Assembly: GCF_017565705.1 (NCBI RefSeq)
Contig: NZ_JAGDYL010000001.1
Span: 372,001 to 436,000, forward strand
Direction: 5' to 3'
Length of the DNA stretch: 64,000 nt
From: Leucobacter ruminantium
GTDB lineage: Bacteria; Actinomycetota; Actinomycetes; Actinomycetales; Microbacteriaceae
Every line of letters starts with the position of its first letter. The stretch's first letter is position 1. Of the stretch, positions 1-64,000 are shown piece after piece. The notes under the pieces are model-generated. The model saw nothing but the letters and a program-made list of their open reading frames with translations, made no database searches and was not told where the DNA came from. The position numbers and the translations under genes were made by a program.

Positions 1-51
1 CGCGCTGTGTCTCGATTCTTTTGCGTGCGGTTCGGTCGGCGCGGCGACGAG

Positions 52-128
52 GTTTCAGCGAGACCGACTGTTTCAGCGAGACCGACGGTTTCAGGAGTGC
101 CAGAACCATCGGTCTCGCTGAGACCGTC
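52..128. repeat. Short direct and inverted repeats downstream of prfB
   Basis: GTTTCAGCGAGACCGAC occurs at 52-68 and again at 70-86 (18-bp period). Its inverted counterpart TCGGTCTCGCTGA lies at 109-121, so bases 73-121 can form a 13-bp stem with a 23-nt loop. No gene is seen in 1-269. The hairpin lies downstream of prfB (minus strand) and may end its transcript or that of a gene off the left edge. There is no clear T-tract, so the terminator role is an inference. Confidence 0.5.
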
Positions 129-269
129 GTGTTCGGTGCGGGGCGGCGACCCCGATCGTCGCAACGCGGGGCGCACGGCAGCCGGGTAGGGGCGACGACC
201 GGTGCGAGTGCGCGGCGCTGAACACCCCGGATGCCCGGGCGGGCCTGGCCGAGAAACGTGTGCCGGCGC

Positions 270-1379
270 CTACTCGCCCTTGGAGAGGGATCGCCACCGG
301 ATACCGGCAGCGATGAAGCCGTCCAGGTCTCCGTCGAACACCGCCTCCGGGCGCGACGACTCGTGCCCCGTGCGCAGATCCTTCACGAGCTGCTGACCGT
401 AGAGGAAGTAGGAGCGGATCTGGTCGCCCCAGCTCGCGGTGACGGAGCCCGCGAGTTCCTTCTTCTTCGCGGCCTCCTGCTCCTGCTGCAGCAGGAGGAG
501 CCGGGTCTGCAGCAGGCGCATGGCCGCGGCGCGGTTCTGGATCTGCGACTTCTCGTTCTGCATCGAGATGACGATGCCGGTCGGGAGGTGCGTGATGCGC
601 ACCGCGGAATCGGTCGTGTTGACCGACTGGCCGCCGGGGCCCGAGGAGCGGAAGACGTCGACGCGGATGTCGCTCTCGGGAATGTCGACCTCGGTGGCCT
701 CCTCGAGCAGAGGGATCACCTCGACGCCCGCGAAGCTCGTCTGCCGCTTGTCGGCAGAGCCAAAGGGGCTGATGCGCGCGAGGCGGTGCGTACCGGCCTC
801 GACCGAGAGCGTGCCGAAGGCGTAGGGGGCGTCGACTTCAAAGGTGGCCGACTTGATGCCCGCGCCCTCGGCGTAGGAGGTGTCGAGCACCTTCGTCGCG
901 TAGCCGTGCTGCTCGGCCCAGCGCAGGTACATGCGCAGCAGGATCTCGGCGAAGTCGGTCGCGTCGTCGCCGCCCGCGCCGGAGCGGATCGTGACTACGG
1001 CGGCGCGCTCGTCGTACTCGCCCGAGAGCATCGTCTGCACCTCGAGATCCTGCAGCGTCGCCTCGAGCGATTCGAGCTCGGAGGCGGCCTCGGCGGCCGA
1101 ATCCTCGTCGTTCATCTCCTGCGCCAGCTCCACGAGCACCTCGAGATCGTCGATGCGGCGCTCCACACCGCGCAGACGCTTCACCCGAGCCTGGCGGTGG
1201 CTGAGGCCGCTCGTGACCTTCTGGGCGGCCGCGGGATCGTCCCACAGGCCGGGCGCGGCGGCCTGCTCCTCGAGATCGGCGATCTCGCGATCGAGTCGGG
1301 GCAGGTCGGTGACCGCCGCGATGTCGGCGTAGGTGGCGCGGAGCGACTTGATGCGGGCGCTGAAATCGAGATCGAGCAT
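270..1379 (-). CDS. prfB: Peptide chain release factor 2 (RF2)
   Basis: A 369-residue class I release factor that recognises UGA/UAA in the ribosomal A site and triggers peptidyl-tRNA hydrolysis. The RF2 codon-reading tripeptide SPF is at residues 204-206 and the catalytic GGQ at 249-251 within [17 protein letters not shown]. Length matches the family. The frame is open throughout: there is no in-frame UGA near codon 25, so the autoregulatory +1 frameshift known from E. coli prfB is absent. It is divergent from the ABC ATPase gene at 1564 (184-bp spacer). The ftsE/ftsX genes that often follow prfB in actinobacteria would lie off the left edge. Confidence 0.97.
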
Positions 1380-1563
1380 GATCCCTCAAGCCTACCGCCC
1401 CGACCCTGCGCTCTCTCGACCGCCGGAGCCCATTTGCGACGAGGGCTTGGTCTCGGGCCGCGGATGTGGAAGGCTTCAGGGGTCGGCAGCGATGCCGGCG
1501 GCAATTCGCTCTCACTACGGATCGTCCGGCACGTACCTGCCGGTGGAACGAAAGGAAAACTCA

Positions 1564-2664
1564 ATGGCGAGCGTCGTCTACGAAGACATCACCCTGCAAT
1601 ACCCCGGAACCGATCGTCCGGCGGTCTCGAATCTCCAGCTCGACATCGCGGACGGCGAGTTCCTCGTACTCGTCGGCCCCTCGGGCTGCGGCAAGTCCAC
1701 GGCGCTGCGGATGCTCGCCGGCCTCGAGGAGGTCACGAGCGGCCGGATCCTGATCGGCGGCGAGGACGCCACAGAGGTCTCGCCCAAGGACCGCGACATC
1801 GCGATGGTGTTCCAGAACTACGCGCTCTACCCGCACATGTCGGTCGCCGAGAACATGGGATTCGCGCTCAAGATCGCGGGCGTGAGCAAGGAGGAGCGCC
1901 GCAAGCGCGTCGAGGCGGTCGCCGAGCAGCTCGACCTCACCGAATACCTCGACCGCAAGCCGAAGGCGCTCTCGGGCGGTCAGCGGCAGCGGGTCGCCAT
2001 GGGTCGCGCGATCGTGCGCCAGCCGAAGGTCTTCCTCATGGACGAGCCGCTGTCGAACCTGGATGCCAAGCTGCGCGTGCAGACACGCACCCGTATCGCC
2101 GCCCTGCAGCGCGAGCTCGGCGTCACGACCGTCTACGTGACCCACGACCAGACCGAGGCCCTCACCATGGGCGACCGCATCGCCGTGATGAAGCTCGGCG
2201 TGCTGCAGCAGGTCGGCACCCCGCGCGAACTGCTCGACCACCCGAACAACGTCTTCGTCGCCGGCTTCATCGGCAGCCCCGCGATGAACCTCTTCGACGC
2301 CGAGGTCGACGAGACGGGCCTGCTGTTCGGCAGCGCGTCGATCCCGCTCGCCTCCGAGGTCCGCTCCGCGATCTCGGGCAACCGGGTGACGGTGGGTGTG
2401 CGCCCCGAGGACATGATCCTGGGAGCCGACGGCTCCTCGGGGCTCACCCTCGACGTCACGCTCGTCGAGGAGCTCGGAGCCGACGGCTACCTGTTCGGAT
2501 CCGCGGCGCTGGCAGGCAAGGATCTCGACCTCGTCGTGCGCGTCGACGGCCGCACGCACCCGAACGCGGGAGAGACCGTCACGGTACTGCCCCTTCCCGA
2601 GCGGGTGCACCTCTTCGACGCGGAGAGCGGCACGCGCATCGGCACCCCCGGGGGCATCGACTGA
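1564..2664 (+). CDS. MsmK/UgpC/MalK-type ABC transporter ATP-binding protein
   Basis: A 366-residue cytoplasmic ATPase of carbohydrate ABC importers (CUT1 type). Walker A GPSGCGKST is at 38-46, Q-loop Q85, signature LSGGQ at 137-141, Walker B VFLMDEP at 157-163, H-loop His195, and a C-terminal OB-fold/TOBE region from about 240. The start is the ATG at 1564, preceded by GAAAGGAAAA; upstream in-frame ATGs would add a non-homologous extension. No permease or binding-protein genes are nearby, so it is probably a shared ATPase serving several sugar importers, as known for MsiK/MsmK proteins (inference). A strong terminator follows. Confidence 0.93.
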   Translation: MASVVYEDITLQYPGTDRPAVSNLQLDIADGEFLVLVGPSGCGKSTALRMLAGLEEVTSGRILIGGEDATEVSPKDRDIAMVFQNYALYPHMSVAENMGFALKIAGVSKEERRKRVEAVAEQLDLTEYLDRKPKALSGGQRQRVAMGRAIVRQPKVFLMDEPLSNLDAKLRVQTRTRIAALQRELGVTTVYVTHDQTEALTMGDRIAVMKLGVLQQVGTPRELLDHPNNVFVAGFIGSPAMNLFDAEVDETGLLFGSASIPLASEVRSAISGNRVTVGVRPEDMILGADGSSGLTLDVTLVEELGADGYLFGSAALAGKDLDLVVRVDGRTHPNAGETVTVLPLPERVHLFDAESGTRIGTPGGID

Positions 2665-2680
2665 CTCCGGATCGCTCGAC

Positions 2681-2726
2681 GCCGGTCGGCTCCCCCGCGT
2701 GCGGGGAGAAGGGGGAGCCGGCCGGC
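2681..2726. terminator. Bidirectional terminator hairpin
   Basis: Arms GCCGGTCGGCTCCCCC (2681-2696) and GGGGGAGCCGGCCGGC (2711-2726) pair over 16 bp with one mismatch. It sits between the convergent ABC ATPase and MocR genes. Confidence 0.8.
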
Positions 2727-2732
2727 ATCGGA

Positions 2733-4169
2733 TCAGATGATCACCGCGCCCTCGCCCAGTCGCTCGGAGTCGGGCCTCGGTTCGGTGTTCCAGGCCGCCT
2801 CGAGCAGTCGAACCGCCTCGATCAGCCGGTCCTCGTGCTCGGTGAACGGGAGACGGACGAAGCGCTCGAAGACGCCGGGACTGCCGAAGCGCGGACCGGG
2901 CACGAGCCTCACGCCGAGCAGAGCGCTCTGCCTGCACAGGGCCGTGCTCGACCTCGCACCGAGATCGGCCCAGACGCAGACCCCGCCATCGGCTCGCGAC
3001 AGGCTCCAACCGGGGAGCCGCGCGGCGATCTGCTCGGAGAGCACGCGGTGACGGGCCGTGAGCTCGCGAGAGCGCTCGTCGAGTATCTCGTCGTAGCGTT
3101 CGAGCGCGAGGGCGGCGATCGCCTGCTGCCACTCCCCCGTGCCGAGGTCGCCGACGCGTCTCGACGCTTCGAGACGCGCGATGAGGTCGGGCGTCGCCCG
3201 GATCCATCCGACCCGCAGCCCTCCCCACACCGTCTTCCCCAGGGAGCCGACAGTCAGGATCGTGTCCTGCTGGAAGGCCCGGTCGGCCGCAGCTGCGAAC
3301 GGCAGCACCGGCCGCGCACCGCCGAGCGCGAGCTCGGCGGTGGTCTCGTCCACGACCACGTAGGCGCCCTGCGCACTCAGCTCGTCGATGAGACGCGGCC
3401 TGAGCTCCTCCGGCATGCTCATTCCCGTTGGATTGTGGTGGTCGGGGATGAGGTAGGCAAGACGCGGGGCGACGCGGCGCGCGATGTCGAGGATGCTCGC
3501 CGCGTCGTAGCCGTCGACCCCGACGGGCAGCTCCGCGACGAGCGCGCCGTTCGCGACGAGCGCTTCGCGGGCGTGAGGGTAGCTGGGCGACTCGATCAGG
3601 CTGCGGTCGCCGCGCCTCAGCAGCGTTCGCGCGATGAGGAAGATCGCGTGCTGCGCGCCGAGGGTGACCATGATCTGGTCGGGCGTCGTGGGGAGGCCGC
3701 GCATCGCGTAGCGCTCGGCGATGGCCGTGCGCAGCCCGACGCCTCCCAGGAGGTCGAAGCCGCGGCTGCGGAAGATCTCGGGATGCCGAGACTGCGCGAC
3801 CGCAGCGAGTTCCTCGACGCCCGCCCAGGGGTCGGGGCAGGCCTGGGAGAAGTCGATGGCGGCAACGCCGTCGGGAGTCGCGTACGGGGCGTCAGGGCGC
3901 TGCGCTCTGACGACCGTGCCCGATCCCTGTCGGGACGCGGCGGTACCTGAGTCGCGCAGCCGCTGATAGGCGGCGCTCACCGTCGTCCGGCTGACGCCGA
4001 GCGCGTCGGACAGCGGGCGCTCGGCCGGCAGCACCGTGCCGGCGGGGATCGCCCCGTCGCGCACGAGCAGCCGGATGCTGTCTCCGAGCTCGACGTAGCC
4101 GTGCCCGGCGCCCCGCCACTCGCCGAGCAGGTCGAGCAGGCGTCGGGCGGAGAGCCGCTGGGTTGTCAT
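2733..4169 (-). CDS. MocR-type (GntR HTH + aminotransferase fold) regulator, YczR-like
   Basis: A 478-residue transcription factor. A GntR winged helix-turn-helix occupies residues 10-85 (LPAERPLSDALGVSRTTVS at 47-65). A linker leads to a fold-type-I aminotransferase domain (about 105-470) keeping the PLP-binding features NPTG (246-249), Asp274 and Lys312 in SLGKTVWGG. Members use PLP as an effector-binding group rather than for catalysis. It is divergent from yczE, an arrangement described for actinobacterial YczR/YczE pairs, so it very likely controls yczE from the 62-bp shared spacer. The physiological effector is unknown. Confidence 0.88.
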   Translation of the reverse strand: MTTQRLSARRLLDLLGEWRGAGHGYVELGDSIRLLVRDGAIPAGTVLPAERPLSDALGVSRTTVSAAYQRLRDSGTAASRQGSGTVVRAQRPDAPYATPDGVAAIDFSQACPDPWAGVEELAAVAQSRHPEIFRSRGFDLLGGVGLRTAIAERYAMRGLPTTPDQIMVTLGAQHAIFLIARTLLRRGDRSLIESPSYPHAREALVANGALVAELPVGVDGYDAASILDIARRVAPRLAYLIPDHHNPTGMSMPEELRPRLIDELSAQGAYVVVDETTAELALGGARPVLPFAAAADRAFQQDTILTVGSLGKTVWGGLRVGWIRATPDLIARLEASRRVGDLGTGEWQQAIAALALERYDEILDERSRELTARHRVLSEQIAARLPGWSLSRADGGVCVWADLGARSSTALCRQSALLGVRLVPGPRFGSPGVFERFVRLPFTEHEDRLIEAVRLLEAAWNTEPRPDSERLGEGAVII

Positions 4170-4231
4170 GTAGCCACTTTATGCACACTGGCATCTTGAT
4201 GACCAGTCCAAAATGAAGTGGACTGATCCTC
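4170..4231. promoter_or_regulatory. Divergent MocR/yczE promoter-operator
   Basis: The 62-bp spacer carries two perfect inverted repeats: ACTGG(11)CCAGT spanning 4187-4207 and GTCCA(8)TGGAC at 4206-4223. CCACTT (4174-4179) is the reverse complement of AAGTGG (4216-4221). It is AT-richer than the flanks. Likely MocR binding site(s); the exact half-sites are inferred. Confidence 0.6.
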
Positions 4232-4858
4232 ATGACGCTCCGCATGCTGCAATTGATCCCCGGCCTCATCCTCTACGGCGTGGCGGACGCGTTCATGATC
4301 GAGGCCGCGGTGGGCGTCGACCCCTGGACCGTCTTCGCGCAGGGCCTCTCCCGGCACACCGGCATGGGGATCGGACTGCTCACGAACATCATCGGCCTGC
4401 TCGTGCTGCTGCTCTGGATCCCTCTCCGACAGCGGCCGGGCATCGGCACGGCCTGCAACATCCTGCTCGTCGGGCCGGGGATCGAGCTCGGCCTGTGGCT
4501 GCTCCCCACCCCGGACGAGCTCTGGGTGCGGGTGCTGTTCTTCGCGATCGGACTGGTTCTGCTCGCCGTCGCGAGCGGCATCTACATCGGCACGGACCTC
4601 GGGCCGGGGCCGCGCGACGGGCTCATGACGGGGATCCACCTCCGCTTCGGCGCCCCGATCTGGGTGGGCCGCACCGCGGTCGAGGCGAGCGTGCTCGCCA
4701 TCGGTTGGATCCTCGGTGGCGATGTCGGCGTCGGCACGCTCGCCTTCGCCCTCCTCATCGGCCCGCTCTGCAACCTGACGCTGCCGTTCTTCGCCCGCGG
4801 TCGGCGCGCGACGGTCGCCGCCGACCCGGCGAGCGCGGTGCCCCGTTCCGCCGGTTGA
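4232..4858 (+). CDS. yczE: YczE/YitT-like integral membrane protein
   Basis: A 208-residue hydrophobic protein with about five transmembrane helices, opening with MLQLIPGLILYGVADAFMI and carrying the family hallmark VGVDPWTVFAQGLS, a re-entrant turn motif repeated as GTDLGPGPRDGLMTG in the second half (an internal duplication). Function in the family is unestablished; a transport role is suspected because its partner regulators are PLP-dependent. No good Shine-Dalgarno precedes the ATG. It is divergent from the MocR gene and converges on the permease gene. Confidence 0.85.
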   Translation: MTLRMLQLIPGLILYGVADAFMIEAAVGVDPWTVFAQGLSRHTGMGIGLLTNIIGLLVLLLWIPLRQRPGIGTACNILLVGPGIELGLWLLPTPDELWVRVLFFAIGLVLLAVASGIYIGTDLGPGPRDGLMTGIHLRFGAPIWVGRTAVEASVLAIGWILGGDVGVGTLAFALLIGPLCNLTLPFFARGRRATVAADPASAVPRSAG

Positions 4859-4859
4859 G

Positions 4860-4879
4860 CGAGTCGAAGCTACGACTCG
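4860..4879. terminator. Small hairpin between convergent genes
   Basis: CGAGTCG/CGACTCG arms with a 6-nt loop (4860-4879) overlap the permease stop codon. The context GTTGAGCGAGTCGAAGC resembles short interspersed palindromes common in Micrococcales. No T-tract, so weak evidence. Confidence 0.35.
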
Positions 4880-6294
4880 TCGATCTGGTCGGCGGGGATC
4901 TTGTTGAAGCCGGTCACCGGCTGATCCTCATCGAACGATGCCGCCTTCTTCTTGAACCCCTTGGTCAGGAAGATCAGGTAGATGAAGCCCAGCACGGTCC
5001 AGACGAGACCGCCGATGAGGGCGTCGGCGTGCAGGTTCGCCCAGAGGATCCCCGTCATCGCGACGCCGATCGCGGGAAGCACGATGTAGTTGAAGATGTC
5101 TCCCGGCGTCTTACGGCGTCCCTGACGGATCGCGAACCAGGCGAATACCGAGATGTTCACGAAGGAGAAGGCGATGAGGGCGCCGTAGTTGATGAACGCG
5201 GCGATCATCTCGAGCGTGAACACCACGGCGGTGAGGCAGACGACACCGGTCAGCACGATGTTGAAGGTCGGCGTGTGCGTGGAGGGGTTGATGTAGCCGA
5301 AGAACCTCTTCGGCAGCACGTTGTTGCGGCCCATGACGAGCAGCATGCGCGACACCGAGGCGTGCGAGGCGAGGCCCGAGGCGAGCGTGGCGCAGAAGCC
5401 GGCCGCCGTGAGCACCGCCATGAGCACCGGCCCGCCGACCGCGTCGCCGATGAGCGGCAGCGTCGAATCCTCGACGAACTGCATGTCGCCGCCGGGCGCG
5501 AAGACCTCCCACGCGGGGAAGCGGGCCTGGGTGAAGTAGCCGGCGATCAGGAAGATCGCGCCGCCGATCAGCACGGTGAGGATGAGGGCGCGGGGCACGA
5601 TCTTCGGAGTGCGGGCCTCCTCCACGTACATGGTGACGGCGTCGAAGCCGATGAACGAGAAGCAGACGATGGTCGCCCCCATGAGCACGGCGCCCATGGT
5701 CACGCCGTCGTGGAAGAAGGGCTGCATGGTGGCGACGCTGCCGACGCCCTCGCCGCCCGCGAGCTGCGCCCACACCATCACGACGAACACGGTCATCACG
5801 ACGATCGAGAACACGAGCAGGATCATGTTCACGTTCGAGGTGCCGCGCATCGTGAGGTAGATGATGCCGGTCGTCAGAATGCAGTAGAGCACGACCCAGA
5901 TCCAGCCCGGGACCGCGGGGAACACGGCCTCGAGGTAGCTGCGGATGATGAGACAGTTCACCATCGGCAGCAGCATGTAGTCGATGAGCGACGTCCACCC
6001 GACCATGAAGCCCATGTTCGGGTGCATCGACTCGCGCACGTAGGTGTAGGCGGAGCCCGCGCTCGGGATCGCCGCCGACATCTTGCCATAGCTGATCGCG
6101 GTGAAGATCATCACGATGAGCGCGACGAGGTAGGCGAGCGGCACCACGTTGTTCGTGTCGCGTGCCACCATGCCGAAGGTGTCGAAGATGACCGTCGGGG
6201 TCATGTAGCCGAGGCCGAGGCCGACGATGGCCCACAGACCCAGATTGCGCTTCAGCGTCGCGCCGCGCGCGACACCCGGCTTCGTGCTCGTCAT
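4870..6294 (-). CDS. APC-superfamily amino acid/polyamine permease
   Basis: A 474-residue, roughly 12-helix cytoplasmic-membrane transporter. The APC signature lies in helix 1 (GLGLGYMTPTVIFDTFGM), and AGSAYTYVRESMHPNMGF is the helix 3/loop region typical of PuuP-like permeases. The start is the ATG at 6294, with GAAGGAGAGAAC directly upstream; the in-frame ATG at 6408 would add an Arg/Ala-rich tail lacking homology. It is divergent from an Lrp regulator and a class III aminotransferase resembling putrescine-pyruvate transaminases, so putrescine or another amine is a plausible substrate (inference). No signal peptide. Confidence 0.88.
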   Translation of the reverse strand: MTSTKPGVARGATLKRNLGLWAIVGLGLGYMTPTVIFDTFGMVARDTNNVVPLAYLVALIVMIFTAISYGKMSAAIPSAGSAYTYVRESMHPNMGFMVGWTSLIDYMLLPMVNCLIIRSYLEAVFPAVPGWIWVVLYCILTTGIIYLTMRGTSNVNMILLVFSIVVMTVFVVMVWAQLAGGEGVGSVATMQPFFHDGVTMGAVLMGATIVCFSFIGFDAVTMYVEEARTPKIVPRALILTVLIGGAIFLIAGYFTQARFPAWEVFAPGGDMQFVEDSTLPLIGDAVGGPVLMAVLTAAGFCATLASGLASHASVSRMLLVMGRNNVLPKRFFGYINPSTHTPTFNIVLTGVVCLTAVVFTLEMIAAFINYGALIAFSFVNISVFAWFAIRQGRRKTPGDIFNYIVLPAIGVAMTGILWANLHADALIGGLVWTVLGFIYLIFLTKGFKKKAASFDEDQPVTGFNKIPADQIDES

Positions 6295-6652
6295 GTTCTC
6301 TCCTTCAAGAACCGAAGTGGCACTCGGAGGCGCGGCCGCCGTGCGGCGTCGGCGCGTCTGCGCGAGTCGATCGAGTTCGAATATGGCATACCGGGGTGCC
6401 CCGACCAAGCGTTTCCGCCCCTTTGCAACACGAGCGTCACGAAACCGTTACTTTTCTGGCATTCGGCGACTGATTCTGCGTCGAAACACGGCAATCACCG
6501 TCGAATGCAGAGGATCCCTTGCGAAATCGCTTCGGATCCCTCGCAGCAAACTCCGCAGCAACGGAGGTGATAATGACCATATAGACAGGAAACAAGTCTT
6601 GATTCTTCGGAATCCTTTGCTTTTTCGTATCTGCACTGTAAGAATCGGTAGC
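6295..6652. promoter_or_regulatory. Divergent permease / Lrp promoter region
   Basis: A 358-bp spacer without a supportable gene. The half nearest the Lrp gene (about 6560-6650) is strikingly AT-rich for this genome. GATTC-TTCG-GAATC (6601-6614) is a perfect inverted repeat and a candidate Lrp/AsnC operator. TAAGAA (6639-6644) lies 8 nt before the GTG start of the Lrp gene and may be a -10 of a leaderless transcript. The permease ribosome-binding site is at the other end (about 6298-6306). Confidence 0.5.
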
Positions 6653-7120
6653 GTGAGCAGCAAACGAAACGCGCTGGTGCTCGACGCGACGTCGAAGGCC
6701 ATCATCGAGCAGTTGCAGACCGATGGCCGTCGTTCGTACGCCGAGATCGGCAAGGCGGTCGGCCTCAGCGAGGCCGCGGTGCGCCAGCGCGTGCAGAAGC
6801 TCACGGACGCCGGTGTGATGCAGATCGTCGCGGTGACCGACCCCATGCGGCTCGGTTTCAACCGACAGGCCATGCTCGGCGTCCGCGTCTCTGGTGACAC
6901 CAGGGTCGTCGCGGACGAGCTCGCAGAGCTGCCGGAGGTCGCCTATGTGGTGCTCAGCGCCGGCACCTTCGACATCCTCGCCGAGATCGTCTGCGAAGAC
7001 GATGACGCCCTCATCGAGCTGCTGAACGAGAAGATCCGCAGGCTCGACGGGGTCGCATCAACGGAGACCTTCGTCTACCTCCAACTCAACAAACAGAAAT
7101 ACGACTGGGGAACACGATAA
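6653..7120 (+). CDS. Lrp/AsnC-family transcriptional regulator
   Basis: A 155-residue regulator: N-terminal helix-turn-helix (AEIGKAVGLSEAAVRQRVQKL, about residues 29-49) and a C-terminal RAM ligand-binding domain (GVRVSGDTRVV onwards, about 73-150). Start chosen as GTG 6653, giving the usual family length; no Shine-Dalgarno is visible. The stop codon is 2 nt from the ATG of the aminotransferase, so they form an operon. It faces the APC permease, so it probably senses the transported amine or amino acid and controls both units (inference). Confidence 0.9.
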   Translation: MSSKRNALVLDATSKAIIEQLQTDGRRSYAEIGKAVGLSEAAVRQRVQKLTDAGVMQIVAVTDPMRLGFNRQAMLGVRVSGDTRVVADELAELPEVAYVVLSAGTFDILAEIVCEDDDALIELLNEKIRRLDGVASTETFVYLQLNKQKYDWGTR

Positions 7121-7122
7121 CC

Positions 7123-8517
7123 ATGTCATTCGATCCGACAGCAGCGGTGGACACAGCCGCGCTTCAGGCCTCGGCCAAGAGCCACATGTGGCCGCACTTC
7201 ACCAACCGCAAGGTGCTGAACGACGGCATCCCCGTCATCACCCGCGCCGAGGGCCACCACATCTACGACGCGGCGGGCAAGGCGTACATCGACGGCCTCG
7301 CCGGCCTGTTCGTCGTGAACGCGGGTCACGGCCGTCAGCGCATCGTCGAAGCCGCCGCCAAGCAGATGCAGCAGCTCGACTTCATGCCGCTGTGGTCGTA
7401 CGCCCACCCGGCCGCGATCGAGCTTTCGGAGCGTCTCGCCTCCTACGCCCCCGGCGAGATGAACAAGGTCTTCTTCACGACCGGCGGCGGCGAGGCCGTC
7501 GAGTCGGCCTTCAAGCTGGCGAAGCACTACTGGAAGATCCAGGGCAAGCCGATGAAGCACAAGGTCATCTCGCGCTCGGTCGCCTACCACGGCACCCCGC
7601 AGGGCGCGCTGGCCATCACCGGCATCCCCGACATGAAGAAGTTCTACGAGCCGCTGACCCCGGGCGGTCACCGCGTGCCGAACACCAACTTCTACCGTGC
7701 CGAGGAGATGGGCGCGCCCTCGAACGACCTCGAGGCCTTCGGCCAGTGGGCCGCGAACCGCATCGAGGAGGCCATCCTCTTCGAGGGACCCGACACCGTC
7801 GCGGCCGTGTTCCTCGAGCCGGTGCAGAACTCGGGCGGCTGCTTCCCGCCTCCCCCCGGCTACTTCAAGCGCGTGCGCGAGATCTGCGACCAGTACGACG
7901 TGCTGCTCGTCTCGGATGAGGTTATCTGCGCCTACGGCCGCATCGGCGACTTCTTCGCGTCGAAGGCGCTCGGCTACGAGCCCGACATCATCACCTCGGC
8001 GAAGGGCATCACCTCGGGCTACGTGCCCCTGGGCGCCATGATCGTCAGCGACAAGGTGTCGGAGCCCTTCAACTCGACCGAGAACACCTTCTACCACGGC
8101 TTCACCTTCGCGGGTCACCCGGCCGCCGCGGCCGCGGCCCTCGCGAACCTCGACATCTTCGAGGAGGAGGACCTCAACGGCCGCGTGCGCGAGAACAGCC
8201 CGCTGTTCCGCGCCGAGCTCGAGAAGCTGCTCGACATCGACATCGTCGGCGACGTGCGCGGCGAGGGCTACTTCTTCGGCATCGAGCTGGTGAAGGACAA
8301 GGCCACCAAGGAGACCTTCAACGAGGAGGAGTCGGACCGTCTGCTCCGCGACTACCTCTCCCCCGCGCTGTGGGAGGCCGGCCTCTACTGCCGCGCCGAC
8401 GACCGCGGAGACCCCGTCATCCAGCTCGCTCCCCCGCTGACCATCGGCCCGGCGGAATTCGCCGAGATCGGCGGCATCCTGCGCAGCGTGCTGAAGGACG
8501 CATCCTCGAAGATCTGA
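7123..8517 (+). CDS. Class III (omega) aminotransferase, putrescine/amine-pyruvate type
   Basis: A 464-residue PLP enzyme transferring an amino group from an amine or omega-amino acid to pyruvate or a 2-oxo acid. Motifs: GGGEAVESAFKLAKHY (121-136), AYHGTPQGALA (154-164), SDEVICAYGRIG (264-275, Asp265 binding the pyridine N) and the Schiff-base Lys294 in TSAKGITSGYVPLG. Aromatic N-terminal residues (HMWPHF) resemble SpuC-like putrescine-pyruvate transaminases. Co-transcribed with the Lrp gene and adjacent to the APC permease: an uptake-plus-transamination module. No aldehyde dehydrogenase is present in the window, so the next step would be encoded elsewhere. Confidence 0.88.
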   Translation: MSFDPTAAVDTAALQASAKSHMWPHFTNRKVLNDGIPVITRAEGHHIYDAAGKAYIDGLAGLFVVNAGHGRQRIVEAAAKQMQQLDFMPLWSYAHPAAIELSERLASYAPGEMNKVFFTTGGGEAVESAFKLAKHYWKIQGKPMKHKVISRSVAYHGTPQGALAITGIPDMKKFYEPLTPGGHRVPNTNFYRAEEMGAPSNDLEAFGQWAANRIEEAILFEGPDTVAAVFLEPVQNSGGCFPPPPGYFKRVREICDQYDVLLVSDEVICAYGRIGDFFASKALGYEPDIITSAKGITSGYVPLGAMIVSDKVSEPFNSTENTFYHGFTFAGHPAAAAAALANLDIFEEEDLNGRVRENSPLFRAELEKLLDIDIVGDVRGEGYFFGIELVKDKATKETFNEEESDRLLRDYLSPALWEAGLYCRADDRGDPVIQLAPPLTIGPAEFAEIGGILRSVLKDASSKI

Positions 8518-8537
8518 TCGGTTTTCGACAGGGATCC

Positions 8538-8574
8538 GGGCCCCGCGCATCGACGAGTTCGATGCGCGGGGCCC
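8538..8574 (+). terminator. Strong terminator after the aminotransferase gene
   Basis: GGGCCCCGCGCATCGA (8538-8553), 5-nt loop, and TCGATGCGCGGGGCCC (8559-8574) form a perfect 16-bp stem followed by GTTCTCGT. Confidence 0.88.
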
Positions 8575-8632
8575 GTTCTCGTCTCGCGCACGAGCACGTC
8601 GAGGTGGCGGAGCCGCGGACTATGCTGGGCGC

Positions 8633-9160
8633 ATGAGCTCCCCGGATCAGCAGCCCGAACCTCAGCAGTACGCTCAGCCCCGGTACGCCCCGCCGCAGCA
8701 GCAGTATGCTCAGGCGCACGCACAGCAGCAGTACGCCGCAGATCTCGGAGCAAGCGCGACGCAGCATCACTACCAGCAGGCGCCGTACCAGCAGGCTCCG
8801 CACCCACAGGCCCCGATCGGTGCACCCACGGCCTCGCCCACGGGCGAGCGTCTCAACCTGCTGGGCGTCATCGCTCTGGCGCTCCTCGTGCTGCTCGCGC
8901 TCCTGAGCTTCATCCAGCCGCTCTTCTATCGGCAGGCGGCGATGGTCGGCGACTTCTCGACGCTCTCGATGGTGCTCGCGATCATCCACGCGGGCGTGAC
9001 GTTCGCGGCCCTCGGCCTCGCGATCGGCGGCGTGCTCCAGCGCACGGCGCGGCGCCTGCGCTGGACTGCCGTGGGATCCCTCGTGGCAGGCGGCCTCGCG
9101 CTGCTCTCGATGATCGGCAACCTGGTCGGCGGCTGGATCTCCTCGGCCCTTCCCTACTGA
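8633..9160 (+). CDS. Membrane protein with Gln/Pro/Tyr-rich cytoplasmic tail
   Basis: A 175-residue protein of unknown function. Residues 1-65 are low-complexity, rich in Q, P, Y, A and H (repeats of QQYAQ and YQQAP). Three predicted membrane helices follow (about 76-98, 108-132, 145-170). A -10-like TATGCT lies 6 nt before the ATG with no Shine-Dalgarno, suggesting a leaderless mRNA. The next gene has the same architecture, so the two look like a divergent tandem duplication. No catalytic motif is visible. Confidence 0.75.
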   Translation: MSSPDQQPEPQQYAQPRYAPPQQQYAQAHAQQQYAADLGASATQHHYQQAPYQQAPHPQAPIGAPTASPTGERLNLLGVIALALLVLLALLSFIQPLFYRQAAMVGDFSTLSMVLAIIHAGVTFAALGLAIGGVLQRTARRLRWTAVGSLVAGGLALLSMIGNLVGGWISSALPY

Positions 9161-9201
9161 TCGCGGTCGGCCGTGACGGCGGGCTCGGATACACTCGGCC
9201 C

Positions 9202-9765
9202 ATGAGCATACCTCCTCCGCAGCAGCCCGGTTCCCCCTCCCCACAGCAGCAACCGCAGCAACCGCCTCAGACGGCATACCAGCAGCCCCAGTCGCCTCCG
9301 GGCTACGCCCAGCCGCAGGGAGCCCAGCCGCAGCCGCCCTACCAGCAGCCCGGGTACGCGCAGCCCTATCAGCAGCAGCCCGCTCAGCAGCCGTACCAGC
9401 CGGTGGCTCCCCGGCAATACGCGCAGCAGCCGAGCGATCGCAACGTGCTCGCCCTCATCTCGCTGATCATCACGGGCGCCGTGGCCGTGATCTGGAGCGC
9501 CTGCCTGCCCCTCGTGTTCCAGGCCGTCTACGCCAGCGCCGCACTCACCTTCAGCCCCGTGAGCCTGTTCTTCTCGCAGTGGATCGACGTGATCGTCGCG
9601 GTGCCGCTCTACCTCGTCGCGCTGTGCCTCGCCCTCGTCGCCGTCAGGCAGCAGGCCCGCCCTCGCGGCCGCGTGCTCGCGTTCATCGCGATCGGCGGCG
9701 CATCGGTCGGCATCGTGATGACCGTTCTGACGAACATCGTCTCCAACTTCGCCTACCGCTTCTGA
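9202..9765 (+). CDS. Membrane protein with Gln/Pro-rich N-terminal tail (tandem paralogue)
   Basis: A 187-residue protein of unknown function. Residues 1-75 are Q/P/Y-rich (runs such as YQQPGYAQPYQQQ). Three predicted helices (about 80-110, 124-146, 155-182) follow. TACACT lies 6 nt before the ATG, again suggesting a leaderless transcript. It resembles the preceding protein in layout rather than close sequence. Such proline/glutamine tails in actinobacterial membrane proteins often serve as flexible interaction regions; that role here is an inference. Confidence 0.75.
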   Translation: MSIPPPQQPGSPSPQQQPQQPPQTAYQQPQSPPGYAQPQGAQPQPPYQQPGYAQPYQQQPAQQPYQPVAPRQYAQQPSDRNVLALISLIITGAVAVIWSACLPLVFQAVYASAALTFSPVSLFFSQWIDVIVAVPLYLVALCLALVAVRQQARPRGRVLAFIAIGGASVGIVMTVLTNIVSNFAYRF

Positions 9766-9784
9766 GAGCGGGCGCCCGGCAACG

Positions 9785-9822
9785 GAAACGCCCCGCACCT
9801 CCGAAGAGGTACGGGGCGTTTC
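9785..9822. terminator. Bidirectional terminator between membrane-protein gene and rpsO
   Basis: GAAACGCCCCGCACCTC (9785-9801) and GAGGTACGGGGCGTTTC (9806-9822) pair over 17 bp with one mismatch around a CGAA loop, between converging genes. Confidence 0.85.
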
Positions 9823-9862
9823 GCAGCGGTGTTCCGGCGATCACCGAAACGTTCCGCGAACG

Positions 9863-10132
9863 TTATCGACGCAGACCGAGACGCTCGATGAGCGAGCGGT
9901 AGCGGTTGATGTCGACGTTCTGCAGGTAGCCCAGCAGACGGCGGCGCTGACCGACGAGCAGCAGGAGGCCGCGGCGCGAGTGGTGGTCGTGCTTGTGGCT
10001 CTTCAGGTGCTCGGTCAGATCCTTGATCCGCTGGGTCAGCATCGCGACCTGCACCTCGGGGGAACCGGTGTCGCCGGGCTTGGTCGCGTACTCATCGATG
10101 ATCGCCTTCTTGACCTCTGCATTCAGTGCCAT
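9863..10132 (-). CDS. rpsO: 30S ribosomal protein S15
   Basis: An 89-residue primary 16S rRNA-binding protein of the small-subunit platform. Diagnostic segments: [15 protein letters not shown] (22-36), [15 protein letters not shown] (43-57) and [19 protein letters not shown] near the end. Length is exactly that of the bacterial family. GAAGGGGATCCCT precedes the ATG as ribosome-binding region. In many bacteria pnp follows rpsO; here the bidirectional terminator isolates it and no pnp is present in the window. Confidence 0.97.
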
Positions 10133-10458
10133 AGGGATCCCCTTCCTCTTGCTGCGCGGCGCCGTCAGCGGGTTGCTGGGGCTCTCTTTATCCGCGGCCG
10201 TTCGAACGGCAACCTGTACAGCTTATCACCTCTCCACGCGCGACGCACTGCCACGACGGCAAGAGGGATCCCTCACTCCGAACAGGCCCCGCCCGTAGAT
10301 ATGGGATCGGCCGAAGATATGGCGGGAATCACCGAATCGGGCATATCTTTCGCGGATCCCATATCTTCGGCGACGGTCCTGAGGGGCGGTCCTGCTGCGA
10401 CGGTCCTGAGGGGTAGTCCTGGGCCGGCAACGCGGCAGCGCAGGACGCGAGGGATCTC
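10133..10458. repeat. rpsO-amtB spacer with competing hairpins and a 27-bp tandem repeat
   Basis: No gene is visible. GATATGGGATC (10298-10308) can pair with GATCCCATATC (10355-10365); alternatively CCGAAGATATGG (10311-10322) pairs with CCATATCTTCGG (10359-10370). The two stems share the right arm and are mutually exclusive. Directly after it a 27-bp unit beginning CGACGGTCCTGAGGGG is repeated in tandem at 10371 and 10398. A perfect GAGGGATCCCTC palindrome lies at 10263-10274. Confidence 0.65.
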
Positions 10459-10485
10459 GAAACACGATCGTGACGGGGGCGAAAC
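10459..10485 (+). promoter_or_regulatory. GlnR-type nitrogen-control box upstream of amtB
   Basis: GAAAC(n6)GTGAC(n6)GAAAC at 10459-10463, 10470-10474 and 10481-10485 matches the published actinobacterial GlnR consensus gTnAC-n6-GaAAC at every conserved base, with the correct 11-bp half-site period. It lies about 86-112 bp before the amtB start. Predicted activation site under nitrogen limitation. Confidence 0.72.
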
Positions 10486-10570
10486 CTCGGCGCGATGGCT
10501 GCGAAACAGCCGCAGCGCAGACTGGAGCCACTGATGCGATCCCGGCGATCGGGAGGAAGGCGGCTGCAAC

Positions 10571-11815
10571 ATGGAAGACATCACCGCACCGGAGGTGTGG
10601 ACTCTCGCGAGTTCCGCACTCGTGCTCATCATGACCCCTGGCCTAGCGCTCTTCTACGGCGGACTCGTGCGGGTGCGCTCCGTCGTCAACATGATGCTCT
10701 TCAGCGTCAGCGCGATGGGCGTCGTCGGAGTGCTCTGGATCCTGTTCGGCTACAGCATGAACTACTTCGCCGAAGGCGAGAGCGGATTCGCCGGCAGCCC
10801 GTTCAAGGACTTCGGCCTGCTGAATACCGACTCGGCCGACTACATCGGTGTCGGCTTCGGCGCCGTGTTCGCGATGATCACCACGGCACTCATCTCGGGC
10901 GCGATCGCCGACCGCGTCGGCCTCGGATCGTGGGTGCTGTTCTCGGGCGTGTGGGCGACGCTCGTCTACTTCCCCGTCGCGGCCTGGGTCTGGGGCGGCG
11001 GCTGGATCATGAACCTGGGCGCGACCCTCGGCACGGCAGACGTCATCGATCTCGCGGGCGGCACGGTGATCCACATCAACGCCGGCGCTGCCGCGCTCGC
11101 GCTCGCCATCGTCGCGGGCAAGCGCCTCGGATTCGGTCCCGGCTCGCACAAGCCCCACAGCATCCCGCTCGTGACGATCGGCGCCGCGCTGCTGTGGTTC
11201 GGCTGGATCGGCTTCAACTCGGGGCTCGCCTCCACTGCCCCCGACGCCGGCCTCATCCTGGTCAACACGCTCGGGGCGCCCGCTGCGGGCATCATCGGCT
11301 GGATCGTCGTCGACGTGCTGCGCGGCAAGAAGCCGGGCGTCATCGGCGCGGCCTCCGGCGCGGTCGCGGGCCTCGTCGCGATCACGCCGGCCGCGCTCAA
11401 CCTCGCGCCGCTGTGGGCACTGCTGCTCGGCCTGATCGCCGGCATCGCGTGCGCCTTCGCGATCGACCTGAAGTATCGTCTGGGCTATGACGACTCGCTC
11501 GACGTGGTCGGCCTGCACCTCGTCGCGGGCGTCATCGGGTCGCTCTACCTCGGCTTCTTCGCCTTCGACGACGGCCTCCTCATGGGCGGCGATGCCGGTC
11601 TGCTGCTCGTGCAGGCGATCTCGGTGGTCTCGGTGATGGTCTACTCCTTCGTCGTGTCGCTGATCATCGCCTTCGCCATCAAGATGATCACGGGGCTGCG
11701 CGTTCCGGCCGAGGTCGAGGAGCGAGGGATCGACGCCGAGGCGCACGGCGAGGAGGCCTACGCCTACGAGTCGCCCGAGGAGCAGCTCGCCGTGCAGGTG
11801 GCCCAGCTGCGGTAG
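10571..11815 (+). CDS. amtB: Ammonium transporter AmtB
   Basis: A 414-residue membrane protein with 11 predicted helices conducting ammonium/ammonia across the cytoplasmic membrane. The twin-histidine pore residues are seen as His168 (GGTVIHINAG) and His316 (VVGLHLVAG). Family signatures: FYGGLVR (28-34), FGYSMNYFAEGE and LLWFGWIGFNSG. No glnK or glnD follows; the next gene is unrelated. A GlnR-type box lies upstream. GGGAGGAAGG is a rather distant ribosome-binding site. Confidence 0.95.
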   Translation: MEDITAPEVWTLASSALVLIMTPGLALFYGGLVRVRSVVNMMLFSVSAMGVVGVLWILFGYSMNYFAEGESGFAGSPFKDFGLLNTDSADYIGVGFGAVFAMITTALISGAIADRVGLGSWVLFSGVWATLVYFPVAAWVWGGGWIMNLGATLGTADVIDLAGGTVIHINAGAAALALAIVAGKRLGFGPGSHKPHSIPLVTIGAALLWFGWIGFNSGLASTAPDAGLILVNTLGAPAAGIIGWIVVDVLRGKKPGVIGAASGAVAGLVAITPAALNLAPLWALLLGLIAGIACAFAIDLKYRLGYDDSLDVVGLHLVAGVIGSLYLGFFAFDDGLLMGGDAGLLLVQAISVVSVMVYSFVVSLIIAFAIKMITGLRVPAEVEERGIDAEAHGEEAYAYESPEEQLAVQVAQLR

Positions 11816-11840
11816 ACGGCGACGGCTACCCGACGCGAGA

Positions 11841-11943
11841 GGCGGGGGTGGGGGGGGGGGGGGGGTTTAGACCACCCCCCACCCCCCCCGCGCCCGGGGG
11901 GCCCCCCCGCGGCTTGTGGGGGTTGGGGGCGCTCTATTTTTTT
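11841..11943 (+). repeat. G/C homopolymer tract with a possible terminator after amtB
   Basis: A run of 16 G (11850-11865) is followed by long C runs (11875-11889), then alternating G and C blocks. GCGCCC (11890-11895) can pair with GGGCGC (11927-11932), followed by seven T (11937-11943), which could be the amtB terminator. The tract has G-quadruplex potential and is also the kind of place where assemblies go wrong. Confidence 0.55.
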
Positions 11944-12007
11944 CCGGCCCCCCGAAACCCGCCTTTCGCGAGGGATCCCGCCGAGGCGCACACGTTAGTG
12001 TCGAACC

Positions 12008-12835
12008 ATGAGCGAATCGTATGCCGCAGCACCGGAAGCCCTCGCCCGCCTCGCTTCTCGCGTCGCGGAGGCGGCGGGCGACCGGGTGCTCGAGCTCCGC
12101 CGCAGGGGCGTGACCGTGGCCGGACTGAAGTCGAGCGCGATCGACATGGTCACGGAGGCCGACCGCGAGGCCGAGGAGATGATCGTCGCGGCCCTGATCG
12201 CCGAGCGGCCCGATGACGGCCTGCTGGGTGAGGAAGGGGCGGGCGCCGAGGGCACGAGCGGTATCACCTGGGTCATCGACCCGATCGACGGCACCACCAA
12301 CTACTTCTACGACATCCCGGCCTACGTGGTGAGCATCGCCGCGACGGTCCCCGACCCCGAGTGGACGGCCGAGGGCAGGCGCACCATCGCTGCGGCCGTC
12401 TACAACCCGAGCACGCGCGAGCTCTTCACGGCGTGGGAGGGCGGCGGGGCCTTCGTGAACGGCGAGCCGATCTCGGTCGCCGCCCGCGAGGAGCTCTCGA
12501 CCGCGCTCGTCGGAACGGGCTTCGGCTACACGGTGGAGCGCAAGCTCGAACAGCTCGAGGCGGCTCAGCGGCTGCTGCCGAAGATTCGGGATCTGCGCCG
12601 CATCGGCGCGGCCGCCTACGACCTCTGCCTGGTCGCCTGCGGTCGGCTCGACGCCTACTACGAACGCGGGCTGAATCCGTGGGACTACGCCGCGGGCGCA
12701 CTCATCGCACGCGAGGCGGGGGCCGGGCTCCTGGGCATCGACGAGGCCACGCCGCCCGGCACGCCGCTGCTGTGCGCGGCCTCCCCGGGGCTCGTGCGCG
12801 AACTCCGCGACACCATCACGGGCGCGGCGGAGTGA
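12008..12835 (+). CDS. Inositol monophosphatase-family phosphatase
   Basis: A 275-residue Mg2+-dependent, Li+-sensitive-fold sugar-phosphate phosphatase. Metal ligands: GEE (74-76) and the signature WVIDPIDGTTNY (88-99, Asp91 and Asp94), with the C-terminal NPWDYAAGALIAREAGA. The substrate could be inositol-1-phosphate, histidinol phosphate or another sugar phosphate; neighbours do not decide. TAGTGT lies 6 nt before the ATG and there is no Shine-Dalgarno, suggesting a leaderless mRNA. Confidence 0.9.
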   Translation: MSESYAAAPEALARLASRVAEAAGDRVLELRRRGVTVAGLKSSAIDMVTEADREAEEMIVAALIAERPDDGLLGEEGAGAEGTSGITWVIDPIDGTTNYFYDIPAYVVSIAATVPDPEWTAEGRRTIAAAVYNPSTRELFTAWEGGGAFVNGEPISVAAREELSTALVGTGFGYTVERKLEQLEAAQRLLPKIRDLRRIGAAAYDLCLVACGRLDAYYERGLNPWDYAAGALIAREAGAGLLGIDEATPPGTPLLCAASPGLVRELRDTITGAAE

Positions 12836-12871
12836 GCGGGGTGAGGGATCCTGCCGGATCCCTCACCCCGC
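12836..12871. terminator. Bidirectional terminator built from the AGGGATCC motif
   Basis: GCGGGGTGAGGGATCC (12836-12851) and GGATCCCTCACCCCGC (12856-12871) form a perfect 16-bp stem with a TGCC loop between convergent genes. Confidence 0.88.
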
Positions 12872-12873
12872 TT

Positions 12874-14376
12874 TCAGACTCCGAGCAGCGCCTCGATCGG
12901 GCCGCGGGCGAAGAACACGACGAAGCCGGCCGCGACCACCCACAGCAGCCAGTGCACGCGCTTGGCCCTGCCGCTGAGCGCGTGCACCAGCACCCAGGCC
13001 ACGAAGCCGGCGCCGATACCGTTGGCGATCGAATAGGTCATGGGCATCACCGCCACGGTGAGGAACACCGGCAGCAGCACCCGGAAGTCACCGAGGTCGA
13101 TGTGCTTGATCTGCGCCATCATGAGCGCTCCGACGATCACGAGCGCCGCGGCTGCGACCTCGGTGGGCACGATGCCGGTGAGCGGGGTGAAGAACATCGC
13201 GAGCAGGAACATGCCGCCCGTGACCAGGTTCGCGAAGCCGGTGCGGGCGCCCTCGCCGATGCCCGCGCCCGACTCGATGAACACGGTGTTCGACGACGAT
13301 GAGGTGAGGCCGCCCGCGATCGCGCCGACACCCTCGACGACCAGTGCCGACTTGAGACGGGGGAAGTTGCCCTTCTCGTCGGAGAGACCGGCCTCGCGGG
13401 AGAGGCCGGTCATCGTGCCCATGGCGTCGAAGAAGTTGGTGAAGAGCAGCGTGAACACGAGCATGACCACGGTCACGAGACCGACGCGCCCGAAGTCGAA
13501 GCTGACCGCTCCGATGAGGCCGAGGTCGGGGAGACTGAAGGGCGCCGAGCCGAGTTCGGGCACGGTGAGACCCCACCCGCCCCCATTCGCGACCTCGCCG
13601 TCGGCTCCCGTGCGCGGGCCGAGGTGCCAGATGGCCTCCACGATCACGGCGATCACGGTGCCGGTGACGAGGCCGATCAGGAGGCCGCCCTTCACCCGCG
13701 CGGCGACGAGCACGCCGGTGAGCACGAGCGTGATCACGAAGAGCAACGTCGGCACGGTGACCACCGAGCCGCCGATACCGAGACCCACCGGGGGCGAGTT
13801 CGCACCCGTCGCGGTGACGAAGCCCGAGTTGACGAAGCCGATGAAGGCGATGAACAGGCCGATTCCCACCGTGATCGCGAGCTTCAGCTCGACGGGCACG
13901 GCGTCGAAGATCATGCGTCGCAGCCCCGTGGCTGCGAGCAGCACGATCAGCACGCCGTTGATCACCACGAGGGCCATCGCCTCGGGCCAGGTGACCTGTC
14001 CGACGACCGAGAAGGCGAGGAAGGCGTTGATGCCGAGGCCCGCGGCGAAGCCGAAGGGGAGGCGCGAGACCAGGCCGAAGAGGATCGTCATCACGCCCGC
14101 GGTGAAGGCCGTCACAGCGCTCGCCTGGGCGAAGGCCTGCTCGCCGTCGGCCGAGCCGTCGATGAAGTTGCCGAGCACATCGGGGCTGCCCGAGAGGATG
14201 ATCGGGTTGAGGATCACGATGTAGGCCATCGTGACGAAGGTGACGAGACCGCCGCGCACCTCGGTACCGAAGGTCGATCCCCGCTCGGTGATGCCGAAGT
14301 AGCGGTCGACCGATCCGAGCCCGCCGCCGCGCGGCACCCGCTTCACGGACTCTGTCTGCTGCGGCGCCTGAGTCAC
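12874..14376 (-). CDS. NCS2 family (AzgA/PbuG-like) purine permease
   Basis: A 500-residue membrane protein with 12-14 helices. Diagnostic stretches: TFVTMAYIVILNPIIL in helix 1, FGFAAGLGINAFLAF, and FFDAMGTMTGLSREAGL typical of AzgA-type adenine/hypoxanthine/guanine:H+ symporters. The start is GTG 14376 with AGGGGGAGAAAC upstream; the in-frame ATG at 14424 lacks a ribosome-binding site. Monocistronic, converging on the phosphatase gene with a shared terminator. Confidence 0.9.
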   Translation of the reverse strand: MTQAPQQTESVKRVPRGGGLGSVDRYFGITERGSTFGTEVRGGLVTFVTMAYIVILNPIILSGSPDVLGNFIDGSADGEQAFAQASAVTAFTAGVMTILFGLVSRLPFGFAAGLGINAFLAFSVVGQVTWPEAMALVVINGVLIVLLAATGLRRMIFDAVPVELKLAITVGIGLFIAFIGFVNSGFVTATGANSPPVGLGIGGSVVTVPTLLFVITLVLTGVLVAARVKGGLLIGLVTGTVIAVIVEAIWHLGPRTGADGEVANGGGWGLTVPELGSAPFSLPDLGLIGAVSFDFGRVGLVTVVMLVFTLLFTNFFDAMGTMTGLSREAGLSDEKGNFPRLKSALVVEGVGAIAGGLTSSSSNTVFIESGAGIGEGARTGFANLVTGGMFLLAMFFTPLTGIVPTEVAAAALVIVGALMMAQIKHIDLGDFRVLLPVFLTVAVMPMTYSIANGIGAGFVAWVLVHALSGRAKRVHWLLWVVAAGFVVFFARGPIEALLGV

Positions 14377-14447
14377 CGTTTCTCCCCCTCTGCCTGTCGT
14401 TCCGGAACAGAAGAACGGTACCACCGCGCTCGGGTCCGCAACGCAAC

Positions 14448-14479
14448 GAGCCCGCCCGGAGGGATCCGGACGGGCTCGA
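14448..14479. terminator. Hairpin between NCS2 permease and FKBP genes
   Basis: CGAGCCCGCCCGG (14448-14460) pairs with CCGGACGGGCTCG (14467-14479) with one mismatch; the loop AGGGAT is part of the recurrent AGGGATCC motif. Confidence 0.7.
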
Positions 14480-14550
14480 GGGGTGCTCCAGCTCAGCCGC
14501 CAGAGGAGAAGCCGCGCTTCACCTTCTCACCCGAGCCCGAGACGGGCTCG

Positions 14551-14594
14551 GCGTCAGCTGGCGAAGGCGGGAAAACGCCTTCGTCAGCTGACGC
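14551..14594 (-). terminator. Hairpin overlapping the FKBP stop codon
   Basis: GCGTCAGCTGGCGAAGGCG (14551-14569) and its near-perfect complement at 14576-14594 form a 19-bp stem that includes the stop codon of the FKBP gene. Probably its 3' end structure; no downstream T-tract. Confidence 0.55.
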
Positions 14595-14955
14595 CCAGCA
14601 GATCGATGACGAAGATGAGGGTCTTGCCCGCGAGCGGGTGACCGCCCGCATTGCCGTAAGCCTGAGCCGGGGGCACGATGATCTTGCGGCGGCCGCCGAC
14701 CTTCATGCCGGGGATGCCGACCTGCCACCCCTGGATCAGGGAGCGCAGCGGGAAGTTGATCGACTCGCCGCGGCTCCACGACGAGTCGAACTCCTCGCCC
14801 GAGTCGTACTCGACGCCGAGGTAGTGCACATCGACGGTCGAGCTCGCGAGCGCCTCCTCACCGGTTCCGACGACGATGTCCTCGACGACCAGCTCGGTAG
14901 GGGCCGGGCCCTCGGGCGCGTCGAGCTCGGGCTTGGTGTTCGCTGTTTCACTCAT
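14584..14955 (-). CDS. FKBP-type peptidyl-prolyl cis-trans isomerase
   Basis: A 123-residue single-domain cytoplasmic FKBP that speeds proline isomerisation during folding. Family motifs: VDVHYLGVEYDSGEEFDSS, the WQVGIPGMKVGGRRKIIVPP core strand/loop and YGNAGGHPLAGKTLIFVIDL. Residues 1-24 are an acidic, disordered leader with no signal peptide. The start is ATG 14955 with GGGGGAGGATGGAGGC upstream. Monocistronic. Longer frames reaching beyond this start are antisense to the FAH gene and not homologous. Confidence 0.93.
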   Translation of the reverse strand: MSETANTKPELDAPEGPAPTELVVEDIVVGTGEEALASSTVDVHYLGVEYDSGEEFDSSWSRGESINFPLRSLIQGWQVGIPGMKVGGRRKIIVPPAQAYGNAGGHPLAGKTLIFVIDLLGVS

Positions 14956-15129
14956 GCCTCCATCCTCCCCCGGAAGCGAGTGCTCCGCCTGGGCGTTCGC
15001 TCTCAGGGAACCCGTACCCTGCTCGAGCCGGATCGAGCCCGGACGGATTCCCGAGCCCGATCCTCGCCGGCCCGCCCGTGCAGCGGCGCGCGGGCGCGGC
15101 AGACGCCGCGGGTCGGTTACCCTTGAGGG

Positions 15130-15999
15130 GTGAGATTCGCGCACCTGACCACCGGCCCAGATTCCGCCCCCGAGTTCGTCGTCGTGCGCGGTGAGCGCTA
15201 TCTTCCGGTCGCGGCTCTCGGAACCCCCTACCCGACCCTGCAGGCCCTCATCGAGGCGGGCCCCAACGCGCTCGCCTCGCTCCGCGCAGCGGTCGAGGCG
15301 CAGCCGGAGGGCGAGGGATCCCTCATCGCGGATGCCGCGCACGCCCCCGCCGTCATCGACCCCCCGATCGTGCTGGCCGTCGGCCTCAACTACGACGAGC
15401 ACGCGAGCGAGCTGAGCCTCGACAACGATTCGGGCCCGGTGCTCTTCTCGCTCTTCCCGAACTCGCTCGGCGGCCATGAGGGCGAGGTGCCGCTGACCGC
15501 GAGCATCAGCGAGGAGGTCGACTACGAGGGCGAGCTCGGCGTGATCATCGGCAAGCCCGCCAAGAACGTGGCGGTCGAGAATGCGCTCGACTACGTCTTC
15601 GGCTACACCGCCGTCAACGACATCACGGCCCGCAACATCCAGTTCCAGGAGCCGCAGTGGTCGCGCTGCAAGTCGTTCGACGGCTTCACTCCGATCGGCC
15701 CCGTGGTCGTGACCGCCGACGAGATCCCCGACCCGCAGGCGCTCGGCATCACCACCGACGTCGACGGGCTGCGCGTACAGGATTCGACGACGGGCTTCAT
15801 GATCCGCTCGGTCGCTCAGCTCATCGCCTCGATCTCGCAGTCGCTCACGCTGCTGCCCGGCACGGTCATCTCCACCGGCTCGCCCGGCGGGGCGGGGCGC
15901 TCGCGCAAGCCGCCGCTCTACCTCTTCCCCGGCACGCAGGTGACGGTGACGATCGAGGGCATCGGCGCGCTCACCTCGCACTGCGTCGCTGCCGAGTAG
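15130..15999 (+). CDS. Fumarylacetoacetate hydrolase-family protein
   Basis: A 289-residue metal-dependent hydrolase/decarboxylase acting on 2-oxo acids such as acylpyruvates. Core motifs: AVGLNYDEHASE, VDYEGELGVIIGKPAKNV (metal-binding Glu), GYTAVNDITARNIQ, KSFDGFTPIGPVVVT and TGSPGGAG. The exact substrate is not inferable. The start is GTG 15130; TACCCT lies 6 nt before it, suggesting a leaderless transcript. Codons near 61-64 are made from a perfect GAGGGATCCCTC palindrome (15313-15324). Downstream is the truncated sdaA. Confidence 0.87.
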   Translation: MRFAHLTTGPDSAPEFVVVRGERYLPVAALGTPYPTLQALIEAGPNALASLRAAVEAQPEGEGSLIADAAHAPAVIDPPIVLAVGLNYDEHASELSLDNDSGPVLFSLFPNSLGGHEGEVPLTASISEEVDYEGELGVIIGKPAKNVAVENALDYVFGYTAVNDITARNIQFQEPQWSRCKSFDGFTPIGPVVVTADEIPDPQALGITTDVDGLRVQDSTTGFMIRSVAQLIASISQSLTLLPGTVISTGSPGGAGRSRKPPLYLFPGTQVTVTIEGIGALTSHCVAAE

Positions 16000-16007
16000 G
16001 CCTCGCG

Positions 16008-16439
16008 TCAGCACTCGATGACGTTGACGGCGAGGCCGCCGCGTGAGGTCTCCTTGTACTTCGTCTTCATGTCGAGGCCGGTCTGACGCATCGTGGTGAT
16101 CGCCTGATCGAGGGTGACCCGGTGGGAGCCGTCGCCGTGCAGCGCGAGCCTGGCCGCGTTGATGGCCTTGACCGAGGCGATCGCGTTGCGCTCGATGCAG
16201 GGCACCTGCACGAGCCCGCCCACGGGATCGCAGGTGAGACCGAGGTTGTGCTCCAGCCCGATCTCGGCCGCGTTCTCCACCTGGTCGGGCGTTCCGCCGA
16301 GCACCGCGCACAGTCCGGCCGCCGCCATCGAGCAGGCTGATCCGACCTCGGCCTGACACCCCAACTCGGCCCCCGAGATCGAGGCGTTGCGCTTCATGAG
16401 CGAGCCGATCGCACCTGCCGTGAGGAGGAACGCCGCGAG
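16008..16439 (-). pseudogene. sdaA: L-serine ammonia-lyase, 5'-truncated remnant
   Basis: About 143 codons match only the C-terminal third of L-serine dehydratase (usual length about 455-480): [20 protein letters not shown] with iron-sulphur-ligand cysteines, [38 protein letters not shown] and [14 protein letters not shown] at the natural C-terminus. Homology begins near [12 protein letters not shown] (about 16439). Upstream the frame runs antisense through a DUF6457 coding segment, so the N-terminal and central domains are missing. A deletion has removed about two thirds of the gene; the product cannot be a normal enzyme. Confidence 0.85.
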
Positions 16440-16647
16440 CGAGCTCGAGCTCGACGCCGACGCGGTCGACATCGCCACGGTCCTGAACGTCGCGCGAGAC
16501 GTCGCGCATCAGGTCGCCAGGCCGGCGGCGCCGCTGAGCACCTTCCTCCTGGGCGTGGCCGTCGGCAGGGCCTCGGAGGCGGACGCCTCCGCCGAGCTCG
16601 CGGCGCGCGCCCGCGCGCTCAGCGAGCTGGCCGAGCGCTGGGAGTGA
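16440..16647 (+). pseudogene. DUF6457-domain gene, 5'-truncated remnant
   Basis: About 68 codons encode the core of the small actinobacterial DUF6457 domain, seen as [19 protein letters not shown] followed by TFLLGVAVGR, a domain found alone or fused to the molybdenum-cofactor guanylyltransferase MobA. The usual start and first dozen or so residues (or a whole MobA part) are absent: left of 16440 the frame enters antisense sdaA sequence. An ATG at 16387 could start a chimeric 86-residue product, but no ribosome-binding site is seen. Domain naming from memory of the family. Confidence 0.6.
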
Positions 16648-16653
16648 GATCCT

Positions 16654-18072
16654 TCACACCTCGGGGGTGATACCCGCGAGAGTGGCGGGCTTGAGCAGCT
16701 CGTCGAGGGTCGCCTGGTCGAGCAGCCCGCGAGAGACGACGAGTTCCGAGACCTTTGCGTTGGTCGCGAGCGCCTCCTTCGCGAGCTTCGCGGCCTCGGC
16801 GTAGCCGATAACGGGTGCGAGCGCCGTGATCACGGTCACCGAGCGCGCGACCATGTCCTCGAGGCGCGCCTCGTTCGCGGTGATCCCGTCGACGCAGTTG
16901 ACGCGGAACGTCTGGCATGCGCGCTCGAGCCAGGTGATCGACTGGAACAGCGAGTGCGCGATGATCGGCTCGAAGGCGTTGAGCTGCAGCTGACCCGCCT
17001 CCACCGCCATCGACACCGTCACGTCGGCGCCCGCCACCGAATAGGCCACCTGCGACACCGCCTCAGGGATCACCGGGTTCACCTTGCCCGGCATGATGGA
17101 CGACCCCGCCTGGCGCGCAGGCAGGTTGATCTCTCCGAGGCCGGCCTGCGGGCCGGACGAGAGCAGTCGCAGGTCGTTCGCGATCTTCGAGAGCTTCAGG
17201 GCCGAGCGCTTGAGCGCGCCCGAGAAGGTGATGAAGACCCCCGTGTCGCTGGTCGACTCGACGAGGTCTCCCGCCGTGACGAGCTCGAGGCCGGTGATCT
17301 CCCGCAGGTGCTTGATCACCGCCTCCTTGTAGCCGCGGGGCGCGTTGATGCCCGTGCCGATCGCCGTGGCGCCCATGTTCACCTCGCCGAGCAGCGATAC
17401 CGCCTCGCGCAGCCGCTCGACGTCCTCGCGCAGGGTCACGGCGAAGGCGTTGAACTCCTGGCCGAGGGTCATCGGCACCGCATCCTGCATCTGCGTGCGA
17501 CCGACCTTGATGATGTGCGCGAACTCGCGCCCCTTCGCGGCGAACGAGGCGGCGAGCAGCTCGAGCTGCTCGAGCAGGCTGCCGAGCGAGAACGCGAGCG
17601 CGATCTTGATCGCGGTGGGGTAGGTGTCGTTCGTCGACTGGCTGTGGTTCGTATGATCGTTGGGGTGGATGAAGGCGTAGTCGCCCTTCTGGCGGCCCGC
17701 GAGCTCGAGTGCCCGGTTCGTGATGACCTCGTTCGCGTTCATGTTGGTCGAGGTGCCGGCGCCGCCCTGCACGACACCCACGACGAACTGCTCGTGCAGC
17801 AGGCCGGTCTTGATCTCCTCGCACGCGCGGTCGATGAGGGTGGCGCGCTGCTCGTCGAGCGCCCCGATCTCGAGGTTCGCGCGCGCAGCCGCCTGCTTCA
17901 CGCAGGCGAACGCCCGGATGAAGTCGGGGTACACCGAGATCGGGCGCCTGGCGATCGGGAAGTTCTCGTGCGCTCGGGCCGTGTGCACGCCCCAGTAGGC
18001 GGAGGCCGGGATCTCGAGGCTGCCCAGCGAATCGGTCTCGGTGCGGGTCTGTGCTGATGTGAAGTCGCTCAA
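16654..18072 (-). CDS. aspA: Aspartate ammonia-lyase
   Basis: A 472-residue cytoplasmic tetrameric lyase converting L-aspartate to fumarate and ammonia. Signatures: SQSTNDTYPTAIKIAL, GRTQMQDAVPMTLGQEF, TGINAPRGY and the fumarase/aspartase signature GSSIMPGKVNPVIPE with the catalytic Ser loop. The start is most likely TTG 18072, preceded at 8 nt by GGGAGAGC and giving family-like length; ATG 18141 would add 23 basic residues. It converges on the DUF6457 remnant, 6 bp apart. Confidence 0.93.
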   Translation of the reverse strand: MSDFTSAQTRTETDSLGSLEIPASAYWGVHTARAHENFPIARRPISVYPDFIRAFACVKQAAARANLEIGALDEQRATLIDRACEEIKTGLLHEQFVVGVVQGGAGTSTNMNANEVITNRALELAGRQKGDYAFIHPNDHTNHSQSTNDTYPTAIKIALAFSLGSLLEQLELLAASFAAKGREFAHIIKVGRTQMQDAVPMTLGQEFNAFAVTLREDVERLREAVSLLGEVNMGATAIGTGINAPRGYKEAVIKHLREITGLELVTAGDLVESTSDTGVFITFSGALKRSALKLSKIANDLRLLSSGPQAGLGEINLPARQAGSSIMPGKVNPVIPEAVSQVAYSVAGADVTVSMAVEAGQLQLNAFEPIIAHSLFQSITWLERACQTFRVNCVDGITANEARLEDMVARSVTVITALAPVIGYAEAAKLAKEALATNAKVSELVVSRGLLDQATLDELLKPATLAGITPEV

Positions 18073-18198
18073 CGGTATCTGCTCTCCCGGATCGTGCGAA
18101 CGCGGTCGGCTCCGCGCGGACGCCTCAAGACTACTCCGCACCCTTCGCCGCCCGAGGGACCGACGAGCGCGCCCGGGGTCGGCCGGCGACCGGCCGGC

Positions 18199-19677
18199 TC
18201 ACCGGGGCCTGCGATCTCGCGACGATCCCTCGCCGTCGTCCTCGTACTCGTCGGTGAAGGCCTCATCCGCAATGCCGCCCACGGGGATCGCGCCCGTCGC
18301 GGCGCCCGATCCCTCCTGCGGCACCGACTCGCCCGCACCGATCGCGGCGCCTCCGCGGCGCAGCACCGAGATCGGCGCGGTCAACGTCTCGCTCTGCCGT
18401 CCGGGATCGTCGCCGAGCCCCGGTCGGCCGGCGTGCGTCACCGTGAAGCGCAGGCCGCGATCCCTGTGGAAGCGCAGTCTGCGCTCGGTGAAGAGCCATC
18501 CCATGCCGATCGCGAAGGCCGCGAAGCCGCCGATGGCACTGATGACGAGGGTCGAGCGCGGTCCGAGCGCGTCCGCTGCCATGCCGACGAGCGGCGCGCC
18601 GATCGGGGTGCCGCCCATGAGCACCGCCACGTAGAGCGCGAGCACTCGCCCGCGCACCGCCGGGTCGGAGGTGGTCTGCACGAAGCCGTTCGCCGTCGTG
18701 AGCATCGTGGAGGTCGCGAGCCCGAAGAAGATGAGCAGCGCGGCGAACGACCAGAAGGTGGGCGCGAGGGCCGCGCCGAGGCTCACGACACCGATCCCTC
18801 CCACCGCGACGATCACGACCCGCATGCGCGCCGCGGGCCGCCGCGCCGCCAGGAGGGCGCCGGTGAGGGATCCGATCGCGAGCACCGAGGAGAGCAGGCC
18901 GTAGTCGCTCGCGCCGCGCCCGAACTCGACGGCCATGGTCGACGAGATCACCGGGAAGTTCATGCTGAGCGCGCCGACGATGAACACCATCACGAAGATC
19001 ACGAGGAGGTCATGGCGGCTGCGTACATACCGGAATCCGGCGGAGAGGGCGCGCAACTGCGATTCGGGCGGGCCGCTCGGCATCGGCGCCGGGCGGGCGG
19101 AGATGAGCAGCAGCGCGCCGAGCACCGCGAGGAACGAGGCGGCGTTGATGAGGAACACCCAGCCCGAGCCGACGAGCGCGATGAGCACGCCCGCGACGGC
19201 CGGGCCGACCAGTCGTGCCGAGTTGAAGGAGGCGGAGTTGAGCGCGACGGCGTTCGACAGCTGCGCCGGCCCCACGAGGTCGGAGACGAAGGCCTGCCGC
19301 GACGTGGTGTCGAATGCGTTGACGACCCCGAGGGCGAGCGCGAAGCCGTAGAGGTGCCAGAGCTGGGCAGCGCCCGTGACGAGCAGCAGACCGAGGCCCG
19401 CCGCGAGCAGCATGAGCAGGCTCTGCGTCACGAGCAGCACCCTGCGCCGGTCGAAGCGGTCGGCCACGGCTCCGCTGAACGGCACGAGCAGCAGCTGCGG
19501 GCCGAACTGCAGCGCCATGGTCGCGCCGACAGCGGCGGCGTTGGTGTCGGTGAGTTCGGTGAGCACCACCCAGTTCTGGGTGGTGGCCTGCATCCATGCG
19601 CCGATGTTCGAGATGAGCGCGCCGCCGAACCAGATGCGGTAGTCGCGCACCGAGAGGGATCGGAACATGTTCGCCAC
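18199..19677 (-). CDS. MFS transporter, EntS-like exporter
   Basis: A 492-residue 12-helix transporter of the DHA3/EntS-like group. The first helix region reads RIWFGGALISNIGAWMQ and the loop 2-3 motif is GAVADRFDRRRVLLV. A hydrophilic tail of about 80 residues (from HRDRGLRF, ending DDGEGSSRDRRPR) follows the last helix and is probably disordered. Substrate not inferable. The start is GTG 19677 with AAGGAGG 11 nt upstream; ATG 19668 is the alternative. It is 32 bp downstream of htpX and may be co-transcribed. Confidence 0.87.
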   Translation of the reverse strand: MANMFRSLSVRDYRIWFGGALISNIGAWMQATTQNWVVLTELTDTNAAAVGATMALQFGPQLLLVPFSGAVADRFDRRRVLLVTQSLLMLLAAGLGLLLVTGAAQLWHLYGFALALGVVNAFDTTSRQAFVSDLVGPAQLSNAVALNSASFNSARLVGPAVAGVLIALVGSGWVFLINAASFLAVLGALLLISARPAPMPSGPPESQLRALSAGFRYVRSRHDLLVIFVMVFIVGALSMNFPVISSTMAVEFGRGASDYGLLSSVLAIGSLTGALLAARRPAARMRVVIVAVGGIGVVSLGAALAPTFWSFAALLIFFGLATSTMLTTANGFVQTTSDPAVRGRVLALYVAVLMGGTPIGAPLVGMAADALGPRSTLVISAIGGFAAFAIGMGWLFTERRLRFHRDRGLRFTVTHAGRPGLGDDPGRQSETLTAPISVLRRGGAAIGAGESVPQEGSGAATGAIPVGGIADEAFTDEYEDDGEGSSRDRRPR

Positions 19678-19709
19678 GACGCGGGCAGCCTCCTTCAGAA
19701 GTCAGACGG

Positions 19710-20585
19710 TCAGAACTTGCCGCCGATATCGAGCAGACGGCGGATGCGATCGGGAATCGGAGGATGCGTCGCGAAGAGGCGCTGCACCACGCCCGGCTTG
19801 AGCGGGTCGGCGATCCAGAGGTGCGCCATGCTCGACTGCTGCTTCTGCAGCGGGCGGCCGTACTCCGACAGCTTGTGCAGGGCGCTCGCGAGCGCCTCGG
19901 GGTGTCGTGTGGTGAGCGCGCCGGTCGCATCGGCCAGGTACTCTCGCTGACGCGAGACGGCGAGCTGCACGACCGTCGCGATGAGCGGGGCGATGAGCAT
20001 CGCGACCAGCCCGAAGATCAGCACGACCGGGTTGCCGTTGCTGTTATTGCTGCGGCCGAAGAAGGCCATGCGCACGAGCACGTCGGAGATCATGCCGACG
20101 GCGACGACGAGGCCGTAGACGATCATCGACACCCGGATGTCGTAGTTGCGCACGTGCCCCAGCTCGTGCGCCATGACCCCCTCGAGCTCGGAGTCGGTCA
20201 TGATGTCGAGCAGACCGGTCGTCGCCGCGACCATCGCGTGCTCGGGATCCCGCCCCGTCGCGAAGGCGTTGGGCGCCGGGTCGTGCACGATGTAGACCTC
20301 GGGCATCGGCGTCCCCGTGGTGATCGAGAGGTTCTCGACGATGCGGTAGAGGCGCGGGTTGTCGGCCTCGGTGATGCGCTGTGCCCCGCTCATGCCGATG
20401 GCCTGGCGACCCGCCGCGAAGTATTGGATCACCGCGTAACCCACGGCGCACACGACCACCGCGATGACGATGCCCGGCGAGTTGTAGATGTACGACGCGA
20501 GCCAGCCGAGACCGCCGACGATGGCGATGAACAGCAGGATGATGAGGAAGCTGTTGACCTTGTTGCGGCGTATGGCGCTGTACAC
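19710..20585 (-). CDS. htpX: HtpX-type M48 zinc metalloprotease
   Basis: A 291-residue membrane protease degrading damaged membrane proteins. Two N-terminal helices (about 12-32, 38-58); the zinc motif HELGH at 140-144 with catalytic Glu141; further helices about 152-175 and 187-212; a third zinc ligand in REYLADATGA. Downstream of lemA by 12 bp, a pairing widely conserved in bacteria. Expected to be envelope-stress related. Confidence 0.95.
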   Translation of the reverse strand: MYSAIRRNKVNSFLIILLFIAIVGGLGWLASYIYNSPGIVIAVVVCAVGYAVIQYFAAGRQAIGMSGAQRITEADNPRLYRIVENLSITTGTPMPEVYIVHDPAPNAFATGRDPEHAMVAATTGLLDIMTDSELEGVMAHELGHVRNYDIRVSMIVYGLVVAVGMISDVLVRMAFFGRSNNSNGNPVVLIFGLVAMLIAPLIATVVQLAVSRQREYLADATGALTTRHPEALASALHKLSEYGRPLQKQQSSMAHLWIADPLKPGVVQRLFATHPPIPDRIRRLLDIGGKF

Positions 20586-20597
20586 GGCCCTCCCCTG

Positions 20598-21167
20598 CTA
20601 GAACTGGATGCGCGGCGGCTCCGAGATCGAGGCGACGTTCTCAACCTCGAAGAACTCGCGCTCCGTGAAGCCCATGCCCCGCGCGAAAATGGTGTTCGGG
20701 AAGATCTGGATCTTCGTGTTGTACTCGCGCACGCCACCGTTGTAGAAGCGGCGCGAGGCCTGGATCTTGTTCTCGGTGTCGACGAGTTCGCCCTGCAGCT
20801 GCAGGAAGTTCTGGCTCGCCTGCAGCTGCGGGTAGGCCTCGGCGACCGCGAAGATGCTCTTGAGAGCCTGCTGCATGTGGTTCTCGGCGAGCGACGCCTC
20901 GGCGGGGCTCTCGGCGGAGATGGTCTCGGCGCGTGCCTTCGTCACCGCGTCGAAGACGCCCTTCTCGTGCGCCGCGTAGCCCTTGACCGATTCCACCAGG
21001 CTCGGAATGAGATCGGCGCGGCGCTTGAGCTGCACCGTGATATCGCTCCACGCCTCGTCGACGCGCACACGCAGCGTGACGAGCGAGTTGTACGTGATCC
21101 AGACGTAGCCGACCAGCAGCACGAGAACACCGACCACGATGAGCGTGGCAATCAATCCACCAGACAT
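20598..21167 (-). CDS. lemA: LemA family membrane-anchored protein
   Basis: A 189-residue protein with one N-terminal helix (about 5-26) and an extracytoplasmic four-helix bundle. Family motifs: YNSLVTLRVRVDEAWSDI, LKRRADLIPSLVESVKGY, and REYNTKIQIFPNTIFA near the end. Function is not settled; co-occurrence with HtpX suggests a role in membrane quality control. First gene of the lemA-htpX unit, with the tRNA gene on the opposite strand just upstream. Confidence 0.93.
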   Translation of the reverse strand: MSGGLIATLIVVGVLVLLVGYVWITYNSLVTLRVRVDEAWSDITVQLKRRADLIPSLVESVKGYAAHEKGVFDAVTKARAETISAESPAEASLAENHMQQALKSIFAVAEAYPQLQASQNFLQLQGELVDTENKIQASRRFYNGGVREYNTKIQIFPNTIFARGMGFTEREFFEVENVASISEPPRIQF

Positions 21168-21293
21168 GCCTGCATCCTATCCGTCCAGTCCATGAATCCC
21201 CTGTGTCGGCAGGGATCCCTCGGGGGATTACGGCAGGGATCCCTCGCTGCCGCACGATCATGGTCTCGGTGGCGGCGTGGGAGGATGGACTCA

Positions 21294-21367
21294 CCCCCCA
21301 TAGCCCAACCGGCAGAGGCAGCCGACTTAAAATCGGCACAGTCAGGGTTCGAATCCCTGTGGGGGGA
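21294..21367 (+). tRNA. tRNA with anticodon UAA (nominal Leu) and a short, class I variable arm
   Basis: The cloverleaf can be drawn fully: acceptor CCCCCCA (21294-21300) with TGGGGGG (21360-21366), discriminator A73, D arm from 21303 with GG in the loop, anticodon stem GCCGA/TCGGC (21321-21325, 21333-21337), loop CTTAAAA with anticodon TAA at 21328-21330, variable region ACAGT (5 nt) and T arm CAGGG-TTCGAAT-CCCTG. No CCA is encoded. Bacterial tRNA-Leu normally has a long class II variable arm, which is missing here, so amino-acid identity is uncertain. One D-stem pair (13-22) is C-A. Confidence 0.85.
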
Positions 21368-21660
21368 CTTCACGACCCATCATCGGAGCAGCTCAGGATA
21401 GCGATCGCAGCCCGGGAGGTCGAAGAACCGGAAAAACGACCTCCTGAGCTGCGATCCACTGCGCGAGCTGAAAAGGAGGTGCGCGGGCAGGAGAGATCTG
21501 CCGGAGAGCTGCGGGCGAGCGGGAAATAGTAGGCCCCGCCGTCGGGCAGAACGGCGGGGCCTACGGTCGGTGGGCCGCCCCCTTCGACAGGCTCAGGGGC
21601 GGTGGGGCGGGCGGGAGGGGTCCCTGTTCCAGTTCCTCCCGGCGCGCCCGATGAGCGCGG
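21368..21660. other. Gene-free stretch with structured elements after the tRNA
   Basis: 293 bp without a convincing gene. A nested hairpin occupies 21388-21452: outer arms GCAGCTCA/TGAGCTGC and inner arms GGAGGTCG (21415-21422)/CGACCTCC (21437-21444). A second hairpin at 21529-21564 is listed separately. A CCCTTCGACAGGCTCAGGGGC palindrome-like element (about 21580-21600) resembles interspersed repeats of Micrococcales. Could hold a small RNA or tRNA 3' processing structure. Confidence 0.45.
21529..21564. terminator. Terminator between tRNA region and pckG
   Basis: GTAGGCCCCGCCGT (21529-21542) and ACGGCGGGGCCTAC (21551-21564) form a perfect 14-bp stem with an 8-nt loop, downstream of pckG (minus) and of the tRNA (plus). 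Confidence 0.8.
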
Positions 21661-23502
21661 TTACGCGCCCAGGCGGGCTCGGAGCGCGGCGAGCTGCTCG
21701 CGCAGCGCGGCGGGCACGCGGTCGCCGAACTGCGCGAAGAACTCCTCGGTGAGGTCGGCCTCGGCGAGCCACGACTCGGCGTCGATCGAGAACAGCTCCT
21801 CGAGGTCGGCGGCGGGGACATCGATGCCGTCGAGGTTCAGCTCGCCCTCGGCGGGCACAGTGCCGATCGGGGTCTCGCGACCGGTGCGCTCGCCCTCGAC
21901 GCTGCGGATGATCCAGTCGATCACGCGCGAGTTCTCACCGAAGCCCGGCCACAGGAAGCGACCGTCGGATCCCTTGCGGAACCAGTTGACCTGGAAGATC
22001 TTCGGAGCCTTGTCGCCGAGCTTCTCCCCCATCTCGAGCCAGTGGCCCCAGTAGTCGGCCATGTTGTAACCGCAGAAGGGCAGCATCGCGAAGGGATCCC
22101 GGCGCAGTTCGCCGACGGTGCCCTCCTGGGCGGCGGTCTTCTCCGACGAGACGGTCGCGCCGACGAAGACGCCGTGCTCCCAGCTCAGGGAACGGGCGAC
22201 GAGCGGCACGTTCGTGGCCCGGCGTCCGCCGAAGAGGATCGCGTCGACGGGCACGCCGTCCTGCTCGTACCAGTCGGCTGCGAGGGTCGGGGTCTGCTGG
22301 ATGGGCACCGTGAAGCGCGAGTTCGGGTGCGCGGCGGGGCGGTCGGCGTCGGGCGTCCAGTCGTTGCCCTGCCAGTCGACGAGGTGCGCGGGCACCTCGT
22401 CGGTCTTGCCCTCCCACCACACGTCGCCGTCGTCGGTCAGCGCGACGTTCGTGTAGATGGTGTTGCCCCACAGGGTCTCCATCGCCACAGGGTTGGTGGA
22501 CTCGCCGGTGCCCGGTGCGACGCCGAAGAAGCCGGCCTCGGGGTTGATCGCGTAGAGACGCCCGTCCTGGCCGGGACGCAGCCAGGCGATGTCGTCGCCG
22601 ATCGTCTCGACCTTCCAGCCGGGGATGGTGGGCTGGAGCATGGCAAGGTTGGTCTTGCCGCAGGCCGAGGGGAACGCTGCGGTCAGGTGGTAGGCCTTGC
22701 CGGTCTCGGTGTTGGTGAGCTTGAGGAGCAGCATGTGCTCGGCGAGCCAGCCCTCCTTGCGTCCCATCACCGAGGCGATGCGCAACGCGAAGCACTTCTT
22801 CGACAGCAGCGCGTTGCCGCCGTAGCCCGAGCCGAAGGACCACACCTCGAGGGTCTCCGGGAAGTGCGTGATGTACTTCAGGTCGTTGCAGGGCCACGCG
22901 GTGTCTTCCTGGCCGTATTCGAGGGGCGCGCCCACCGAGTGCACCGTGCGCACCCACTCACGGCCGGGCTCGATGCCGTCGAGCGCCGCCTGACCCATGC
23001 GGGTCATGATGCGCATGCTGAGCACGGCGTAGGGCGAGTCGGTGATCTCGATGCCGAGCTGGGTGATGGCGCCCCCGACCGGGCCCATCGAGAACGGCAC
23101 GACGTACATCGTGCGGCCGCGCATCACGCCGTCGAAGAGCGGCATCAGCTCGGCCTTCATCTCGGCCGGATCCCTCCAGTTGTTGGTGGGGCCGGCGTCC
23201 GCCTCGTTCTCCGAGCAGATGAAGGTGCGATCCTCGACGCGGGCGACATCGGCCGGGTGCGAGCGGGCGAGGAAGCTGCCGGGGCGGAGATCCTTGTTGA
23301 GAGGGATCAGCGAGCCCGCCTCGACCATCTCGGTCGTGATGCGGCTCCACTCGTCCTGCGACCCGTCGCACCAGACGACGGCATCGGGCTTCGTGAGCTC
23401 GGCGACCTCGGTCACCCACTCCAGAACCTCGGGGTTGCTCGTCGTGGCCTCTGCACGGACGAGATCGGCGATCGTCTGGTCGAGAACTGCTGCGGTGCTC
23501 AT
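21661..23502 (-). CDS. pckG: Phosphoenolpyruvate carboxykinase (GTP)
   Basis: A 613-residue cytoplasmic enzyme interconverting oxaloacetate + GTP and PEP + CO2 + GDP, the gluconeogenic entry step. Seen: the GTP-type kinase-1a P-loop [12 protein letters not shown] (about 277-288), [10 protein letters not shown], the GTP-form loop [13 protein letters not shown], and the PEP-binding [10 protein letters not shown] region. Length fits the GTP class (about 600). The start is ATG 23502 with CGAGGAGC upstream. Divergent from a RamB-like regulator; the shared spacer has several palindromes. Confidence 0.96.
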
Positions 23503-23632
23503 GTCGGTGATGCTCCTCGGGTGAAACACAGGTGAAGATTTCGTCTTCTGCCATCCATCTTGCGGTCCGTTTTTGACAGCGGAAGGCGATTTGAGATGTA
23601 AAGATTTGATCTTTTTGACGTATAGTCAAAAT
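23503..23632. promoter_or_regulatory. pckG / RamB-like divergent promoter with palindromic operators
   Basis: Three inverted repeats in 130 bp: GAAGATTTCGTCTTC (23534-23548), AAAGATTTGATCTTT (23600-23614) and TTTTGAC-gtata-GTCAAAA (23613-23631). The last encloses the -10-like TATAGT (23621-23626) and ends 1 nt before the regulator's ATG, so its occupancy should block that promoter (autorepression, inference). The region is AT-rich relative to the genome. Confidence 0.68.
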
Positions 23633-25102
23633 ATGGCCCCTGAATCGACCCCCGCACTCAGCGCAGCCGAACTCGACCGCCTGCTGATCGGCAAGCGCCT
23701 GCGTCACTTCCGCACGAACGCCGGGCTCACCCTCGACCAGCTCGGCGAGCGGGTCGGCGTCGTCGCCAGCCAGCTCTCCCTCATCGAGAACGGGCGCCGC
23801 GAGCCCAAGCTCGGACTGCTGCAGGCGATCGCTCGCGAACTCGAGCTGGATCCCTCGGAGCTGCTGAAGCCCGAACCCCCGGACCACCGCAGCGCTCTCG
23901 AGATCGAACTCGAACGGGCGCAGAGCGCCCCGGCCTACACCCGACTCAAGCTTCCCCACGTGCGCGCACCGCGCACCCTGAGCGACGACACCCTCGAAGC
24001 CCTCGTCGGCCTGCACCGCGAGCTCGCGCGCCGCTCCCGCGCGGCCGCCGCGACCTCCGAGGAGGCGAGACGGGCCAACACCGCCATCCGATTGAAGATG
24101 CGCGAGCGCGACAACTACATCCACGAGATCGAGCTCATCGCCTCCGACCTCATGCGCCGCATCGGGCACACCGCCGGCGCGGTCACCCACCGCGAGGTCG
24201 CCGTGCTCGCCGAACTGCTCGGCTTCACCCTCATCTTCGTCGACGATCTGCCTTCGAACACGCGGAGCATCACCGACCTCGCGAACGGTCGCATCTACCT
24301 GCCTCCGGCGTCCATCCCCGGCGGGCACGGGCTGCGATCCCTCGCTCTCCAGGCCATGGCCCACCGCGTCCTCGGGCACCAGGAGCCTGCGAGCTATGCC
24401 GAGTTCCTGGAGCAGAGGATGCAGATCAACTACTTCGCCGCAGCCTGTCTCATCCCGGAGGCGCGAGCCGTCGAGTTCCTGCAGCAGGCCAAGCGCAACC
24501 GCAACCTCGCGATCGAGGATCTGCGCGACGCCTTCGGCGTGACGCACGAGGCCGCGGCGCACCGCTTCACGAACCTGGCCACGCGCCACCTCGATCTGCG
24601 CGTGCACCATTACCGCGCCGACGGCGAGGGCGTGCTCGTGCGCGGATACGAGAACGACGGGCTCCCCTTCCCCTCCGACTCGTCCGGTTCGATCGAGGGC
24701 GAGGTGCTCTGTCACAAGTGGGGCGGCCGCACCGCCTTCGACCGGACGAACCGCACGAGCGAGTTCTACCAGTACACCGACACTCCTGTCGGTACCTTCT
24801 GGTCGAGCGTGCAGACGGGCGACGCCGAACTCGGCCCCTTCGCGATCTCATGCGGCGTGCCATTCGACGACGCGCGCTGGTTCCGCGGCCGCGACACGCA
24901 GGTGCGCGCGGTCTCCACCTGCCCCGACCCCACCTGCTGCCGCACCCCGAGCCGCGCGCTGCTCGAACGGTGGAAGGGCAAGGCGTGGCCGAGCGCCCGC
25001 ATGCACGCGCACGTGCTCGCCCCGCTGCCGACCGGCACCTTCCCCGGTGTCGACGACACGGAGATGTACGCCTTCCTCAGCAGGCATGCGCCGGAAAGTT
25101 GA
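23633..25102 (+). CDS. RamB-like short-chain acyl regulator (XRE HTH + ImmA/IrrE-type domain)
   Basis: A 489-residue transcription factor. XRE helix-turn-helix at residues 18-72 (GLTLDQLGERVGVVASQLS followed by LIENGRREPKL); a central IrrE/ImmA-like domain whose metalloprotease helix is degenerate (AMAHRVLGHQE); and a C-terminal MmyB/ScfR-like region with Cys cluster CPDPTCC. The layout matches corynebacterial RamB and mycobacterial homologues that control acetate/propionate metabolism. The ATG at 23633 is 6 nt after a -10-like TATAGT, implying a leaderless mRNA. Divergence from pckG suggests control of gluconeogenesis on acetate or fatty acids (inference). Confidence 0.88.
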   Translation: MAPESTPALSAAELDRLLIGKRLRHFRTNAGLTLDQLGERVGVVASQLSLIENGRREPKLGLLQAIARELELDPSELLKPEPPDHRSALEIELERAQSAPAYTRLKLPHVRAPRTLSDDTLEALVGLHRELARRSRAAAATSEEARRANTAIRLKMRERDNYIHEIELIASDLMRRIGHTAGAVTHREVAVLAELLGFTLIFVDDLPSNTRSITDLANGRIYLPPASIPGGHGLRSLALQAMAHRVLGHQEPASYAEFLEQRMQINYFAAACLIPEARAVEFLQQAKRNRNLAIEDLRDAFGVTHEAAAHRFTNLATRHLDLRVHHYRADGEGVLVRGYENDGLPFPSDSSGSIEGEVLCHKWGGRTAFDRTNRTSEFYQYTDTPVGTFWSSVQTGDAELGPFAISCGVPFDDARWFRGRDTQVRAVSTCPDPTCCRTPSRALLERWKGKAWPSARMHAHVLAPLPTGTFPGVDDTEMYAFLSRHAPES

Positions 25103-25216
25103 TGCGAGAAGCGCCAGCTTCTCGCCTTTCCGGCGCGGCGCCCACAGGCGCCGGAGGCTTAGGGAGAAACGCGCCAGCGTTTCTCTGCCGCAGGCGCGGC
25201 GCCCACAGGCGCCGGA
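25103..25216. repeat. Two REP-like palindromic units in tandem
   Basis: Two units of about 56 bp: each has a hairpin with core GAGAA-GCGCCAGC-TTCTC or GAGAAACGCGCCAGCGTTTCTC, followed by the identical block CGCGGCGCCCACAGGCGCCGGA (ending at 25155 and 25216). The block itself is palindromic (GGCGCC...GGCGCC). Noncoding; typical of interspersed REP/BOX-like elements. Confidence 0.7.
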
Positions 25217-25270
25217 TTTGAGTAGTCGTTACCCAGTGCCGGGCACCACTGCGAACCATAGACTCGCCCC

Positions 25271-27133
25271 ATGAGAAGCTTCATGCGCTGTGCGAGCCTC
25301 CTCGCGGTCGTGCTCTGCGCCGTTCTGCTCACGGGCTGGGCGGTATCACCACCCGCAGCGGCATCACCATCCGCAGCATCACCCGCGGCCCCGACGATCG
25401 TGCAGGCCGGCGTCGACGACTTCTCCTTCGAGTCCTTCGATGCCGAATACCGTCTGGGCCGCGACGAGGCCGACCGCGCGACGCTGCGCACCACCGAGCG
25501 GCTCGTCGCCCGATTCCCCGATTTCGACCAGAACCGAGGGATCAGGCGCGACATTCCGCGCAGCTACGACGGGCACTCGACGGATCTAGCCGTCGTCTCG
25601 GTCACCGACGGGGAGGGTCGCCCGCGCCCCTACACCGCGAAGAAGGGCCGCGACTTCCTCTCGCTCACGATCGCGGTGCCCGAGGGCGAGTACGTGCGCG
25701 GCCGCCAGGTCTACGTGATCGAGTACACGCAGCGCGACGTCACGAAGCGCTTCGCCGACACGGATGCGGACGAGTTCTACTGGGACGTGAACGGCACCGA
25801 CTGGCGGCAGTCGTTCGGTCGGGTCGGCGCGAGGGTCGCCCTCGAAGACGGTCTCGCGTCGGCGCTGACGGGCTCCGAGTCCTGCTACCGCGGTCGATAC
25901 GGCTCGACGGAGCGCTGCGAGATCGTGCGCGACGGCGACGCGTTCACCGTCGACGAGGCGCAGCTCTGGCCGCAGGAGAACGTGACCTTCGCGATCGGCT
26001 TCGCGCCGGGCACCTTCGCCGAGCGGCCCTTCTCGCTGTTCGAGCGCGTGCCGCCGCTCGCGTTCGCGGGCTTCGCGAGCGGGGCCTGCGCGCTGCTGCT
26101 CGGGCTGTGGGCGCTGACGTTCGGGCGGCGAGGGGCGCGCACGGGCCGCGCGATCATCGCCCAGTACGAGCCGCCGGAAGACATCGACGTCGCAATCGCC
26201 GCGCAGCTCCTCGGCCAGCCTAAGCGTGCGATGACGGCGATGCTGCTCGACCTGGCGGTGCGCGGCAGCATCCGGCTGCTGCACGATCGCGAACGCGATC
26301 GCTTCGGCGCCCGCCCGATCAGCGACCGCGGCCTGGAACAGCGCGAGCAGCTCGCGTTCTCGGCGATCGAGCGCATGGCCGCCGCAGGCACGAGCGGCAC
26401 GCGATCCGGCGCCGGTGCCTCCGAGGAGGCCTGGTTCGGGGGCGCGAGCACCGCGCTCGGAGACGCGGCGGCGAGCATCCGCAGCTCGGCCGCGCGCGAG
26501 GTGGAGCGCCGCGGGTACACCCGCGGTCCGGCCAAGGGTGTCGGCTGCGCGGTGCCCCTGCTGAGCGTGCTGTCGCTCGCGCTGCTCACGGTCCATGCGG
26601 TGATGGACGGCAGCGACGGTCTGCTCGCGGTGGTGCTCGCCGTCGGGATCAACGCCTGCGTGTGGCTGCTGCTCGGGTTCTTCGCCCTGTTCGGCAAGGT
26701 GCGCAGACTCACCCCGGAGGGCGCTCTGCTGCACGAGCACCTGCAGGGATTGCGCGAGTACATCCGGCTGGCGGAGGCCGACCGCATCCGCATGCTGCAG
26801 GGCGTCACCGGCGCCGAGGTGGACGAGCAGCGCGTCGTGCGCGTGTACGAGCGGCTGCTGCCCTACGCCGTGCTCTTCGGGCAGGAGCACGAGTGGCAGG
26901 CCGAGCTGGCGCGGCACTACGCCGCCTCCGTGCCGAGTTGGCTCGAGGGCGGCGGCGCGGATCTCGACGGCGTTTCGTTCTCCCGGCTGCAGACGACCGT
27001 GGCGTCGAGCCCGGTCACGCACGTCCCCTCGTCCTCGTCGAGCACGGGCAGCTCGTTCTCTTCGAGCGGCGGTTCCTCTGGCGGCGGGTCGTCGGGCGGG
27101 GGCGGCGGAGGCGGAGGAGGTGGCGGCGTGTGA
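25271..27133 (+). CDS. DUF2207 domain-containing secreted/membrane protein
   Basis: A 620-residue protein with a signal peptide (about 1-31), an extracytoplasmic DUF2207 beta-domain (about 45-265), a membrane helix (about 268-290), a cytoplasmic domain with helices near 425-475, and a C-terminal Ser/Gly tail ending in 11 Gly and Val. The tail is characteristic of DUF2207 proteins. Function unknown. TAGACT lies 6 nt before the ATG (leaderless candidate). A REP-like repeat pair precedes it. Confidence 0.87.
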   Translation: MRSFMRCASLLAVVLCAVLLTGWAVSPPAAASPSAASPAAPTIVQAGVDDFSFESFDAEYRLGRDEADRATLRTTERLVARFPDFDQNRGIRRDIPRSYDGHSTDLAVVSVTDGEGRPRPYTAKKGRDFLSLTIAVPEGEYVRGRQVYVIEYTQRDVTKRFADTDADEFYWDVNGTDWRQSFGRVGARVALEDGLASALTGSESCYRGRYGSTERCEIVRDGDAFTVDEAQLWPQENVTFAIGFAPGTFAERPFSLFERVPPLAFAGFASGACALLLGLWALTFGRRGARTGRAIIAQYEPPEDIDVAIAAQLLGQPKRAMTAMLLDLAVRGSIRLLHDRERDRFGARPISDRGLEQREQLAFSAIERMAAAGTSGTRSGAGASEEAWFGGASTALGDAAASIRSSAAREVERRGYTRGPAKGVGCAVPLLSVLSLALLTVHAVMDGSDGLLAVVLAVGINACVWLLLGFFALFGKVRRLTPEGALLHEHLQGLREYIRLAEADRIRMLQGVTGAEVDEQRVVRVYERLLPYAVLFGQEHEWQAELARHYAASVPSWLEGGGADLDGVSFSRLQTTVASSPVTHVPSSSSSTGSSFSSSGGSSGGGSSGGGGGGGGGGGV

Positions 27134-27151
27134 GGGTTGCTGTCGTTCCGC

Positions 27152-27197
27152 GAGGGATCCCTCACGGCGCGATCGGTCTCTCCGCGAGGGATCCCTC
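27152..27197. repeat. Two perfect GAGGGATCCCTC palindromes 34 bp apart
   Basis: GAGGGATCCCTCA occurs at 27152 and again at 27186, in the spacer between convergent genes. The second copy supplies the stop codon (TGA on the minus strand) of the ICMT-like gene. The densest local cluster of the genome-wide motif. Confidence 0.85.
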
Positions 27198-28206
27198 ACT
27201 CCGCAATCGGGGGCGCGGGTACGGGCCGGAGCCGCGGCGCCCAGCATCTCACGCACTGCCGGTACGACACGAACGCAGCGCCGAAGCGCACCTCGAGGTC
27301 GGCCTCCTCGAAGGGCCGCACGAGCGCGTTCCAATAGAGGGCGCCGCAGAGCGCATAGACCACGACGAGCCATGACTCGCCGACCAGCCCGACACCTGCG
27401 GCCTGCGCGATGCCCGCGAGCGCCATCGGGTTGCGCACCCAGCGGTAGGGGCCGGCGACGACGAGGCGGTTCGCCGAGGCCGACGGCAGGGGCGTTCCGT
27501 CGCCGCGCAACGACATCGCGAAGGCGGCCCAGACGCCGAGCGCGCTCGCGAGCAGCAGCAGCGCCGAGCCGAGCGCGCGCGACCATGCCGGCAGCGGCAG
27601 GTGCAGCGCCCAACGGTGCTCGACGAACACGATCAGTGCGGGCAGCGCAGCCAGGAAGAGCACCCAGAAACCGCTCAGCTGCAGCAGTGTGCGCGCCAGT
27701 TGGCGGCCCAGCGACGCGGAGCCCGCCGTGTCGAATCCGAGCGGGCCGGCGAGCAGTGCCTCGGCAGGGATCCTGCCGTACGAGACCAGCAACCACGCCG
27801 CCGTTGTGCCAACGCTCGCCGCCGTCATGATGAGCGCGCCCCAGCCGGCCTCGCCGGTGATCGTCGCGTAGACGCCGAGCCCGGCGGTGACGAGCAGCGT
27901 CCAGACCGCGACCGCGCAGGCTGCCCGGCGCGCGACGGGTCGGGCATCCCCCGTCGCCGCGAACGCGGAGCCGAGCACGAACAGCGGAACGTCGAAGAGC
28001 CCCATGAGCACCGGGTCGATGCGACCGAGCGTGGCCTCGCGCACGCCGGGTGCCGTGAAGACAGCGACCCACCAGGCCGCGCCGGCCACCGCCTGCAGCG
28101 CGAAGTAGCCGCGGCCGACACGACGGGCGGCCGCCGAGGGGATCACCCAGAACCCGCGCACGCGCGGCGTCGGCGCCGCGACGGCGGCCTCCGGGATTTC
28201 GGCCAT
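27196..28206 (-). CDS. ICMT/NnrU-like membrane methyltransferase-family protein
   Basis: A 336-residue protein with about eight predicted helices. The C-terminal part has the isoprenylcysteine-carboxyl-methyltransferase-like signature GPYRWVRNPMALAGI followed by EEADLEVRFGAAFVSYRQ, the S-adenosylmethionine-binding half of that fold. The N-terminal half (residues 1-170) is an additional membrane region of unknown role. Substrate unknown. The start is ATG 28206; an in-frame ATG at 28284 would only add a charged tail. Confidence 0.7.
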   Translation of the reverse strand: MAEIPEAAVAAPTPRVRGFWVIPSAAARRVGRGYFALQAVAGAAWWVAVFTAPGVREATLGRIDPVLMGLFDVPLFVLGSAFAATGDARPVARRAACAVAVWTLLVTAGLGVYATITGEAGWGALIMTAASVGTTAAWLLVSYGRIPAEALLAGPLGFDTAGSASLGRQLARTLLQLSGFWVLFLAALPALIVFVEHRWALHLPLPAWSRALGSALLLLASALGVWAAFAMSLRGDGTPLPSASANRLVVAGPYRWVRNPMALAGIAQAAGVGLVGESWLVVVYALCGALYWNALVRPFEEADLEVRFGAAFVSYRQCVRCWAPRLRPVPAPPIAE

Positions 28207-28265
28207 GCACTCACCGTATCGGGTGCGGCGCGATCCCTCGCCGGATCCCTCCCCGGAAACGGCGA

Positions 28266-28300
28266 AGCGCCCCGACGAGCACACGGCTCGCCGGGGCGCT
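28266..28300 (-). terminator. Terminator of the NADH dehydrogenase gene
   Basis: AGCGCCCCGACGAGC (28266-28280) pairs with GCTCGCCGGGGCGCT (28286-28300) with one mismatch, just past the stop codon of ndh on the minus strand. Confidence 0.75.
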
Positions 28301-28311
28301 GCAGCGGGAGG

Positions 28312-29655
28312 TTACTCCGCGGCCGGCTTGGGACGCGAGGCGAACTCCTCAAAGATCGCGCGGGGCTCCTGCACGGCCTCGATGTTCACGATGTCGCGGC
28401 CCAGGAAGAAGTGGCCGACCCAGCCGCCGAACACGCGCCACTTGCGCTCCCACGAGGGGATCGCGAGGCCGTGGTAGAAGCGGTGCGCGAGCCACGCGAA
28501 GTAGCCCTTCATCGCGAAGCTGCCGCCCGAGCGGAACACACCGGTGTTGACGCCGAGGCCGGCGACCGCGCCCATGTTCTTGTGGTTGTACTGCGCCACG
28601 CCCTCTCCGCGCAGGTCGGCGACGATGTTCTTCGCGAGCAGCTTGCCCTGGCGCACGGCGTGCTGCGCGTTCGGCACGCAGAAGCCGCCGGGGCCCGGGG
28701 TCGACGAGATGTCGGGGGTCTGCGAGGTGTCGCCCGCGGTCCAGGCGCCCTCGAGTGCCTCGCCCTCCTCGGTCGTGATGCGCAGCTCGGGGCTGCCGAT
28801 GACGTGGCCGCGGGGTCCGATCGGCAGGTCGGTGCCGCGCAGGAACGGCCGGGGCATGACGCCGGCGGTCCAGACGATGAGGTCGGACTCGTAGACCTCC
28901 CCGGTCGACAGCTCGATCTTGCCGTCGACGGCCGAGCTCAGCTGCGTGTTGAGGTGGATGTCGACGCCGCGGCGGGTCTGGTCGGCGACCACCCAATCGG
29001 CGAGCTTCTCCGTGACCTCGGGCATGATGCGGCCCATGGCCTCGACGAGGTGGAACTTCGTCTCGTCGAAGGTGATCTCGGGGTAGCGGCGCAGCAGGGA
29101 GGTGGCGAACGAGCGCAGCTCGGAGATCGTCTCGATGCCGGCGAAGCCGCCGCCCACGACGGTGACGGTGAGCAGGCGCTCGCGCTCGGGCGAACCCGCG
29201 GGCAGCGAGGCGGCGCGCTCGAAGTTGCCGACGAGACGGTCGCGCACGGCGACGGCCTCTTCGATCGTCTTCATGCCGATCGCGTTGTCGGCGATGCCCG
29301 CGATCGGGAAGGTGCGGGACACCGAACCCGTGGTGACGACGATGTGGTCGTAGGTGAGCTCGAAGGGCTCGCCCACGTTCGGCGTGACGGTGGCGGTCTT
29401 CGTGGCGTGCGAGATGCCCGTCACCTTGCCCGCGATGTTCGCGGTGCTCTTGAGGTGGCGGCGGCGCGCGACCACCGCGTGCCTCGGCTCGATCGAACCC
29501 GCTGCGACCTCCGGGAGGAACGGCAGGTAGGCCATGTAGGGCAGCGGATCGACGATCGTCACTTCGGCCTCACCGGCGCGAAGCAGCTTCTCGAGCTTCC
29601 ACGCCGTGTAGAAACCGGCGTAGCCACCACCGACGATCAGAATCTTCTTCGCCAC
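28312..29655 (-). CDS. ndh: Type II NADH dehydrogenase (NDH-2)
   Basis: A 447-residue single-subunit FAD enzyme oxidising NADH to reduce menaquinone without proton pumping, bound at the inner face of the membrane. FAD dinucleotide motif GGGYAGFYTAW (9-19); NAD motif TVVGGGFAGIET (about 164-175); the conserved LIVWTAGVMPRPFL and the C-terminal amphipathic quinone region (GYFAWLAHRFYHGLAIP). The start is GTG 29655 with AAGGAGACC upstream. Preceded by a hairpin-T-tract 48 bp before the start. Confidence 0.92.
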   Translation of the reverse strand: MAKKILIVGGGYAGFYTAWKLEKLLRAGEAEVTIVDPLPYMAYLPFLPEVAAGSIEPRHAVVARRRHLKSTANIAGKVTGISHATKTATVTPNVGEPFELTYDHIVVTTGSVSRTFPIAGIADNAIGMKTIEEAVAVRDRLVGNFERAASLPAGSPERERLLTVTVVGGGFAGIETISELRSFATSLLRRYPEITFDETKFHLVEAMGRIMPEVTEKLADWVVADQTRRGVDIHLNTQLSSAVDGKIELSTGEVYESDLIVWTAGVMPRPFLRGTDLPIGPRGHVIGSPELRITTEEGEALEGAWTAGDTSQTPDISSTPGPGGFCVPNAQHAVRQGKLLAKNIVADLRGEGVAQYNHKNMGAVAGLGVNTGVFRSGGSFAMKGYFAWLAHRFYHGLAIPSWERKWRVFGGWVGHFFLGRDIVNIEAVQEPRAIFEEFASRPKPAAE

Positions 29656-29702
29656 GAAGCGGTCTCCTTGAATGATGCGTTGGGCAGAAAATGTGCGGGC
29701 AC

Positions 29703-29727
29703 AGAAAAGATGGGCGTCTCACGCCCA
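29703..29727 (-). terminator. Hairpin with U-tract upstream of ndh
   Basis: TGGGCGT (29711-29717), CTC, ACGCCCA (29721-29727): a perfect 7-bp stem followed on the minus strand by TCTTTTCT. It lies between DUF501 and ndh, 48 bp before the ndh start, so it either ends the eno-ftsB-DUF501 transcript or acts as an attenuator for ndh. Confidence 0.6.
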
Positions 29728-29865
29728 CCGCAACATCTTATCCCCTTTACGGGGAGTCCGAGGCCGTTTCTGCGGAAATGAGGGAGGACGGCGAGGGATC
29801 CCTCCCCGACCGCTGCACCGCCGGCGCCCGCGAGCACCGAGCGCTCCCGGCCGTCAGCGCCGCAT

Positions 29866-30348
29866 TCACCCGTCCCAGTCGGCGCGCTCGAGCGCGAGGT
29901 CCCCGATGGGGTTCACGCCCGGCCCGGCCGCGAGCGCGTGACCGATGAGCGCGTGCAGGCACTTCACGCGGGTGGGCATACCGCCCGCGCTGACACCCGC
30001 GACCTCGGGCACCTCTCCCACGAGATCGCGATCGGCGATGTACTGCTCGTGCGCACGGGCGTAGTTCTCGCGCAGCTCCTCGTCTTCGGCGAGCATCGCG
30101 TTGAACTCGTTCATGACGCCGACCGCCTCGAGTCGCGACGCCGCGGCGACGGCCTCCGGGTGGCAGAGGTAGTAGAAGGTCGGGAACGGCGAACCGTCGG
30201 GCAGGCGGGGCGCCGTCGCGACGACAGCCGGCGAGCCGTCCTTCGCCCGCGCGGCGATGCCGACCACGCCGCGGGCCTCGCGGCCGAGCTGCTCGCTCAC
30301 AGCCGCGATGTCGGCCTCGGTCGGCGGTTCGTAGGGCGGTCGGGTCAT
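29866..30348 (-). CDS. DUF501 domain-containing protein
   Basis: A 160-residue protein typical of actinobacteria. Conserved features: PFPTFYYLCHPEAVAAASRL, VSAGGMPTRVKCLHALIGH (with the near-invariant MPTRVKCLH) and the terminal ALERADWDG. Function unknown; always linked to ftsB/divIC and eno, usually followed by ppx, which is missing here. The ATG overlaps the ftsB stop codon by 4 bp (ATGA), so translational coupling is likely. Confidence 0.88.
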   Translation of the reverse strand: MTRPPYEPPTEADIAAVSEQLGREARGVVGIAARAKDGSPAVVATAPRLPDGSPFPTFYYLCHPEAVAAASRLEAVGVMNEFNAMLAEDEELRENYARAHEQYIADRDLVGEVPEVAGVSAGGMPTRVKCLHALIGHALAAGPGVNPIGDLALERADWDG

Positions 30349-30872
30349 GGGGTGGGCTCCTCGGTCGGGGCTGGTTCGGGCGCGAGATCCGCGCCGGTAT
30401 CGCTCGCATCGGCGGGCGGGGCTTCGGTGGTGGCGGCGCTGAGCACGGAGGCGGCGAGGCCTCGGGCCCAATCGCTGTCCATGCGCGCGAGCGACGCGTT
30501 CGTCTCCTCGGTCGACTCGACCGGCATCGGAACGTCGTCGATGATGTTGAGCTGAGTCTCGCCCGGCATCACGTAGAAGAGGCGGTCGCGCGCCTGCGAT
30601 CTGACGTAGGCGGGGTCTTTCCACCTCGCCCGCTCGGAGTCGATCTCCTCGACGGACTCGCGGTGCTGCCGCACGCTCTCGCGCAGCTCGGCGATCTCGC
30701 GATGCTGCTGCACGTAGGTCGACAGGCTGGGGCTGATGATGATCGCTCCGCCCGTGATGAGGGCGACGATGAGCACGGTGAAGCCGCTGAAGCGCAGGCT
30801 CGAGAGCCAGGCGCCGAGCGAGGCGTCGTTCGACGCCCCGCTGTCGGTCGCTCGCTCGCCTCGGCGGTTCAC
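30345..30872 (-). CDS. ftsB: Septum formation initiator FtsB/DivIC
   Basis: A 175-residue bitopic division protein. Cytoplasmic N-terminus (about 1-28), one helix (about 29-50), then an extracytoplasmic coiled coil (HREIAELRESVRQHRESVEEI) and the conserved WKDPAYVRSQARDRLFYVMPGE box. A proline/alanine-rich disordered tail follows (about 145-175). Partner of FtsL/FtsQ at the septum. Located between eno and DUF501 in the conserved actinobacterial order. Confidence 0.9.
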   Translation of the reverse strand: MNRRGERATDSGASNDASLGAWLSSLRFSGFTVLIVALITGGAIIISPSLSTYVQQHREIAELRESVRQHRESVEEIDSERARWKDPAYVRSQARDRLFYVMPGETQLNIIDDVPMPVESTEETNASLARMDSDWARGLAASVLSAATTEAPPADASDTGADLAPEPAPTEEPTP

Positions 30873-30894
30873 CGTGCTCTAATCCTCGCCGCGA

Positions 30895-33775
<2,881 letters not shown>

Positions 33776-34021
33776 TATGAGCAATACTCTAGCGAGCCCC
33801 TCACCGCCGATGCCACCCGCCCCCTCGCGCTTGGCCTGCGCTAGCCATCGGAACGGGTGCAGCGCCGAAGATCCTCGTTCCGCGATTCGGACCTCACCCT
33901 TCGCTCGGACGGCATCCCGCGATCCGTTCCGAATAACGGGTGAGATCCGAACGAACAGCCACCCGGAGCGAGGGATCCGCCGAATTCTCACGCCCGACTT
34001 CCCCTCGGCCTCCGAGCGTGT
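33776..34021. other. Spacer between YibE/F and cscB-like genes
   Basis: No gene seen. An imperfect inverted repeat pairs CGGACCTCACCC (33888-33899) with GGGTGAGATCCG (33938-33949), 11 of 12 positions, around a 38-nt loop. CAATACT (33782-33788) on the minus strand reads AGTATTG and may be part of the YibE/F promoter. An AGGGATCC motif lies near 33970. Confidence 0.4.
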
Positions 34022-34068
34022 TAGTGTGCGCTGAAAGCATTCAGCAACGATGCTGAAATAATTCAGCA
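34022..34068 (+). promoter_or_regulatory. Promoter with two LacI-type operators before the sucrose permease gene
   Basis: A -10-like TAGTGT (34022-34027) is followed by operator O1 GCTGAAAGCATTCAGC (34030-34045) and O2 TGCTGAAATAATTCAGCA (34051-34068, perfect 7-bp arms). The centres are 22 bp apart, about two helical turns. O1, extended to the 19-mer GCGCTGAAAGCATTCAGCA (34028-34046), is identical to the reverse complement of the operator at 46712-46730. Confidence 0.8.
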
Positions 34069-34093
34069 CCCATAAAGACCAACGGAGGTCCGG

Positions 34094-35392
34094 ATGGCCA
34101 TCAGCGCGAGACTGTTCAAAAACGGCGCGTATCTGCAAAGCTCGACGACGCTCTTCATCTTCTTCGCCTCGTGGGGCATCTGGTGGTCGTTCTTCTCGAC
34201 CTGGCTCGACAAGAGCCTCGGGCTCAACGGAGGCCAGATCGGCACGATCTACTCGGTGAACTCGCTCACGACGATCGCGGTGCTTCTGTTCTACGGCATG
34301 GCGCAGGACCGGCTCGTGCTCAAGCGCCACCTGGTGATCCTCGCCTCGGCGGTCATGGCCTGCCTCGCACCCTTCGCGATCTTCGTCTACGAGCCGATGC
34401 TCGTGAGCAACTTCCCGCTGGGCGTGCTGCTCGGCGCGATCTATCTGCCCTTCGGCTACACCGCCGCCGTGGGCCTGCTCGAGGCGTTCTCAGAGCGCCT
34501 GAGCCGCACCTACGGCTTCGCCTACGGTCAGGCCCGGGGTTGGGGCTCGCTCGGCTACGCCGTCGCCGCCCTCTTCACGGGGTTCATCTTCACCGTCAAC
34601 CCGCACATCAACTTCTACCTCGGCTCCCTCTTCGGCGTCGTCTGCCTCCTCGTGCAGATCTTCTGGAAGACCGACAAGGTGCCGCTCGCGCCGGGCCACA
34701 GCGATCACCCGCACGCACCCTCCCTGCGCGAGATCTTCTCCGTGCTGAAGCTGAAGCACCTCTGGATCGTCATCGGCTTCGTGATCTTCAGCTGGACCTT
34801 CTACAACCTCTACGACAACCAGATGTTCCCGAACTTCTACAGGGAGCTGTTCGTGAACGAGGACACCGGCCTGCACACCTACGGCATCCTGAACTCCGGT
34901 CAGGTCTTCCTCGAGGGCTTCTGCATGATGCTCGTGCCCATCCTCATGCGCCGCGTCGGCGTGCGCAACATCCTGATGCTCGGCGTCTCGGTGATGTGCC
35001 TGCGCATCCTCGGCTCCGCCGTCTTCACCGACCCGGTGATCGTCTCGGTCATCAAGATGTTCCATGCCATCGAGGTGCCTCTGTTCGTGCTCGGCATCTT
35101 CCGGTATCTGACGCTGCACTTCCCGGCCGCGCTCTCGGCGACGCTGTACATGGTCGGCTTCGAGATCTCGGCGCAGCTCGGCAGTGCCCTCTTCTCGACC
35201 CCCTTCGGCTACATCCGCGACGCGCTCGGCTTCCAGCCGACCTTCCTCATCATCGCCGGCGTCGTCGCCTGCGCGGGCGTCTGGGCGTTCTTCGCACTGA
35301 AGAAGGACGACGAGGACGTGCAGGGCGACCCGTTCATCAGGGCGAGCCGCTCAGGCGTCACCGGCGTCATCAAAACGGTGCAGCAACCGTAG
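34094..35392 (+). CDS. cscB: CscB-type sucrose:H+ symporter (OHS family, MFS)
   Basis: A 432-residue, 12-helix oligosaccharide:H+ symporter strongly resembling E. coli CscB along its whole length: FFASWGIWWSFFSTWLDKSL in helix 1, GTIYSVNSLTTI, PFAIFVYEPML, YGQARGWGSLGYA (helix 5), PHINFYLGSLFGVV, WTFYNLYDNQMFPNFY and MFHAIEVPLFVLGIFRY. These cover the charged and aromatic positions used for sucrose/H+ coupling in LacY relatives. ACGGAGGTCCGG precedes the ATG. It carries the same operator as the GH32-fructokinase gene 12 kb away. Substrate assignment by family plus shared operator; a related beta-fructoside is possible. Confidence 0.87.
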   Translation: MAISARLFKNGAYLQSSTTLFIFFASWGIWWSFFSTWLDKSLGLNGGQIGTIYSVNSLTTIAVLLFYGMAQDRLVLKRHLVILASAVMACLAPFAIFVYEPMLVSNFPLGVLLGAIYLPFGYTAAVGLLEAFSERLSRTYGFAYGQARGWGSLGYAVAALFTGFIFTVNPHINFYLGSLFGVVCLLVQIFWKTDKVPLAPGHSDHPHAPSLREIFSVLKLKHLWIVIGFVIFSWTFYNLYDNQMFPNFYRELFVNEDTGLHTYGILNSGQVFLEGFCMMLVPILMRRVGVRNILMLGVSVMCLRILGSAVFTDPVIVSVIKMFHAIEVPLFVLGIFRYLTLHFPAALSATLYMVGFEISAQLGSALFSTPFGYIRDALGFQPTFLIIAGVVACAGVWAFFALKKDDEDVQGDPFIRASRSGVTGVIKTVQQP

Positions 35393-35405
35393 CCGTGGAG
35401 CGATA

Positions 35406-35442
35406 CGGACCCCCTCCGAGCGGCGCGCTCGGAGGGGGTCCG
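35406..35442 (+). terminator. Strong terminator after cscB
   Basis: CGGACCCCCTCCGAGC (35406-35421) and GCTCGGAGGGGGTCCG (35427-35442): a perfect 16-bp stem, then TCGTTCTC. Confidence 0.88.
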
Positions 35443-35516
35443 TCGTTCTCCGGCTCTTCGTACCCGAGAGCGGGAGCGATCCGGGCCCGCCGGTTTCGAG
35501 CCCGTCGCGCGGCGCC

Positions 35517-36158
35517 CTACTGCGGAGGCTCCAGGTGGCGGCTCAGCTCGTCGAGCATCGCGCGGATCTGCGGTTCGACGAAGCGGGAGATCGCGGCCTG
35601 CACCCTCGCCTGATGCGACATCAGCGCGAAGCACAGCTCCTGCCCCACCCGGCTCGAGTAGGCGTCGACGAGCTCGATCTCGCGCCTGAGCCGCTGCTTC
35701 TCATCGGCGCTGAGCGGCGGACGCGGCAACGGCGGCTCCGGTCGGGTCTCCTCCGCGAGTCCGGCGAGCGTGAAGAGGAAGGGCTGACCGTCGTCCTCCG
35801 GCTCTGGATCGGGGTCGACGCCGTCGAACTCCGGGTCGAGCCCGGCGGCCGGATCGTAGCCGCCGGCCTGCCACATATCCTGATCGGCGAGCTCGGCGTG
35901 CAGGGTCGGAAGCTCGGCGGCAGTGTACTCCTCGACCTGCTTGTCGATGATGCGGTGCATCCGGGAGACGAGCGCGTGCGTCACCTGATGCGGCACGTCG
36001 CGGCCCAGGCCGGCGGCCGCGACGATCGGCGAACCCGTGCACTTGCCGCACAGCCGGGAACGCGTGCGCTGCGAGCTCGGCGACCAGCTCGGCACCCACC
36101 TCAGCCAGGCGTCCACGGCGACGCCGACCCGCTCGTCGATGGTCCCGACCACGATCAC
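35517..36158 (-). CDS. Hypothetical protein, last gene of a three-gene operon
   Basis: A 213-residue soluble protein I do not recognise. Start GTG 36158 overlaps the upstream stop codon by 4 bp (GTGA). The N-terminal part is moderately conserved-looking (VGTIDERVGVAVDAWLRW) with a single CGKC pair near residue 38; the middle (about 95-130) is acidic and Asp/Pro-rich; the C-terminus is helical (KQRLRREIELVDAYSSRVG, then ALMSHQARVQAAISRF). No signal peptide or membrane helix. Translational coupling with the membrane proteins upstream suggests a shared process. Confidence 0.68.
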   Translation of the reverse strand: MIVVGTIDERVGVAVDAWLRWVPSWSPSSQRTRSRLCGKCTGSPIVAAAGLGRDVPHQVTHALVSRMHRIIDKQVEEYTAAELPTLHAELADQDMWQAGGYDPAAGLDPEFDGVDPDPEPEDDGQPFLFTLAGLAEETRPEPPLPRPPLSADEKQRLRREIELVDAYSSRVGQELCFALMSHQARVQAAISRFVEPQIRAMLDELSRHLEPPQ

Positions 36159-36637
36159 CCGTCCTCCTCGTCGCGCTCCCACGGCCACCTGGGCGGCGGG
36201 CGATCGGTGTAGACGCGGCGCGCGAGCACGGCCCAGAACAGCAGCGAGGCGAGCGCCCAGATCGGCGCGAGCACCGCGGCGAACGGGCTCGTCCACGTCT
36301 CCTCGACGCTCAGCCCCGCGAGCACTCCCCCGAGGCACCACAGCAGATATGCTCCCCCGGCGAGCGACACGACGATGCCCCACGCGGGCGCGCGGCGCCC
36401 GCGCAGCAGCACGATCGCCTGCCGCCAGACGCCCCAGGCCAGCACGCCGAGCAGCACCGCCAGGATGAGCGGTGCCGCCCACACGGGCACGCCGTCGCTC
36501 GACACCGGATCTCTCCCCAGCGCCAAGGAGAGCAAGCCCCACACGGCGACGACCAGCGCGACCGCGACGATGACGGCGGCGGCGGTCAGTGCGCCCGCGT
36601 ACCCGCGGGTGACCGAGCGCCGAACGCCTTCGCTCAT
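36155..36637 (-). CDS. Hypothetical four-helix membrane protein
   Basis: A 160-residue protein with four predicted helices (about 15-38, 50-70, 80-103, 112-138) and a charged cytoplasmic end (PPPRWPWERDEEDG). The ATG at 36637 overlaps the stop codon of the preceding gene (ATGA), and its own stop overlaps the next start. No family recognised. Confidence 0.7.
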   Translation of the reverse strand: MSEGVRRSVTRGYAGALTAAAVIVAVALVVAVWGLLSLALGRDPVSSDGVPVWAAPLILAVLLGVLAWGVWRQAIVLLRGRRAPAWGIVVSLAGGAYLLWCLGGVLAGLSVEETWTSPFAAVLAPIWALASLLFWAVLARRVYTDRPPPRWPWERDEEDG

Positions 36638-37647
36638 GGCTGCTTCGCCTGGACCTCGGCCAGAGCCTGCTCGTAGTCGGCGAGGGCCTCGGCGTTGCGC
36701 AGCTTCACCCGACGGCCGCGAGCGCCGATCCACGCGCCGAACCACACGGTCGCCTCGCGCGCCACGAGGGTCGCCAGCACGACGGGGATCGTCAGGCCGT
36801 ACTCGCGCACGAGCGCGACCGGATCCCAGCTCACGCGCTCGCCGAGCACGAAGTGGTCGTGCAGGGCGCTGCCGAGCACGGCGGAGGCCCAGACTGCCGC
36901 CGCCACCAGGAATCCGCCGAGCACATAGGCCCACCAGCCGGCGCGACCGACGATCACGACGAGCAGGATCAGCGCGATCAGGAAGCCCGCGACCGCGGCG
37001 GCGAAGCCGATCGAGGTGACGAGCGGCAACAGCCCCTCGCTCAGGAAGGTGGAGGGCGGATAGCTCGGGCTGATCCAGAGCGCGAGCGCCCCGGCGTAGA
37101 CGAGCGCGAAGCCGATCGCGGCCAGCAGCGCGATCAGCGAGCCGGCCGCCCGGTTGCCGCGGATATCGGGCGGCGTCGGCGACTGCGTGTAGAGTGCGGC
37201 CATCGGGTGATCCTCGCTGATGCGGATCTCGCCGTCGCGCACGGGGGTGTCGTCGATGCTCGGCTTCGGTTCGAGCACCGGGTCGGCCGCGGCGCTCGGC
37301 ATCACCTCGGTCTCGGCGATGCGCGATGTCTTGGACTTCGGGGGCGCCTCGAGGTCGAGCTGCGTGTCGACCTCCGAGACCTCGCGCCGATGCGCCAGCT
37401 CATCGTCGGCGTCGCCGTCCGATGCGGCGTCGGAGGAATCGCTCACGACGATCTCCTCCTTCTTCTCGACGACGATCTCGCGCACCGCGGACTCCCCGCC
37501 GTCGACGCCCGTGCCCTTCGCCCGCTCCACGGCGGCCAGCACGTCGGTGCGGCTCGCCTCGGTCTCCTCGACGGGAGCTCCCGGATTCGTCGACGTCTCC
37601 GGAGCCTCTGCCGCTCTCGATGCTGGGGTCTCGCGGTCATCGCTCAT
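36634..37647 (-). CDS. Hypothetical membrane protein with acidic N-terminal half
   Basis: A 337-residue protein. Residues 1-150 are Ala/Glu/Asp/Ser-rich and probably disordered (VEKKEEIVVSDSSDAASDGD); four predicted helices follow (about 170-192, 205-235, 240-262, 285-310) and a basic end (WIGARGRRVKLRNAEAL). Start chosen as ATG 37647 with GAGAGGTGC upstream; ATG 37695 is possible. First gene of a coupled three-gene operon of unknown function downstream of rpoC. Confidence 0.7.
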   Translation of the reverse strand: MSDDRETPASRAAEAPETSTNPGAPVEETEASRTDVLAAVERAKGTGVDGGESAVREIVVEKKEEIVVSDSSDAASDGDADDELAHRREVSEVDTQLDLEAPPKSKTSRIAETEVMPSAAADPVLEPKPSIDDTPVRDGEIRISEDHPMAALYTQSPTPPDIRGNRAAGSLIALLAAIGFALVYAGALALWISPSYPPSTFLSEGLLPLVTSIGFAAAVAGFLIALILLVVIVGRAGWWAYVLGGFLVAAAVWASAVLGSALHDHFVLGERVSWDPVALVREYGLTIPVVLATLVAREATVWFGAWIGARGRRVKLRNAEALADYEQALAEVQAKQP

Positions 37648-37755
37648 CGCTGCACCTCTCGTCGTGGGCGCATCCGGATCCCTGTCCGAACGCATATTCT
37701 GGCCGCCACACTACAAGCAGCCGCCGATATCGCGGCGATCCCGCGCGGGTCGGCG

Positions 37756-37802
37756 CGAAAAACGCGACGGGGCGCCCGCACCGAAGTGCGAGCGCCCCGT
37801 CG
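37756..37802 (-). terminator. Terminator of the rpoBC operon
   Basis: CGACGGGGCGC (37765-37775) with GCGCCCCGTCG (37792-37802), and an inner CGCAC-CGAA-GTGCG stem (37777-37790). On the minus strand the hairpin is followed by CGTTTTTCGCG (37754-37764). Confidence 0.88.
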
Positions 37803-37814
37803 ATCGGACCCGGG

Positions 37815-41708
<3,894 letters not shown>

Positions 41709-41789
41709 AATGTTCTCCTTGAGAATCTGAAAATCTGTGGTGCGGGATCGGCCCGCGCCCCGCTATCGCGCGGGGCGCGGCCGATCTAC

Positions 41790-45287
<3,498 letters not shown>

Positions 45288-45545
45288 GGAAACTACCTCC
45301 GTGGGCCCCGTCGGGCCGGTTGACCTGGTCTTGCGAGAATTGCATCGGATCACGCGAGCGAGGCTCATATGCGCTTTCGCGCCAGCTCCCGGGGCCTACC
45401 GCTATATGAAGGCATACTGGTGTCCGTAGTGCAACTATCAACTGTAACACCATCGTTATCTGCTGTCCACTATCAGATGGTCGCCCGCGACTCTCCCAGC
45501 GCATTCCAAGATTGAGGGATCCTTACCGCCGATCGGGCGAGGCGA
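45288..45545. other. Leader/promoter region between rpoB and the lacI-type gene
   Basis: 258 bp without a gene. It contains the rpoB ribosome-binding site (45289-45300) and an AT-rich block (45420-45480) suitable for the rpoB promoter. An AGGGATCC motif lies near 45516. No ribosomal-protein leader structure was recognised; rplJL are not directly upstream. Confidence 0.4.
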
Positions 45546-46589
45546 TCAGCCGTGTCGAGATCGAGGCCCCTCGATCCTCCGCACCGAGTCGCGCACGACG
45601 AGCGGCATCGGCAGCAGCAGGCGGCCGGCCTCCCGGTCTCCGAGCAGCATCTCGACGCCGCGGCGCGCCATCTCCTCGTAGGGCAGTCGCGCGGTCGTCA
45701 GCCCCGGACGAAGGTAGGCGGCCAGCTCCTCGTCGTCGAACGAGATCACCGAGACGTCGTCGGCGACGCGCAGCCCGCGCTCCGCCATCGCCTGGTACAC
45801 GCCGAAGGCCATGTTGTCGTTGCCCGCCACGAGGGCGGTGAGCTCGGGGTGCTCGTCGAGCAGGCGGTGGGCGCACTCGTAGCCGATCTCGGGCGACCAC
45901 TCCGAGGTCTCCGTGAGCACGGGGCGCACCCCGGCCCGCGCGAGCGCTTCGAACAGGCCGGCGAAGCGGTCGCCGATGGTCGCGGAGCGGCGCGGGTCGC
46001 CGATCACGTCGGGCAACTCGCCGACGACGCCGATGCGGCGGTGTCCGCGCTCGATCAGGTGCTCGGCCACGGCCATGCCCGCGGCCCGTTCGTCGGGGAG
46101 CACGTGCGGATGCCCGCCCGGTGTGACGCCGTTCACCACCACGAGCGGGGTGCTCCCCTGCTGCTCGGGGATCTCGATCAGCCTGGCCGACATGAGGCCG
46201 ATGAGCAGGCCGTCCACGCGCCGGTCGGTGAGCTCCTGGAGGGCGTCCGCGAGGTCGTCTCCCCCACCCGTCTCGGTGATGAGCACGGTGTGCCCGTGCG
46301 CCTTCGCCGCATCGAGCACCCCGCGGATCATGCCGGATGCGTATCTCGTGATCGTGACCTGGTCGGAGACGAAGCCGATCGTGCGGGTCTTGCCCGAGCG
46401 CAGACTCTGCGCCGCGGGGTTGGGCCGGTAGCCGAGCTCGTCGGCCGCCGCGCGCACGCGCTCAGCCGCCTCCGCCGAGAGCCGTGTGTCGCGGCGGTCG
46501 TTGAGGATCATGCTGACGGCGGACTTCGACATGCCCGCGCGTCGGGCGACGTCGGCCAGCGTCGGGCGGCGTGCGGTGCCTCCGGCCAT
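45546..46589 (-). CDS. LacI-family repressor of the sucrose genes (CscR-like)
   Basis: A 347-residue repressor. Helix-turn-helix TLADVARRAGMSKSAVSMIL (10-29) with hinge helix, then a periplasmic-binding-protein-like sugar domain (IGFVSDQVTITRYASGM onwards; DGLLIGLMS; FDDEELAAYLRPGLTTARLP near the end). Divergent from the GH32-fructokinase gene. Its likely operator lies at 46712-46730 and is duplicated upstream of cscB. The inducer is presumably sucrose or fructose (inference). No sugar-kinase domain. Confidence 0.9.
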   Translation of the reverse strand: MAGGTARRPTLADVARRAGMSKSAVSMILNDRRDTRLSAEAAERVRAAADELGYRPNPAAQSLRSGKTRTIGFVSDQVTITRYASGMIRGVLDAAKAHGHTVLITETGGGDDLADALQELTDRRVDGLLIGLMSARLIEIPEQQGSTPLVVVNGVTPGGHPHVLPDERAAGMAVAEHLIERGHRRIGVVGELPDVIGDPRRSATIGDRFAGLFEALARAGVRPVLTETSEWSPEIGYECAHRLLDEHPELTALVAGNDNMAFGVYQAMAERGLRVADDVSVISFDDEELAAYLRPGLTTARLPYEEMARRGVEMLLGDREAGRLLLPMPLVVRDSVRRIEGPRSRHG

Positions 46590-46676
46590 GTTCCTCCCAG
46601 CGTCGTGTCCGCTTCAACGCTATCCGGTCTCGGCCGCACCCGCAGCGGGATCGGCGGCGCAGCACCCCGGTGCGCG

Positions 46677-46730
46677 TTGACGGCGCGTCGGGCGACGTGT
46701 TACTTTGCGTGTGCTGAATGCTTTCAGCGC
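46677..46730 (+). promoter_or_regulatory. Promoter and LacI-type operator of the GH32-fructokinase gene
   Basis: TTGACG (46677-46682), 18-bp spacer, TACTTT (46701-46706) form a sigma-70-type promoter. The operator GCTGAATGCTTTCAGC (46713-46728) covers the predicted transcription start. Its 19-bp extension (46712-46730) is the exact reverse complement of that before cscB. An ATG inside the operator (46718) is therefore unlikely to be the translation start. Confidence 0.8.
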
Positions 46731-46765
46731 GTCGCGGATCCCTCGCCCATGCGGAGAACCGAACG

Positions 46766-49234
46766 ATGTCAGCGCCGCTCCCACCCCGTATCCGAACGCG
46801 AGAGACGTTCCCCGATCCCGAACCCGGAGCCATGACCAGCCTGCACTTCGCCCCGCCGCTCAACTGGATGAACGACCCGAACGGCCTCGTCTTCCACGAC
46901 GGCCGCTACCACCTGTTCTTCCAGCACAATCCGCTGGGCACGGTGCACGAGAACATCAGCTGGGGCCACGCGTCGAGCCTCGACCTCGCGACGTGGGAGC
47001 TGCACCCGCTCGCCATCCCCTTCGACGAGGACGAGGAGATCTTCTCCGGCTCCATCGTGCTCGACGGCGAGGGATCCACGGGTCTCGGTACCCCGGAGAG
47101 CCCCGCCCTCATCGCCTTCTACACCTCCATGTCGAAGCGCGACGGAACCCAGGCGCAGTCGATCGCCTACAGCCTCGATGCGGGCACGAGCTGGACCAAG
47201 TACGCCGGGAACCCGGTGCTGGACCGCGGCTCCCTCGATTTCCGCGACCCGAAGGTGTTCCGGTGGACGGGCGCCGACGACTCGTACTGGGTGATGATCG
47301 CGGCGGAGGCCGAGGATCGCCAGATGGTGCTCTACCGCTCCGACGACCTGCTGAGCTGGACCCACCTGTCGACGTTCGGCCCGGCCGGCGCCGTGGGCGG
47401 CGTCTGGGAGTGCCCCGATCTCTTCCCGCTGCGGCTCGAGGGAACGGACGAGACCCACTGGGTGCTGCTCGTCAGCCTCAATCCGGGAGGGATCGCAGGG
47501 GGCTCGGGCACGCAGTACTTCGTCGGCGACTTCGACGGCACGGCCTTCACCCCGCTGGAGCCCCGCCGACCGGTCGAGTCGTCGGAGTCGGAGGGGATGC
47601 GCGAGCTGGACTGGCTCGACTACGGACGGGACTGCTACGCGGGTGTGACCTTCTCCGGGCTCCCGGACGACGAGCGCACCCTCATCGCCTGGATGGGCAA
47701 CTGGGATTACGCCAGGGAGATGCCGGTCGACCCCCGCGCACCGCAGCGGGGCGCGATGACGCTCCCCCGCAGGCTGTCGCTCGTCTCGGAAGCGGGTCGG
47801 CCCGTACTGCGTCAGACCCCGATCGGGCCCGAGCTCGCGGAGGAGACCCGACTCGAGGGGCTGGAGATCACGGACAGGACTGAACTCGCGATGCCCGTGC
47901 CCGCAGCCGGGCGCATCGAGGCGACCGTCGCCGTCGGGGGCGCGGCCGGCTTCGCCTTGCGCCTCGACGGCGAGGAGGGACGGAGCGTCGAGCTGAGCTA
48001 CGACGCCGGGACCGGGGAGCTGCGGCTCGACCGGCGCGGCGCGGCGGCCGGGCTTCCCGACTCCTTCGGCAGCGTCGAGCGGATGCCGATCGGGTCGGGC
48101 GTGCCGCTCGAGGCGGCCGAGCCGATCGAGCTGGTCATCTGGATCGACGAGCGCGCGATCGAGGTCTACGCCGACGGCGGAGTGCGGGTGCTCACCGACC
48201 TCGTCGGCGGCCTGCGGGCGCCGCGCATCTCCGTCGAGGGCGTCGACGGATCCGTCGCGCTCACCAGCATCACGAGCGCGGGGAGCGTCGCGAGCGCGGC
48301 GGCACGCGATACGGAGAGCCTCCCACCCGCCTGCGCCGCAGTGATCGGCGAGGCACTCGTCGACGTCGTCGAGGGGGCCGCCTACCCCGGCGGGTCGCCG
48401 CTCAACATCGCCATCGGCCTGAGCCGGCTCGGGGTGCCGACGGTGCTCCACACCCGGATCGGGTCTGACGACCACGGCCGGGGCCTCTCCGAGCACCTCT
48501 CGCGCTCGGGCGTCGAACTCGCGCAGGGATCCCTCGTCGAGGGCCCGACGGCGACCGCGGTCGCGACGATCGATGCGGAGGGGCGGGCGAGCTACGAGTT
48601 CGACATGGACTGGAGCATCCCGACGCCCGACACCTCGGCGTGCTCCATCGTGCACACCGGCTCCATCGGGGCCGTTCTCGAGCCCGGCGGGCGCGTCGCG
48701 CGCGAGGCCATCCGCAACGCAGGGGGTACCGTGCTGCGCAGCTTCGACCCGAACATCCGCCCCGACATCATGGGCGACGCCGATACGGTGCGGGCGCTCG
48801 TGCGCGAGCTCGCAGCGCTCTGCCACGTCGTCAAGCTCAGCGACGAGGATGCGCTCTGGCTCGGCGCCGACAGGGGCGCGGCTCCCGAGCAGGTGCTCGA
48901 CGAGCTCGCGGCGACGGGCGTCCCGTTCGCGGTGATGACGCGCGGCGAACAGGGCTGTCTCGCCGTCGTCGACGGCGTGCGGCACGAGCGCACCGCCCGC
49001 GCCGTCGAACCGGTCGACACCATCGGAGCCGGCGACGCGTTCATGTCGGGCCTGCTGTTCGGGCTCGTGCGCGACGGCAGCGACCGGCTGCTCGTCGAGG
49101 GAGTGCGGCTCTCGGCCGAGCGGGTCGAGCGTGCGCTCGACGCCGCGCTGGCGAGCGCCGCCGTCGCGGTGTCCCGCGCCGGCGCCGACCCGCCCGTGCG
49201 GGGAGAGCTCGAGGCCGTCCGCCGCGCGGGTTGA
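46766..49234 (+). CDS. Bifunctional GH32 beta-fructosidase - PfkB fructokinase fusion
   Basis: 822 residues in one uninterrupted frame. Residues 20-345: GH32 five-bladed propeller of the levanase/exo-inulinase subgroup with nucleophile Asp37 (NWMNDPNG), transition-state Asp161 (FRDPK) and acid/base Glu215 (ECPDL). About 355-512: GH32 C-terminal beta-sandwich. About 513-521: short Ser/Ala linker. 522-822: PfkB-family fructokinase with GEALVDVVEG, the sugar-binding YPGGSPLNIAIGLSRLG, and DTIGAGDAF with catalytic Asp757. No signal peptide, so intracellular. Start ATG 46766 with GGAG 8 nt upstream. It would hydrolyse imported sucrose or fructan and phosphorylate the released fructose. Both halves keep all key residues. 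Confidence 0.92.
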   Translation: MSAPLPPRIRTRETFPDPEPGAMTSLHFAPPLNWMNDPNGLVFHDGRYHLFFQHNPLGTVHENISWGHASSLDLATWELHPLAIPFDEDEEIFSGSIVLDGEGSTGLGTPESPALIAFYTSMSKRDGTQAQSIAYSLDAGTSWTKYAGNPVLDRGSLDFRDPKVFRWTGADDSYWVMIAAEAEDRQMVLYRSDDLLSWTHLSTFGPAGAVGGVWECPDLFPLRLEGTDETHWVLLVSLNPGGIAGGSGTQYFVGDFDGTAFTPLEPRRPVESSESEGMRELDWLDYGRDCYAGVTFSGLPDDERTLIAWMGNWDYAREMPVDPRAPQRGAMTLPRRLSLVSEAGRPVLRQTPIGPELAEETRLEGLEITDRTELAMPVPAAGRIEATVAVGGAAGFALRLDGEEGRSVELSYDAGTGELRLDRRGAAAGLPDSFGSVERMPIGSGVPLEAAEPIELVIWIDERAIEVYADGGVRVLTDLVGGLRAPRISVEGVDGSVALTSITSAGSVASAAARDTESLPPACAAVIGEALVDVVEGAAYPGGSPLNIAIGLSRLGVPTVLHTRIGSDDHGRGLSEHLSRSGVELAQGSLVEGPTATAVATIDAEGRASYEFDMDWSIPTPDTSACSIVHTGSIGAVLEPGGRVAREAIRNAGGTVLRSFDPNIRPDIMGDADTVRALVRELAALCHVVKLSDEDALWLGADRGAAPEQVLDELAATGVPFAVMTRGEQGCLAVVDGVRHERTARAVEPVDTIGAGDAFMSGLLFGLVRDGSDRLLVEGVRLSAERVERALDAALASAAVAVSRAGADPPVRGELEAVRRAG

Positions 49235-49321
49235 TCGGGGCGGCCTGCGCGCGGCGACCCCTCAGGCGGTTGTCAGAGCTTCCGCAGTTCCGAGCCGAGG
49301 GCACCCGCTAGCGTTTGCGAC

Positions 49322-49993
49322 ATGTCAGGCACCTCCGTCTCCGCCGCGCCCGCGGTGCGAGCGGCGGTGCCGTTCGCGTTCCTCGGCCTGGGCGCCATCG
49401 TGGCGGTCGGCGCCTATCTGCGCTTCGTCAGCTCCTCGGCGTTCGGCATCGATCTCTGGTGGGGCGGGATCGTGCGCCTCACCCGGGGCTCGGCCCCGTA
49501 TGCCGTGGCCGTCTTCTGCGCCGAGGTCGGCACGGCGGTGGGCGTCGCCGCCCTGGGCGCGGTGGCCATGGCGCTGCTGTTCGCGACGCGCAGGCCGCGC
49601 GACGCGGCCGCGGTGGGGACCTCGCTGCTCATCGGCGTCGCCGGGTCCGAGCTGCTGAAGTCGCTCGTGCTGCGGCCTCGCCCCGAGCACGCGATCTATT
49701 CGGCGCACGGCAGCTCCTTCCCGTCGGGGCACTCCATGGGCGCGGCCGCCCTCGCCTGCTCGCTCGCCCTCGTGGTGCACTGCTCCGACGACGTCGCGGC
49801 GCGCACGAGACGTCTGGCCTGGATGGTCGCGGCCGCGTGGGCGCTGCTCATGATGTGGAGCCGCACGGCGCTGGGTGTGCACTGGCTGAGCGACACGATC
49901 TGCGGCGCGCTGCTCGGGGTGGCGGCGGCGCTGCTCGGGCGCCGCATCTGGACGGGTCGCGGACCGTCCGGCCGTGCGCGCACCGTGGGCTGA
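49322..49993 (+). CDS. PAP2-family membrane phosphatase
   Basis: A 223-residue protein with six predicted helices and the three-part acid phosphatase signature: KSLVLRPRP (motif 1), FPSGHSMG (motif 2, catalytic His) and SRTALGVHWLSD (motif 3). Likely acts on lipid phosphates (phosphatidate, undecaprenyl diphosphate or similar) at the outer membrane face; the exact substrate is open. TAGCGT lies 7 nt before the ATG, suggesting a leaderless transcript. Confidence 0.9.
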   Translation: MSGTSVSAAPAVRAAVPFAFLGLGAIVAVGAYLRFVSSSAFGIDLWWGGIVRLTRGSAPYAVAVFCAEVGTAVGVAALGAVAMALLFATRRPRDAAAVGTSLLIGVAGSELLKSLVLRPRPEHAIYSAHGSSFPSGHSMGAAALACSLALVVHCSDDVAARTRRLAWMVAAAWALLMMWSRTALGVHWLSDTICGALLGVAAALLGRRIWTGRGPSGRARTVG

Positions 49994-50040
49994 CCGTACC
50001 TCGCGCCTCGATGTCGGGGGTCGCGCGTAGGCTTGCAATC

Positions 50041-50367
50041 ATGACCGAGACCATCATCTTCGGCGCCGACTGGTGCCGCGACTGCCGTCGCGCGAAGCTC
50101 GTGTTCGACCGCGCCGGGGCCGCGTATCGCTACGTCGACCTCGTGCAGGAGCCCGAGGCCGCTGCCGTCGCGAAAGACATCAGCGGCCGCACCAACATCC
50201 CGGTGATCCTCTATCCCGACCGCAGCCACCAGGTCGAACCGTCGAACGCAGACATGCTGCGCAAGATCGAGGAGCTGGGCCTCGTCGGCGCATCCGGAGG
50301 CGGCGCAGCCGAGCCCGAGGCGGCGGAGCCCGGCGCACCGGAACCCGGCCGGGCGGAGTCCGAATGA
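50041..50367 (+). CDS. Glutaredoxin-like (mycoredoxin-type) protein
   Basis: A 108-residue thioredoxin-fold protein with redox motif WCRDC (Cys12, Cys15), the cis-Pro segment TNIPVILYPD and a Gly/Ala/Glu-rich disordered tail from residue 83. The dipeptide between the cysteines (RD) resembles actinobacterial glutaredoxin-like/mycoredoxin-type proteins; a mycothione reductase gene is 3 kb downstream. TAGGCT is 7 nt before the ATG. Its stop overlaps the next start (ATGA). Confidence 0.85.
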   Translation: MTETIIFGADWCRDCRRAKLVFDRAGAAYRYVDLVQEPEAAAVAKDISGRTNIPVILYPDRSHQVEPSNADMLRKIEELGLVGASGGGAAEPEAAEPGAPEPGRAESE

Positions 50368-51260
50368 GACTGCCCGCGCCGGTCGAGCTGAGCTCGGGCC
50401 TCACGGCCGAGATGGAGGAGGACCGCTGGGTGCCCGGCAGTCTGCAGCTGCTCGTCGACGGCACCCCGCAGTCGCACGTGAATCTGCGCGACCCCTCCGA
50501 GCTCTTCTTCGAATACGTGCGCCGCATCGGACACGTGATCGATCTCATCGCCGAGCCGGGCCGCCCCGTCTCGGCGCTGCACCTGGGAGGCGGCGCGTTC
50601 ACGCTGCCGCGCTACATCGAGGCCACGCGACCGGGCAGCAGGCAGCAGGTGATCGAGCTCGAGGGGGCGCTCGTCGATCTGGTGCGCGAGGCGGCCCCGC
50701 TGCCGCAGCGCGCGAGCATCCGCGTGCGCCGCGGCGACGCCCGCGAGGTGCTGGCCAGGCTGCCCGAGGGCATGCGCGGCGCGATGGACGTCGTGGTCGT
50801 CGACATCTTCGCCGGTGCGCGCACGCCGGCCCACGTCTCGAGCGTCGAGTTCTACGAGCTGATCCGCCCGTTCCTCGCGCCGGGCGGCGTGGTCGTGGTG
50901 AACGCGGCAGACGGGAAGGGGCAGCCGTTCGTGCGCGGCCAGATCGCGACGCTCTCGGCGCTGTTCTCCTCGGTCGCTGCGATCGCCGAGCCCCAGGTGC
51001 TCAAGGGCCGACGCTTCGGCAACGTCGTGCTCGTCGCCTCGGGCGCCCGCTCGCCCGGCGTGGAGGGCGCCGGGCGCAGCGTCTCGACCGACCCCGACCG
51101 CCTCGACTGGCTCCCCCGGCTGCTCGCAGGAGGGCCGCACCCCGCGCGCATGCTCGTCGGCCGCGAGCTCGAGGATTTCGCGCGCGGCGCGAAGCCGGTC
51201 ACCGATGCGACCGCCGTCGACTCGCCGCTGCCGGCGAAGGAGTTCTTCGACCGTGGCTGA
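50364..51260 (+). CDS. Spermidine synthase-like methyltransferase-fold protein
   Basis: A 298-residue protein of the spermidine-synthase-like family: ALHLGGGAFTLPRYIEATRPG as the nucleotide-binding glycine loop, QQVIELEGALVDLVRE (acidic ribose contact), RRGDAREVL, and VVVDIFAGARTPAHVSSVEFY. The N-terminal beta-domain of true spermidine synthases is short, so aminopropyl transfer is not assured; many actinobacterial fused-SpeE-like proteins have unknown roles. Coupled to the glutaredoxin-like gene and overlapping the SprT-like gene. Confidence 0.8.
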   Translation: MRLPAPVELSSGLTAEMEEDRWVPGSLQLLVDGTPQSHVNLRDPSELFFEYVRRIGHVIDLIAEPGRPVSALHLGGGAFTLPRYIEATRPGSRQQVIELEGALVDLVREAAPLPQRASIRVRRGDAREVLARLPEGMRGAMDVVVVDIFAGARTPAHVSSVEFYELIRPFLAPGGVVVVNAADGKGQPFVRGQIATLSALFSSVAAIAEPQVLKGRRFGNVVLVASGARSPGVEGAGRSVSTDPDRLDWLPRLLAGGPHPARMLVGRELEDFARGAKPVTDATAVDSPLPAKEFFDRG

Positions 51261-51714
51261 GCTGGCGCGCGTGCGGGTGTGGGCCGAGGCGCTGATCCGC
51301 ATGCACCTCGACCCTGTCTTCGGCGAGGGATCGTGGAGCTTCGACTTCGACCACGCGAAGCGCCGCGCGGGGCTCTGCAACTACACCGAGCGCCGCATCA
51401 CGGTCTCGCGCTACCTCGCGTCGAAGTTCGAGGACGACGAGATCCACCAGGTGCTGCTGCACGAGGTGGCGCACGCGATGGCCGGGCCGGATGCCGGGCA
51501 CGGCGCGGTGTGGAAGCGCACGGCGGCCGGGATCGGCTACGTCGGGGGCCGCACCCACGACGGCGAGATCGCGCACGAGCGCGCCCCCTGGATCGGGGCC
51601 TGCCCGGCGGGCCACGAGCACTTCCGCTTCCGCAGACCGACCCGTGTGACGTCGTGCGCGAAGTGCGCGCGCGGCTTCTCCCCCGCCCACGTCATCTCCT
51701 GGCGCAGGCGCTGA
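51253..51714 (+). CDS. SprT-like zinc metallopeptidase-domain protein
   Basis: A 153-residue protein. Zinc motif HEVAH at 70-74 with Glu71, in the context QVLLHEVAHAMAGPDAGHG; C-terminal zinc-ribbon-like cysteines (GACPAGHEH ... SCAKCARG). Resembles bacterial SprT/SprTN-like proteins. Start taken as GTG 51253, inside the end of the previous gene (8-bp overlap). A role in degrading DNA-bound or aggregated proteins is possible by family, not shown. Confidence 0.82.
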   Translation: MAELARVRVWAEALIRMHLDPVFGEGSWSFDFDHAKRRAGLCNYTERRITVSRYLASKFEDDEIHQVLLHEVAHAMAGPDAGHGAVWKRTAAGIGYVGGRTHDGEIAHERAPWIGACPAGHEHFRFRRPTRVTSCAKCARGFSPAHVISWRRR

Positions 51715-51722
51715 GGGATCCC

Positions 51723-52298
51723 TCAGCAGCCCACGGCGGCGAGCGCCTGCCGCAGCAGCGCCCCGCGTCCGCCGGGCAGTTCGTCGAGCGTCGCGGCGGA
51801 GAGCGCCTCCTCGGGCGCCATCCAGGTCACCTCGAGTGCGTCCTGCCGCGGGCTGCACGAGCCCGTGACAGGCACGACGTAGACGAGCGACACGGCGTGC
51901 TGGCGCTCGTCGACATAGCTCGAGATGCCGGGCATCGGGAAGTACTCGGCCACCTGCACGGGCACGAGGGCAGCCGGCATCTGCGGGAACGCCATAGGCC
52001 CCAGGTCGTTCTCGAGGTGGCGGAAGAGCGCCTCGCGCAGCGTCTCGCCGTAGCGCACCCGCCCGGAGACGAGCGCCCGGGTCATCACACCCTCGGGGGT
52101 GCTCCGCAGCAGCAGACCGACCTCGGTCACCTGCCCGAGACCGTCGAGCCGCACCGGCACGGCCTCGACGTAGACGACCGGCAGTCTCCCCCGCACGAAG
52201 GCGAGTTCGTCGTCGCTCAGCCAGCCCGGGTTGCCCGGGGGCGACGGGCGATCCTCAGGCCCTTCGGGTTCGGGCAGCTCGGCGGTGTCGATGCTCAT
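51723..52298 (-). CDS. DUF4916 / degenerate Nudix-fold protein
   Basis: A 191-residue protein. N-terminal acidic/proline segment (1-30), GWLSDDELAFVRGRLPVVYVE, RALVSGRVRYGETLREALF, AVSLVYVVPVTG. The position of a Nudix box is occupied by GETLREALFRHLENDLG, lacking the catalytic REXXEE core, so pyrophosphohydrolase activity is doubtful. Start ATG 52298, with CACAAT 7 nt upstream on the minus strand; ATG 52307 is possible. Its end converges with the SprT-like gene across a perfect GAGGGATCCCTC palindrome. Confidence 0.75.
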   Translation of the reverse strand: MSIDTAELPEPEGPEDRPSPPGNPGWLSDDELAFVRGRLPVVYVEAVPVRLDGLGQVTEVGLLLRSTPEGVMTRALVSGRVRYGETLREALFRHLENDLGPMAFPQMPAALVPVQVAEYFPMPGISSYVDERQHAVSLVYVVPVTGSCSPRQDALEVTWMAPEEALSAATLDELPGGRGALLRQALAAVGC

Positions 52299-52447
52299 GG
52301 TCAACATTGTGCAGCACTCCGGCGCTCGGCGCAGCGTGCGCGTTGAAAGCGGCATCCGAACGCGCCCGGCCGCTCACCGGGCCTCGCGATGCACGCCTGC
52401 CCGCGCGGCTCTTGGGCGACGGGCCTCCGACGCGGGACACTGGAGGC

Positions 52448-52906
52448 ATGAGCGATTCCCCGACCCCCTCCGTTCCCGCGCACGTCACCGGCTCCGGTGA
52501 GGAGGGCGCGGAGACGCGCGTCATCCGGGTGAGCGCCGTCGTGATGCGCGACGCCTCGGGGCGGGTGCTCAACGTGCGCAAGCGCGGCACCTCGTCGCTC
52601 ATGCTGCCGGGCGGCAAGCACGAGGCCGGCGAGGATCCGCGCGACACCGCCGTGCGGGAGTTCGAGGAGGAGCTCGGGGTCGCGCTCGACGCGGCGCTGC
52701 TGCGCCCGCTCGGCGTCTTCCGCGCTGCGGCCGCGAACGAGCCGGGGCACGTCGTGGAGGCGACCGTCTTCGAGCACCCCTTCGCGGCGGGCGTCGTCCA
52801 CCCGCGCGCCGAGATCGAGCACCTGGAGTGGGTGGACCCCGCGATCCGCCGCAAGGACATGGCACCGCTGAACAGCGAGCTCGTATTCCCCGCGCTGCTC
52901 GCGTAG
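52448..52906 (+). CDS. Nudix hydrolase
   Basis: A 152-residue protein with a complete Nudix box GGKHEAGEDPRDTAVREFEEELG (from about residue 59; the glutamates coordinate Mg2+). Hydrolyses a nucleoside diphosphate linked to another moiety; substrate unknown. Start ATG 52448 with TGGAGG. Divergent from the DUF4916 gene. Confidence 0.9.
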   Translation: MSDSPTPSVPAHVTGSGEEGAETRVIRVSAVVMRDASGRVLNVRKRGTSSLMLPGGKHEAGEDPRDTAVREFEEELGVALDAALLRPLGVFRAAAANEPGHVVEATVFEHPFAAGVVHPRAEIEHLEWVDPAIRRKDMAPLNSELVFPALLA

Positions 52907-52956
52907 GGGCCGCCAGGTGAGCGCCCGCTCCGCCGGTGAGCGACCGCTCCGCTCGC

Positions 52957-53292
52957 TCAGCCGGCGGTGCGGGGCTTCTTCGGCTTGGGCGCCGGAAGCG
53001 CCGCCGCGGTCGTGTCGATGAGGCCTGCGAGCCACTCGCGATCCTCCCACCGGTCGCCAGAGATGCGGAAGTAGAGCTTCGATCCCGGGTAGGCCTCCGC
53101 CTCGTCCGGCGTGCCGATGTAGGTGCGGCCGGCATCGGTGGGCTTGACGAACAGCTCGTCGTCGCACACGAACGCCACGGGCTTCTCCTCGAAGTAGAGG
53201 CAGTACTCCCCGAACATCTTGCGCGTGCGGATGCCGGGCAGCGCGCTCAGCTGGTCGGTGAGGAATTCGACGGTCTCGGCGCGGGTGCTCAT
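52957..53292 (-). CDS. TfoX N-terminal-domain protein
   Basis: A 111-residue protein: LPGIRTRKMFGEYCLYFEEK, FVCDDELFVKPTDAGR, AEAYPGSKLYFRI, typical of stand-alone TfoX-N proteins, and a Lys/Pro-rich end (PAPKPKKPRTAG). In proteobacteria TfoX (Sxy) controls competence; the short actinobacterial form has no known function. Monocistronic. Confidence 0.87.
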   Translation of the reverse strand: MSTRAETVEFLTDQLSALPGIRTRKMFGEYCLYFEEKPVAFVCDDELFVKPTDAGRTYIGTPDEAEAYPGSKLYFRISGDRWEDREWLAGLIDTTAAALPAPKPKKPRTAG

Positions 53293-53383
53293 GCGCTCAG
53301 CCTACGCCGCGAGCCGTCCGGCCAGTAGCGCGGGTTCCGACTCGCTCGGTTCCGAATACTCCGACTCGTCGCTTCGCTCCCGC

Positions 53384-54805
53384 TCAACGCCCGTCGATCT
53401 CGACGCCGAGCATCGCGTTCTCCGTGACCTCCATGAGCGCGGGGTGGATCCAGTACTGCCCGCGCGCCGCGGTGTGCGCGTCGAGTCCGAAGCTCATCGC
53501 CATGATCGCGGGCTGGATGAGGTTCGACGCCTGGTAGCCCATCGCGTGCACGCCGAGGATCGTGCCGTCGCGGCGGTCGGCGATCACCTTGAACACTCCG
53601 GTCGTGTCCTCCATCGCCCAGCCGTAGGCGGTGTCGCCGTAGTCCTGCAGCTTCACCGAGAGGTGCTCGGCTCCGACGCGCTCGGCGGCCTGCGACTCGG
53701 TGAGGCCGGCCTGCGCGATCTCCGGCGAGGTGAAGACCGCAGACGGCACCGGCAGCAGACGCGAGGAGCGCGGCTCGTCGGGGTGCTCGAGGTTGTGGGC
53801 GACGATGCGCGCCTCGTGGTTGGCGACGTGCTTCAGCTGCCAGGGCGAGCAGACGTCGCCGAGCGCGTACACGCCCGGCACGGGCGCGCCGGCCGAGAGC
53901 ACCCGCTGATACTCGTCGACCGCGATGCGCCCGTCGTCGTGCAGGTCGAGCCCGGCCTCGGCCGCCCCCACCAGGTCGGAGTTCGGGCGGCGCCCGGTGG
54001 CGACGAGCACGACGTCGGCGGCGACCCGCTCGGTGCGCTCCTCGGATCCCTCGCCCGTCGCGAACTCGGCGACGAGGCCGCGCACGCCCTCGCCCGCCGA
54101 GATGCGCTGCAGCCGCCGACCGCGCAGCAGCTCCCACTGCCGCGCCGCCTCGACGGTGAAGCGCTCGGCGATGTCGTCGTCGGCGCTGCGCAGCAGACGA
54201 TCGGTGCGCACGGCCTGCAGCACCTCCGAGCCGAGGCCCGAGAACACGCCGGCGAACTCGCAGGCGATGTAGCCGCCCCCGATCACGAGCACCCGCTCCG
54301 GCGGCTCGGGGATGCGCATCACGGTGTCGGAGGTGTGCACGCCGGGCAGGTCGATGCCCGGCACGTCGGGCAGCACGGCCCGTGAGCCGGCCGCGATCAC
54401 GATGCGGTCGGCCTCGATGCGGGTGCCGTCTTCGGCGATGAGGGATCCCGGCGCGTCGAACCGCACCCGCTGCGAGACGAGTTCGACGTGGCCGAGCTCC
54501 TCGCGGTAGCGCTCCCCCGCCTCGGAGATCGCGTCGATGCGCGAGAAGACGCGGTCGCGGATGCCGGGCCAGTCGACGGCGGTCGTGACCTGGCTCACCC
54601 CCAGTCGCGCGGCCTCCTCGGGACCGCGGGCGAGCGCTGCGGGGCGCACGAACATCTTCGTCGGAATGCAGCCGACGTTGAGGCAGGTGCCGCCGAACAC
54701 ACCCGACTCTGCGAGCACGACCCGCTTGTCGTCCCAGTACGGGGTGATCAGCGAGTTGCCCGATCCAGAGCCGATGATCGCGAGGTCAGCCGTGAGTGTG
54801 CGCAT
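53384..54805 (-). CDS. mtr: Mycothione reductase
   Basis: A 473-residue FAD/NADPH disulfide oxidoreductase regenerating mycothiol from mycothione. FAD motif IIGSGSGNS (10-18), redox pair GGTCLNVGCIPTKM (Cys41, Cys46), NADPH motif VIGGGYIACEFAG, second FAD motif GVYALGDV and the C-terminal active-site HPALMEVTENA (His about 454, Glu about 459). The NSLI rather than GGY after the FAD motif and the WIHPALME end match actinobacterial mycothione reductases rather than glutathione reductase or lipoamide dehydrogenase. Confidence 0.88.
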   Translation of the reverse strand: MRTLTADLAIIGSGSGNSLITPYWDDKRVVLAESGVFGGTCLNVGCIPTKMFVRPAALARGPEEAARLGVSQVTTAVDWPGIRDRVFSRIDAISEAGERYREELGHVELVSQRVRFDAPGSLIAEDGTRIEADRIVIAAGSRAVLPDVPGIDLPGVHTSDTVMRIPEPPERVLVIGGGYIACEFAGVFSGLGSEVLQAVRTDRLLRSADDDIAERFTVEAARQWELLRGRRLQRISAGEGVRGLVAEFATGEGSEERTERVAADVVLVATGRRPNSDLVGAAEAGLDLHDDGRIAVDEYQRVLSAGAPVPGVYALGDVCSPWQLKHVANHEARIVAHNLEHPDEPRSSRLLPVPSAVFTSPEIAQAGLTESQAAERVGAEHLSVKLQDYGDTAYGWAMEDTTGVFKVIADRRDGTILGVHAMGYQASNLIQPAIMAMSFGLDAHTAARGQYWIHPALMEVTENAMLGVEIDGR

Positions 54806-54904
54806 GGGGCAATCCTCTCAGATCGATCGCCGCCGAGGCCCGGGCCAGGTCCGAGGCCCGGGCCGGGCCCCGCTGCGGCTGGGCGAATCGGGTCGGGATC
54901 GCGA

Positions 54905-54944
54905 CCGGCGCCCGGCCGGCGGCCCGGCGCCGGCCGGGCGCCGG
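54905..54944. terminator. GC-rich hairpin after the betaine transporter operon
   Basis: CCGGCGCCCGGCCGGC (54905-54920) and GCCGGCCGGGCGCCGG (54929-54944): a perfect 16-bp stem with an 8-nt loop, between the last gene of the operon and mtr. Confidence 0.75.
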
Positions 54945-54964
54945 CGTCGATCCCTCGTCGTCCC

Positions 54965-55909
54965 TCACATCAGCTGCTTCTCGTCGAGCCAGTCCTTTGC
55001 GATGTCGGAGGCCGAGCGCTCGTCGTTCACGCTCTCCCCGTTCAGCGCGACGAGATCCTCAGGCGACAGCGCGGCGTCGACCTCGTCGATGACCTTCGCG
55101 GCCGCATCGTCGATCTTGTCGCTCGCGATGGGCACGACGTGCGAGGCGAGGAAGATGCCCTTGGTGTCCTCCAGCGTCACGAGGTCGTTCGCCGCGAGCG
55201 AGGGATCGGCGGAGTAGATGTTGGCGAGCTGGATCGAGCCGTCCTTGAGCGCCTTCACGGTGAGCGGGCCGCCGCTGTCTTCGATCGGCGTGAACTTCAC
55301 TCCCTCGATGCCGTAGGTCTCCTCGAGCCCCTTCGGGCCGTACGGCCGCGTCTCCGCCTCGGAGTTCGACCCGAAGGTGAGGGGCTCGGTGACGTTCTTC
55401 AGGTCTTCGACCGTCTTCAGCTTCCACTTGTCGGCGAACTCCCGCGTGACCACGTAGGTGTCCTGATCGGTGGCCGGCGACTGATCGAGCACGCGCAGTC
55501 CGTCTGGCATCGCGTCCTGCAGCGCGGAGTAGACCTCGTCGGAGACACGCTCGGGGGCGTCGGGCTCGAAGTACTGCAGCAGGTTGCCCGTGTACTCGGG
55601 GAAGAGGTCGATCGAGCCCGCCTCGATCTCGGGCAGGTAGACCTCGCGCTGGCCGATGCGGAACTGGCGGTCCACGTCGTAGTCGTTCGCCTCGAGCGCC
55701 TGGGCGTAGATCTCGGCGATGATCTCGTTCGAGTAGTAGTCCTGCGAGCCGATGACGATGGTGTCGCCCGCCGCCGGCTGCGAGGCGTCGGGATCGTCGA
55801 GCGGATCGCCGCCCAAGCAGGCGGTGAGCAGGGTGGCCGAGAGCGCGAGTGCGCCCGCGGCGAGCGCGGCGGAGCGGAGCCGGGGGCGGCGGGCTTCGGT
55901 CGGGTGCAT
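54965..55909 (-). CDS. Glycine betaine/choline ABC transporter substrate-binding lipoprotein
   Basis: A 314-residue OpuCC/OsmF-type lipoprotein. Signal peptide with lipobox LTAC (Cys31). Mature part: TIVIGSQDYYSNEIIAEIYA, RQFRIGQREVYLPEIEAGS, DLFPEYTGNLLQYF, TFGSNSEAETRPYGPKGLEE and LANIYSADPSLAANDLV. Aromatic residues in these stretches line the quaternary-amine cage in relatives. Last gene of the opuC-like operon, 2 bp after the permease gene. Imports a compatible solute under osmotic stress. Confidence 0.9.
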   Translation of the reverse strand: MHPTEARRPRLRSAALAAGALALSATLLTACLGGDPLDDPDASQPAAGDTIVIGSQDYYSNEIIAEIYAQALEANDYDVDRQFRIGQREVYLPEIEAGSIDLFPEYTGNLLQYFEPDAPERVSDEVYSALQDAMPDGLRVLDQSPATDQDTYVVTREFADKWKLKTVEDLKNVTEPLTFGSNSEAETRPYGPKGLEETYGIEGVKFTPIEDSGGPLTVKALKDGSIQLANIYSADPSLAANDLVTLEDTKGIFLASHVVPIASDKIDDAAAKVIDEVDAALSPEDLVALNGESVNDERSASDIAKDWLDEKQLM

Positions 55910-55911
55910 GA

Positions 55912-56700
55912 TCAGGGTTCCTCTCGATCGGTGGTGCGGTCGTGACTGGGGGTTCCGGGGGCCGCGGCGGCGGGAGTCGCGGCGTCATGAGTCGCGGCGT
56001 CGGCCGATGCGGCCGCGCGCTTCGCAGCGGCGGGGAGGGATCCCGGCCGGGCGAAGCGGGTCGCGGCGCGCTGGCACGCGGCGAGCAGCGCCTCGAGCAG
56101 CAGGGTGAGCGCGACGACGAGCAGCGCGCCGGCGAGCATCTGCGGGTAGTCGCGCGATTTGAGGCCGGCGAAGAGGTAGCGGCCGAGCCCGAGGTCGGCG
56201 GTGTAGGCGGCGAGCGTGGCCGTCGAGACGACCTGCAGCGTCGCGGCCCGCACTCCGCCGATCATGACGGGGAGCGACAGCGGCAGCTCGACGCGCAGGA
56301 TGACCTGCGCCGGGCTGAATCCGACGGCCTTCGCGGCGCCGGGGATCGCGGCGTCGACGGCCTGCACGCCGGAGTAAGCGCCAGCGAGCAGCGACGGTAT
56401 CGCGAGCACGACGAGCGCCAGCAGCGGGGCCGCGAGCCCGATGCCGAGGGCGAGGCCGAAGAGCGTCAGCAGGCCGAGCGTCGGCAGCGCGCGGGCCGCG
56501 CCGGTGAGGCCGCCGACGAGACCGGCGCCGCGGCGGCTGTGCCCGATCAGCACGCCGGCCGGCAGCGCGATCACCGCCGAGATGCCGAGCGCGAGCGCCG
56601 TCACGCCGAGGTGCTGCAGGGTGCGCACGGGAATGCCGCCGGGACCGCTCCAGTGGGCCGGGTCGGCGAGCCATGCGAGGGCGTCGGCGAAGAGGTTCAC
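55912..56700 (-). CDS. Glycine betaine/choline ABC transporter permease (OpuCD-like)
   Basis: A 262-residue permease with about five to six helices and the EAA-type loop GAAKAVGFSPAQVILRVELP. GTG 56700 overlaps the stop codon of the other permease (GTGA). A 35-residue Ala/Arg-rich tail follows the last helix. Forms the transmembrane pair with OpuCB. Confidence 0.9.
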   Translation of the reverse strand: MNLFADALAWLADPAHWSGPGGIPVRTLQHLGVTALALGISAVIALPAGVLIGHSRRGAGLVGGLTGAARALPTLGLLTLFGLALGIGLAAPLLALVVLAIPSLLAGAYSGVQAVDAAIPGAAKAVGFSPAQVILRVELPLSLPVMIGGVRAATLQVVSTATLAAYTADLGLGRYLFAGLKSRDYPQMLAGALLVVALTLLLEALLAACQRAATRFARPGSLPAAAKRAAASADAATHDAATPAAAAPGTPSHDRTTDREEP

Positions 56701-57461
56701 GGCGTCACCGCCGACTCCGCGCCCCCGGAGGTCCCGCGGGGCTCCGCGGGTTCCGCGGCGTCGATCGACTCGACGTCCTCCCCCTCCTCGAGCCGCCCGG
56801 AGGCAGGGGTGAGGGATCCGCGCCGCGCCGCGCCTCGGCTCCACGGCGTCAGGGCCCGGCCGAGCAGCAGCACGAGGGCGTCGAGCAGCAGCGCGAGCAG
56901 CGCAGTCGCGATGACGCCGGTCCAGACCTCCGCAGCGATCCCTCGCTGGAAGCCGTCGGTGAGCAGCGTGCCGAGGCTCGGCACGCCGATCAGCGCCCCG
57001 AGCGTCACGAGACTGATCGTCGAGACCGTGACGACGCGGACGCCGGAGACGAGCACCGGCACGGCCAGCGGCAGGTCGACGCGCCAGAAGAGGCCGCGGC
57101 GCGAGAAGCCGACCGCCTGGGCCGCGTCGCGCAGCTGCGGGTCGACGGAGGAGAAGGCGTCGCACGCCGTGCGCACGAGCAGCGCGACGCCGTAGACGGA
57201 GAGCGCGACGACCATCGTCTGCCACGACCGCAGCGAGGTGCCGATCAGCGCGGGGATGATGATCAGGAGCGGGAGCGCTGGGATCGCATAGGCGATGGTC
57301 GCGACCGAGAGGAGCGGGCCGCCCACGCGCGGCAGCCGGAAGGCGAGCCTGCCGATCGGCACCGCGACGAGCACGCTGACGAGGATGGCCGGCAGGCTCA
57401 GCAGCAGGTGCTGGAGCAGCAGCTCGGCCACCCAGTCGCTGTTCTCGAGCAGCCAGTTCAC
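56697..57461 (-). CDS. Glycine betaine/choline ABC transporter permease (OpuCB-like)
   Basis: A 254-residue permease: VSVLVAVPIGRLAFRLP, TIAYAIPALPLLIIIP, EAA loop DAAQAVGFSRRGLFWRVDLP, TLGALIGVPSLGTLLTDG. GTG 57461 overlaps the ATPase stop codon (GTGA). A 50-residue charged tail (RLEEGEDVESIDAAEPAEP) is unusual for the family. Confidence 0.9.
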   Translation of the reverse strand: MNWLLENSDWVAELLLQHLLLSLPAILVSVLVAVPIGRLAFRLPRVGGPLLSVATIAYAIPALPLLIIIPALIGTSLRSWQTMVVALSVYGVALLVRTACDAFSSVDPQLRDAAQAVGFSRRGLFWRVDLPLAVPVLVSGVRVVTVSTISLVTLGALIGVPSLGTLLTDGFQRGIAAEVWTGVIATALLALLLDALVLLLGRALTPWSRGAARRGSLTPASGRLEEGEDVESIDAAEPAEPRGTSGGAESAVTP

Positions 57462-58270
57462 GCCTCGAGCACCCCCACGGGCCGTCCCTCGCCGTCGACC
57501 GCCACGCGAGCCCCGTCGACGTCGACCTGCCGGAGACGGCGATCGGCGCGATCCGCACCGACGAAGTCGCGCACGAACGCGCTCGCCGGCGTCGCGAGGA
57601 TCTCGGCCGGGGCGCCCCGCTGGGCCACCCGCCCCCCGCTCTCGAGCACGACGACCTCGTCGCCCAGCAGGAAGGCCTCGTCGATGTCGTGGGTGACGAA
57701 CACGATCGTCTTGCCGAGCTCGCGCTGCAGCTGCAGCAGCTCCCGTTGCAGCTCGCGGCGCACGATCGGGTCGACCGCGCCGAACGGCTCGTCCATGAGC
57801 AGGATGTTCGGATCGGCGGCGAGCGCTCGCGCGACGCCGACGCGCTGCTGCTGTCCGCCGGAGAGCTGACCCGGGTAGCGGTCGCCGAGCGAGGGATCGA
57901 GCCCCACCCGCTCGAGCAGCGACCCAGCGGCGGCACGGGCCTCCCTGCGGGAGGCGCCCGCCAGCACGGGGACCGTGGCCACGTTGTCGCGCACCGTGCG
58001 GTGCGGGAGCAGGCCGCCGTGCTGCATCACGTAGCCGATCGAGCGGCGGAGCGCGACGGGGTTCATGCCGCGCACGTCCTCGTCGTCGATGAGCACCCGG
58101 CCCTCCGTCGGGTCGACCATGCGGTTCACCATGCGCAGCAGCGTGGTCTTCCCCGATCCCGACGAACCGACGAGCACGACGGTGCGGTGCGAGGGGACGA
58201 TGCAGGAGAAGTCGCGCACCGCCGCGGCCCCGCCGGGGTAGATCTTCGATACGTGCTCGAATTCGATCAC
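57458..58270 (-). CDS. Glycine betaine/choline ABC transporter ATPase (OpuCA-like, no CBS pair)
   Basis: A 270-residue ATPase. Walker A GSSGSGKTT (35-43), signature LSGGQQQRVGVARAL, Walker B ILLMDEPFGAVDP, H-loop VFVTHDIDEAF. Typical OpuCA/ProV proteins of about 380 residues carry two C-terminal CBS domains sensing ionic strength; here only about 30 residues follow the ATPase core, so that sensor is missing. First gene of a four-gene, translationally coupled operon (ATPase, permease, permease, binding protein). Confidence 0.92.
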   Translation of the reverse strand: MIEFEHVSKIYPGGAAAVRDFSCIVPSHRTVVLVGSSGSGKTTLLRMVNRMVDPTEGRVLIDDEDVRGMNPVALRRSIGYVMQHGGLLPHRTVRDNVATVPVLAGASRREARAAAGSLLERVGLDPSLGDRYPGQLSGGQQQRVGVARALAADPNILLMDEPFGAVDPIVRRELQRELLQLQRELGKTIVFVTHDIDEAFLLGDEVVVLESGGRVAQRGAPAEILATPASAFVRDFVGADRADRRLRQVDVDGARVAVDGEGRPVGVLEA

Positions 58271-58608
58271 GTGGCCACCTCCGGGGTGGACGCCCCGCGC
58301 GCCCTTCCCTCCACCCTAGCCCGCTCCGGTGCGGCGCGATCAAGACCGCGCGAGGGGCTTGCGCGGGCCGTTCCCCGCGGTGTATCGGGGCGGCCCTGGC
58401 TCGGGGTGCACCGCGTCTCCCGCGGTGTCCCGGAGCACCCCGACACCCGGGCACCCGGCACCCGGGCGCCCCGACACCCGGGGCACTCCGGCACCCCCGC
58501 ACGCGCGCTTCCGCACGATGCGAGTGCCTATGCGCGCATAGGGGGTCATCTCGTGTACAAGCCCGCGTATTGCAGCGCGGCCGAGGGCGGACGTTCTAGG
58601 CTCGGAGG
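58271..58608. repeat. Spacer with C-rich tandem repeats between opuC operon and plsC
   Basis: 338 bp without a gene. CCCCGACACCCGGG occurs at 58438-58451 and 58469-58482 (31 bp apart), separated by GCACCCGGCACCCGGGCG; the whole tract 58436-58500 is built from CACCCGG-like units, with G-quadruplex/i-motif potential. TAGGCT (58597-58602) is the likely -10 of the plsC-like gene. GTGTACAAG at 58552-58560 has no recognised role. Confidence 0.55.
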
Positions 58609-59292
58609 GTGAGCTCCCCCGCACCCCGGACCGCGCGCCCCGGCCCCGTCTTCACGATCGGGCGCGCCGTGCTGCGACCGCTGCTGCGCCTGCGGTTCCG
58701 GCCGCGCATCTCGGGCAGGGGCCACGTGCCCGCCGCTGGCCCGGTGCTGCTCGCGAGCAACCACCTGTCCGGGCTCGACACGATCCTGATCCCCTCGTTC
58801 TCGCCCCGCAAGGTGCAGTTCCTCGCGAAGGCCTCGCTCTTCCACTCGCGTCTGGGCGGCTGGTTCTTCCGCCAGATCGGCGCGATCCCGGTGCATCGCG
58901 AGGCCTCCTCCGCGGCGCAGGCGGCACTCGACGCCGGCCGCGAGGTGCTCGCCGACGGCAATGTCTTCGCCGTCTTCCCCGAGGGCAGCCGCTCGCGCGA
59001 CGGCCGCCTCTACCGGGGCCGGAGCGGCGCCGCGTGGCTCGCGCTGGAGACCGGCGCCGCCGTCGTGCCCGTCGGTCTCGTCGGCACGAATCGGCGGCTG
59101 CGCAACCCGCGGACGGGCCGGCCCGACCGCGTGAAGGTGCGGTTCGGCGCGCCGGTCCCTCTCGACGACCTGGCCGCCCTGCCTCGCGGCCGCGCCCGCC
59201 GCGAGGCCACCGAGCGCATCATGGCGGGCATTCACGCGCTCACCGGGCAGGAGCTCGCGGACGATCACGCCTCGGGCGGGCGCGGAGCGTAG
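58609..59292 (+). CDS. plsC: 1-acyl-sn-glycerol-3-phosphate acyltransferase (PlsC family)
   Basis: A 227-residue membrane-associated acyltransferase adding the second acyl chain to lysophosphatidate. Motif I NHLSGLD (His52, Asp57), motif II near FFRQIGAIPVHRE, motif III VFPEGSRSRDG, motif IV VVPVGLVGTN. GTG 58609 is 6 nt after TAGGCT and also has GGAGG overlapping; either leaderless or SD-led. Monocistronic. Confidence 0.9.
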   Translation: MSSPAPRTARPGPVFTIGRAVLRPLLRLRFRPRISGRGHVPAAGPVLLASNHLSGLDTILIPSFSPRKVQFLAKASLFHSRLGGWFFRQIGAIPVHREASSAAQAALDAGREVLADGNVFAVFPEGSRSRDGRLYRGRSGAAWLALETGAAVVPVGLVGTNRRLRNPRTGRPDRVKVRFGAPVPLDDLAALPRGRARREATERIMAGIHALTGQELADDHASGGRGA

Positions 59293-59395
59293 AGAACGGG
59301 CATCGGCTGTGAATGCAACCCCGTAGACGCACCGATTCCGGTGTACGAGGGTGGGTCGGACACGTTATTCGACCACGCCGAGTAAGGAGTGCCCA

Positions 59396-60334
59396 GTGTC
59401 AGACTTCAGCGCACACCCCGAGACAACGAAGAGCGGCCGCACGACCGACCAGCTGACCTTCCAGAACCCGGTCACCCGCTTCCCCGAGATCTCGCCGCCC
59501 GAGCAGCACCAGCCCGAGCCCGGGCTCGACCAGGAGCTGATCCCGCAGACCGACCGCGGCCAGCACTCCTATCGCGGCACGGGCCGCCTCGAGGGGCGGA
59601 AGGCGCTCATCACCGGCGCCGACTCCGGCATCGGAGCAGCGGTGGCGCTCGCCTTCGCGCGCGAAGGCGCCGACGTGGCGCTCTCGTACCTCCCGGCCGA
59701 GGAGGAGGACGCGCAGGAGATCAAGTCGTTCATCGAGGAGGCGGGCAGCCGGGCCGTGCTGCTGCCGGGCGACATCTCCGACCGCGGCTTCTGCGAGCAG
59801 CTCGTCGAGCGGGCCGCCGCCGAGCTCGGCGGTCTCGACGCCCTCGTGAACAACGCGGGGCGGCAGATCTCGGTGGAGGACATCGCCGATCTGCCCGACG
59901 AGCAGTGGGTCGACACCTTCGACACCAACATCCACGCGATCTACCGGATCTCGAGGGCGGCGCTGCGGCACATGCCGGCCGGGTCGACGATCGTGAACAC
60001 CACCTCGATCCAGGCCTACAAGCCTTCGGCCCACCTCCTCGACTACGCGTCGACCAAGGCCGCGATCAACAATTTCACCAAGGGGCTGGCGCAGCAGCTC
60101 GCGCCGCGAGGGATCCGAGTGAACGCGGTGGCGCCCGGCCCGATCTGGACGCCGTTGCAGGTGTCCGACGGCCAGCCGAAGGAGGCGCTCCCCGAGTTCG
60201 GCAAGAACACGCCGCTGGGGCGCGCAGGTCAGCCGACCGAGCTCGCGCCGGCCTATGTGTTCCTGACCTCGCCCGAATCGAGCTACGTGCTGGGCGAGAC
60301 CCTGAACGTCAACGGCGGCACCCCCTCGCCGTAG
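59396..60334 (+). CDS. SDR-family oxidoreductase (YghA/YhdF-like, extended N-terminus)
   Basis: A 312-residue NAD(P)-dependent dehydrogenase. A 60-residue polar leader (FPEISPPEQHQPEPG) precedes the Rossmann core: TGADSGIG (73-80), NNAG (152-155), catalytic Ser204, Tyr217 and Lys221 (YASTK). Ends with ESSYVLGETLNVNGG typical of the family. These leader-bearing SDRs are often general-stress proteins. Start GTG 59396 with AAGGAG 8 nt upstream. Substrate unknown. Confidence 0.9.
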   Translation: MSDFSAHPETTKSGRTTDQLTFQNPVTRFPEISPPEQHQPEPGLDQELIPQTDRGQHSYRGTGRLEGRKALITGADSGIGAAVALAFAREGADVALSYLPAEEEDAQEIKSFIEEAGSRAVLLPGDISDRGFCEQLVERAAAELGGLDALVNNAGRQISVEDIADLPDEQWVDTFDTNIHAIYRISRAALRHMPAGSTIVNTTSIQAYKPSAHLLDYASTKAAINNFTKGLAQQLAPRGIRVNAVAPGPIWTPLQVSDGQPKEALPEFGKNTPLGRAGQPTELAPAYVFLTSPESSYVLGETLNVNGGTPSP

Positions 60335-60434
60335 TCGACCACCGGTCGCACGGCGGCACGGCCGGCCTCGCGACCTACCACAGACACAGGCCGCATCCGA
60401 GGGGCCGTGCCCCTCCCGAGTCAGGAGGATCCTC

Positions 60435-62159
60435 ATGCGCGTAGCGGTCGTCGGCGCCACCGGGAACACGGGCACCGCGGTGCTCAGAGCTCTCGAGCGC
60501 ACCCCCGAGGTGACGTCGGTGCTGGGCATCGCGAGACGCATGCCCGACCGGCGTGCCGATCCCTATTCGAGTTGCGACTGGGTGTCGATCGACATCGCCG
60601 CGGCCATCGCGGAGGCGGATGCCGAGCGGCGGCTGCGGGAGGCGTTCACCGGCGTCGACGCGGTGATCCACCTGGCGTGGCTGATTCAGCCGAACTCGCA
60701 GCGCGAGCTCCTGCGCCGCGTGAACGTCGACGGTACCGCCCGCGTCGCCCGGACCGCGGCCGCAGCCGGGGTCGCGCACCTCGTCGTGGCGTCGTCGGTG
60801 GGGGCCTACTCCCCCGACCGGGCGGCGACGCCTCGCGATGAGAGCTGGCCGGCAGACGGCATCTCCTCCTCCCACTACAGCGTCGACAAGGCGGCGCAGG
60901 AGCGGGTGCTCGACGAGTTCTCCGCCGCGCACCCGGAAGTCGTGGTCACCCGGCTGCGACCGGCCCTCGTCTTCCAGGCCGACGCCGCGTCGGAGATCCA
61001 GCGCTACTTCCTGGGCGGCCGGATGCCGGTGCAGGTGCTCGGGGCGGTGAAACCCCCGGTGCTCCCCGTGCCCAAGGGCCTGCGCGGCGTGCAGGCCGTG
61101 CAGGCCGACGATCTCGGCCGCGCCTATGCCGCAGCCGTGGTGCGTCGTGTGCCGGGCGCGTTCAACATCTGCGCCGACGACGTGCTCGGCGCGCAGGATC
61201 TCGCCGACATCGTCGATCACGGGCGGTTCATCGAGCTGCCGCCGCGTCTCGTGCGCGGCTTGCTGTTCGGCGGCCACAAGGCCGGCCTCGTCGCGGCCGA
61301 CGAGGGGTGGATCGATATGGCGATGGCCGTGCCGATCATGGACAACGCGCGCGCGAAGGAGGAGCTCGGTTGGGAGCCTCGGAGCACGGCGGCTGCGGCG
61401 CTCGGAGAGCTGCTGCGCGGCATGGTCGAGGGTCGCGGCGCAGGGTCCCTTCCGCTACGGGCGAGGGATCCCGGAGACGGGCGCGGCCTCGCGGAGGTCG
61501 AGGCTGCGGAGGAGGGATCGGAGGTTTCCGCGAGCAAGGGATCGGACGTCGCCGCGGGCGAGGGCGGCGACGGAGTCGACGCGCGCGGTGAAGGCGCCGA
61601 TGGCGATCGTGAGGGATCCCACCCCGACGGGCTCTCCCTGGGCCTGCTCGGGCTGTATCTGTCGGATCACCTCACGGGGGCGACCGCCGGCGCCGATCGG
61701 ATCGAGCGCATGTCGGAGGTCTACGTCGACGCTCCCGTCTACGCCCGGCTCTCGGAGCTGGCCGAGGAGATCAGACTCGAGCGGGCGTTCCTGCAGCGCC
61801 TCATGCAGGATCTCGGTCTGCGGCGGCGCCCGTATCGGCAGGCGGTCTCCTGGGCCGGCGAGCATCTCGGTCGGCTGAAGAGCAACGGTCGCCTGTTCTC
61901 CCGTTCGCCGATGACCCTCGTGCTCGAGGCGGAGCTCATGCGCAGCGCCGTGATGGGCAAGCTCGGAGTGTGGCAGACGCTGGAGGAGCACGCCGACGAG
62001 CTGGGACTCGACGCGGGGGTCTTCGCCGACCTCGCAGAGCGGTCTCGGGAGCAGGCCGGGGTGCTCGACGAGGTGCACGAGTACGCCAGGGCGAGGGCAT
62101 TCCGGGAGGGACGCGAGACGTACGGGCCTCCGGCCGACGAGCGCGCCGGCCCGGCGTGA
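60435..62159 (+). CDS. NAD-dependent epimerase/dehydratase fused to a helical domain
   Basis: 574 residues. Residues 1-320: extended SDR Rossmann domain (VVGATGNTGTAVLRAL; catalytic-type YSVDKAAQE; GVQAVQADDLGRAYAA). About 325-400: Gly/Glu/Asp-rich linker whose DNA contains several AGGGATC motifs. About 403-555: an all-helical domain (GLLGLYLSDHLTGATAGADR, LMQDLGLRRRPYRQAVSWAG, SPMTLVLEAELMRSAVMGK) resembling stand-alone actinobacterial proteins of unknown function with a ferritin-like bundle. Start ATG 60435 with CAGGAGG. Substrate unknown; the fusion suggests a redox or stress role (inference). Confidence 0.78.
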   Translation: MRVAVVGATGNTGTAVLRALERTPEVTSVLGIARRMPDRRADPYSSCDWVSIDIAAAIAEADAERRLREAFTGVDAVIHLAWLIQPNSQRELLRRVNVDGTARVARTAAAAGVAHLVVASSVGAYSPDRAATPRDESWPADGISSSHYSVDKAAQERVLDEFSAAHPEVVVTRLRPALVFQADAASEIQRYFLGGRMPVQVLGAVKPPVLPVPKGLRGVQAVQADDLGRAYAAAVVRRVPGAFNICADDVLGAQDLADIVDHGRFIELPPRLVRGLLFGGHKAGLVAADEGWIDMAMAVPIMDNARAKEELGWEPRSTAAAALGELLRGMVEGRGAGSLPLRARDPGDGRGLAEVEAAEEGSEVSASKGSDVAAGEGGDGVDARGEGADGDREGSHPDGLSLGLLGLYLSDHLTGATAGADRIERMSEVYVDAPVYARLSELAEEIRLERAFLQRLMQDLGLRRRPYRQAVSWAGEHLGRLKSNGRLFSRSPMTLVLEAELMRSAVMGKLGVWQTLEEHADELGLDAGVFADLAERSREQAGVLDEVHEYARARAFREGRETYGPPADERAGPA

Positions 62160-62164
62160 ACGAC

Positions 62165-62232
62165 CCATCCGGACAATCCGAATCATCGGAACCATCCGGA
62201 AAATCCGAATCATTCGATTCATCCGAATCACT
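62165..62232. repeat. 27-bp tandem repeat before the baeRF-type gene
   Basis: CCATCCGGACAATCCGAATCAT (62165-62186) recurs as CCATCCGGAAAATCCGAATCAT (62192-62213), followed by a partial ATCCGAATCA copy. AT-rich relative to surroundings. Lies in the 90-bp spacer upstream of a strong AAGGAGG ribosome-binding site. Confidence 0.75.
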
Positions 62233-62249
62233 CAAGGAGGGAACGAATA

Positions 62250-63431
62250 ATGAGTATCGAACGAGGCAACACCGATCGTGCTGCTGATCTTGCGGGAATG
62301 ACGGGACAGGGATCCCTCGCGGATCTGCTCTCCGCGACCGGCACCGCGACCGTCGCCTACATCGACGGCCACGGCCCCCGCCCGCAGGTCGAGGAGGAAG
62401 CGGCGCGCGACGCGGTCGTCGCGCGCCTCGAGGAGGCCGGCGCGCCGGCCGCCGATGTCGCGGCGATCAGTGCGGCGCTGCCCGCGAAGGACGGCACGCC
62501 GAGTCCGTCTGCGCGCTATCTGCTGGCGCGCGATGGCGCGGTCGTGGTCGACGAGGTGTTCCCGGGCGCGCGCCTCGGGCCGGAGCGCACCTGCTCGGGC
62601 CCGGTGCCCGAGATCGTGCCGCTGCTGCGCCACCTCGCGCGGGGCTCGCGCTACCTCGTCATCGAGACGGGGCGGGAGGGCGCCGAGATCCGGCTCGAGC
62701 GCGGCGACCGTCACACGCCGGAACGGGCGGAGGAGGTCGAGGGGCGCGCCGACAGCCTGACGAAGGTGCAGGCGGGCGGCTGGTCGCACGCGCGGTATCA
62801 GCGGGCCGCAGAGGAGGTCTGGAAGCACAATCAGAGCGAGGTCGCGGCGGCCGTCGATCGGCTCGTCGAGGAGCAGCGGCCCGATTTCATCGTGCTCGCG
62901 GGTGACGTGCGGGCGCGTCAGGTGCTGAGGGATCGCCTCGGCGAGGCCTCGCTGCGCCTCGTCACCGAGTACGAGAGCCACACCCGCGCCGACGGCGCGG
63001 ATGAGGGCGGCCTCGCGAATGCGATCTCGGAGATCGCGGAGCAGCGGATCCGCGATGAGATCGCGTCGGTCGTCGACCGTGCTCGAGCGGACGACGGGAG
63101 CGCCGGCGCCGAGGGCGTCTCGGCGGTGGTGGATGCGCTGCAGCAGGCGCGAGTCGACACGCTGTTGCTCGACGCGGGCATCCTGTCCGATGAGCGCACG
63201 CTGCGGGCTCTCGACGCCCAGCCTTGGGTCGCGGATGCCGAGCACGGCGAGTTCGATGCCGCGACGCTCGCGGACGTGCCGCTCTCGGAGGGCCTCGCCC
63301 GTGCCGCTGTGCTCACGGGCGCCCGCGTGCTCTTCCGCGAGGAGGAGTTCGACGCGCCCGACGAGCCGCGGGGCCCCGCGGCGACTCCCGAGCCCATCGC
63401 GGCGCTGCGCTGGGCCGAGGGGTCGGTGTAG
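62250..63431 (+). CDS. baeRF2-type Vms1/Ankzf1-family protein (putative ribosome-rescue peptidyl-tRNA hydrolase)
   Basis: A 393-residue protein with the bacterial archaeo-eRF1-like domain. The release loop is GGWSHARYQR (176-185), the hallmark replacing GGQ in the Vms1/baeRF group, followed by AAEEVWKHNQSEVAAAVDRL; the C-terminal L7Ae-like part ends with ARVLFREEEFDAP. Eukaryotic Vms1 cleaves peptidyl-tRNA on stalled 60S subunits; bacterial members are predicted to rescue ribosomes or hibernating subunits. ATG 62250 with AAGGAGG. Confidence 0.82.
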   Translation: MSIERGNTDRAADLAGMTGQGSLADLLSATGTATVAYIDGHGPRPQVEEEAARDAVVARLEEAGAPAADVAAISAALPAKDGTPSPSARYLLARDGAVVVDEVFPGARLGPERTCSGPVPEIVPLLRHLARGSRYLVIETGREGAEIRLERGDRHTPERAEEVEGRADSLTKVQAGGWSHARYQRAAEEVWKHNQSEVAAAVDRLVEEQRPDFIVLAGDVRARQVLRDRLGEASLRLVTEYESHTRADGADEGGLANAISEIAEQRIRDEIASVVDRARADDGSAGAEGVSAVVDALQQARVDTLLLDAGILSDERTLRALDAQPWVADAEHGEFDAATLADVPLSEGLARAAVLTGARVLFREEEFDAPDEPRGPAATPEPIAALRWAEGSV

Positions 63432-63465
63432 CCCTTCGGCATTCCCTGATATTTCTCGACACCCG

Positions 63466-63509
63466 CGCATCACCTTTTGCGCAATGCGCACTCCCTTGCA
63501 GGTGATGCG
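63466..63509. terminator. Hairpin downstream of the baeRF-type gene
   Basis: CGCATCACCT (63466-63475) and AGGTGATGCG (63500-63509) are perfect 10-bp arms enclosing TGCGCAATGCGCA. It may end the preceding gene or fold in the leader of the secreted-protein gene; no T-tract follows. Confidence 0.5.
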
Positions 63510-63613
63510 GTTCGCGCGAGCGCGTACGGCATGGAAATAAAAGGGGGAAGCGGACTCATCGCTGCCGCGGCTGCGATCGGGTCCTGTTTCCATTGCGTAC
63601 TGAAGGAGAAACT

Positions 63614-64000
63614 ATGCCTTTCGACTCGACTGGAGTCGCGAAGCGCCGCGTCGGAGCCATCATGGCCTCCTCCGCGCTGGTCAGTGCATCGCTGTTCACG
63701 GGTCTCGGCACGGCGAACGCCGCGCCGGCGGCAGACGCCGCACCGACATCGTTCGGCCAGGCCGCCGGAGAACAGCTCGTGACCGTGCCCGACGGGGTCT
63801 GCGCGGTGAACGTCACGATCGGCGGCGGCCGTGGTGGCGTCGCGGTGGGCGAGGGAACGCCCGACCCCGAGGCCCCGGAAGCCCCCGAGGTGCCCGGTGA
63901 GGAGACCGGCTTCGAAGGTTCGGGCGCGCGCATCAGCGCCACGCTGAACGTGCAGGCAGGCACGGCGATCGAGCTGAGCGTGGGCGGCGACGGCAGCAAT
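63614..64000 (+). CDS. Secreted Gly-rich cell-surface protein, 3' end cut by window
   Basis: 129 codons are visible with no stop before the window edge. Signal peptide about 1-37 (basic KRR, hydrophobic stretch, TANA-AP cleavage). The mature part begins AAPTSFGQAAGEQLVTVPDG, then VCAVNVTIGGGRGGVAVGEG, an acidic Pro/Glu segment and GSGARISATLNVQAGTAIELSVGGDGSN, suggesting a repetitive beta/Gly-rich surface protein, perhaps wall-anchored beyond the edge. ATG 63614 follows AAGGAGAAACT. Partial. Confidence 0.78.
   Translation, partial: MPFDSTGVAKRRVGAIMASSALVSASLFTGLGTANAAPAADAAPTSFGQAAGEQLVTVPDGVCAVNVTIGGGRGGVAVGEGTPDPEAPEAPEVPGEETGFEGSGARISATLNVQAGTAIELSVGGDGSN

Follow-up and report, generated by a model that had tools for sequence, protein, structure and literature searches.

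Can the hydrolase and the kinase of a sucrose pathway share one polypeptide, and if so, from what did such a protein arise? The question is raised by an open reading frame in a 64,000-nucleotide stretch of Leucobacter ruminantium DNA (here called the window), which a first-pass annotation had read as a single 822-codon polypeptide joining a GH32 beta-fructosidase to a PfkB fructokinase. The csc pathway, a tool of strain engineering, has invertase and fructokinase on two different polypeptides in the accounts available to us. The csc system consists of CscB, CscA, CscK, CscR, and operators, according to the accessible parts of two reports (PMC3938415, PMC11251922); CscA is an invertase in the former, which we follow here, versus a sucrose phosphorylase in the latter.

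Translation of the window confirmed a frame of 822 codons without interruption, with the following features.

46766..49234, plus strand: fused GH32 beta-fructosidase and PfkB fructokinase-like protein, 822 amino acids; the start is possibly at 46832 (M23)
46844..47818, plus strand: Glyco_hydro_32N domain, residues 27-351, holding D37, D161, and E215 (Pfam, 2.2e-84)
47915..48205, plus strand: Glyco_hydro_32C domain, residues 384-480 (Pfam, 1e-8); the modelled strands run on to residue 507
48287..48322, plus strand: interdomain linker, about residues 508-519 (from the model; low confidence at 516-518)
48356..49195, plus strand: PfkB kinase domain, residues 531-810, with D757 in GAGDAF (Pfam, 2.3e-35)

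Each of the three Pfam domains exceeded its curated cut-off. D37 lies in NDPNG, D161 in FRDPK, E215 in WECPD, and D757 in GAGDAF, and from knowledge of the families we take these four to be the catalytic residues. The protein thus combines the GH32N and GH32C domains and the NDP, RDP, and EC motifs that mark GH32 with the domain and GAGD catalytic Asp that mark PfkB, and both catalytic sets are kept, as first annotated. An ATG at 46718, 16 codons 5' of 46766, falls within an operator palindrome (see below), and 46766, which is preceded by GGAG at 46753-46756, or M23 (46832) is for that reason the likelier start. No hydrophobic N-terminus was found in the first 60 residues (best 15-residue mean, 0.34), in line with the earlier statement that a signal peptide is absent, and the protein is probably cytoplasmic.

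The AlphaFold model of the fusion (33 aligned rows) had a mean pLDDT of 91.5 and a pTM of 0.72, with both domains confident and only residues 1-24 and 516-518 under 50. The relative placing of the domains is weakly informed because just 2 of the 33 alignment rows cover both. The GH32 half matched the exo-inulinase chain 8i12 (phmmer, 1.2e-136), which was also the top solved Foldseek match of the fusion (47% identity), and the best 50 of 575 Foldseek matches (E up to 0.001) were GH32-type entries. It scored 170 and 173 bits against the sucrose-6-phosphate hydrolase model ScrB TIGR01322, below the cut-off of 356. The nearest solved relative of the kinase half by sequence was the PfkB fructokinase 7fca (1.2e-54); since this half reached only 126 bits against the NF006957 fructokinase equivalog (cut-off, 450) and owes its name to 7fca and to context, we call it fructokinase-like. 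The fusion is the sole GH32 match in the whole genome, which also encodes another kinase of this family as a gene of its own (G000:C48, 44% identity).

The surroundings of the gene bore out the csc-like setting proposed by the first-pass annotation, in that a LacI-type gene, a LacY/CscB-type symporter, and common operators were found.

46677..46705, plus strand: putative promoter TTGACG-17-TTACTT before the fusion (by eye; resembles the lacI-symporter promoter of relatives; a consensus promoter scan found nothing here)
46713..46728, strandless: putative LacI operator GCTGAATGCTTTCAGC before the fusion (palindrome search)
45546..46589, minus strand: LacI-family regulator, divergent from the fusion (family search)
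34094..35392, plus strand: LacY/CscB-type proton-sugar symporter (MFS), 11 kb from the fusion
34030..34045, strandless: putative LacI operator GCTGAAAGCATTCAGC before the symporter (palindrome search)
34052..34067, strandless: putative LacI operator GCTGAAATAATTCAGC before the symporter (palindrome search)

The palindrome GCTGAANNNNTTCAGC occurs at exactly three sites in the 3.3-Mb genome (34030, 34052, and 46713), only before the symporter and the fusion; the reversed-pattern control gave 0 sites, and shuffled windows held a mean of 0.07 sites with one mismatch allowed. None of the NCBIfam regulator models matched the LacI protein at cut-off, the fructose/sucrose repressor model TIGR02417 giving 114 bits against a cut-off of 390. 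The symporter exceeded the cut-offs of LacY_symp (PF01306; 378 bits, 4.8e-113) and of the oligosaccharide MFS transporter model TIGR00882 (363 bits; cut-off, 220), and passed the galactoside permease model NF007077 as well (487 bits; cut-off, 429). With the galactoside model also passing, and with six lactose permease and two nucleoside permease sequences as its solved relatives in a sequence search, the transporter does not itself point to sucrose; the linkage to GH32 does. The symporter is 79-84% identical to symporters preceding GH32 in three Leucobacter relatives and 66% identical to that of G535, a genome of the same order but another family; a 53% identical transporter adjoins GH32, ROK, and LacI genes on an Enterococcus faecium plasmid.

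The window thus holds the LacY-like symporter of a csc-type regulon (PF01306 and TIGR00882 over cut-off) and, by sequence, a LacI-family gene with operator-like repeats before the hydrolase and permease units. From fusion and lacI, the symporter lies beyond two genes that we take, from their protein sequences, to be rpoC and rpoB. Antisense to two large frames of this region (37815-45368) runs a 1,771-codon open frame (39948-45263, plus strand), which is probably a side effect of codon use in such GC-rich DNA. In four relatives (G043, G049, Leucobacter zeae, and G535), a divergent lacI faces the symporter gene, which is followed by GH32, and GCTAAANNNNTTTAGC is present in the lacI-symporter gap of all four. 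Taken together, the divergent LacI, the symporter, the common palindromes, and the layout in relatives argue for a csc-like regulon that is split in this genome and apparently held together by its operators. Both window promoters carry GCTGAA-type operators, whereas the four relatives have GCTAAA.

Judged by sequence comparison, the regulon is a mosaic: LacI and both fusion halves are nearest the other-family G535, and the symporter is nearest Leucobacter. LacI is 72.5% identical to that of G535 as against 69-70% otherwise, and the symporter is 84% identical to that of G043 versus 66% for G535; by percent identity alone, the Leucobacter GH32 proteins (65-66%) are as close to the window GH32 as that of G535. 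Perhaps the repressor and the fusion were acquired horizontally as one unit and became wired to a symporter that was already resident.

A survey of 54 genomes of the genus gave a GH32-part match in 6, of which four were close, namely that of L. ruminantium itself and those of G043 (66%), G049 (65%), and L. zeae (G053; 62%). Among these 54 genomes, GH32 and PfkB are fused in L. ruminantium and in G043, an assembly of 540 contigs with 8% contamination, in which the fused gene and the symporter group with Leucobacter. In G049, the GH32 and kinase genes are separate and overlap as ATGA; in L. zeae, the best kinase match is located far from GH32. The nearest unfused relative of the fusion is the gene pair in G535, where GH32 (66% identical) and kinase (62% over about 295 residues) are adjacent with an ATGA overlap, and the linker of the fusion stands about where G535 has this stop/start overlap. 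No further stop-free match over both halves was listed in sets of 398 family, 396 order, and 396 phylum genomes, sets which have genomes in common. These scans scored no more than two candidates in each genome, and a fused gene may be reported in two pieces, as happened with G043, so they do not prove that further fusions are absent. At scripted loci with duplicates merged by hand, same-strand GH32-then-kinase neighbours at most 400 bases apart were fused in 2 cases and separate in 26.

The two Leucobacter fusions do not group together. In the kinase tree, the window protein pairs with G535 (99/96) and G043 with G049 (98/87); in the GH32 tree, G043 groups with G049 and L. zeae (100/99), and the window protein with G535 (86/91, not starred). 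In a 34-row GH32 tree, the place of the window protein inside its 6-row group was not settled, and the G043-G049-L. zeae group stayed at 100/99. Common descent of the two fusions was rejected for the kinase (33 rows; AU p = 6.9e-59) and for GH32 (AU p = 6.6e-4; 16 rows, near relatives chosen by hand from a much larger set). With a preceding kinase set, of 28 rows, the AU p against holding the fusions together was 2.6e-53; for it, 7 of 35 rows were dropped (L136, L075, L087, L084, L030, L031, and L059), and the 33-row and 16-row tests omitted the same seven plus any rows of L150, L153, and L160. Since the nearest kin of each fusion, in both domains, are unfused genes, and a single origin would need later replacement of both halves, the simplest reading of these trees is that the two fusions are independent; a kinase half may have been swapped later.

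Several observations were made along the way. SAGDS replaces GAGD in one Leucobacter kinase branch (L007, L008, L016, L017, and L002), to which both the fused kinase from G043 and the window genome's stand-alone kinase belong. In G521 (L152:5456-8023, minus strand), GH32 and kinase genes lie in one frame with a single TAA between them. The GH32 frames of Agromyces (L082:129-3089 and L095:5878-8838) and of several other rows are about 850-1130 amino acids long, and their best match to the window GH32 stops near residue 262-297; these frames probably contain a large insertion or an extra domain.

Beyond these groups, we used the fusion as a query against 296 genomes from the phylum of Christiangramia sediminis (G1199, via L030) and 299 from that of a Neobacillus (G1200, via L075), scoring at most three candidates per genome, and translated six places picked by eye for long open frames. 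One of the six (G1715:C3) was a fusion of reverse order, with PfkB (30-337) preceding GH32 (362-831) in 852 amino acids. In the genus of Paenibacillus auburnensis (L072), which lies in G1715, 22 of 81 genomes had a full-length match, 20 of them without an internal stop, and all 12 fetched loci (12 genomes) were single frames of 824-859 amino acids with both motif sets, the first GH32 motif reading WANDP in four of the aligned sequences. In P. auburnensis itself, a 554-residue gene without a Pfam match and two BPD_transp_1 permease genes lie 5' of the fusion, and a GH32 gene with a Laminin_G_3 domain lies 3'. The Neobacillus (L075) has a kinase gene and then a GH32 gene, in the order of the reverse fusion, the two being adjacent with a few bases in common. 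Provided that the two Leucobacter fusions are independent, the domains appear to have come together on three or more occasions and in either order, and the fusion is convergent, not unique, as far as sequence can tell.

Other candidates were set aside. An apparent 857-residue fusion in Christiangramia (L030) has two in-frame stops between genes, and the candidates in G1749 and G1638 turned out to be unfused genes. In G327, a match without stops over 400-815 belongs to a kinase frame lacking GH32, with a RibD_C match upstream; this locus (L128:2733-4157, plus strand) places a kinase of the fusion's family in a 475-codon frame that may be a fusion with RibD_C or a read-through of frames. Apart from these candidates, another unexpected GH32 fusion was seen in G1771, of the Neobacillus phylum, where a 753-residue frame (L176:1482-3740, minus strand) joins an N-terminal NTP_transferase (nucleotidyl transferase) domain to GH32. 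Among plasmid records, tblastn with the fusion matched 1,413 of 72,556, and in 41 of them a single place spanned 80% or more of the query. Of the 25 plasmid matches listed among the 1,413, 22 annotate the hydrolase (called DUF4980 in one) and the kinase as two features, and three lacked annotation (H1, H8, and H12).

The first-pass annotation had known of no described example. Within the parts of the literature on such fusions, Leucobacter, or csc that we could consult, we likewise found no description of a GH32-kinase (PfkB) fusion; however, the protein does not stand alone, given G043 and the reverse-order proteins of the P. auburnensis genus. Domain-architecture databases probably already hold the Paenibacillus-type fusion, that form being common.

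The single frame could in principle be an assembly or sequencing artefact that conceals separate, overlapping genes, since a small error could hide a stop where G535 and G049 have ATGA overlaps, and the assembly, in 69 contigs, is a draft. The first-pass annotation had named a stop or frameshift near 48300 as one point on which its reading would turn, but no in-frame stop was seen at the junction, where the overlap is expected, and no ATG occurs in any plus-strand frame of 48206-48345. Third-position GC also remains at 0.92 through the junction (GH32 part, 0.92; residues 481-519, 0.92; kinase part, 0.93), which itself sits within a 437,666-base contig, some 17 kb short of one end, and G043, fragmented as its assembly is, has a second fusion with a different linker. 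We therefore regard an artefact as very improbable. In-frame GTG codons occur near the junction at 48341, 48434, and 48443, with no Shine-Dalgarno-like stretch seen by eye directly 5' of 48341. It is also doubtful, if less remote, that the kinase half is a passenger of a protein acting as a GH32 enzyme, with the stand-alone G000:C48 kinase phosphorylating the fructose, or that the chain is cut after synthesis. The second kinase gene and the distance between GH32 and its best kinase match in L. zeae would fit this, but the fused kinase keeps GAGD and a GGSPLN stretch, retains its 62% identity to the G535 kinase, and is modelled with high confidence.

A less unlikely alternative, though still not the one we favor, concerns the substrate, which might mainly be short fructo-oligosaccharides, levanbiose, or another beta-fructoside in place of sucrose. 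The proximity of the GH32 half to an exo-inulinase structure and its score below the ScrB cut-off both point that way. Against this, the LacY group carries disaccharides, and exo-fructosidases commonly cut sucrose as well. CscB, a member of the LacY group, takes sucrose according to the part of PMC11251922 available to us. Six Leucobacter strains produced no acid from sucrose or inulin, as given in the accessible text of PMC4804768, a point against our main reading if the present strain is like them.

We consider it likely that the gene encodes a cytoplasmic bifunctional beta-fructosidase/fructokinase of a csc-like sucrose/beta-fructoside regulon, derived from a translationally coupled gene pair. 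By analogy with the csc system, from families and layout, the symporter (34094-35392) would import unphosphorylated sugar, the GH32 half would split it into fructose and glucose (or a shorter fructoside), and the tethered PfkB half would use ATP to convert fructose to fructose 6-phosphate. The LacI-type repressor (45546-46589) would bind GCTGAANNNNTTCAGC before both transcription units until the sugar or a product released it. The gene itself may have arisen when a coupled GH32-kinase pair with an ATGA overlap, as in G535, lost its stop and start and gained a short linker, a direction suggested by the rarity of fusions; a coupling of expression once provided by overlapping genes would thereby have become covalent. 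Quicker capture of fructose is a possible further gain, direct handing of fructose from GH32 to kinase being something we only infer, and tethering need not be essential because the genome has a stand-alone kinase. The activities, the substrate, the repressor's binding and ligand, the direction of fusion, and any gain from tethering are accordingly all proposed here as predictions.

More tentatively, and with less than even confidence, we suggest that the joining of beta-fructosidase and fructokinase was invented at least three times (twice as GH32-PfkB in Leucobacter, once as PfkB-GH32 in the P. auburnensis genus), from genes kept side by side in relatives, because tethering captures fructose before it escapes or disturbs regulation, making this a natural, repeatedly selected two-enzyme assembly. 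The two steps may benefit from being tethered, given that similar joins seem to have arisen separately, and their convergent recurrence in both orders provides a naturally occurring test of whether linking consecutive enzymes raises flux. The unfused G535 operon, 62-66% identical, would be a matched control. The fusion is also a possible part for sucrose-using strains.

Compared with the E. coli csc regulon (cscR, cscA, cscK, and cscB), as far as the consulted accounts describe it, the Leucobacter system is alike, by families and layout, in its LacI-type repressor, LacY-like proton symporter, predicted cytoplasmic sucrose hydrolase and fructokinase, and inverted-repeat operators. It differs in that hydrolase and kinase form one protein, the symporter is 11 kb off, and the GH32 is nearest exo-inulinase. 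The G535 operon shares LacI, symporter, GH32, kinase, and a palindrome at the same promoter position, and differs in having two genes with an ATGA overlap, the operator GCTAAANNNNTTTAGC, and the symporter inside the operon. The G043 fusion, from the same genus, has the same domain order and regulon type, with its symporter directly upstream, but a longer acidic linker, a kinase of the other branch (SAGD), and a symporter that still adjoins the gene. The proteins of the P. auburnensis genus carry both domains on one chain of 824-859 amino acids with both motif sets kept, in reverse order, downstream of ABC permease genes, and in another phylum. Partner sugar enzymes also occur within one polypeptide in the Mak/Pep2 and TreS fusions of some Chlamydiae, as the available portion of PMC11046441 describes them, although the enzymes and the pathway are unrelated to those considered here.
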